Shown: positions 1 through 37,082 of the stretch, one piece after another | Position numbering within the stretch: the stretch's first letter is position 1 | How the letters are laid out: every line of letters begins with the position of its first letter | Source: an uncultured Pelagibacteraceae bacterium | Lineage (GTDB): Bacteria > Pseudomonadota > Alphaproteobacteria > Pelagibacterales > Pelagibacteraceae | Length of the DNA stretch: 37,082 bases | Direction of reading: 5' to 3' | Assembly: GCA_902588855.1 (NCBI GenBank) | Contig: CACIQS010000001.1 | Location: 1 to 37,082, forward strand | Position numbers and translations under genes: made by a program | Notes under the pieces: model-generated | Databases searched by the model: none | Told to the model about the DNA's origin: nothing | The model's input: only the letters and a program-made list of their open reading frames with translations

Positions 1-1
1 A

Positions 2-1966
2 AGTTACTTTGATAAAAATAAGTCATTAGTTACAGATAAAGAATATGATGAAATTAAAAAAGAGGTATTAGATTTAGAGAACAATTTTAGCTATCTTAGT
101 TCAGACTATTCTCCTTCTCAAAGTGTAGGATTTAAGCCTTCAAAAAATTTTAAAAAATCATTACATAAAATACCAATGTTGTCTTTAGGAAATGCTTTTT
201 CAGAAGAAGATTTAATTAATTTTGAAAAAAGAATACGCAACTATTTATCTATGAAAAGTGATTTTAAAATTTTTTATAGTGCAGAGCCTAAAATTGATGG
301 AATATCTGCTTCATTAACTTTTCAAAATGGAAAACTTTACAAAGGTCTTTCTAGAGGAGATGGAAAAGAAGGTGAAGATATAACTGAAAATCTTAAAACA
401 ATAAAAGATATACCCCAAAAAATTTCTCATAAAGATTTTCCAGACGAAATTGATATTAGGGGTGAGGTTTTTATACAAAATAGTGATTTTAAGAGTTTAA
501 AAGAAAAGTTTGCCAATCCTAGAAATGCAGCATCTGGTTCTCTTAGACAAAAAAACCCAGAAGTAACAAAAAAAATCCCTTTAAAATTTATCGCCTATAC
601 ATTTGGATATGAAAATGGATTAAAAGTTAACAATCAATCTGATTTTCTCAAAAAATTAAATGAGTGGGGATTTAAAACAAATCCATTAAATAAGTTTACC
701 GCAGGTATTAAAAATTTAATGAAAAATTATAATGAAATTGAAAAAAAAAGAGCAAACCTAGATTTTGATATTGACGGAATAGTTTACAAAGTGAATGATT
801 TTGCTATGCAAAGAAGATTGGGAAATGTGGCTAATGCTCCAAGGTGGGCCATTGCACACAAATTTTCATCTAACAAAGCAGTATCTAACATTTTAGATAT
901 AGAAATTCAGATAGGTAGGACTGGCGCCTTAACACCAGTTGCAAAAATTAAACCAATAAATATTGGTGGAGTTATAGTTTCAAACGCAACATTACATAAT
1001 GAAGATGAAATAAATCGAAAAGATATTAGAGTAGGTGATATAGCAGTAATTGAGAGAGCTGGCGATGTAATACCACATATACTTTCGGTAGATAAACAAA
1101 AAAGATTAAAAAATTCAAAAAAATTTATTTTCCCAAAAAATTGCCCATCGTGCGGATCAGAAACAATTAAAGAATTTAACTCTGTAACAAAAAAAGTTGA
1201 TGCTGTAAGGAGATGTTCTAGCGAAGGTTATTATTGTGATAAAATATCAATTGAAAAATTAAAACATTTTGTTTCAAAAGAAGCTTTTAACATAGATGGT
1301 TTTGGAAAAAAAATAGTTGAAAATTTTTGGAAATTAAAATTCATTAAATATCCACAAGATATTTTTAATTTAGATTTTTCAAAAATTGAAAATTTAGATG
1401 GTTGGGGAAAACTTTCTGTTCTAAATTTAAAGTATTCAATCGATCAAAAAAAAACTATTTCTCTAGAGAGACTCATATATTCTTTGGGTATACGACATAT
1501 AGGTTTAGAAAATGCAAAATTATTATCTAAACATTTTGTATCATTTTCAGATTTTAAAAATTTATCTAAACAAACTAATTATGAAGATTTGCTAAATATT
1601 GATGGAATTGGAGAAACACAAGTAAGTTCAATTAAGAATTTTTTTTCGAATGAAACCAACATAAAAGTTTTAAATGAATTGGAAAAAATATTGAAAATTA
1701 AAGATGCTATTTTAAATTCTGGTGATGGTTTATTAAATAATAAGACTTTTTTAGTTACTGGGAAATTAAATGGAATTAGTAGAGCTGAGATTAAATCTCT
1801 TATTGAGGAAAATTCTGGAAAAACAATTAGCAGTGTATCAAAAAAACTAAATTTCTTAATTGTTGGTGAAAAACCAACTAAAAAAAAAGTAGATTACGCC
1901 AAACAGTTAAAAATAAAAGTCATTGACCAAGCTGATTTTTTGAAAATGCTAAATAAAACTAGCTAA
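2..1966 (+). CDS. ligA: NAD-dependent DNA ligase LigA, 5' truncated by the window edge
   Basis: Frame 2 is open from the window edge (SYFDKNKSLVTDKEYDEIKK...) into the listed ORF. Adenylation motif EPKIDG, Cys4 zinc finger CPSCGS...RRCSSEGYYC, HhH region and C-terminal BRCT-like segment. The M at 176 is internal. Confidence 0.96.
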   Translation, partial: SYFDKNKSLVTDKEYDEIKKEVLDLENNFSYLSSDYSPSQSVGFKPSKNFKKSLHKIPMLSLGNAFSEEDLINFEKRIRNYLSMKSDFKIFYSAEPKIDGISASLTFQNGKLYKGLSRGDGKEGEDITENLKTIKDIPQKISHKDFPDEIDIRGEVFIQNSDFKSLKEKFANPRNAASGSLRQKNPEVTKKIPLKFIAYTFGYENGLKVNNQSDFLKKLNEWGFKTNPLNKFTAGIKNLMKNYNEIEKKRANLDFDIDGIVYKVNDFAMQRRLGNVANAPRWAIAHKFSSNKAVSNILDIEIQIGRTGALTPVAKIKPINIGGVIVSNATLHNEDEINRKDIRVGDIAVIERAGDVIPHILSVDKQKRLKNSKKFIFPKNCPSCGSETIKEFNSVTKKVDAVRRCSSEGYYCDKISIEKLKHFVSKEAFNIDGFGKKIVENFWKLKFIKYPQDIFNLDFSKIENLDGWGKLSVLNLKYSIDQKKTISLERLIYSLGIRHIGLENAKLLSKHFVSFSDFKNLSKQTNYEDLLNIDGIGETQVSSIKNFFSNETNIKVLNELEKILKIKDAILNSGDGLLNNKTFLVTGKLNGISRAEIKSLIEENSGKTISSVSKKLNFLIVGEKPTKKKVDYAKQLKIKVIDQADFLKMLNKTS

Positions 1967-3643
1967 CCAGCTTCTCTCATTTTGATTTAAATATTTAGAT
2001 ATCTTTGAATAAACTTCTAAATGATATTTAAACAGATAGTTTTTTTCATAAGTTGTTAATAAATCAAAATTAATTAAATCTTTCTCTATAGGCGCCATTG
2101 TTAAATTTTGAAATAACAAACTTTTATTTATTTTTTTAACATAAACTAAATTTTCAATCCTAATTCCATATTCATTGGTTTTATAATACCCAGGTTCATT
2201 ACTTAAAATCATGCCTTCTCTTATTTTTACTGAATTTATTTTTGTAATAGATTGAGGTCCCTCATGAACATTAAGAAAAAAACCAACGCCGTGTCCTGTA
2301 CCATGTGCATAATCTAGATTGCTTTTTTTTAAAAATTTTCTCGCTCTTTTGTCAATTTTTTTTCCTGTATCATCTTTATTAATATCAGTCGTAGCTACAG
2401 CAATATGACCTTTTAATACTTTTGTGAAAATATTTTTAATATTTTGTTTCTGCTTTGAAAAACATATTGTTCTTGTGACATCAGTTGTCCCATATTTATA
2501 TTGCCCACCAGAGTCACATAACAAAATATCATTTTTATTAATAGTTCTGCAATTTTCTTCTTTTGCACGGTAGTGTACAATAGCACCATTTTTGCCAGAG
2601 CCCGCTATTGTATCAAAACTTGGATAGAGAAAGTTTTTATTTAATTTTCTAAAATCTTCTAATTTCTTAGCAGCTTTTACTTCTGTAATTTTTTTTTTAT
2701 TTATGTTTTTTATCCAATACAAAAATTTTGTTAATGCTACTCCATCTAAGATATGAGCATTGATCATATTCTTAATTTCAGTTTTATTTTTAATCGCTTT
2801 CAAAAGATAAATCGGGTCTTCTCTACTCATAATTTTGAATTTTGAATTAATAAGATTCTCAAAAAAAATTGAACAAGATTTGTCATCTACAATAAAATTC
2901 TTTCCTTTAAGTTTTAATATCTTTTTTGGTAAATCATCTATATCTAAAAATTCATCTTTTTTAATAAAATTATTTTTTAATAATTGGTTACATGTTCTTT
3001 GATTAGATATTAGTAGTATTTTTTTTGATTTACTTACTATCAACCTTGAATTTGGAATTGGGCTATTTGGGCCATCTCCACCTCTTATATTTAAAGTCCA
3101 AGCAACATTTTCTGGAGCACTTATAAAGATATAGTCAGATTTATTTTTTTTTAAATAATTAGTTATTTTGTTTAATTTAGAATTTACGCTTTCACCAACA
3201 ATATTTTTGTCTAAAGAAAAAAATGGAATTGAAGTATTTTTTCTCTGTTTTTTAATTTCATCAATTAGATTATTTTCAATATGTTTAATTTTGTTGTACT
3301 TTATAAAATAATTTTTTAACTGTGTATTAGTGAATAATTTTGGATCAATTCCAAGTGTAAGGTTTTTGAATAAGCTACAATTTATTAATTTCTCAAAACC
3401 ATAAATTTTAAAATTTTTTCCACTCTCAATTTTACTTTGAAGCGTGTATCTTCCATCAGTAAACAAATAATTTTTATTTTTAAGAATTATAGCTAGACCA
3501 GCGGACCCACTAAAATTTGAAATAACTTCTAATCGATTTAATTTTGAATATTCTGTAAAAAAATCATCATTTTTTGGAATTACATAGCCATCAATTCCAT
3601 ATTTTTTAAATTTATTTCTTAATAATTTTATATGATTTCTCAT
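1949..3643 (-). CDS. pepP: Xaa-Pro aminopeptidase (M24 family, aminopeptidase P)
   Basis: M24 motifs: CDSGGQYKYGTTDVTRT, HGTGHGVGFFLNVHEGP, LSNEPGYYKTNEYGIRIEN. Confidence 0.92.
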   Translation of the reverse strand: MRNHIKLLRNKFKKYGIDGYVIPKNDDFFTEYSKLNRLEVISNFSGSAGLAIILKNKNYLFTDGRYTLQSKIESGKNFKIYGFEKLINCSLFKNLTLGIDPKLFTNTQLKNYFIKYNKIKHIENNLIDEIKKQRKNTSIPFFSLDKNIVGESVNSKLNKITNYLKKNKSDYIFISAPENVAWTLNIRGGDGPNSPIPNSRLIVSKSKKILLISNQRTCNQLLKNNFIKKDEFLDIDDLPKKILKLKGKNFIVDDKSCSIFFENLINSKFKIMSREDPIYLLKAIKNKTEIKNMINAHILDGVALTKFLYWIKNINKKKITEVKAAKKLEDFRKLNKNFLYPSFDTIAGSGKNGAIVHYRAKEENCRTINKNDILLCDSGGQYKYGTTDVTRTICFSKQKQNIKNIFTKVLKGHIAVATTDINKDDTGKKIDKRARKFLKKSNLDYAHGTGHGVGFFLNVHEGPQSITKINSVKIREGMILSNEPGYYKTNEYGIRIENLVYVKKINKSLLFQNLTMAPIEKDLINFDLLTTYEKNYLFKYHLEVYSKISKYLNQNERSWLASFI

Positions 3644-5676
3644 TTAATTCTCTTTTGATATCTTATCCAACCGGGACTTCTTGTGCCTTCTTCAATTTCA
3701 AAATCCTGATTAAAATCAAAATCATCATCATTGTTAATTTCTTCATCAAAGAAAGAATTTTTTTCTAGATTTTTTTCTGGTAGTTCTTCAATGAAACGCG
3801 AAGCCATGCTGTCTATCCAATCTCCTTGATAAAATCTATTCATTGAAAATGAAATTATAGCTTTTTTCTTTGCTCTTGTAATTCCTACATAAGCTAATCG
3901 TCTTTCTTCTTCTAGGCCATTTTGGCCTTTTTCTTCAATAGATTTTTGATGTGGAAACAATCCTTCCTCCCATCCAGGTAAAAATACAACGTCAAATTCC
4001 AAACCTTTTGCGGCATGCATAGTCATCATATTAATCTTTTCACCATCCCATTCCTGATCTACAGACGTTGCTAAAGAAACGTGTTCTAAAAAACTTTCTA
4101 AATTATCAAATTCTTTCATAGCACTTAACAACTCTTTAATATTTTCTAGTCTATTTTCATTGTCTAAATCTTTTTTATTTTTAAGCATTGCTGAGTATCC
4201 AGACTCGTCTAAAACAATTTGTAATAATTTTATATGATTTGATTTTTTTACGATTAAATCGTTTCTCCACTTAATTATAGAGTTGACAAATATACTAAGA
4301 CCAATTTTAGCTTTCGGCTTAATTAAATTTTTCTCAAGCATTTTAATTGATGCTCTTTCTAAATTTAAATTATTTTCCTTAGCAAATTCATGAATATTTT
4401 TTAAAGTACTATCACCTATTGATCTTTTAGGGTTATTTACTATTCTTTCAAAAGCCAAGTCATCTTTTTCTTGATGAATTAATCTTAAATAAGCAATACA
4501 ATCTTTAATTTCAGCTCTTTCATAAAATTTGGTACCACCCAGAATTCTGTAAGGCATACCAATTTTGAGAAATCTTTCCTCAAATTCACGTGTTTGAAAA
4601 ATGGCTCTAACTAAAATTGCAATATTATTATATGAAAATTTTTTTTTTATTTTTTTTTCAATTTCATCTGAAACCCCAATCGCTTCATCTTTACCATTTT
4701 TAAAGCAGTTTAATTGAACTAAATCACCTTCTTCCATTGTAGTAATTAATGTTTTTCCAACTCTATTTTGATTATTAGAAATAAGATTTGAAGCAACTGA
4801 TAAAATATTCTGTGAAGATCTATAATTTTGTTCTAATCTTATTACTTTTGTATTCTTATAAACTTGGTCAAATTCTAAAAAGTTTTTAATTTCAGCACCT
4901 CTCCAGCTATAAATTGATTGATCATCATCACCAACACAACAAATATTTTTATTTTTTTCAGATAGAAGATTAAGCCATTTACTTTGAATAAAATTTGTAT
5001 CTTGATATTCGTCAACTAAGATGTATTTAAAATTTTTAGAATATATTTCTCTAATATCAGAATTAAATTCTAAAATTTTTACTGTATGTAAAATCAAATC
5101 ACCAAAGTCACAGGAATTTAAATCAGTTAATTTTTGTTGATATATTTTGTATAATGGAAGAACAGTTTTCTCATATATGTCTTTTTTATTTATAATTACC
5201 TCACTAGGATAAAAACCTTTATTCTTCCATCTATCAATTATTGCAAGTATAAATCTTGGAGACAATTGTTTGATATCGATATTTTCTGCTTTGCATATAT
5301 TTTTTATCAATCTAATCTGGTCGTCAGTATCTATAATAGTGAAATTTGAGTTTAATTGTGCAGCTGAAGCATGTTTTCTTAATAATTTCGCACAAATTGA
5401 GTGAAATGTTCCTAACCACGAAAGACCAACAGCAGCAGATCCTAAGATTTTACTAACTCTATTTTGCATTTCTTTAGCAGCTTTATTTGTAAATGTGACT
5501 GCAAGAATTTGATTAGGAAAAGCTTTTTTTTCCTTAATTATATTTGCTATTCTTGATGTTAGAACTTTAGTTTTTCCTGAACCAGCACCAGCTACTATTA
5601 AAAGAGGACCATCTAGATGCATTACTGCCTCTCTTTGTGCTTCATTCAAATTATTTAAATATTCTCTATTTATCAT
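3640..5676 (-). CDS. uvrD: ATP-dependent DNA helicase, UvrD/PcrA family
   Basis: Walker A GAGSGKT, DEYQDTN, GDDDQSIYSWRGA, QNYRSS, MTMHAAKGLEFDVVFLPG, VGITRAKK. Confidence 0.96.
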   Translation of the reverse strand: MINREYLNNLNEAQREAVMHLDGPLLIVAGAGSGKTKVLTSRIANIIKEKKAFPNQILAVTFTNKAAKEMQNRVSKILGSAAVGLSWLGTFHSICAKLLRKHASAAQLNSNFTIIDTDDQIRLIKNICKAENIDIKQLSPRFILAIIDRWKNKGFYPSEVIINKKDIYEKTVLPLYKIYQQKLTDLNSCDFGDLILHTVKILEFNSDIREIYSKNFKYILVDEYQDTNFIQSKWLNLLSEKNKNICCVGDDDQSIYSWRGAEIKNFLEFDQVYKNTKVIRLEQNYRSSQNILSVASNLISNNQNRVGKTLITTMEEGDLVQLNCFKNGKDEAIGVSDEIEKKIKKKFSYNNIAILVRAIFQTREFEERFLKIGMPYRILGGTKFYERAEIKDCIAYLRLIHQEKDDLAFERIVNNPKRSIGDSTLKNIHEFAKENNLNLERASIKMLEKNLIKPKAKIGLSIFVNSIIKWRNDLIVKKSNHIKLLQIVLDESGYSAMLKNKKDLDNENRLENIKELLSAMKEFDNLESFLEHVSLATSVDQEWDGEKINMMTMHAAKGLEFDVVFLPGWEEGLFPHQKSIEEKGQNGLEEERRLAYVGITRAKKKAIISFSMNRFYQGDWIDSMASRFIEELPEKNLEKNSFFDEEINNDDDFDFNQDFEIEEGTRSPGWIRYQKRIK

Positions 5677-5709
5677 TTAAAATAATGTTTTATAAGATTA
5701 CTGCTCAAA

Positions 5710-7200
5710 ATGAATAATCCTAAATTTATTGCTAGTTTTTTTAAAAAATTCAGTAAATTTATTAATAATCTATTAGAGAAAAATTTAAACAAGTTAAATG
5801 TTCATAATTTTAAAAATTTATTAATTAATAATAAAATATTTTTATCTATTGTCGCACTAATTATTTTAATTTTATCATATATTTCATTCCCAAATATTCA
5901 CAATAAAGACGAAGTAGCTTTAGAAATTAAAAAAAATTTAAAAAATAAATTAAACCTAGAGTTTAATTTTAAAGAAGACTTAGATTATAAATTTTTGCCA
6001 AGACCTCATTTTGCTACGAGTAACTCTTCAATTAATTTTAAAAAAGATAAAATTACAGAAATAAAAAAACTCAAAGTTTATGTCTCTCTGAAAAATTTGT
6101 TTTCTTTAAAAAATATCAAATTAAATCATGTCATTTTGGAAGAAGCAAATTTTAATTTAAACAAAGAAAATTATAATTTTTTGTTTAATTTATTAGATAG
6201 TAATTTTAATGATTTCAAATTTGAAATATTAAAAAGTAATGTTTTTTATAGAAGTTTAGAAAATGAAGTTTTATTTATTAACAATATTAATAACGCAAAA
6301 TATTATTTCGATCCTAAAGAAATTAAAAATATCCTTGATGCAAATAATGAGATTTTTAATTTACCTTATTCAATTAAAATTTTTGATGATAAAATTGAAA
6401 AAGCAATACATTCTAAAATAAATATAGAAAGTTTAAGACTCAAAATAGATAATCAAACTTCATATACTGACACAAATTATTTGGGTTTTTCAGAAATAAA
6501 TTTAATAAACACAAAAAGTTTATTTGATTATCAAATAAAAAATGATTTGTTTGAGTTTAAATTTTTTGAAAAATTACAAAATCCAGAGTTTTCTTATACA
6601 GGGAAAATTAATTTTAAACCTTTTTACTCAAATATTACAGGTAAAACAAATAAACTAAATCTTGCGCCTTTATTTTCGTCAAATGCAATTATAAAAGAGC
6701 TTTTAAAAACTGAAATTTTAAATAATAAAAATATTGATTTTAATTTAATAGTTGCTGGAAATAATATTAAAGAATTTGATGATTTTAAAAATGTTTTATT
6801 TAAATCTAAAATTCAAGAGGGTTTAGTTGATATTGATCAGTCAAAAGTAACTTGGAAAAACAATATTGATTTTGAGTTTTTAGATAGCTTAATATTTGTA
6901 AAAGAAGGAAAATTAGTTTTAGATTCAAATGTTGAAATAAGTATTAATAATTCAAATGAACTTTATATGTTTTTGCTTACACCAAAAAATTTTAGAAAAA
7001 AAATTAGCAAAGTTAATATTGGCTTTACTTATTTATTTGATGAAAAAAATATCAAAGTTAAAAACATCATGATAGACGAAAAAATACTTGAAAAGTCTAA
7101 ATATACTTTTGATGATATTTTACTTAAAGAAAATAAATTACAAAATAAAATTTATTTCAAAAATTTATTGAATGAATTAATTAAAAATTATGCAGGATAA
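5710..7200 (+). CDS. AsmA-like / hypothetical membrane-anchored protein
   Basis: Long ORF with one N-terminal TM segment ([18 protein letters not shown]) and a low-complexity beta-rich body resembling AsmA-type proteins. Family call is tentative. Confidence 0.6.
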
Positions 7201-8576
7201 ATCATTTTTCTAGGATCAACTATCCTATCATAGTCTTTTTCACTAATTAATCCTGTTTGTAATGTTTCATGTTTCAGTGTTGTATTATTCTTTAAAGCTG
7301 TTTTGGCTATTTTTGCAGCATTATCATAACCAATATGTGGAGCTAAAGCCGTCACCAACATTAATGAGTTATCAAGGTGTTCTTTAATTCTCTTTTTGTT
7401 AGCTTTAATTCCTTTAACACAATAAAGAGCAAAATTCTTTGTACTGTCTGCTAATAAGTCAATAGATTGTAAAATGTTATGAGCAATTAATGGCTTAAAT
7501 ACATTGAGTTCAAAATGTCCATGTGATCCAGCCATGGTAATTCCATTATGATTTCCAAACACGTTTGCACATACCATTGTAACTGCTTCACACTGAGTTG
7601 GATTTACTTTTCCAGGCATTATCGATGAGCCAGGTTCATTTTCAGGTAATATTAATTCCCCATATCCTGCTCGAGGTCCAGATCCTAGAAATCTTATATC
7701 ATTTGAAATTTTCATTAGTGCAACGGCACATGTATTTAATGTACCAGAAAAATTTACTATTGCATCGTGAGCTGCAAGTTCAGCAAATTTATTTGGGGCA
7801 GGTTTAAATTTTATTTTAGTAAATTTTGAAATTTCTTTAACAATTTTTTTATCAAAATTTTTTTTTGAGTTTATTCCTGTACCAACAGCTGTACCACCTT
7901 GCGCTAGAAATAGTATTTCTTTTAAAGCATATTCAATTCTTTCAATACTTTTTTTTAATTGAGAATGATAACCTGAAAATTCCTGACCAAGAGACAATGG
8001 CGTTGCATCTTGAAGGTGTGTTCTTCCAATTTTAACTATTTTTTTAAACTCTATAGATTTTTTCTTTAACTCTTTTTCTAAAATTTTTAAACTTGGCAAC
8101 ATTTTATTTAAAGTTTCTGTTGCTACAGAAATATGTATTGCAGTTGGAAAAACGTCATTAGTAGATTGAGATTTATTTACATGGTCATTTGGGTGAACAG
8201 GTTTTTTAGTTCCTTTTTTTCCTCCCAATATTTCAATAGCTCTATTGGCAATTACCTCGTTTACATTCATATTTGTTTGAGTACCAGAACCTGTTTGCCA
8301 AACTTTTAAAGGAAAATTTTCATCTAATTTACCTTTAATAACCTCATCTGAGGCTTTGATTATTGCTTTTGAGATCTTACCACTAATTAATTTGTCCTTA
8401 GCATGAACGATAGCTGCTGATCTTTTAATAATAGCAATAGATTTTATTATAGAAATATTAACTAAAATTTTACCTATGTTAAAAAATTTATTTGATCTTT
8501 GAGTTGATGCACCCCAGTATTTGTCATTGGGTACATTTATACTTCCAATACTGTCAAATTCTTTTCTTAATTTCAT
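7188..8576 (-). CDS. fumC: Class II fumarate hydratase
   Basis: Signature [56 protein letters not shown]. Confidence 0.97.
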
Positions 8577-8642
8577 TGATTAATTTTTAAGTACAAATAA
8601 TTATATTCATACAATAAAATTTAAAAAACTTACAGGAGCAAT

Positions 8643-9014
8643 ATGTCGAATTTTAGTAAAGTTGGAACTTTTATGAAAACTTTTGGTCAAGATGTTAAAA
8701 CTAAGCCATCTTTTAGCACTGATAAGATAAATAAATTAAGAATAGATCTAATTAAAGAGGAGTTAGATGAGCTTACAGAAGCTATGAATAATAAAGATTT
8801 ATTAGAAGTTGCTGATGCTTTGACCGATATTCTATATGTAACTTATGGAGCAGGTCATGCCTTTGGAATTGATTTAGATAAATGTTTTGATGAAGTTCAA
8901 AATTCAAATATGAGCAAATTAGATGAACATGGAAAGCCAATTTATAATGAAGCAGGAAAAGTTATGAAGGGTCCAAATTATTTTAAACCAGATTTATCTA
9001 AGTTTGTAAGTTAA
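8643..9014 (+). CDS. MazG-like / phosphoribosyl-ATP pyrophosphohydrolase-like nucleotide pyrophosphohydrolase
   Basis: All-alpha NTP-PPase pattern: IKEELDELTEAM...EVADALTDILYVTYG. SD-like ACAGGAG upstream. Confidence 0.8.
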   Translation: MSNFSKVGTFMKTFGQDVKTKPSFSTDKINKLRIDLIKEELDELTEAMNNKDLLEVADALTDILYVTYGAGHAFGIDLDKCFDEVQNSNMSKLDEHGKPIYNEAGKVMKGPNYFKPDLSKFVS

Positions 9015-9844
9015 ATTTCTAGTTTAAAGTCAATTGCAGTAGCACTATGAGTAATGCTTCCTACAGAAATTCTATTTACTCCTGTAGAAGCAATTCCTTT
9101 AACAGTTTTTAAATTAACATTACCTGAAGCCTCAGTTTCGTAATATTTTTTTGCAATTTTGACTGCATTTCTTAAATTTTTGATATTCATATTATCTAGC
9201 AGGATAGTATTAAACTTTAATCCTAAAATTGATCTAAGTTGTTCAATTTTATCAACTTCTACTGTAATTTTTTTTCCTTTTTTGTTTTTAATTGCCTGAA
9301 TAACTATAGTTTTTAAATCTGAACTAGCAATGTGATTATCTTTAATTAAGAACTCATCACTTAAGTTAAATCTGTGATTTGTGCCACCTCCCAATTTAAC
9401 AGCATATTTTTGAATTACTCTAAGGTTTGGAATTGTTTTTCTTGTACAGCAAATTTTAGTTTTTTTTCCTGCTAATTTAACAAATTCATTTGTTTTAGTT
9501 GCTATCCCAGAAAGATGTGACAAAAAGTTTAGAGCAACTCTTTCAGCAATCAAAATATTCTTCGCCTTACCTTTAATCAAAGCAACTAAAGAATCTTTTT
9601 TAATTTTTGAACCATCTTTTTTTTTGATAATAAATTTAATTTTATTATCGATTAATAAAAAAGTCTGTTTAGCAAACAATAATCCAGCAACAACTGCATT
9701 TTGATTTGATATTAATTTGACAGTTACGATCTTATCGTTGTTAATTAATGCTGAAGTTATATCTCCCGAAGGATAAAGATCTTCGTTTAGAGCTAACTTA
9801 ACGGTACTTTTAATAAATTCTTTGCTTAATTTAATTTTTGACAC
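9011..9844 (-). CDS. nadC: Nicotinate-nucleotide diphosphorylase (quinolinate phosphoribosyltransferase)
   Basis: LNFLSHLSGIATKT, TRKTIPNLRVIQKYAVKLGGGTNHRFNLSDEFLIKDNH; adjacent to nadA. Confidence 0.95.
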   Translation of the reverse strand: MSKIKLSKEFIKSTVKLALNEDLYPSGDITSALINNDKIVTVKLISNQNAVVAGLLFAKQTFLLIDNKIKFIIKKKDGSKIKKDSLVALIKGKAKNILIAERVALNFLSHLSGIATKTNEFVKLAGKKTKICCTRKTIPNLRVIQKYAVKLGGGTNHRFNLSDEFLIKDNHIASSDLKTIVIQAIKNKKGKKITVEVDKIEQLRSILGLKFNTILLDNMNIKNLRNAVKIAKKYYETEASGNVNLKTVKGIASTGVNRISVGSITHSATAIDFKLEI

Positions 9845-9848
9845 TTAA

Positions 9849-10853
9849 TTATCTGCCAATAGCTGCCATTCTTTCTACAGATATTCTGGCTTTTTCAATT
9901 GTTTCTTTGTCCATAATAATTTCGCCAGTTTCGTTTTCCAAACAATCTAAAATTTTTGGTAAAGTGATCTTTTTCATATGTGGACACATATTACATGGTT
10001 TAACAAAATCTACATTAGGATTTTCAATTTGAATGTTATCACTCATTGAACATTCAGTAACCATCATTACTTTTTTTGGTTGATTATCTTTTACGTATTT
10101 AATCATTCCAGAAGTAGATCCTGCAAAATCACTTGCCTCGATTACATCTGGTGGACATTCTGGATGAGCAATAATTTTTATTCCAGGATTGTTTTTTCTA
10201 ATATCTTCAATTTCTTTTTTATTAAATTGGTCGTGTACTATACAAATTCCTTTCCAAGATATAATTTCTACATCAGTCTGAGATGCAACGTACTTTGCAA
10301 GGTAATCATCAGGTAAAAATATAACTTTTTTAACTCCAAGAGATTTAACAATTTTGACTGCGTTTGCTGATGTACAACAAACATCTGTTTCAGCTTTCAC
10401 TTCAGCAGAAGTATTTACATATGATACAACTGGAACACCTGGGTATTTCTCTTTTAATAATCTCACATCTTTACCAGTAATTGAGGATGATAAAGAGCAA
10501 CCCGCTTCCATGTCAGGTAAAATTACTTTTTTATTTGGGCTCATTAATTTTGCGGTCTCAGCCATAAAGTGAACTCCTGCCATCAGGATTATATCTGCTG
10601 AAGTTTTTGAAGCTTCTATAGCTAACGCAAGTGAGTCTGCAGAGAAATCAGCAACACCATGATAAATTTCTGGTGTTTGATAGTTGTGAGCTAAAATTAC
10701 TGCGTTTTTCTCTTTCTTTAATTTATTAATTTTATGTATGTATGGTGCATGAACAGACCATTCAATCTCAGGCATCACCTTTGAAATTTTTTGGTAAATT
10801 GGATCTGTTGCTTTACGCACTTCTTGTGTAAATTCCATAAAGTTTTTTACCAA
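9849..10853 (-). CDS. nadA: Quinolinate synthase A
   Basis: AHNYQTPEIYHGVADFSADSLALA, MAGVHFMAETAKLMSP, AHPECPPDV, CNMCPHMKKITL. Confidence 0.96.
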   Translation of the reverse strand: MVKNFMEFTQEVRKATDPIYQKISKVMPEIEWSVHAPYIHKINKLKKEKNAVILAHNYQTPEIYHGVADFSADSLALAIEASKTSADIILMAGVHFMAETAKLMSPNKKVILPDMEAGCSLSSSITGKDVRLLKEKYPGVPVVSYVNTSAEVKAETDVCCTSANAVKIVKSLGVKKVIFLPDDYLAKYVASQTDVEIISWKGICIVHDQFNKKEIEDIRKNNPGIKIIAHPECPPDVIEASDFAGSTSGMIKYVKDNQPKKVMMVTECSMSDNIQIENPNVDFVKPCNMCPHMKKITLPKILDCLENETGEIIMDKETIEKARISVERMAAIGR

Positions 10854-10854
10854 T

Positions 10855-10883
10855 TTGAAACAAACTTGTCATTCATTTATTAT
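10855..10883 (+). promoter_or_regulatory. Predicted sigma70-type promoter for tRNA-Leu
   Basis: TTGAAA (10855-10860), 17-nt spacer, TATTAT (10878-10883), ending 10 nt before the tRNA 5' end. Confidence 0.55.
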
Positions 10884-10893
10884 GGGACATATT

Positions 10894-10979
10894 GCGGTCG
10901 TGCTGAAATTGGTAGACAGGCACGGTTGAGGGCCGTGTGGACCTAGTCCATGAGAGTTCGAGTCTCTCCGACCGCACCA
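10894..10979 (+). tRNA. tRNA-Leu (anticodon GAG), CCA encoded
   Basis: Acceptor GCGGTCG/CGACCGC; anticodon stem-loop CACGG-TTGAGGG-CCGTG; long variable arm; T arm with GTTCGAGTC; encoded A-CCA end. Confidence 0.95.
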
Positions 10980-10990
10980 AAATTAAATTT

Positions 10991-11878
10991 TTAACTAATC
11001 CAATCAGGTTTTTTTATTCTTATTGAAGCTTCTTTAGTTTTAAATTCATTTTTTTCGTCAAAGTTTTCATCTAAATATTTGATTAAAGCGAAGGGGTAAT
11101 CACTATTTATTAATACTTTACCTATTTTATTTTCATTATTAAAAATACTTTCTCCTTCATTTAATTTTCCATTAATTACATTTACAGGCATCAATCTTTT
11201 TGAAAGTTTATTTTTTAATTTAATTCTAGCTGTGTTTTCTTGGCCTACATAACAACCTTTTTTAAAATCAATTCCATTTAGTTCTTCAAAATTACATTCA
11301 ATACCAAATAATTTGTTCTGTAATTTATTCAAATCTTTTGGAACTATTCCTAGTTTATGACTAAAAGAGTAGTATTCATTTATATCTGCATCATGAAGAT
11401 CTAGTTTTTTCAAGGATAAATAAAGTTTTTCTAAATTTATAATTAATCTTGCTCCCAATTGTCTGTTTCTTGGATCTAAAAAAATAGGATCCTCTCTATA
11501 TTTAATAGTAAATCCTGGTTGATCTTTTGATTCGTCAAATTTTAAAAATTTTTCATGAGAAAAAGCTGCCACAACAAATTCATTACTTAGATTAAGTATT
11601 TCAACTTTTGACCTTAGTTTATATAGAGATAACTGCTTAAATAATCCATCTACTTGATTCTTTTCACAATCTAAAAGATATCCTGTTTTATGTTTTACAA
11701 TTATAAATTCATATAAAAATTTCCCTTGTGGAGTTAACAAAGATGTAAAACAACTATTATCCTCACTTACTTTATTAATATCGTTACTGATAAGATTTTG
11801 TAGAAAATCTTTTCCATCTTCTCCTTTTATATAAAGAATTGATCTATCCTCTAAAATGTAAACGTTTTTAATATTCAT
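10991..11878 (-). CDS. ygfZ: YgfZ/GcvT-family folate-binding protein (Fe-S cluster maintenance)
   Basis: YgfZ signature KKGCYVGQENTARI; GcvT-like N-terminal sequence. Confidence 0.87.
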   Translation of the reverse strand: MNIKNVYILEDRSILYIKGEDGKDFLQNLISNDINKVSEDNSCFTSLLTPQGKFLYEFIIVKHKTGYLLDCEKNQVDGLFKQLSLYKLRSKVEILNLSNEFVVAAFSHEKFLKFDESKDQPGFTIKYREDPIFLDPRNRQLGARLIINLEKLYLSLKKLDLHDADINEYYSFSHKLGIVPKDLNKLQNKLFGIECNFEELNGIDFKKGCYVGQENTARIKLKNKLSKRLMPVNVINGKLNEGESIFNNENKIGKVLINSDYPFALIKYLDENFDEKNEFKTKEASIRIKKPDWIS

Positions 11879-11921
11879 AATTGATTAATTATAGAATGTA
11901 ATATAATAACAATTTCTCAGA

Positions 11922-13229
11922 ATGTTAGATCTTTTAATCAAAAATGGACAATGTTACATCGATGGTGAATTAAAAGATGTTGATGTTGCAATAAAAGATG
12001 GAAAAATTCAAAAGATTGGTCAAATTTCTGATGAAGCAAAAGAGACAATTAATGCAGAAGGTCAAACAGTTTTACCTGGTTGTATAGATACACAAACACA
12101 TTTTAGAGAACCGGGTTCAACTGATACTGAAGATCTTCATTCAGGAAGTAGGGCAGCAATAGCAGGTGGGATTACTAGTGTATTTGAAATGCCAAACACT
12201 AACCCTCCAACTTCAAACATGAAAGAATTTCAAAGAAAACTAGATCTCGCAAGAAATAGAATGTATTGCAATTACGCTTTTTACTTTGGGGCAACTGCTG
12301 ACAATGCAGACGATTTAGCTAGTTTAAAAAACTTAGAAGGATGTTGTGGGATCAAGCTTTTTGCTGGATCGTCTACAGGTAATTTGCTGGTTGCTGAAGA
12401 AGATGACATAGATAAAGTTTTTCAAAATGCTTCAAAAGTTGTTGCAGTTCATTCTGAAGATGAAGCCATATTAAAAATTAATAAAAAATTAATTAAAGAA
12501 GGTGATGTTCACACGCATCCAGTATGGAGAAGTGTGGAATGTGCAATAGCATCCACAAGAAGGATTGTTAGAATTGCAGAGAAGCATAATAAAAAAGCTC
12601 ATGTTCTTCATATTACAACAAAAGAAGAAATTGATTTTCTATCACAACACAAAGGAAACATTACATTTGAGATTACTCCCCAGCATTTAACTCTGTATGC
12701 TCCAGATTGTTATAACAAGCTTGGAACTTATGCTCAAATGAACCCACCATTAAGAGATAAATCTCACTATGACAGATTATGGTATGGAGTAAGAAATAAT
12801 TTTAATGATACCATTGGATCTGATCATGCGCCTCATTTAAAAGAGAATAAAGATAAGGTATATCCAAATACTCCTTCAGGAATGCCAGGAGTTCAAACTT
12901 TAATGCCAGTAATGTTAAATCATATAAATGATGGAAAATTATCTCTTAATCAATTGATAAGCTTTGTTTGTGAAAATCCAGTAAAAATTTTTGGAATAAA
13001 AAACAAAGGATTTATTAAAGAAGGTTACGATGCAGACTTTACTATTGTAGATATGAACAAAATTATTGAGATCAAAAATGAAAATATTGAAAGTAAATGT
13101 AAGTGGTCACCATTTAATGGTTTCAAATTCAAAGGAACACCTACACACACAATCATTGCAGGAAAAATTAAAATGCAGGATGGAAAAATTTTAGGAGATC
13201 CAGGGGGAAAACCTCTGCAATTCAGTTAA
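11922..13229 (+). CDS. Dihydroorotase-type cyclic amidohydrolase
   Basis: DTQTHFREPGSTDTED, FEMPNTNPPT, GIKLFAGSSTGN, HVLHITT, GSDHAPHLKENK. Confidence 0.88.
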   Translation: MLDLLIKNGQCYIDGELKDVDVAIKDGKIQKIGQISDEAKETINAEGQTVLPGCIDTQTHFREPGSTDTEDLHSGSRAAIAGGITSVFEMPNTNPPTSNMKEFQRKLDLARNRMYCNYAFYFGATADNADDLASLKNLEGCCGIKLFAGSSTGNLLVAEEDDIDKVFQNASKVVAVHSEDEAILKINKKLIKEGDVHTHPVWRSVECAIASTRRIVRIAEKHNKKAHVLHITTKEEIDFLSQHKGNITFEITPQHLTLYAPDCYNKLGTYAQMNPPLRDKSHYDRLWYGVRNNFNDTIGSDHAPHLKENKDKVYPNTPSGMPGVQTLMPVMLNHINDGKLSLNQLISFVCENPVKIFGIKNKGFIKEGYDADFTIVDMNKIIEIKNENIESKCKWSPFNGFKFKGTPTHTIIAGKIKMQDGKILGDPGGKPLQFS

Positions 13230-13267
13230 GTATTGTCAATTTAAATCAAAAGGGTTATTCTTAAAAT

Positions 13268-14671
13268 ATGATTGATTTAATTATCAAAAATGCAAAAGTT
13301 GCAACAGCCTCTGATATTTTTAATTGCGATATTGGTATAGATAAAGAAAAAATAGTTTTTTTAGAAAAAAATTCTTCAAAAGAAGCAAAGCAAATAATTG
13401 ATGCTAAAAATCAATATGTTTTACCAGGTGGTGTAGATGGTCATTGTCATTTAGACCAACGAACTAAAGATGGAACTGAAATGTCAGATAATTTTGAAAG
13501 TGGTTCACGATCAGCTGCTTTTGGAGGAACTACAACAATTATGCCTTTTGCTATTCAGTTTAAAGGTGAAAGTTTAAGAGAAGTTATTGATGAATATCAT
13601 ACAAGAGCTAATAATCAGAGTTATATAGATTATGCAATTCATCCAATCATCAGCGATGCAAGCCCAAATGTTGTTAATCAAGAATTACCAGCAATTGTGA
13701 AAGATGGATACACTCACTTTAAGATTTATATGACATATGAAGATTTGCAACTTAACGATAAGGAAATTCTTGATACTCTTGAAGCTGCAGGAAGGGAAAA
13801 AGCTGTAGTGATGGTTCATGCTGAAAATTATGAGTGTTTAAAGTGGTTAACAGAAAAATTGGAGGCAGCAGGAAAAACAGCCCCAATTCATCACGCTGAT
13901 TCAAGACCTGGTATTGTAGAAAGTGAAGCTACAAACAGAGCAATAGCATTATCTAGAATAACAAATACCCCAATTCTATTTGTTCATGTCTCAGACAAAG
14001 AAGCAATTGAAACAATTAGAAACGCTCAAAATAAAGGATATAAAATTTATGCTGAAACATGCCCTCAATATTTATTTTTGAAAAGGGATGATTTAAAAAA
14101 GGATAATTTTGAGGGAGCAAAGTATGTTTGTAGTCCTCCCCCAAGAGATCCTGAAAATCAAAGATATGTTTGGAATGGAATACAAAATGGAACGTTCGAT
14201 GTGTTGTCATCAGATCATGCTCCGTTCAATTTTAAAGGCAGTAAAGGTAAAATGATCCATGGAGATAAAACTCCATTTAAACATATTCCAAACGGAATAC
14301 CTGGTATTGAAACAAGATTGGCTTTGTTATTCTCTAATGGAGTTTTAGGTAAAAAAATTTCTATTAACAAATTTGTTGAAGTAACTTCAACAAATCCTGC
14401 AAAAGTATACGGCTTATATCCAAAAAAAGGCACTATTTCCATAGGATCTGACGCTGATATAGTTGTATGGAAAACGGGTATAGAAAAAACTATTACAAAT
14501 GATGATCTTCATCACAACGCTGATTATACTCCCTATGAAGGAATGAAAGTTAATTGTTGGCCAAGTATAGTTTTAAGTAGAGGAAAGATAATAGTTCAAG
14601 ATGGACAACTTCAAGGTGAAAAGGGTTTTGGAAAATTTTTAAAATCTGAAATTTCAAGCTACGTGTACTAA
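13268..14671 (+). CDS. hydA: Dihydropyrimidinase/hydantoinase-family cyclic amidohydrolase
   Basis: GVDGHCHLDQRTKDG, HFKIYMTYED, AETCPQYLFL, SSDHAPFNF, EGMKVNCWPSIVLSRGKIIV. Confidence 0.88.
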   Translation: MIDLIIKNAKVATASDIFNCDIGIDKEKIVFLEKNSSKEAKQIIDAKNQYVLPGGVDGHCHLDQRTKDGTEMSDNFESGSRSAAFGGTTTIMPFAIQFKGESLREVIDEYHTRANNQSYIDYAIHPIISDASPNVVNQELPAIVKDGYTHFKIYMTYEDLQLNDKEILDTLEAAGREKAVVMVHAENYECLKWLTEKLEAAGKTAPIHHADSRPGIVESEATNRAIALSRITNTPILFVHVSDKEAIETIRNAQNKGYKIYAETCPQYLFLKRDDLKKDNFEGAKYVCSPPPRDPENQRYVWNGIQNGTFDVLSSDHAPFNFKGSKGKMIHGDKTPFKHIPNGIPGIETRLALLFSNGVLGKKISINKFVEVTSTNPAKVYGLYPKKGTISIGSDADIVVWKTGIEKTITNDDLHHNADYTPYEGMKVNCWPSIVLSRGKIIVQDGQLQGEKGFGKFLKSEISSYVY

Positions 14672-14712
14672 TTATACTAGTAATTATTTTTTAATTAATC
14701 CGCATCTCATAA

Positions 14713-14742
14713 TTGACATAATTAATTTAGAATGATTATAAT
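14713..14742 (+). promoter_or_regulatory. Consensus sigma70 promoter for the dctP-led operon
   Basis: Exact TTGACA (14713-14718), 18-nt spacer, exact TATAAT (14737-14742). Predicted start near 14749. Confidence 0.75.
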
Positions 14743-14770
14743 ATGGAATGGATGATTTACTTTCTCTCTT

Positions 14771-14850
14771 CAAGTCTGGTTGTGCTGACTTGTAAATCAA
14801 GGGACAACACCAAGTCTGGTTGTGCTGACTTGTAAATCAAGGGACAACAT
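14771..14850 (+). repeat. Two abutting 40-bp direct repeats in the predicted dctP 5' UTR
   Basis: CAAGTCTGGTTGTGCTGACTTGTAAATCAAGGGACAACA(C/T) at 14771-14810 and 14811-14850, differing only at the last base. Confidence 0.97.
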
Positions 14851-14871
14851 TAAATTAACACAGGAGAAAAA

Positions 14872-15834
14872 ATGAAAAAAATACTAGTAATACTTTTAAG
14901 TGTACTTTTTTCTTTTCAAGTAGCAAATGCCAAAATAATACTTAAGGCTGGTCATACTGCGAACCCAGATGAACCTTATCACAAAGGCATGCTTGAATTG
15001 AAAAGATTAGTTGAAGCAGCAACTAATGGAGAGGTAGAAATTCAAATATTTCCTAATGGACAACTTGGTTCAGAAAAAGAAATGATTGAAGGACTGAAAT
15101 TGGGTACTGTAGATATAACAAGTCCATCTAATGGTAATTTAACTAACTTTGTTCCTGAATTAGGAATATTTGATTTACCATTTTTGTTCAGAGATAGACC
15201 CCATATGTATAAAGCTATGGATGGTGGACCTGGTCAAAAATTATCAAAAGCTATGGCTGATAAAGGTTTCCGTTTATTAGGTTTTTATGAGGCGGGTATA
15301 AGACATATCATGACTACAAAAAAACCAATTAATAGTTTTGACGATATCCAAGGTTTAAAAATAAGAACCATGGGTGTTCCAGCTCACGTAGCATCTTTTA
15401 ATGCTTTTGGAGCAAAAGCAACACCAATGGCTTATGGAGAATTATATGGAGCTTTACAACAAAACGTAGTTGATGGGGCAGAAGCTGCAAACACAAACTA
15501 CAATTCTAAAAAGTTCTATGAGGTTGCACCTAATTGGGCTCAAATTGGTTGGACAGCTTTGGTTGCAGATTTAGTAATGTCTGAGAAGAAATTTAAATCT
15601 TTACCAGCTAATGTTCAAAAAGCTTTATTAGATGCCGGTCCAAAAGCTGCGGCTGTTGAAAGAAAAGCATATTCGGACAGTGATAATTCTTTATTAGATA
15701 GTTTAAAAGCTAAAGGAGTTAAAGTTACTTATCCTGATCCAATACCTTTTAGAAATGCATCTAAAGCTGTATATGATGAATTTGTAAAAAGCACATCATC
15801 AAAAGCTATCTTAGATGAAATCTTAGGCATGTAG
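14872..15834 (+). CDS. dctP: TRAP transporter substrate-binding protein, DctP family
   Basis: Signal peptide MKKILVILLSVLFSFQVANA; DctP motifs FPNGQLGSEKEMIEGLKLGTVDI, IQGLKIRTMGVP, YGALQQNVVDGAE. SD ACAGGAG. Confidence 0.95.
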   Translation: MKKILVILLSVLFSFQVANAKIILKAGHTANPDEPYHKGMLELKRLVEAATNGEVEIQIFPNGQLGSEKEMIEGLKLGTVDITSPSNGNLTNFVPELGIFDLPFLFRDRPHMYKAMDGGPGQKLSKAMADKGFRLLGFYEAGIRHIMTTKKPINSFDDIQGLKIRTMGVPAHVASFNAFGAKATPMAYGELYGALQQNVVDGAEAANTNYNSKKFYEVAPNWAQIGWTALVADLVMSEKKFKSLPANVQKALLDAGPKAAAVERKAYSDSDNSLLDSLKAKGVKVTYPDPIPFRNASKAVYDEFVKSTSSKAILDEILGM

Positions 15835-15861
15835 TTTAAATAAAAAATTATGATATTATTA

Positions 15862-15889
15862 ATGGGCGCTTAAAGCGCCCATTTTTTTT
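15862..15889 (+). terminator. Intrinsic terminator/attenuator between dctP and dctQ
   Basis: Perfect palindrome ATGGGCGCTTAAAGCGCCCAT (15862-15882) followed by a T run to 15889, next to the ATG at 15890. Confidence 0.88.
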
Positions 15890-16357
15890 ATGAATATATT
15901 AAATAAATTTAGAACCGTTATTAACTGGTTAGTAATTTTGTTCTTTTGTTACATGGTACTTGCTGTTTTTTATCAAGTGCTAGGAAGATATGTGTTTCAT
16001 TATAAGCTTGGAATAGCAGCTGAGACAGCAACTTTTGCTCAAATCTGGATGGTTTTATTAGCTGCTGGAATTGCAATGAAAAAAAATATGCATGTAGGTG
16101 TAGACATTTTACTTAGAGTGCTTCCTAAAAAATTTCAAAAGATTATTATTGTTTTTAGTTTTATTTTTATTCTTTCTTTTTTATTGCTTGCACTAAAAGG
16201 ATGTTTTGCCCTTATATCGGTCGGTTTTGAATCAACATCACCTGCGCTAGGTATACCTATGTGGATACCATATTTGTCAGTACCAATTGGTATTATTTAT
16301 ATAACTTTAGAATTAGTAATCGTTACAATTTCTAAATACAAAGAGAGAAATAGTTAA
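15890..16357 (+). CDS. dctQ: TRAP transporter small permease, DctQ family
   Basis: Four TM segments; ETATFAQIWMVLLAAGIAMKKNMHVGVDIL typical of DctQ; lies between dctP and dctM. Confidence 0.92.
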   Translation: MNILNKFRTVINWLVILFFCYMVLAVFYQVLGRYVFHYKLGIAAETATFAQIWMVLLAAGIAMKKNMHVGVDILLRVLPKKFQKIIIVFSFIFILSFLLLALKGCFALISVGFESTSPALGIPMWIPYLSVPIGIIYITLELVIVTISKYKERNS

Positions 16358-17640
16358 TGGCTCTAATATTTGTATTATTTTTATTTTTACTAGTTTTTGG
16401 AACCCCAATTGTTTTTTCTTTAGGTATTGCCGCGAGTTTTACATTACTTTCTTATGATGTTCCAATGTCTCTTGTTGCACAAAGAATGTATGGAGGTTTA
16501 GATAAATTTACAATTATGGCAATTCCATTTTTTATTTTAACAGGAATAATTATGGAAAGAGGTGGAATAGCAAAAAGAATAATTGATTTTGCTACTGCTT
16601 TAGTTGGTTGGATAACAGGCTCCTTATATTTGGTTGCTGTAGTTGCGGGAACTGGTCTTGCAGCAATTTCAGGTTCTGGATCTGCAGATACGGCTGCAAT
16701 GTCCTCAATAATGTTGCCTCAAATGAAAAAAAGAAAATACAATATTGATTTTTCTGCAGCAATAATGGCTGCAAGTGGATCTTTAGGTACTATCATACCT
16801 CCAAGTATAATGATGGTAGTACTTGCAACAATATCTAACCAGTCTGTCGGAGCACTTTTTTTAGCAGGAATTATTCCTGGCTTGATGTGTGCAGCATTTT
16901 TATTAATTAGTGGGTATGCCAGAGCAAAATTGAACAAATCTGAAGCACAAGATATTACAAATTTTAGTTTTATTTTTTTAGTCAAATCTTTTGTTAAAGC
17001 TATACCAGCTTTAACCCTACCAGTAATTATCGTAGGAGGAATTATTGGAGGAATATTTACACCTACTGAAGCTGCATCAGTTTCAGTAATTGTTGGATTA
17101 ATAATTTCAATTTTTATTTACAAAGAAATAAAATTCAAAGATTTACCGGAAATAATTCTTAGAGCTGCAACTATAGCATCTACAGTTATGTTAATTATTG
17201 CTACAGCAAGTATTTTTTCTTGGTTTATTGCAAGTCAACAGATACCTCAAAAAATCTCTGAATTCATGTTAGGTTTTTCCGATAGTAAACTTTTATTTTT
17301 AATCAATGTAAATTTATTACTGATTTTGATTGGTATGTTTATGGAAAGTATATCTGCGATATTAATCTTAGTGCCAGTATTAATGCCTGTAGCAATTGCA
17401 TTTGGTGTTGACCCATTACATTTTGGATTGATAATTATATTAAATTTATCTATTGGAATGATAACACCTCCATACGGGATAACTCTTTTTGTTGCGAGTT
17501 CAATTGCAGAAAGATCAATTATAGATGTTTCAAAAAAATTATTTTTACCACTTACCTTGATGTTTTTAGTCTTAATTTTGGCAACTTATTTTCCACAAAT
17601 TTCCTTATATTTACCTAGTACTATAATGGGGTATAAATAA
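16357..17640 (+). CDS. dctM: TRAP transporter large permease, DctM family
   Basis: ISGSGSADTAAMSSIMLPQM, GSLGTIIPPSIMMV, GGIFTPTEAASVSVIVG, ITPPYGITLF. Start overlaps the dctQ stop (TAATG). Confidence 0.96.
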   Translation: MALIFVLFLFLLVFGTPIVFSLGIAASFTLLSYDVPMSLVAQRMYGGLDKFTIMAIPFFILTGIIMERGGIAKRIIDFATALVGWITGSLYLVAVVAGTGLAAISGSGSADTAAMSSIMLPQMKKRKYNIDFSAAIMAASGSLGTIIPPSIMMVVLATISNQSVGALFLAGIIPGLMCAAFLLISGYARAKLNKSEAQDITNFSFIFLVKSFVKAIPALTLPVIIVGGIIGGIFTPTEAASVSVIVGLIISIFIYKEIKFKDLPEIILRAATIASTVMLIIATASIFSWFIASQQIPQKISEFMLGFSDSKLLFLINVNLLLILIGMFMESISAILILVPVLMPVAIAFGVDPLHFGLIIILNLSIGMITPPYGITLFVASSIAERSIIDVSKKLFLPLTLMFLVLILATYFPQISLYLPSTIMGYK

Positions 17641-17642
17641 TT

Positions 17643-18524
17643 ATGTTTAAAGGTTCTTACTCAGTTACAATCACACCAACATTTGGTGATGGAAAAATAA
17701 AAGTTAAATCCTTAGAAAAATATTTTAATTGGCAAATTAAAAAAAAAATTGGAGGTTTAATTATTCTTGGTAGCACAGGAGAGTTTTTATCAATTTCAGA
17801 TCAAAATCGTTTAAAAATGATAAATGAATCTGTTTCCATCATAGATAATAGAGTTCCTTTATTAGTTGGTACAGCAGCAGAAAACACTTATGATGCAATT
17901 AGGTATTCTGTTGAGGCACAAGCTCAAAATGCAGACGGAGTAATGATCATTCCCCCATTTTATTCAACACCCACCCCTGAAGAATTAATAAATCATTTTA
18001 AAATGATTAGTAAAGAAATTGATATTCCAATAATGGTTTACAATAATCCTGCAACTTCAAATATAGATATTACACCAGATATTTTTGCTGAATTGTCAAA
18101 AATTAAAAATGTTAAATACTGTAAAGAGTCCACGATGGATGTAACTAGAGTTAAAGAAATAGACAAACAATCTAAAGGAAAAATAAAAGTTTTTGGTGGG
18201 ATAATGGGTTACGAATCTTATTTGAATGGAGCTATAGGATGGGTATCCGTACCATCAAATATTGTACCTCAAGATTGCACAAATATTTATGAAAATATTA
18301 AAATTAAGAAAAATTTTGAAAATGCTAAAAAAATCTATGATAAAATTACCCCAGTAATAAAATTAGTGGGTAAACATTTTTATGTCGCTGCAACAAAATA
18401 TATGCTCAATTTAATGGGGTTTGATGTTGGAAAACCTCTTTTACCACGACTTGATTTATCAGAGTCAAAGAAAAGAGAATGCAGAAAAGTTTTTAAAGAA
18501 TTAAATTTTAAGAAGATAATTTAA
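17643..18524 (+). CDS. DapA/DHDPS-superfamily lyase (candidate 1-pyrroline-4-hydroxy-2-carboxylate deaminase or related aldolase)
   Basis: GSTGEFLSIS, YNNPATSNIDI, YCKESTMDVTRV with Schiff-base Lys. Specific function inferred from neighbours. Confidence 0.85.
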   Translation: MFKGSYSVTITPTFGDGKIKVKSLEKYFNWQIKKKIGGLIILGSTGEFLSISDQNRLKMINESVSIIDNRVPLLVGTAAENTYDAIRYSVEAQAQNADGVMIIPPFYSTPTPEELINHFKMISKEIDIPIMVYNNPATSNIDITPDIFAELSKIKNVKYCKESTMDVTRVKEIDKQSKGKIKVFGGIMGYESYLNGAIGWVSVPSNIVPQDCTNIYENIKIKKNFENAKKIYDKITPVIKLVGKHFYVAATKYMLNLMGFDVGKPLLPRLDLSESKKRECRKVFKELNFKKII

Positions 18525-18527
18525 ATT

Positions 18528-21443
18528 GTGTCTGTGATTATAAATGAAGATAATTTTCAGATTAAATCTAAAAAAGTAAGTTTTTTTTTCGAAAATAAAG
18601 AACTTCAAGCATATGAGGGTGAAACAATTTCTTCAGCATTAATAAGAAATGGTTACTATAACTTTAGAATAGACAAAGATGGCAAAGATAGAGGTGTTTA
18701 TTGCAACATGGGGGTTTGCAATGAATGTATCTTAACAGTTAATGGAAAACCAAGTATTAAATCATGTTCCACAAAAATAGTAAATAATGATAAAATTTTC
18801 AGACAAAATTACCAAGCCCCTATACCAAAAATTAAAGAGGAAATTCAATTAAAAAAAGAAATTCAAGAGACAGAAATTTTGTTAATTGGTTTAGGACCTT
18901 CTGGAATGGGTTTTTTAAATTCAATAAAAAATACAAATCAAAAAATAATTATTATTGATGAAAAAGATTCTTTTGGTGGGCAGTATTATAAAAAAATAAG
19001 CAGTATCTTTAATTTATCAAACACGGATAAGCTTGATTATCAGCAAAAAGAAGGTTTGGATTTAGAACAAAAAATAAAATCTAAAAACTTTGAGTATATT
19101 TTAGAAACTAAAGTTTGGGGAATATTTCAAAAAGATGAAAATCTTTATGAAGTTTGTTGTTCTAAAAACAATAGAGACATTAGAATTTTAACTAAAAAAA
19201 TAATTGTAGCTACTGGCTCATATGAAAAACCATACTTTGTTGAAGGATGGAATTTGCCGAATGTATTAACAACAGGTGGTGCTCAAATAATGTCTAAAAC
19301 ACAAGGATTATTTTTAGGGAAAGATGTAGTTATTTGTGGAAATGGACCATTAAATTTTCAATTAGCCTTAGAGTTAATGAAAAATAATATTAATGTTAAA
19401 GCGATTGTAGAGACATCTAGCAAACCTTTTTTTAAAATTTTCTCTTCTTTTTTTTGTCTATTATCATCGCCAAAAATTTTTTTACAAGGAATTCTCATTT
19501 ATCTAAAAATTTTATTTTCAAAAGTAAAAATTTATCATGAAAGCGCTTTAGTAAAGATTGAAAATGAAAAAGATAAAAAAAAAATATTAATTAAAAATTT
19601 TAAAAATAATAATTCATTTTCTATCAATAATATTGATGCTGTAAGTTTAAACTATGGATTTAACCCTAACAATGATATCGGTAAAATTTTAGGATTAGAT
19701 GGTTCATTTAATAAACAAAAAAATTTCTTTGAAATAAAAAAAAATTTATTCAACGAAACAAGTAAAAGAAACATTTTTTTTCTTGGTGAGGCAGCAAAAA
19801 ATTCTGGTGCAAAAATATCTTTATACGAAGGAGAATTGACTGGTTTTTATTTAAATAAAAAAAAAAAATTATTTAATTATTTTAAATTTGCATTTTCATT
19901 ATTTAATTTATTTAGATCAATGATATTCCAGTTTTTCTTATGGAAAATTTTTGATAAAAATATTTCAAATTCTGATTTTATCACTGATGAAACATTATTT
20001 TGTAGATGTGAAAATATAAAATTTAATGAAATAAATAAATTAAAAGATCAAAAGAATATTGATGCAGGATTAATAAAAAGAATAACTAGAACTGGTATGG
20101 GTAGGTGCCAAGGTAGATATTGTGGATATGGTTTAAGTGAAGTTTTTAAAGATAAGATAACTGACTCAAATTATAAGCAATATTCTTTTGCACCTCAAAA
20201 TCCAATTCAAACAGTAGAAATAAAAAATACAGGTCATGAAAAAGAAGAGTGGTATGGTTATGTTCAAGACAAGCTACCAAAGTTTAATATTAAACAAAAT
20301 ATATCTAAAAATAAAGTTAAACACAAAATTGCAATTATTGGTGGTGGAATAATGGGTGTCTCAACTGCTTATAATATTCTTAAACACGAAAAAAATATTT
20401 GTTTGATTGATAGATTACAACCTAATTCTCAGGCCTCAGGCTCTAACGCAGGATCACTTCATGTTCAGCTTTTATCTTATGATTTTGATCCAAATAACTT
20501 AACTCAGTTAGACAATATGAAAACTTTACTGAAACTTCAAAAGAAGGCTGTTTCAGAATGGAAAGATATTGAAGAGGAAACTAAATCAAATTTTGAAATA
20601 TCTTACGATGGTGGACTAATGTTTGCGGAAAATGAAAAAGATTTGGAAAAACTCAACATGAAAATAGAGGTTGAACAATCTGTTGGAGTTAACTCTCAAC
20701 TTATTAATCAAGATCAAATTCATAAAATTAATCCACTTTTCTCCGACAAAATGATTTATGCTGGTTATTGTCCATCTGAAGGTAAAATAAATCCCTTAAA
20801 GGCAACGAATAGTATATTTGAAAAATGTAAAGAAAATGGATTAAATGATTATTGTGATGACCTGATTCAAGCAATTGAAAAAAAATCAGGAAAATTCAAA
20901 ATTATTACCGATAATCATGAAATTGAAGTTGATAAAATTGTTAATTGTGCAGGATCTTGGGCTAATAATATTGCAAGTTTTTTAGAATTACCCCTCAAAG
21001 TAAAAAGTGTCCCTCAACAGATGATAGTAACTGAAGCTCTAGAGTATAAACTTAAATTATTAGTCGCTCATATTGGAAGACACTTGACTCTGAAGCAGGC
21101 TACAAATGGTAATTTTATAATTGGCGGGGGTTGGACAGCAAATTATTCAAAAAATACTGATCATTTACATGCACTAAAAGATAGTTTTGAAGGGAATACT
21201 TGGGTTGCTAAAAGAGTAATCCCAAGTTTATCTAATGTTAATATTTTGAGATCTTGGGCAGCTATGAGTGTTGATGTTGGTGGCTATCCTTTGATGGGAG
21301 AGCACCCATTAATGAAAGATTTTTATACACTTGTTTCTTCAAATGGATATACCCTTGGTCCAACTTTAGGTAAAATTTTATCTCAACAAATTATTTATGA
21401 TAAAATTGAATATGATCTTTTTGATAAAAGTAGACTAGATTAG
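18528..21443 (+). CDS. Three-module fusion flavoprotein: 2Fe-2S ferredoxin-like, NAD(P)/FAD oxidoreductase with BFD-like [2Fe-2S] site, and DAO-family FAD oxidoreductase (HcnABC / D-hydroxyproline dehydrogenase-like)
   Basis: GTG start. N-terminal CNMGVCNECILTVNG...C; LLIGLGPSGMGFLNS and FGGQYYKK; FCRCEN...RCQGRYCG; second Rossmann KHKIAIIGGGIMGVSTAYN near aa 600 with DAO features (ASGSNAGSLHVQ, VNCAGSWAN). Confidence 0.87.
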   Translation: MSVIINEDNFQIKSKKVSFFFENKELQAYEGETISSALIRNGYYNFRIDKDGKDRGVYCNMGVCNECILTVNGKPSIKSCSTKIVNNDKIFRQNYQAPIPKIKEEIQLKKEIQETEILLIGLGPSGMGFLNSIKNTNQKIIIIDEKDSFGGQYYKKISSIFNLSNTDKLDYQQKEGLDLEQKIKSKNFEYILETKVWGIFQKDENLYEVCCSKNNRDIRILTKKIIVATGSYEKPYFVEGWNLPNVLTTGGAQIMSKTQGLFLGKDVVICGNGPLNFQLALELMKNNINVKAIVETSSKPFFKIFSSFFCLLSSPKIFLQGILIYLKILFSKVKIYHESALVKIENEKDKKKILIKNFKNNNSFSINNIDAVSLNYGFNPNNDIGKILGLDGSFNKQKNFFEIKKNLFNETSKRNIFFLGEAAKNSGAKISLYEGELTGFYLNKKKKLFNYFKFAFSLFNLFRSMIFQFFLWKIFDKNISNSDFITDETLFCRCENIKFNEINKLKDQKNIDAGLIKRITRTGMGRCQGRYCGYGLSEVFKDKITDSNYKQYSFAPQNPIQTVEIKNTGHEKEEWYGYVQDKLPKFNIKQNISKNKVKHKIAIIGGGIMGVSTAYNILKHEKNICLIDRLQPNSQASGSNAGSLHVQLLSYDFDPNNLTQLDNMKTLLKLQKKAVSEWKDIEEETKSNFEISYDGGLMFAENEKDLEKLNMKIEVEQSVGVNSQLINQDQIHKINPLFSDKMIYAGYCPSEGKINPLKATNSIFEKCKENGLNDYCDDLIQAIEKKSGKFKIITDNHEIEVDKIVNCAGSWANNIASFLELPLKVKSVPQQMIVTEALEYKLKLLVAHIGRHLTLKQATNGNFIIGGGWTANYSKNTDHLHALKDSFEGNTWVAKRVIPSLSNVNILRSWAAMSVDVGGYPLMGEHPLMKDFYTLVSSNGYTLGPTLGKILSQQIIYDKIEYDLFDKSRLD

Positions 21444-21448
21444 TTTAA

Positions 21449-22324
21449 ATGAGTTTATCGAAAAAATTGTTCTTAATTTCAATTTCAATTTTTTCATATT
21501 TCTTATTTGTTCTAATGGACTCTATAGCAAAATACTTATCAGAATACATTAATACATCTCAAATTGTATGGGGTAGATATTTTTTTCATATGGTGCTTTT
21601 GGTTATAATTTATTTTTTTATGTCAAAAAAAATAAATTTAACAAAAAATTTTTCAATTCAAATTGCTAGATCTTTATGTCTTGTCTCTACAACTTTTATG
21701 ACTTACTTAGCAGTAAAATATAATGATCTTATTAACTTTTATATAATATTTTTTTCAACACCTTTATTTGTATCCATATTTTCTTATTTTTTTTTAAAGG
21801 AAAAGCTAAGCAAATTTTCGATATTGTTAATTATTTTAAGCTTTATAACAATTATATTTGCTTTACAGCCCAATAAATCTTTTTTAACAATATATATTTT
21901 TCTTCCATTGTTTACTTCAATATTTTTTGCTCTCTATCAATTGTTTACTAAAATAGTTTCAAAAGACAAAGAACCTTTTGTTGCTTTATTTTACACTGGT
22001 ATATTAGGAACAATTATTTTTAGTTTTATAGTATTTTTTAATTGGCAATCAATTAATAATATAAATGTCTGGCTTATATTATTTTTTCTTGGACTTATTG
22101 GATATCTTTCTCATTTTATATTTGCCTATGTTTTACAATCTCTTGATTTATCATTCATTACAAACTTTCAATATTCTCAATTAGTATGGGCCTCATTAAT
22201 AAATGTTTATTTTTTCAACGATCCTATAAATTCATCAAAAATAGTCGGTATAATTTTAATAATTTTATTTGGAGTACTTTTTATTCAAAATCAAATTAAA
22301 AATCAAAATTTTTTAATAAAGTAA
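21449..22324 (+). CDS. EamA/DMT-superfamily permease
   Basis: About 10 hydrophobic segments; DSIAKYLSEYINTSQIVWGRYFFH pattern of EamA proteins. Confidence 0.85.
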   Translation: MSLSKKLFLISISIFSYFLFVLMDSIAKYLSEYINTSQIVWGRYFFHMVLLVIIYFFMSKKINLTKNFSIQIARSLCLVSTTFMTYLAVKYNDLINFYIIFFSTPLFVSIFSYFFLKEKLSKFSILLIILSFITIIFALQPNKSFLTIYIFLPLFTSIFFALYQLFTKIVSKDKEPFVALFYTGILGTIIFSFIVFFNWQSINNINVWLILFFLGLIGYLSHFIFAYVLQSLDLSFITNFQYSQLVWASLINVYFFNDPINSSKIVGIILIILFGVLFIQNQIKNQNFLIK

Positions 22325-22398
22325 TTAAATTAGGGTTCTCAAAAAAAGAAATAGAATATATGATTAAAATTAACTCAAAAAGATTATTTAATCTCTAA
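22322..22398 (+). pseudogene. Apparent C-terminal relic of an amidohydrolase gene
   Basis: A different frame from the EamA ORF reads FNKVIKLGFSKKEIEYMIKINSKRLFNL*, matching the usual C-terminal end of amidohydrolases (LGLSxEExxxIxxxNAxRLFxL). Stop forms TAATG with the next ORF. No upstream body of the gene remains. Confidence 0.5.
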
Positions 22399-23534
22399 TG
22401 AAACAAAAAATAGAAACAGAATTATTAAATATTTTAAAAGAAATTGTAAAAATCGATACATGCTATCCTCCCGGGAGTAGTAAGAAATTTTCAGAATATG
22501 TAAGAAAATACCTTAAAAATTCTGGCTTAAAAGTGAAATCATTTGGTGTTAATCAAAATAAACCAAATATTGTTGTCTCTAATAAATTTAATTCATCGAA
22601 ATCTTTAGTTTTTAATTCACATATAGACACAGTAAGGCCAATTGTAAGTGAATGGAAAACTAATCCATTTAATTTAAAAATAGATAAAAAATATTCTTAT
22701 GGCTTAGGTGCAGTAAATTGCAAAGGTAGTGCTGCTGTTCATCTATATTTGGCAAAAAATTTAAATAAATTATTTCCAAAATTAAAAAGTAAAATAGATT
22801 TTACTTTTGTAACAGATGAAGAAAATTTGGGACCAGATGGAACAAGATACTTGAGAAAAATTAAAAAAATTAAACCACATACTTTAATTCTTGGTGCGCC
22901 AACAAATAATGATTTTGTTATTGAAGAAAGAGGAGTATTTTGGATTGAGGTAGAGGTGTTTGGAAAAACTTCACATGCTGGGGAACCGCAAAAAGGAATA
23001 AACTCTATTGAGAAATCTTCAAAAATAATTAACCGATTAAATACCGATTACAAAAAAAAGTTGAAGAAATATAATGTTGGTGTGCACAAATCTACCATCA
23101 ACATTGGGATGATCGATGGTGGAGAAAATGTAAATGTTGTTCCATACAAAACTAAGATTGTAATTGATAGAAGAATTACTCACAAAGAAAATATTAAAAA
23201 ATCATTCAATGAAATTAAAACTTACATTAAAAAAATTGATAAAAATGTAAAAATTAAATTTTTAACAGGAACAAATCCTTTCAAATCAAATAAATCTAAT
23301 TTTTATTTAGCAGAACTTTCAAAATCAAAAAAATTAATTACAGGTAAAAATGCAAAATTTTTATCATCAATAGGTGTGAGTGATGGTAGATATTTTGCAG
23401 ACGATAGGGTCAATATAATTAACATTGGACCTGGAACAGGATCTGAAGGTCATAAGTCCAATGAAAAATTAATTAATAAAGATTTAATTGATTATTTTTT
23501 AATACTCCAAGATTTTTTATTGAAAATTAATTAA
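22398..23534 (+). CDS. M20-family (ArgE/DapE/CPG2-like) protein with altered metal ligands
   Basis: FNSHIDTV, YGLGAVNCKGSAA, TDEENLGPDGTR, LGAPTNN, GKTSHAGEPQKG, GHKSNEKL. Confidence 0.87.
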   Translation: MKQKIETELLNILKEIVKIDTCYPPGSSKKFSEYVRKYLKNSGLKVKSFGVNQNKPNIVVSNKFNSSKSLVFNSHIDTVRPIVSEWKTNPFNLKIDKKYSYGLGAVNCKGSAAVHLYLAKNLNKLFPKLKSKIDFTFVTDEENLGPDGTRYLRKIKKIKPHTLILGAPTNNDFVIEERGVFWIEVEVFGKTSHAGEPQKGINSIEKSSKIINRLNTDYKKKLKKYNVGVHKSTINIGMIDGGENVNVVPYKTKIVIDRRITHKENIKKSFNEIKTYIKKIDKNVKIKFLTGTNPFKSNKSNFYLAELSKSKKLITGKNAKFLSSIGVSDGRYFADDRVNIINIGPGTGSEGHKSNEKLINKDLIDYFLILQDFLLKIN

Positions 23535-23859
23535 TCTTCACAGTAAAACTATTTACCAAGATTACTCCAACCACAATTAAAAATAAACCTAAGATTACTT
23601 GCCAAGCTAAAGTTTGTTTAAAAAATATATATCCAAGTATTGCTATCGTAAAAATTCCAAGTCCACTCCATGTTGCGTACATAATCGCGATAGGAATTTT
23701 ATCTGCTACAAATGTTAAAAGATAGAAAGCACAAAGATAAAAGAATGCAAGAGCAGCTGTTGGGATTAGTTTTGTAAAATTTTGAGTTATGGGTAATAAC
23801 ATTGTACCAGCAACTTCAAAAAATACTGCACCTGCAAGAAATAGATATGTTTTAACCAT
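23527..23859 (-). CDS. Small multidrug resistance (SMR/EmrE-SugE) family transporter
   Basis: 110 aa, four TM segments, FLAGAVFFEVAGTMLL and YATWSGLGIFTIAILGYIFFKQ. Confidence 0.92.
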   Translation of the reverse strand: MVKTYLFLAGAVFFEVAGTMLLPITQNFTKLIPTAALAFFYLCAFYLLTFVADKIPIAIMYATWSGLGIFTIAILGYIFFKQTLAWQVILGLFLIVVGVILVNSFTVKIN

Positions 23860-25753
23860 TGTTTAAAATTTTATGTTTAATTAAATCTTCTTTAATCTCA
23901 GTTAAAATTACTGGATCATCAATTGTAGGAGGCACTTTATATTCTGTATTATCCGCAATTTTCCTTATTGTACCTCTTAAAATTTTTCCTGATCTAGTTT
24001 TTGGCAATCTTTTAATAACAATTACAACTTTAAATGCTGCAACAGGACCAATTTTATCTCTTACCATTTGTACACATTCTTTTGAGATGGTCTCATTATT
24101 TTTTTCAACACCAGATTTTAAAACTACTAAACCAATTGGTAATTGGCCTTTTAATTTGTCAGAAATTCCTAGAACAGCACATTCAGCAACTGATTGATGT
24201 TCTGATAAAACTTCTTCTATTGCACCAGTTGATAATCTGTGACCAGCAACATTAATAATGTCATCTGTTCTAGACATGATCCAAATATAACCATCGTCAT
24301 CAATGTGGCCTGCATCATAAGTTTGGTAGTAACCTTCATAATTGGTCATATAATTTTCTTTATATCTCTGATCTGCATTCCATAATGTTGGAAATGTACC
24401 TGGAGGCAATGGTAGTTTTACAACGATATCTCCCATTTCATTTGGTTTGGCTAAAGATTGATCTGGTTTAATGATTTTGACATCATATCCTGGGACAGCC
24501 TTGCAGGCTGAACCATATTTCGTTTCCATCATTTCAATACCAGTACAATTTGAGCTAATCGCCCAGCTAGTCTCTGTTTGCCACCAATGATCTATTACTG
24601 GGACTTTAAGCAAATTCTCAGCCCATTTTATAGTATCTGGATCAGCTCTTTCTCCAGCAAGAAACAAGCTTTCAAAACTGGACAAATCATATTTTGAGAA
24701 AAATTTACCCTCTGGGTCCTCTTTCTTGATAGCTCTAAATGCAGTTGGTGCAGTAAATAAAGATTTTACTTTGTAGTCTGAGATGATTTTCCAAAAGGCC
24801 CCAGCATCTGGAGTTCCAACTGGCTTTCCTTCAAATAAAACTGTCGTACATCCTTTGAACAATGGAGCATAAACAATGTATGAGTGACCAACAATCCAAC
24901 CAATATCACTTGCTGACCACCAGATGTCATCTGTATCAATATTATAGATATTCTTCATGGTCCATTTTAGAGCAACGATATGGCCACCAGTGTCTCTAAC
25001 AATCCCTTTTGGTGTTCCTGTTGTTCCAGATGTATAAAGAATATATGCAAATTCATTTGAATTCATCTCAACACAATCAACATCTTTTGCATTTGAGACT
25101 GCTTCTTCCCAACTTATCTCAGTAGGAGCATTTAATTTGACTTCGTTTCCTGGTCTTTGAAACAAAATCATCTTATCAATTTTATGTTTTGCTATTTTTA
25201 TTGCCTCATCCACCAAAGGTTTGTACTCAACTGTCCTTCCTGGCTCAAAACCACATGAAGCCGTTACTAATAATTTTGCTTTACTGTCGTCTATTCTGCT
25301 TGCGAGCTCATTTGAGGCAAAACCACCAAAGACTACTGAGTGTATTGCACCAATTCTAGCACAAGCTAGCATAGCAACTACCGATTCAGGTATCATTGGC
25401 ATGTAAATAATTACTCTGTCTCCTTTATTAACACCTTGATTTTTTAAGGAGCCAGCAAATTTTGATACTTTTGCTCTGAGTTCCTCATAATTAAACTTAG
25501 CTTTGTTACCAGTAATAGGACTATCGTAGATTAGAGCAGTTTTTTGTCCTCTTCCTTGGTCAATATGAATATCTAAAGCATTATAACAAGTGTTAGTCAC
25601 ACCATCTTCGAACCATTTATAGAATGGAGGATTAGATTTATTTAAAATTTTTGTTGGTTTTTTAAACCAAAAGATGTCTTCACTTGCTTCTTGCCAAAAT
25701 CTTTCAGGATTTTTTATAGATTTTTCATAAATAGTTTGAAATTTTTCTGACAT
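23852..25753 (-). CDS. prpE: Propionyl-CoA synthetase / acetate-CoA ligase family
   Basis: AMP-binding motif YILYTSGTTGTPKGIVRDTGGH, DIGWIVGHSYIVYAPL, C-terminal KTRSGKILRGTIRKIA. Confidence 0.92.
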   Translation of the reverse strand: MSEKFQTIYEKSIKNPERFWQEASEDIFWFKKPTKILNKSNPPFYKWFEDGVTNTCYNALDIHIDQGRGQKTALIYDSPITGNKAKFNYEELRAKVSKFAGSLKNQGVNKGDRVIIYMPMIPESVVAMLACARIGAIHSVVFGGFASNELASRIDDSKAKLLVTASCGFEPGRTVEYKPLVDEAIKIAKHKIDKMILFQRPGNEVKLNAPTEISWEEAVSNAKDVDCVEMNSNEFAYILYTSGTTGTPKGIVRDTGGHIVALKWTMKNIYNIDTDDIWWSASDIGWIVGHSYIVYAPLFKGCTTVLFEGKPVGTPDAGAFWKIISDYKVKSLFTAPTAFRAIKKEDPEGKFFSKYDLSSFESLFLAGERADPDTIKWAENLLKVPVIDHWWQTETSWAISSNCTGIEMMETKYGSACKAVPGYDVKIIKPDQSLAKPNEMGDIVVKLPLPPGTFPTLWNADQRYKENYMTNYEGYYQTYDAGHIDDDGYIWIMSRTDDIINVAGHRLSTGAIEEVLSEHQSVAECAVLGISDKLKGQLPIGLVVLKSGVEKNNETISKECVQMVRDKIGPVAAFKVVIVIKRLPKTRSGKILRGTIRKIADNTEYKVPPTIDDPVILTEIKEDLIKHKILNNG

Positions 25754-25966
25754 TAAAATTTGATTCGATTATTGTTTTTTTTTTGGTTTTTAACTTATAA
25801 ATTGTATTTAATTTTAAAAATTCAATAAAATCAATGTAAATTAACGACAATTAAGTCTTCATAAAACTAATTTAATTTGCTATTTAACCCCAACTTTGGC
25901 TTAGGGTTACTTAAGTCTAGTTTATATAAACTAAATAAATAAAAACTAACGAAGAGGGAGTTTTTT

Positions 25967-26740
25967 ATGAAAAAACTTAAATTGTTTGCTCTAGCAGCTA
26001 TGACCTTAATAGGTTTTTCAGGTATAGCTATTGCAGCAGACGCAACGATGTTGATGCAAGATGACTTCGTAGGAATTTCATTCTGGGTTATCTCTATGGG
26101 AATGTTAGCAGCTACTGCTTTCTTTTTCATGGAAGCAGGAAACGTCGCAGCAGGCTGGAGAACATCAGTTATTGTTGCCGGTCTAGTAACTGGTATTGCA
26201 TTCATACACTACATGTACATGAGAGAAGTATGGGTTGCTACTGGAGACTCACCAACTGTTTACAGATACATTGACTGGTTAATCACTGTGCCTTTACAGA
26301 TGGTAGAATTCTATTTAATTCTAGCAGCTATCGGTAAAGCAAACTCTGGAATGTTCTGGAGATTGTTAATCGGTTCACTAGTAATGCTTATCGGTGGTTA
26401 CTTAGGTGAAGCAGGATATATTAATGCTACACTAGGTTTCATCATCGGAATGGCAGGTTGGGTATACATTCTTTATGAAGTATTCTCAGGTGAAGCTGGT
26501 AAAGCTGCAGCGAAGAGTGGTAACAAAGCTCTTGTAACTGCATTCGGAGCAATGAGAATGATTGTTACAGTAGGTTGGGCGATTTACCCATTAGGTTATG
26601 TATTTGGTTACCTAACTGGTGGTGTAGATGCTAATTCACTTAACGTTGTTTATAACTTAGCTGACTTCATTAACAAAATTGCATTCGGTCTAGTAATCTG
26701 GGCTGCGGCAACTAGTTCTGCAGGAAAAAGAGCTAAGTAA
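25967..26740 (+). CDS. Proteorhodopsin, predicted blue-absorbing
   Basis: RYIDWLITVPLQMVEFYLILAA: Asp97 and Glu108 equivalents, with Gln at position 105. Retinal Lys in NLADFINKIAFGLVIW. SD GAGGGAG. Confidence 0.97.
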   Translation: MKKLKLFALAAMTLIGFSGIAIAADATMLMQDDFVGISFWVISMGMLAATAFFFMEAGNVAAGWRTSVIVAGLVTGIAFIHYMYMREVWVATGDSPTVYRYIDWLITVPLQMVEFYLILAAIGKANSGMFWRLLIGSLVMLIGGYLGEAGYINATLGFIIGMAGWVYILYEVFSGEAGKAAAKSGNKALVTAFGAMRMIVTVGWAIYPLGYVFGYLTGGVDANSLNVVYNLADFINKIAFGLVIWAAATSSAGKRAK

Positions 26741-26760
26741 TAATTTTACTTAAAATTTAA

Positions 26761-26798
26761 AAAAGGGCAGGTATTTTTATACTTGCCCTTTTTTTTTG
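26761..26798 (+). terminator. Rho-independent terminator after the proteorhodopsin gene
   Basis: AAGGGCAGGTAT-loop-ATACTTGCCCTT followed by a T run. Confidence 0.9.
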
Positions 26799-26810
26799 TC
26801 TTTTATAAAA

Positions 26811-26833
26811 TTATGTATAATTATTATACATAA
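26811..26833. promoter_or_regulatory. Inverted repeat overlapping an extended -10-like TGTATAAT, just upstream of the desaturase
   Basis: TTATGTATAA-TTA-TTATACATAA: 10-bp perfect arms ending 8 nt before the ATG at 26842. Confidence 0.5.
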
Positions 26834-26841
26834 TATTTTAT

Positions 26842-27843
26842 ATGGACGTAAAATTAGAAAAATGGCACCGATGTAAAGTTGATATTGAAGTTCTTAAAGA
26901 GCTTTCAAAAAAATCTGACATCAAAGGGCTCCAACATGTTTCAGTTTTTTTCGGATTGTTATTGGTAACAGGAATTTTGGCGTATGTAACTTGGGGTACA
27001 TGGTGGTCCGTTTTTTGGTTTTTGGTTTATGGAAACATTTATGGTTTCTCAAATCCATTATGGCATGAAACAGGTCACAAAACTGCTTTTCAATCAAAAT
27101 CTTTAAACGAATTTTTTTACTATATCTCTTCATATCTTTCTAATTTTGAACCATTGAGATGGAGATACACACATTTTGTTCATCATGGAAATACATATTC
27201 AACAGAAAATCCATTTGATCATGAAATTGAATATGGAAATAACTTTAAAGAAACTCCAAAAAATTTATTAATGAATTTAATTCCTTTTATGGAACTTGTT
27301 TATTTTAAAAAAAGCATAGCTTATGAAATTATTCAACATGCATTGGGTGTAAAAACAAAAGTAATGCAAGACTGTATTCCTGAAAATGCGCAACCAAAAG
27401 TTATTTTTAATTCTAGAATTTTTGTTGCAATTTGGATTGTAATTATTTTGTGGTCTTTAATCACATTGTCTTGGTTACCTGTTTTATTTTTTTTATTACC
27501 TAAATTTTATGGAAGAACTTTACATAAACTTGTTTCTTTTACTCAACATGCGGGTTTAGCAAGAGATATAAAAGATCATAGATATACTACAAGAGAAATG
27601 TATTTAAATCCTATTTTAAGCTTTTTATATTGGAAAATGGAATACCATGTAACTCATCACATGTTCCCAACGGTACCATCGTATAACTTAGATAAACTTC
27701 ATCATTATATAAAGGACCAATTACCTAAAACAAATGACGGTTTAATAGATGCCTACAAAGAAATTTTACCAGCTATAATGAAACAAACAGAGGACTCCAG
27801 CTACTTTTTTAAAAAGGAAGTACCAGAAGCTCAAAATGCATAA
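26842..27843 (+). CDS. Membrane fatty-acid desaturase/hydroxylase superfamily protein
   Basis: Histidine boxes HETGH, HFVHHGNTY, EYHVTHHMFPTVP in a multi-TM protein. Confidence 0.92.
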   Translation: MDVKLEKWHRCKVDIEVLKELSKKSDIKGLQHVSVFFGLLLVTGILAYVTWGTWWSVFWFLVYGNIYGFSNPLWHETGHKTAFQSKSLNEFFYYISSYLSNFEPLRWRYTHFVHHGNTYSTENPFDHEIEYGNNFKETPKNLLMNLIPFMELVYFKKSIAYEIIQHALGVKTKVMQDCIPENAQPKVIFNSRIFVAIWIVIILWSLITLSWLPVLFFLLPKFYGRTLHKLVSFTQHAGLARDIKDHRYTTREMYLNPILSFLYWKMEYHVTHHMFPTVPSYNLDKLHHYIKDQLPKTNDGLIDAYKEILPAIMKQTEDSSYFFKKEVPEAQNA

Positions 27844-27905
27844 AACTGACTAAGTTTGTTTTTACTTACTTGCTCAATTTAGATAAGAACCTATATATAT
27901 AACGC

Positions 27906-28226
27906 ATGGCAAAAATTACTTACCACACACATGATAATAAAACTCATACCATTGATGTTCAAAATGGATTAACAGTGATGGAAGGTGCGGTTCAAAATGA
28001 TATTCCAGGAATTGATGCTGATTGTGGTGGTGGAATGGCATGTGCTACTTGCCATGTGTATGTCAAAGAAGATTGGTTTGATAAACTTCCAATTAAAGAA
28101 GACGGTGAAGAGGATATGTTAGATATGGCATATGAACCAAAACAAAATAGTAGATTAAGTTGCCAATTGATTGTTTCAGATGAATTAGATGGATTGGAAG
28201 TTACTATTCCAGAAAAGCAAGCTTAG
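27906..28226 (+). CDS. [2Fe-2S] adrenodoxin-type ferredoxin
   Basis: [15 protein letters not shown]...RLSCQLIV. Confidence 0.94.
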
Positions 28227-29243
28227 ATGAATAAAACAGATGTTTTAATTATTGGAGCAGGACCAACTGGTTTGTTTTGTGCTCATCAACTTGGAATCAT
28301 AGGGCTTCAATGTGAAATAGTCGATAATCTAGATAAGGCAGGCGGACAATGTATAGAACTTTATCCTGATAAACCTATTTATGATATTCCTGCTGTTCCT
28401 GAATGCACAGGAGAAGAGTTAACAAACAATCTCCTTAAACAAATAAAACCTTTTAATGTAAAATTCCATTTAAATGAAAGAGTAGAGGAATTAAAAAAAG
28501 TTGAGAAGCGATGGCATGTTAAAACCAGTGGAAATCAGAAATTTGATGTAGCAGCAATTATTATTGCTGGAGGAGTTGGGTCTTTTGAACCTAGAAAATT
28601 TCCAATAAAAGAATGTGAAAAATTTGAAGGATCCTCATTATTCTACTCAATAAAAGATAAAACAATTTTTAAGGATAAAACCATTTCAATTTTTGGTGGG
28701 GGAGACTCAGCTCTAGATTGGGCAATCGAATTATCAAATACATCTAAAGTCAATTTAATCCACAGACGCGACGGGTTTAGTGGAGCTGAATCTAGTGTGC
28801 AAAAAGTAAAAGAATTAAATGATCAAGGAAAATTAAATTTATACACCAAATATCAAATGGAATCTGTTAGTGGTGATAATCAAATTGGTTCAGTAAAAAT
28901 AAAACACGATGAAGGTGAAACAAAAGAATTACAATCCGATTATGTTCTCGGTTTTTTTGGGTTGATTATGCAACTTGGTCCCATTTTAAATTGGGGATTA
29001 AATATCAATAAAAAAACAGTCGAAGTTAACACCGAAAACTTTGAGACTAATGTTGATGGTATTTTTGCAATCGGAGATATTTGTTCTTATCCAGGTAAAT
29101 TAAAATTAATTCTTTCAGGTTTTCATGAAGGGGCTTTAGCTGCAAGAGGTTGCTTTAAATATGCAAGACCTGATGAAAAATTAAGATTTGAGTTCACCAC
29201 AACATCTAAAGCTGCGCAAGAGAGACTTGGTGTAAAAAAATGA
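28227..29243 (+). CDS. Ferredoxin-NADP+ reductase, thioredoxin-reductase-like type
   Basis: VLIIGAGPTGLFCAHQLG, GGQCIELYPDKPIYDIPA, FGGGDSALDWA, FAIGDICSYPGKLKLILSGFHEGALAA. Confidence 0.93.
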   Translation: MNKTDVLIIGAGPTGLFCAHQLGIIGLQCEIVDNLDKAGGQCIELYPDKPIYDIPAVPECTGEELTNNLLKQIKPFNVKFHLNERVEELKKVEKRWHVKTSGNQKFDVAAIIIAGGVGSFEPRKFPIKECEKFEGSSLFYSIKDKTIFKDKTISIFGGGDSALDWAIELSNTSKVNLIHRRDGFSGAESSVQKVKELNDQGKLNLYTKYQMESVSGDNQIGSVKIKHDEGETKELQSDYVLGFFGLIMQLGPILNWGLNINKKTVEVNTENFETNVDGIFAIGDICSYPGKLKLILSGFHEGALAARGCFKYARPDEKLRFEFTTTSKAAQERLGVKK

Positions 29244-29866
29244 TAGAATTATTTTCAGCTAATACTCCAAATGGTTGGAAGATCAGTATTATGCTGGAAG
29301 AAATTGGTTATGAATACAAAGTAACTAAAATTGATTTAGGAAAAGATGAGCAATTTAATCCAGACTTTTTAAAAAAAAGTCCTTTTGGAAAAATTCCTGT
29401 AATTACTGATCATGAAAACAATAAAAGTGTTTTCGAGTCCGGGGCAATATTGATGTACTTAGGTGAAAAAAGTGAAAAATTTTATTACAAAAAAGATCGA
29501 TTAGTAATTAATCAATGGTTGATGGCTCAAATGGGAACTGTAGGCCCTATGATCGGTCAGCATCATCAGTTTCATCATTATAATCCTGGAAAAAGTGAGT
29601 TTGGTGAACAAAGATATTTTAAAATTGCTAAAAGAATTTATGGAGAATTAGATACAAGATTAAAAGTTTCTAAGTTTTTAGCTGGAGACAATTATACTAT
29701 AGCTGACATTGCAACTTGGCCTTGGTTAGCAAGACATGAGTGGCATGACATTGGTTTAAAAAATTATCAAAACTTATCTAGATGGTATCAAGAGATTTCT
29801 GAACGTGAGGCTGTTATAAAAGGATATGCCTTTATGGATAAAGAGGCGAAAATCCCAAATCCTTAA
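29240..29866 (+). CDS. Glutathione S-transferase family protein (YfcG/YghU-like)
   Basis: TPNGWKISIMLEEIGYEY, SPFGKIPVITD, FESGAILMYLGEK, ADIATWPW. Start overlaps the reductase stop. Confidence 0.9.
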   Translation: MIELFSANTPNGWKISIMLEEIGYEYKVTKIDLGKDEQFNPDFLKKSPFGKIPVITDHENNKSVFESGAILMYLGEKSEKFYYKKDRLVINQWLMAQMGTVGPMIGQHHQFHHYNPGKSEFGEQRYFKIAKRIYGELDTRLKVSKFLAGDNYTIADIATWPWLARHEWHDIGLKNYQNLSRWYQEISEREAVIKGYAFMDKEAKIPNP

Positions 29867-29871
29867 AAATT

Positions 29872-29967
29872 TTATAATAAGAACTTATAGAGTGTGCTTA
29901 GTATTCCGTAGCCTGAGAATTCAATCGCAACAATAACAATTATTATTAAAATTAATTTTCTATTCAT
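29872..29967 (-). CDS. Possible small membrane protein (31 aa), not in the supplied ORF track
   Basis: Reverse-strand ATG...TAA: MNRKLILIIIVIVAIEFSGYGILSTLYKFLL, one predicted TM helix. No homology evidence available. Confidence 0.35.
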   Translation of the reverse strand: MNRKLILIIIVIVAIEFSGYGILSTLYKFLL

Positions 29968-30084
29968 TTCAAAAATAAGTACAATAGTAGAATAACCCAA
30001 AAAAAAGGGTAATAAAAATAAATATATTTCTTTGCAAAAAGAAAAGATATTGAATTTTCTTTAGAAGTTTTTTTTTTATTTTTT

Positions 30085-30600
30085 TTAGTCATCTGCATGA
30101 ACTTTTTCGTCTTTTTCATGCTTTTCTTGTGCGGCTATTGTGTATTTAGCAACTGGTCTTGCCATTAATCTTTTTAGTCCAATTGGTTCGGCTGTGTCTA
30201 AACAATACCCGTAAGTATCGTCCATAATTCTTCTTAAAGCTTTGTCGATTTCAGAAATTAATTTAATTTGTCTATTAATTGCTTTCATCTCTACATTTTT
30301 ATCGATATATGAACTTGCCTGATCCACAAGATCTGCAGAAATATTATTGTCATCCATACTTCCATTGTAAAGAGCTTCATTGTTTGCTTTAATTAATTCT
30401 TTCTTCCACTCTTTTAATTTGATTCTAAAAAATACTTTATGTTTTTCGCACATATATTTTTCTGTTTCTTTTGGAACATATGTTTTTGAAATTTTTATAA
30501 GAGCTTTCTTAGTAGGAGAAGCAATATTTTTTTTTGGCTTACTTGCAACTTTGGTTTTTGGTTTAGATACTTTTTTCTTTGCTTTAGCAGTCTTTGGCAT
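30085..30600 (-). CDS. dksA: DksA/TraR-family RNA polymerase-binding regulator with degenerate zinc finger
   Basis: DksA-like coiled-coil region and YGYCLDTAEPIGLKRLMARPVAKYTIAAQEKHE; Lys/Ala-rich N-terminal tail. Confidence 0.9.
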   Translation of the reverse strand: MPKTAKAKKKVSKPKTKVASKPKKNIASPTKKALIKISKTYVPKETEKYMCEKHKVFFRIKLKEWKKELIKANNEALYNGSMDDNNISADLVDQASSYIDKNVEMKAINRQIKLISEIDKALRRIMDDTYGYCLDTAEPIGLKRLMARPVAKYTIAAQEKHEKDEKVHADD

Positions 30601-30678
30601 AGCGTAATTTTGAATGGTCGGAGTATATTCAGCAAAATATGGGTGTCAAGTAAGCTGAATTGTTATAAATATTTATAA

Positions 30679-31998
30679 ATGACCATTAATAACAAAAATA
30701 TAGATAATCTTTTTTATATTTTTGTTACATCCCATCTAATTTTTTGGACTTTGATTCCAACTGTTACAAATCACAATTTACCTTTAGATACAATTGAGGC
30801 TTTAGCTTGGGGAAGTAATTTGGATTGGGGTTTTAACAAGCACCCTCCTATGAGTGCTTTTTTTATTGAAGTATTTTTTCAAATTTTTGGTTCACAAGAT
30901 TGGGCTTATTATCTATTAAGCCAAATATTTGTAATTATTTCTTTTTATTATGTATTTAAACTTTCTAATGAAATACATAAAAATAAATATCTTGGCTTAA
31001 TTTCAGTTTTATTAATTGAAACGATTTATTTTTATAATTTTACTACACCTGAGTTTAACGTAAATGTATGCCAGTTACCTTTTTGGTCTTTAACAGCTTA
31101 TTATTCTTGGAAAATTTATAGTGGTAAAAATATTAAATTTTGGGATTGTTTTTTAATAGGTTTATTTGGTGCATTAGGATTTTTATCAAAATATTTATTT
31201 GTCTACTTATTAGTTTCAATAGCTTCTTTATTTATTTATTTAATTATTAAAAAAGATAGAAAGTTTGATTTTAAATACTTGATTATTATTGAAGTTTTTA
31301 TAGTTGCTTTAGTTCCTCACTTAATTTGGCTTAATAATAATGAATTCATAACAATTACTTATGGACTTGCAAGAACTGGTTTGGAGCAATCAAGTTTTAT
31401 AGATCATATCAAATTTCCGTTATTTTTCTTAGGAAAACAAATTGGTTTATTAATTCCATTTATATTTTTAACCTGGTTATTGGTAAAAAAAATTAAATTT
31501 AAAATAAATTTTAAAGATAAAAATTTATTATTTTTGTTAACAATTAATCTTTTGCCAATTGTTCTAATGTTTTTAACTTCGTTGATAACAGGATCAAAAA
31601 TTAGATCAATGTGGATGACACCGTTTTATTTATTCTTTGGAACAATGGTTATTTATTTATTCCAGTCACAAATAAATTTAAAAAAACTAAAATCTTTTAT
31701 GGTCGGATTTTTGTTCTTTTTCTTTTTATCACCTGTTCTTTACGCTTATGTTTCAGTTTCACAAGACAATAAAAGAACAGACTATCCGGGAAAAGAAATT
31801 GCTATGAAAACTCAATATGCATGGAGCCAGCAATTCAACTCTAAGATTAATGTAGTACTAGGAGATGAATGGAATGCTGGAAACCTATCATATCATTTAA
31901 AATCAAGACCAGTTTGGGAAGGTATAGTTAAAAGAGAAAAACTTGATCAATTGAAAGATTATATGTGTCTTGATAGTATTTGTGTTGGATCAAGATAA
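30679..31998 (+). CDS. GT39/ArnT-like integral-membrane glycosyltransferase
   Basis: Multi-TM with luminal DTIEALAWGSNLDWGFNKHPPMSAFFIE motif typical of PMT_2 proteins. Confidence 0.85.
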   Translation: MTINNKNIDNLFYIFVTSHLIFWTLIPTVTNHNLPLDTIEALAWGSNLDWGFNKHPPMSAFFIEVFFQIFGSQDWAYYLLSQIFVIISFYYVFKLSNEIHKNKYLGLISVLLIETIYFYNFTTPEFNVNVCQLPFWSLTAYYSWKIYSGKNIKFWDCFLIGLFGALGFLSKYLFVYLLVSIASLFIYLIIKKDRKFDFKYLIIIEVFIVALVPHLIWLNNNEFITITYGLARTGLEQSSFIDHIKFPLFFLGKQIGLLIPFIFLTWLLVKKIKFKINFKDKNLLFLLTINLLPIVLMFLTSLITGSKIRSMWMTPFYLFFGTMVIYLFQSQINLKKLKSFMVGFLFFFFLSPVLYAYVSVSQDNKRTDYPGKEIAMKTQYAWSQQFNSKINVVLGDEWNAGNLSYHLKSRPVWEGIVKREKLDQLKDYMCLDSICVGSR

Positions 31999-32001
31999 TC
32001 T

Positions 32002-32871
32002 ATGAAATATGTAATTTTAGTACCAGTTTATAATGACCGTGAATCTTTAAAGTTACTAATTGAAAATATTAATAATGAGATAAAAGGTTTAAATTCAGAA
32101 ATATCATTAGTGATAATTAATGATGCCTCTTCACAACAAATTATTGATGAATACTCAAATACTGAAAACATTCACTCAATTGAAATAATAAATATGAAAG
32201 AAAACAGAGGTCATGCAAGATGTATTGCTTCTGGTTTGAAATATATTTATGAAAAAAAGGAGTTCGATTATGTAATTCCGATGGATGGCGATGGCGAAGA
32301 TAGACCAGAAGAAATTAAAAACTTTGTTGAATTGTCAAAGGAAGCTGGAAACAGATCTATAATTGGTGAAAGGGTTAAAAGATCAGAAAATATGATCTTT
32401 AAATTATGTTACCAATTTCACAAATTTTTAACTTTTGCTTTTACTGGGCAATCTATAAAATTTGGTAATTTTACATGTCTTTCAAAAGCAACTATTAAAA
32501 AATTGTTAGAAGAAAAAGCTACTTGGAATAGTTTTTCGGGATCCTTAAAAAAAATAGAAAAAGATTTAATTTTTTCTCCATCAATTAGGGGCAAAAGGTA
32601 TTTTGGTCCATCTCAAATGAGTTTCTTTAAATTATTAAAACACTCATTATCAATAATAAGTGTATTTAGAAAAACAGTATTAATTCGTTCAGCTTTATTT
32701 ATTGTTTTTTATATCTTGTTAATTAAAAATAATGCGTCAATCGTTACATCATTGCCTTTAGTTTTGTTATTAATAATGATTTATTCAATTTCTAGTTTAG
32801 CTTTAAGAGAAAATATTGAAGAATTTAATAATTCCTTAACAAATATCCACGATATTGATAAAATAAAATAA
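32002..32871 (+). CDS. GT2-family glycosyltransferase with C-terminal TM helices
   Basis: ILVPVYNDRESLKLLI, VIINDASS, YVIPMDGDGEDRPEEI; hydrophobic C-terminus. Confidence 0.9.
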   Translation: MKYVILVPVYNDRESLKLLIENINNEIKGLNSEISLVIINDASSQQIIDEYSNTENIHSIEIINMKENRGHARCIASGLKYIYEKKEFDYVIPMDGDGEDRPEEIKNFVELSKEAGNRSIIGERVKRSENMIFKLCYQFHKFLTFAFTGQSIKFGNFTCLSKATIKKLLEEKATWNSFSGSLKKIEKDLIFSPSIRGKRYFGPSQMSFFKLLKHSLSIISVFRKTVLIRSALFIVFYILLIKNNASIVTSLPLVLLLIMIYSISSLALRENIEEFNNSLTNIHDIDKIK

Positions 32872-32873
32872 GT

Positions 32874-34310
32874 ATGAAAAACTTTTTTAGAAAAGTTGCT
32901 TTTGGCATAGGGCCAAATGAAGAAGTTCCTTCTGATCCACTTAACTGGGCATTAAATCAAATTGATCAAATTCCTGAATTTTCATGGAAGGGAAAAATTC
33001 TTACAGAAAAAGAATTGAGAGGTCATTATAGAGATTGGGTTTACGGTGATAGAAAAGTTTTAAGAAAAAAATATAAAGATAATAAAAATCTTTACAAAGT
33101 TCATAAAGATCAATTAAGACATGAGACAGGACAAAAATTCTGGGAGTCGTTAGAGATATCTATTAGACATAATGAGGCAATAAATAGTAATAACCCAGTC
33201 CTCGCAAAACTATGGATGTTCTGGGGAAACTTTTTTGCAATCAGTGAAAAAGATTTTTTAGCTAATTATTCTACAGGTGCTTATCAAAGAGAAATAATCT
33301 GGCCAAATTTAAACCAGTCGTTTGAAAAAATGGTTTATGATGTAACTACATCATGGGCAATGATTCATCATTTAGATAACAGCGAAAGTGCAGGTCCAAA
33401 AAGTGCTACCGCTAGTGAAGATTGGAGAAGAAAAAAGAAGGAACCTGCTACAATAAATGAAAACCATGCAAGAGAACTTATGGAGCTTCATACAATTTCT
33501 CCTAAAGCAGGCTATACCCAAGAGGACGTGATTCAATTGGCCTATATAATGACTGGTTGGCAACACAGATGGAGTAAAAAAAATTTAGAAACAGGCAACA
33601 TCTGGTTTAATTCTGAATATCATCAAATAGGGAAAAAGAATGTTTTAGGCAAAGAATATAAAAAGGGAAAAAAAGCTTTAGCGGTTGTAATTAAAGATTT
33701 AGTTAACCACCCTAATTGTAGAGACTTTGTAGCTGAAAGACTTTGTAGATATTTAATTACTGATGATCCAACTCAAGAGATGAAGCAACCAATTATTGAT
33801 GCATTTCAAAAATCAGATGGTCATATACCAGAAATTCATAAGGCAGCTATAAAAGTTGCTTTCGAATACAATGATAAATATAAAAAATTTCAGACACCAG
33901 AAAATTGGTTTATTCAAGTTGCAAAAATTTCAGATTTAAATTGGCCACCCTCACCAGATTTAATGGATAAATACGAACTTGGTCAAAAACCGTTGGATTC
34001 ACAACGTAAGCCTCAGCGGTTATTAGAAAATATTGGCCATCATCCTTATAGAGCAAAACAGCCAAATGGTTGGTCGGATCATTCCGATGATTGGATTTCA
34101 CCAGAATTACTAATCAGAAGACTAGTTTATGCAAAAGCAAGCTTTAATTTTAATAAAATGGAAAATACCAAAAAAGCAGAATATTATGAAAAAATAGTTG
34201 AAAAAAACTTCAACAACCCAAGTAAAATTATGAAATATTTAAATCAGAAAAGCAGATCTGTTGCAAAACATACTTTACTTTTTAATCACCCGGAGTTTTT
34301 AAAAGCATGA
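32874..34310 (+). CDS. DUF1800 family protein
   Basis: ENHARELMELHTISPKAGYTQEDVIQLAYIMTGW, SPELLIRRLVYA; followed by a DUF1501 gene. Confidence 0.88.
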   Translation: MKNFFRKVAFGIGPNEEVPSDPLNWALNQIDQIPEFSWKGKILTEKELRGHYRDWVYGDRKVLRKKYKDNKNLYKVHKDQLRHETGQKFWESLEISIRHNEAINSNNPVLAKLWMFWGNFFAISEKDFLANYSTGAYQREIIWPNLNQSFEKMVYDVTTSWAMIHHLDNSESAGPKSATASEDWRRKKKEPATINENHARELMELHTISPKAGYTQEDVIQLAYIMTGWQHRWSKKNLETGNIWFNSEYHQIGKKNVLGKEYKKGKKALAVVIKDLVNHPNCRDFVAERLCRYLITDDPTQEMKQPIIDAFQKSDGHIPEIHKAAIKVAFEYNDKYKKFQTPENWFIQVAKISDLNWPPSPDLMDKYELGQKPLDSQRKPQRLLENIGHHPYRAKQPNGWSDHSDDWISPELLIRRLVYAKASFNFNKMENTKKAEYYEKIVEKNFNNPSKIMKYLNQKSRSVAKHTLLFNHPEFLKA

Positions 34311-35458
34311 AGATATCAAGAAGAGATTTTTTAAAAACTACTGCTCTAACTTCATTATATTTTGCTGGTTTTGGAGGAATAAGTAATGCAAATGCAGGAA
34401 CAAAGAAGAATTTAGTAATAATTATGTTACGAGGTGGAATGGATGGCTTATGTGCTATTCCAGTTAAAGGTGACAAAAATTTTGAAAAATTAAGAAGCAA
34501 AATTAACCTCGATAGAACTTTAAAATTAACTTCTGATTTTGATTTACACCCTGCATTAAAAACATTTAAAAGTCTTTGGGATGAAAATTTAAGTGCCGCA
34601 GTGCATGCAACAAATATTCCATACACAGGTAGGTCACATTTTGATGGTCAAAATTTAATGGAGTCTGGAGGAAAAATTCCTTACCAAGAAAAAACAGGTT
34701 GGCTTGGAAGAGGAATGAAGACAGCAGGACTAACAGGAAAAGGATTAGCTTTAGCTTTACCTATGCCTTTATTAATTAGAGGTGTTCCAATGAACAACAA
34801 CTACTTTCCTGTAGGTCGTTATCTGCCATATCCTAATACTTTAGAAATAATTAAAAGTGCATATGAAGAATATGATGAAAAATTGTTAAGCGAAAATTTA
34901 GAAATAATTTTAACAAGAGATTTTAATAATAGATCAAGTGATGATGCTTGGATTTTAGCCTCAAGTGCTGGAACTGAGTTGTCAAAACCAGATGGACCTA
35001 AAGTTGCAGTTTTTGAAGTAGATGGCTTTGATACGCATGCTGCACAAGGTGCAACTGATGGTGCGCATGCAGACTGCTTATCAGATTATGATAACATTAT
35101 TAGATCTTTAAAATCATCAATGTCAAAAGAAGCATTTGATAATACTTTAGTTTTAACTCTAACAGAATTTGGAAGAACAATTAAACAGAACAGTAGTAAT
35201 GGAACTGAACATGGTTATGGTTCGGCTATTTTAATGGCCGGGGGATTACTTAAAAAAGCACAAGTTCATACAGACTGGCCAGGATTAAAGAAAAAAGAAT
35301 TATTCGAAGGAAGAGATTTAAATTCAACTATTGATGCAAGATCTGTCTATGCATCTGCAATGTCTAAAGTCTTTGATGTCGAATTTGAGAGAATTCAAAA
35401 AGACGTTTTTTGGGGTGATAAATTAAACAACTTATCCGATAAACTTTTTAAAGCCTAA
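34307..35458 (+). CDS. DUF1501 family protein with Tat signal peptide
   Basis: Twin-arginine leader MKISRRDFLKTTALTSLYFAGFGGISNANA; LRGGMDGLCAIPV, FEVDGFDTHAAQ, LTLTEFGRTIKQNSSNGTEHGYGSAILMAGG. Confidence 0.93.
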   Translation: MKISRRDFLKTTALTSLYFAGFGGISNANAGTKKNLVIIMLRGGMDGLCAIPVKGDKNFEKLRSKINLDRTLKLTSDFDLHPALKTFKSLWDENLSAAVHATNIPYTGRSHFDGQNLMESGGKIPYQEKTGWLGRGMKTAGLTGKGLALALPMPLLIRGVPMNNNYFPVGRYLPYPNTLEIIKSAYEEYDEKLLSENLEIILTRDFNNRSSDDAWILASSAGTELSKPDGPKVAVFEVDGFDTHAAQGATDGAHADCLSDYDNIIRSLKSSMSKEAFDNTLVLTLTEFGRTIKQNSSNGTEHGYGSAILMAGGLLKKAQVHTDWPGLKKKELFEGRDLNSTIDARSVYASAMSKVFDVEFERIQKDVFWGDKLNNLSDKLFKA

Positions 35459-35466
35459 TCAAAAAC

Positions 35467-35475
35467 TTATCCACA
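35467..35475 (+). promoter_or_regulatory. Single DnaA-box-like 9-mer TTATCCACA
   Basis: Exact match to the classical DnaA box consensus in the DUF1501-guaC spacer. Confidence 0.3.
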
Positions 35476-35517
35476 GCCTATAATTTGAATTGAAATAGTA
35501 TTGTAGAAAATATAGCC

Positions 35518-35533
35518 TTCTCATCGATGAGAA
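35518..35533. promoter_or_regulatory. 16-bp perfect palindrome spanning the guaC start codon
   Basis: TTCTCATCGATGAGAA contains the ATG at 35527. Confidence 0.6.
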
Positions 35534-36561
35534 TTGAAGAAGAACTTAAGCTAGATTACTCTGATGTCTTGTTCAGACCTAAGAGAAGTACACTAAAAAG
35601 TCGAAAAGACGTCAATCTTCTTAGAACTTACAGATTTAAATATAGTAAAAATGAATGGTCAGGCATTCCTATTATGGCAGCCAATATGGATGGTGTAGGT
35701 GAATTAAGTATTGCTGAAAAACTAAATGATTATCAAATGATCACATGTTTAACAAAACAACATGACGTAAAAAAAATAAAAGAAAATAAAAATATTAAAA
35801 AAATCTATCCAAATATTGCTCTTAGCGTTGGTATTAAAAAAGAGGACTTTCAAAATTTAGATAAGGTTTTAAAAGAATTTAGTTTTTTTAAATTCATTTG
35901 TATTGATGTTGCAAATGGTTACTCAGAGCATTTCACAAATTTTATAAAATCAGTAAGAGATAAATATCCAACAAAAACTATTATTGCTGGTAACGTTGTA
36001 ACTGCTGACATGACACAAGAATTAGTATTAAGTGGTGCAGATATAGTAAAAGTTGGAATAGGACCTGGAAGTGTTTGTACAACCAGAATTCAAACTGGAG
36101 TAGGGTACCCACAATTGAGTGCTGTTATTGAATGTGCAGATGCAGCTCATGGTCTTGGTGCTCATGTAATCGCAGATGGAGGATGCACATGTCCTGGTGA
36201 TGTTGCAAAAGGTTTTGGAGGTGGTGCAGATTTTGTAATGCTTGGTGGAATGTTAGCGGGTCATGATGAAGGAAAAGGTAAAATAGTAAAAGTTAATGGA
36301 TCTAAATATATTGAATTCTATGGATCAAGTTCAGAAGTTGCTAACAAAAAACATTATGGTGGGTTAGCAGATTACAGAAGTAGCGAGGGAAGAAAAGTTA
36401 GAGTAAAATACAGAGGTAAAATAAACGATACAGTTTTAAATATTCTTGGTGGTGTAAGAAGTAGTTGTACTTATGTGGGAGCACCCTCACTTAAACAATT
36501 AAGTAAATGTACTACTTTTGTAAGAGTTTCTAGTCAATTTAATGATACTTTTATTAAATAA
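35527..36561 (+). CDS. guaC: GMP reductase (IMPDH/GMPR superfamily)
   Basis: MRIEEELKLDYSDVLFRPKRSTLKSR, GPGSVCTTRIQTGVGYPQLSAV, FVMLGGMLAGHDE. Confidence 0.93.
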   Translation: MRIEEELKLDYSDVLFRPKRSTLKSRKDVNLLRTYRFKYSKNEWSGIPIMAANMDGVGELSIAEKLNDYQMITCLTKQHDVKKIKENKNIKKIYPNIALSVGIKKEDFQNLDKVLKEFSFFKFICIDVANGYSEHFTNFIKSVRDKYPTKTIIAGNVVTADMTQELVLSGADIVKVGIGPGSVCTTRIQTGVGYPQLSAVIECADAAHGLGAHVIADGGCTCPGDVAKGFGGGADFVMLGGMLAGHDEGKGKIVKVNGSKYIEFYGSSSEVANKKHYGGLADYRSSEGRKVRVKYRGKINDTVLNILGGVRSSCTYVGAPSLKQLSKCTTFVRVSSQFNDTFIK

Positions 36562-37082
36562 AAAATTATTAATTATTTTATTATCATTTTTAATCTTAAC
36601 TAACTTTGCAAATTCTGAATCTAAATTTGGTGAATTAACAGAAATGCGTGATGAAAAAATGAGAGGTAAAGATGGTCAATGGGTTAGACCTCATCCTGGA
36701 CCATTTATTTGGAATCATATTGAAAGTAAAAAAGGAAATTTCTTTTGGGATGATGTAGATCAATATGTTGTCTATGCACAAGAGCATAATCAAACAATTT
36801 TAGCAACTATTTGGCCTCATACTAATTGGGATCAAAAATCATGCAAAAGAAAAAAGGCCAAAAGTCCTTTTGGAAAACGTTTTACAAAATATTTAAGCAA
36901 ACCATGTTCAATGGATGACTATAAAAACTTTCTTATAAAGTTAGTTGATCGTTATGATGGAGATGGGTCAAACGATATGCCTGGATTAACTAAACCTATA
37001 AAATATTGGGATGTAATGAATGAGCCTGAGTTTAAAATGTTCTTTAAAGGAAGCAAGGAAGACTTTATTGAAACCTTTAATT
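36542..37082 (+). CDS. Secreted glycoside-hydrolase clan GH-A-like protein, 3' truncated by the window edge
   Basis: Open frame not in the ORF track: signal peptide MILLLNKKLLIILLSFLILTNFANS, GQWVRPHPGPFIWNHIE...FFWDDVDQYVVYAQEHNQTILATIWP, YWDVMNEPEF with an NEP acid/base-type motif. Overlaps the guaC end by 20 nt. Confidence 0.78.
   Translation, partial: MILLLNKKLLIILLSFLILTNFANSESKFGELTEMRDEKMRGKDGQWVRPHPGPFIWNHIESKKGNFFWDDVDQYVVYAQEHNQTILATIWPHTNWDQKSCKRKKAKSPFGKRFTKYLSKPCSMDDYKNFLIKLVDRYDGDGSNDMPGLTKPIKYWDVMNEPEFKMFFKGSKEDFIETFN

Follow-up and report, generated by a model that had tools for sequence, protein, structure and literature searches.

Leaders of the preQ1-I type are very small H-type pseudoknots, with a P1 stem of 5-6 bp, a short P2 and an A-rich loop L3. 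The element described here is alike in its small H-type leader form, in the size of P1 and P2 and in its A-rich L3, but it has other loops and no queuosine genes downstream, and the 3' strand of its P2 is not itself a Shine-Dalgarno (SD) sequence beside the start codon. SAM-II and SAM-V, the latter found in Pelagibacter, are likewise H-type pseudoknots; compared with both as outlined in PMC6061858 and PMC11508383, the element is shorter and lacks methionine genes, and the tandem that we report consists of two identical copies rather than of two classes. Meyer et al. (2009) listed leader RNAs of the same clade, namely the Pelagibacter candidates rpsB, rpsL, ffh and SAM-V, and four weaker motifs that include a bulged hairpin, serial stems and a three-stem junction (PMC2704228); going by the brief descriptions there, none is the pseudoknot of the element. 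The STAXI motif (RF01728; Weinberg et al., 2010), in the summary given of it, shares tandemly repeated pseudoknots with our locus, but is enterobacterial, has UUCG loops and lies near DNA-handling genes (PMC2864571). Searching Rfam 15 at the gathering score with our locus and four others gave no match, which sets the element apart from preQ1-I, SAM-II, SAM-V and STAXI alike, and the best sub-threshold matches of a permissive search were unrelated; the first-pass annotation, which recognised no family here and called for this comparison, thus proved right. In the main texts of the open-licence literature we also found no description of the element. Based on the sequence comparisons below, the element is best read as belonging to a new class of cis-regulatory pseudoknots, which may plausibly be riboswitches.

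The stretch of DNA analyzed, referred to as the window, is 37,082 nt long and derives from an uncultured Pelagibacteraceae bacterium; the leader and operon features listed next lie on its forward strand. As annotated earlier, the leader of dctP contains two adjoining 40-bp copies of the element (39/40 identical, the sole difference being the final base, C or T) between a strong promoter and the gene, and this tandem is the best repeat of the window (TRF score of 158 vs at most 54 for the other rows). The promoter (14713-14742) consists of TTGACA at 14713-14718, an 18-nt spacer and TATAAT at 14737-14742, has the top sigma-70-like score in an upstream scan of all loci, and predicts a transcript start at about 14749. 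Copy 1 occupies 14771-14810, with a 39-nt core (14771-14809) that matches the covariance model at 68 bits. Its P1 pairs CAAGTC (14771-14776) with GACTTG (14787-14792), its P2 pairs GTTGT (14779-14783) with ACAAC (14804-14808), and its loop L3, TAAATCAAGGG (14793-14803), is conserved and A-rich and ends in an SD-like AAGGG. Copy 2 (14811-14850, core 14811-14849) also matches the model, and forms P1 from 14811-14816 and 14827-14832 and P2 from 14819-14823 and 14844-14848. It is followed by the SD of dctP, AGGAG (14862-14866), and the start codon ATG at 14872. The TRAP solute-binding protein gene dctP (14872-15834; PF03480 / NF037995) is the first of a presumed regulated operon, the remainder of which (15890-23534) encodes DctQ, DctM, a DHDPS-family lyase, a fused dehydrogenase, an EamA exporter and an M20 peptidase. 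The dehydrogenase (971 aa) is a 2Fe-2S/pyridine-nucleotide/DAO fusion of the hydroxyproline or opine type.

The tandem arrangement had been taken as part of the design, a view not upheld by the orthologous dctP leader of locus L052, which has a single copy; among all collected loci, two full copies are found in the window only. A recent duplication is the best account of the tandem, which is functionally interesting but lies outside the definition of the family. L052 was recovered through the element search rather than by protein search, in which the only close dctP relative at E<=1e-60 among 397 family genomes was the window's own. A weak DNA match in genome G190 (L007) was rejected as a further copy, as it covers the SD/start region only.

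When the 40-mer was searched across SAR11 genomes, as had been suggested, the same element turned up in other Pelagibacter genomes before different genes. A pattern allowing three mismatches detected it in 8/397 family genomes, and a reversed-pattern control gave no match. A covariance model, likewise called for earlier and built with P1 only, was run over 399 Pelagibacter genomes and left a clear gap between real copies (50-68 bits) and all other sequences, none of which exceeded about 25 bits. Carriers number about 24 of these 399 genomes, many of which are incomplete, with 1-3 copies each. All 26 matches of a pattern scan of 85,462 species fell in Pelagibacteraceae, and scans of further genera and of a second family within the order recovered no copies; in these searches the 39-nt element is confined to the genus Pelagibacter. 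Viral contigs gave no match to the strict pattern, and one relaxed-pattern match, inside a methylase gene, was dismissed as chance. The genus scan, the order scan and the species-wide pattern scan together yielded 48 distinct contexts and 23 distinct element sequences. The distribution is patchy, the element travels with the gene, and identical copies are present in different genomes.

A start codon on the same strand follows 47 of the 48 copies at a distance of about 5-40 nt, the one longer distance being the 62 nt from copy 1 of the window to its ATG. The exception, at L068 6023-6061, has no gene after it and looks decayed; one G-C pair of its P2 has become G-U, and its L3 is altered (AAGAG). 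Where recognizable promoters are present, they usually end 5-18 nt before the element, which would make it the 5'-terminal part of the mRNA. The genes that follow belong to at least eight unrelated families, and between loci with unrelated genes the element is 91.6% identical while the flanks on its two sides are 38.5% and 37.1% identical (488 pairs). The downstream genes encode members of a large secreted family that is presumably serine-hydrolase-like (the name rests on an SxxK-like motif), DUF1800 followed by DUF1501 (the latter named by eye from its sequence), a polysaccharide lyase, DctP, an amino-acid-type ABC binding protein, a trypsin-like lipoprotein and unknown proteins. The earlier proposal of a leader cis-element is supported by this conservation and by the fixed position and strand before the start codons of several gene families, while its assignment to control of the TRAP operon was too narrow: dctP is one target among these families.

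At the same chromosomal junctions, in the GT2 and IMPDH/PRTase neighborhoods, different genes follow the element. Together with the identical copies across genomes, this would suit a mobile repeat or a recombination site on gene cassettes of a hypervariable region, a reading that we nevertheless consider very improbable, as the element has a fixed orientation before start codons, only 1-3 copies per genome and no partner copy at the 3' end of the cargo, no integron integrase scored over the cut-off, and both stems show compensatory changes. The integron attC site was rejected specifically: TIGR02249 was over the cut-off in 0/15 carrier genomes, and the attC core order is RYYYAAC...GTTRRRY, whereas in the element GTT precedes AAC. 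The element also shows how a probable regulatory RNA can spread over genes of unrelated kinds in a variable part of the genome.

The pairings annotated in each unit, CAAGTC (1-6) with GACTTG (17-22) and GTTGT (9-13) with ACAAC (34-38), are present, and covariation or compatible changes in both stems support the H-type pseudoknot that they would form. In the alignment, which leans to P1 since the model was built on P1 and does not contain P2, the explicit pseudoknot is paired in 99.2% of cells, compared with 90.7% for shuffles and 28-54% for slid partners. P1 is paired in 98.5% of cells and covaries at 1:22 (A-U, C-G, U-G, U-A and G-U) and at 6:17 (C-G in 16 and G-C in 7 sequences). P2 is paired in 100% of cells, without a broken pair; L070 combines U11A with A36U, a compensatory change of pair 11:36 from U-A to A-U, and two G-C to G-U changes occur in L071 and L068. 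Conservation is very high, such that a two-sided change is seen in only 3 of the 11 pairs, the P2 double change coming from one genome, and relatives of genome G717 contained no further P2 variants. Nearly every base of the element is fixed, including the loops U7-G8, G14-C15-U16 and the A-rich U23-AAA..AAGGG33, and an H-type knot can reasonably accommodate loop lengths of 2/3/11. Single-sequence folding energy is ordinary (z about -0.5) and nested energies are unremarkable, as expected for a marginal knot; because a nested-only folding program is blind to a pseudoknot, the support is comparative rather than thermodynamic. A competing hairpin of CTTG (19-22) with CAAG (28-31), suggested earlier as a possible switch, can be drawn in the window but is not conserved across the family, in that columns 22:28 pair in only 11 of 22 sequences, with no excess over shuffles.

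The two supported helices are interleaved, which speaks for a pseudoknot in RNA and not for a palindrome in DNA. If the element were a double-stranded DNA operator bound by a transcription factor, the many copies lying 5-18 nt after a -10-like box would fit, and P1 alone might be a palindrome, but we regard an operator as extremely improbable given inverted repeats that are interleaved instead of nested, the fixed orientation, and the operon-internal copies. The latter, which lack a convincing leader promoter, include elements whose first base lies 1-4 nt beyond the stop codon of a preceding glycosyltransferase gene (L048, L050, L063 and L069) and elements at the end of DUF1501 inside the operon (L066, L077, L097 and L100); in all eight loci the distance from the preceding stop codon is no more than about 4 nt. 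In L077 and L100, one copy precedes DUF1800 and another precedes the next gene, the contig of L100 beginning at the DUF1800 copy. Genes for a glycosyltransferase 2, DUF1800 and DUF1501 (by position) are also found in the window at 32002-35458, a junction at which other genomes carry the element. In the window, 2 nt separate the glycosyltransferase stop codon from the start of DUF1800 and there is no element, which provides a natural negative control; similarly, DUF1501 and the hydrolase gene overlap at TAATG in L158 without an element. This comparison of junctions with and without the element favors control of single cistrons, i.e., of translation, over a transcription-factor operator, and argues for an element that would act on translation rather than as a DNA operator. 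Such natural pairs of one gene junction are ready-made tests.

Further hints come from the ribosome-binding region. In 13 leaders the gap to the ATG is at most 12 nt with no SD in the scan, although 12 leaders is the safer count, since the scan took an upstream ATG for L059, whose true gap is 17 nt. With so short a gap and no SD, the region occupied by the initiating ribosome would extend into the folded knot, including the AAGGG of L3. A separate SD outside the knot is present in many other leaders, often those with longer gaps and including that of the window. We found no terminator and no invariant anti-SD pairing as an expression platform in the leaders. Some serine-hydrolase and lyase leaders (L047, L049, L056, L066, L077 and L100) contain a near-palindromic hairpin, AAAAGTTAACTTTTAAAAG, between the element and the ATG, and their P1 is AAAGTC/GACTTT. 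In U22-type elements this hairpin could pair with the 3' strand of P1 and so compete with P1 formation, which offers one idea of an expression platform.

The short-gap leaders lacking another SD, the AAGGG within the element, and the independent start that insertion between coupled genes would require could also reflect a constitutive module, in which the knot at the 5' end, without any sensing, keeps the mRNA from being degraded or serves as a ribosome-binding site in its own right. We consider this quite unlikely: in the short-gap leaders AAGGG lies 12-18 nt from the ATG, outside the usual spacing, the invariant loops exceed the needs of a stabilizer, and the operon-internal copies are away from transcript 5' ends. 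The same invariance, extending to nearly all bases and the loops, would be explained if the pseudoknot were the site of a trans-acting protein, or of a small RNA pairing with the loop UGGUUGUGCU, and if this factor governed how mRNAs for uptake and secreted enzymes are translated or how stable they are. The many unrelated targets do resemble a regulon, and AGGGA in the element is similar to the ANGGA motif, but none of 15 carrier genomes encodes CsrA, the best-known ANGGA binder; with only a minority of Pelagibacter genomes carrying the element, a dedicated regulator would need to belong to the core genome or be inherited along with it; and a non-systematic look beside the loci revealed no regulator; this account is therefore possible but unlikely. 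A CsrA/RsmA target leader as such was rejected, with PF02599 in 0/15 carrier genomes and the controls detected.

We believe it just probable that the element represents an undescribed Pelagibacter family of H-type pseudoknot leader RNAs, most likely acting as a metabolite-responsive translational switch. A response to a ligand is favored because the element moves between unrelated genes and only a minority of genomes have it, as would be in keeping with a sensor that is self-contained. In such a switch, P1 (1-6/17-22) and P2 (9-13/34-38) would interlock, and the conserved loops would fill the junction and the groove of P1, where the pocket of a small aptamer would sit. The folded pseudoknot would hide its own AAGGGA and block 30S loading on the start codon downstream, and the unfolded or unliganded RNA would be translated, or the polarity may be the reverse. 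The comparisons establish the family, its specificity, its orientation and position and the pseudoknot pairing; the RNA-level action on translation (on indirect grounds), the ligand sensing and the polarity are what we infer from the sequences. With two copies in series, as in the window, the dctPQM uptake operon would respond more sharply. More tentatively, and with somewhat less than even confidence, we propose a new riboswitch class among the smallest pseudoknot aptamers, which would couple an organic-nutrient signal to translation of SAR11 uptake systems and secreted hydrolases, having been inserted cistron by cistron, sometimes twice per operon and in tandem before dctP. SAR11 cells are very abundant and have few transcription regulators, so an RNA-level layer over uptake and polymer-degrading genes would bear on their response to organic matter, and a 39-nt knot with near-invariant loops is of a size that suits direct structural work.

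Across the family, the downstream genes suggest no obvious single common metabolite. Two unrelated transporter types carry the element, the TRAP dctP (window and L052) and an ABC transporter (L064), and genome G508 has it before both (L052 and L064). The L064 locus also encodes a DHDPS-family enzyme, separate dehydrogenase subunits, an EamA-type exporter and an M20 peptidase, which is the gene set of the window operon except that the dehydrogenase is fused in the window. Non-homologous ABC and TRAP transporters are thus joined to the same gene set in L064 (1335-11126) and the window (14872-23534). This common set is a hint to the signal; since the other targets of the element are without this pathway, what is sensed may be nutritional in a broader sense.

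Two further observations concern the downstream genes. The P2-compensated copy of L070 is followed by a short open-ended ORF (6107-6451) without a Pfam match. The secreted protein encoded at L047 (5109-6413), for which we found no Pfam family and no solved relative by sequence, belongs with its homologs to a large and divergent Pelagibacter family, often present as several paralogs in a row.

Follow-up and report, generated by a model that had tools for sequence, protein, structure and literature searches.

A predicted single-chain gamma-alpha-beta flavo/Fe-S dehydrogenase within an inserted, probably catabolic island of a SAR11 bacterium

The gamma, alpha and beta modules of dehydrogenases in the OpnDH/D-HypDH/L-ProDH/HcnABC superfamily are usually made as separate proteins. 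The motif set of the superfamily comprises two GxGxxG, CX4CX2CX11-12C, CxC...CX4C and Arg-X-Trp, the last of these being the FMN motif described for OpnDH, D-HypDH and L-ProDH (PMC4575208). OpnDH was reported to contain 2 FAD, 1 FMN and 1 [2Fe-2S] per alpha-beta-gamma unit (PMC4575208). In the stretch of DNA analyzed here (hereafter the window; 37,082 nucleotides from an uncultured Pelagibacteraceae bacterium), a single 971-aa ORF with a GTG start (18528-21443, forward strand, as are all features given below for this gene and its island) holds the three modules in one chain, rather than as separate chains in an alpha4beta4gamma4 or similar assembly, and the three separate genes that define HcnABC are not found in it.

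The modules follow one another in the order gamma, alpha, beta, each with a Pfam match above gathering score. The gamma-like [2Fe-2S] domain (aa 15-94, 18570-18809; Fer2_4, 3e-21) carries the CX4CX2CX12C motif as C59-X4-C64-X2-C67-X12-C80, invariant across 34 fused homologues. The alpha-like module (aa 110-545, 18855-20162; Pyr_redox_2 at aa 116-425, 6e-20) has a GxGxxG at 121-126, a second Rossmann-like GNGPLN at 271 and a BFD-like site (aa 492-532, 20001-20123), whose cysteines, C492-X-C494-X32-C527-X4-C532, are invariant across the same 34 homologues; the surrounding aa 486-545 are matched by the NCBIfam model GlpA at a score below that model's cut-off. After a linker (aa 546-597, 20163-20318) comes the beta-like DAO module (aa 598-971, 20319-21440; PF01266 at aa 600-953, 4e-50), in which R908-S-W910 (21249-21257), a putative FMN site, aligns to the RTW of the structure 1y56_B, with Arg and Trp invariant. 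The first-pass annotation had read this order of modules in the ORF, had placed a CRC...CQGRYC site at aa about 490-530 and had started the DAO oxidase at about aa 600, and all of this is borne out. The protein has the FAD, FMN and Fe-S motifs by which the superfamily is recognized, and at least two sites for flavin and two for Fe-S are predicted in it. By analogy, its cofactors would be the OpnDH set (2 FAD, 1 FMN, 1 [2Fe-2S]); a second [2Fe-2S] is possible at the BFD-like site, and both this center and the FMN are predicted from motif homology. The spacing between CxC and CX4C, X32 in the window protein and 31-33 across 71 fused proteins, was quoted as X15-20 for the superfamily (PMC4575208); outside the fusions we measured X22 in LhpA-type proteins, X27 in NoxA of pTi and X32 in an unfused alpha protein of a second SAR11 genome (G401, below). 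The linker keeps the C-terminal tail of the alpha module and extends it by a stretch bearing an EKPEW-like motif, present in 52 of the 71 fused proteins (EKEEWYG in the window) and in none of the unfused alpha proteins examined.

The AlphaFold modeling that had been suggested together with the domain search yielded a confident one-chain model (mean pLDDT 88.7, pTM 0.89, from an alignment of 34 sequences). A Foldseek search of the PDB with this model ranked 1y56_A first (TM 0.79 on target, matching the alpha-like module) and 1y56_B fifth (TM 0.86 on target, matching the beta-like module), with heterotetrameric sarcosine oxidase between them. These are the two chains of Pyrococcus horikoshii L-proline dehydrogenase (PDH1), and since 1y56_A already has an N-terminal 2Fe-2S domain, the most fitting view of the window protein is that of the PDH1 alpha and beta chains joined into one.

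That adjacent genes might have been fused into this ORF by a sequencing or assembly error, a concern raised by the first-pass annotation itself, is so improbable as to be negligible. The independent SAR11 single cell AG-390-P07 (genome G401; L041/L046) carries an equivalent 971-aa ORF at 86% identity, about 70 homologues are likewise single ORFs, finished plasmids among them, and the one-chain model is confident. Moreover, dN/dS between the two SAR11 fusions is 0.08 overall, and by module (NG86) it is 0.12 for gamma, 0.11 for alpha, 0.13 for the linker and 0.04 for beta, ratios which indicate that purifying selection acts on every module and on the linker joining them. We found no support for an artefact and rejected it. 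Low dN/dS values likewise indicate purifying selection on the neighboring DapA, dihydropyrimidinase and M20 genes.

A contig scan of genomes with the single protein as query gave no match, while an alignment-based profile succeeded: scanning named genomes with it returned 557 relatives, from which 80 loci were kept. In these loci and those of the plasmids and SAR11, a single ORF matches all three modules in 71 cases, a count that includes the window protein and one duplicate. The hosts are Alpha-, Beta- and Gammaproteobacteria, among them soil, plant-associated and marine bacteria; near-full-length matches without an internal stop occurred in 3 of 385 alphaproteobacterial species genomes sampled, the window genome included. 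Of the module phylogenies suggested earlier, that of the beta domain (106 rows; quick search, no bootstrap) places the 74 fused rows in one clade (SH-aLRT 99) and argues clearly that the fusion arose once. Within this clade the window and G401 sit together on a long branch, and the closest unfused relatives of the clade in the tree are two-gene systems with a gamma-alpha protein of about 570 aa and a beta protein of about 380 aa. In a Rhodospirillales MAG, one gamma-alpha gene is followed by three tandem beta (DAO) genes (L106 232-5838), possibly exchangeable beta subunits of the kind reported for Bradyrhizobium opine dehydrogenase (PMC4575208). The fusion had been put forward as a rarity, a view that does not hold: the same architecture occurs in dozens of genera, is already in public records as ‘FAD-dependent oxidoreductase’ and is hence not new. 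Characterization is another matter, as none of the roughly 70 fused homologues was found to have been characterized, and no paper on a fused member was found in the open-access literature, which lacks most subscription journals. The uncharacterized pathway around the fusion is of more interest than the fusion itself.

The fused gene is the sixth of eight co-directional genes in a 10.3 kb segment (13230-23534) lying between a core dihydroorotase gene (11922-13229) and a core gene at 23527-23859. It is preceded by genes for a dihydropyrimidinase/D-hydantoinase (13268-14671), the TRAP solute-binding protein DctP (14872-15834), the TRAP small permease DctQ (15890-16357), the TRAP large permease DctM (16357-17640) and a DapA-family Schiff-base lyase (17643-18524), and is followed by an EamA-family transporter (21449-22324), which also adjoins the fusion in G401, and an M20 (ArgE/DapE-type) amidohydrolase (22398-23534), which lies within the insert of both SAR11 genomes. 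Gaps of 3 bases from the DapA stop to the fusion start and of 5 bases from the fusion to EamA suggest one operon. The relative G012, whose genome is complete, has the dihydroorotase directly abutting the downstream gene (L139 7663/7662), and this empty site identifies 13230-23534 as an inserted island. None of 60 close relatives has the fusion, the dihydropyrimidinase gene or the DapA gene. The island does not stand out by base composition, its G+C of 0.283 lying between those of the two flanks (0.269 and 0.310). Being core (19 of 21 genomes), the dihydroorotase gene at 11922 was considered as an island member but rejected.

In G401 the same island genes occupy the same site, on two contigs, with an addition before M20: an alpha-beta-gamma set of three genes and a further DapA, together with genes for an amino-acid ABC transporter and a DUF6282 protein. 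An unfused counterpart from the superfamily, in three genes and accompanied by a DapA, thus lies beside the fusion (L041 6381-10105), and the fusion, a three-gene set and a second DapA are also paired in several Acetobacteraceae (L058, L067, L068, L071, L082, L102), a recurrent pairing that hints at linked substrates. The site after the core dihydroorotase is itself variable. It is empty in G012, holds a 365-aa ORF in G002 (L138 4675-5900) and the island in the window and G401, while in G003 the genes usually found downstream are missing over at least 13 kb (L141 6975-20000). This SAR11 genus seems to have a hot spot of insertion here. Just past the island, the window has a bacteriorhodopsin-family (proteorhodopsin-like) gene (25967-26740) adjoining an acyl-CoA ligase gene. 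On the other side, the product of 10991-11878, conserved in relatives and encoded next to NadA and quinolinate phosphoribosyltransferase genes, has a weak GCV_T folate-binding match just under the Pfam cut-off.

Partners of the fusion were counted at those fused loci that are flanked on both sides by 4 kb or more, 54 in all. A DapA-family gene is near the fusion in 50 of them and a transporter also in 50; a dihydropyrimidinase is present in 28, a dihydropyrimidinase or M20 in 35, and neither of the two within 7.5 kb in 19. Marinobacterium rhizophilum (L114) has the same TRAP-DapA-fusion-dihydropyrimidinase set as the window, its TRAP and dihydropyrimidinase genes being 53-59% identical to those of the window. 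DUF3830 (PF12903), whose function is not known, occurs with the fusion in 21/54 loci (e.g., L035 13107-13517); it co-occurs with fusion and hydantoinase, and may act on the same cyclic compound as the latter. Searches of open-licence papers turned up nothing relevant on DUF3830 or on links of SAR11 to hydroxyproline or dihydropyrimidinase.

Two of the window partners could be examined by residue. The dihydropyrimidinase scores above the cut-offs of TIGR02033 (545 vs. 393 bits) and NF009941 (704 vs. 647), and aligned with 1k1d it keeps the HxH, Lys, two His, Asp, Tyr, Ser and Asn that we take to be the metal ligands, carboxylated Lys and catalytic residues of D-hydantoinase; judged by scores and residues, it qualifies as a D-hydantoinase/dihydropyrimidinase. 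In the DapA partner the Schiff-base Lys is retained, as is the Tyr, and the sequence YNNPATSN puts Thr at the position of the DHDPS Arg (presumably Arg138, in YNxPxR). Against the NCBIfam model of DHDPS it scores 193 bits, under the cut-off of 206, and it does not appear to be DHDPS proper; a YNNPAT-type motif is common to most DapA partners of fused genes.

With fair confidence, we regard the single-chain gamma-alpha-beta flavo-dehydrogenase as the redox step of an acquired island, with the hydantoinase and M20 acting upstream and the DapA-type lyase downstream. The gene context points to catabolism of hydantoin, N-carbamoyl or N-acyl amino acids, and the island probably breaks down hydantoin-like or D-amino-acid compounds. 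Following uptake by the TRAP transporter, a cyclic ureide or imide would be opened by the dihydropyrimidinase, and an amino acid would then probably be freed by the M20 hydrolase. The DAO module with its FAD would then oxidize the C-N bond of the amino or imino acid, with electrons passing via the FMN at the alpha/beta interface and the [2Fe-2S] centers to an acceptor, presumably the respiratory chain. The product would be an imino or 2-oxo acid, which the DapA-family lyase would cleave or deaminate into central metabolism. That the fusion channels electrons and fixes stoichiometry, as first proposed, is plausible. The accessory hydrolases vary among loci, with 19 of 54 having neither, which means that the steps upstream may not be the same everywhere, or may be wrongly drawn. 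The likeliest substrate is an amino acid in the D form or one that is cyclic or N-substituted, and not 4-hydroxyproline; the DAO fold spans many substrates, which counts against a firm substrate reading.

A rival reading is that of a fused D-hydroxyproline (or D-proline) dehydrogenase, in which case the DapA protein would be a Pyr4H2C deaminase and the island would degrade trans-4-hydroxy-L-proline or its betaine. A DAO, a DHDPS-family lyase and a transporter do form the known hydroxyproline trio (PMC4113996), the heteromeric D-HypDH has these three modules (PMC4575208), and an EamA gene adjoins lhpB in Pseudomonas aeruginosa too. However, 4-hydroxyproline epimerase was not found near any fused gene, nor PF05544 in the window genome (62% complete); identity to the P. 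aeruginosa D-HypDH is 17% (beta), 21% (alpha) and 27% (gamma); LhpB lies far outside the fused clade, though on a very long branch; the motif and pocket of the DapA partner differ from those of the DHDPS-family gene in the Sinorhizobium meliloti hyp region; and the dihydropyrimidinase and M20 have no role in a hydroxyproline pathway. We consider this assignment quite improbable, and of the first description of the ORF as an HcnABC/D-HypDH-like fusion, the superfamily modules in one chain stand while the D-hydroxyproline link is disfavored. Somewhat less remote, though still unlikely, is a single-chain dehydrogenase for opines, Amadori compounds or sarcosine-type secondary amines; the hydrolases would in that case attack some other, unrelated portion of the molecule. 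The fusion is closer to NoxB/NoxA (24%) than to LhpB, its nearest folds are sarcosine oxidase and L-proline dehydrogenase, and G401 has beside the fusion a three-gene set that, like those of Acetobacteraceae, clusters with the Nox-type protein of pTi in the beta-domain tree. Conversely, 24% identity gives no substrate information, opine loci such as that of pTi are without DapA and hydantoinase partners, and the fusion does not group with the opine dehydrogenases (Nox/Odh), the beta protein of the pTi Nox type falling outside the fused clade.

Returning to the amino-acid route that we favor, a broader version of it can be offered tentatively, as one we hold possible but would not yet bet on: that the island is an undescribed pathway which occurs in both marine and plant-associated bacteria and has been taken up by rare SAR11 cells, and in which hydantoinase and M20 release a D- or N-substituted amino acid, the fusion oxidizes it and a non-DHDPS DapA-family lyase cleaves the product. 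If this is true, the pathway would start from a cyclic ureide, imide or N-acyl amino acid that is abundant in nature but not yet recognized as a nutrient. The partners (hydantoinase, DapA-like lyase, M20 and transporter) outline a pathway testable in culturable Rhizobium or Variovorax, and the one-gene form of a multi-subunit flavo-iron-sulphur dehydrogenase is a target for the study of electron transfer in the superfamily. In SAR11, the locus clearly exemplifies how a streamlined ocean bacterium can carry a whole catabolic island at a defined chromosomal site, and the empty version of that site is known.

Among known systems, the fused ‘FAD-dependent oxidoreductase’ of Rhizobium, Agrobacterium vitis, Aureimonas, Azospirillum, Variovorax, Gluconobacter and others (e.g., WP_174089364.1, WP_137143392.1) has the same architecture over 97-99% of its length, with the DapA partner as in the window and often a dihydropyrimidinase too, at 29-34% identity to the window protein. 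Most of these loci have an amino-acid ABC transporter whereas SAR11 has TRAP, and DUF3830, common among them, is absent from the window island. In P. horikoshii PDH1 (1y56, PH1363/PH1364) both chains match the window model and the Arg-X-Trp FMN motif is common to both systems, but its two chains are separate, identity to the fusion is about 20%, and an L-proline substrate is not supported for the window protein. OdhABC and Nox/Oox have every motif class of the fusion and its three modules gamma, alpha and beta, encoded by three genes instead of one (PMC4575208); the Nox-type proteins of pTi have 24-34% identity per module to it, and the pTi locus examined, unlike the fusion loci, has no DapA or hydantoinase partner. 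In P. aeruginosa, LhpB and the alpha and gamma subunits provide the same three modules, with a DHDPS-family partner in the pathway, yet D-HypDH is encoded by three genes in an operon with 4-hydroxyproline epimerase and has 17-27% identity to the fusion. Finally, in heterotetrameric sarcosine oxidase (1vrq, 2gag) the N-terminal half of alpha and the beta fold resemble the fusion, while alpha also has a GCV_T-type folate half and beta, unlike that of the fusion, is a separate chain.
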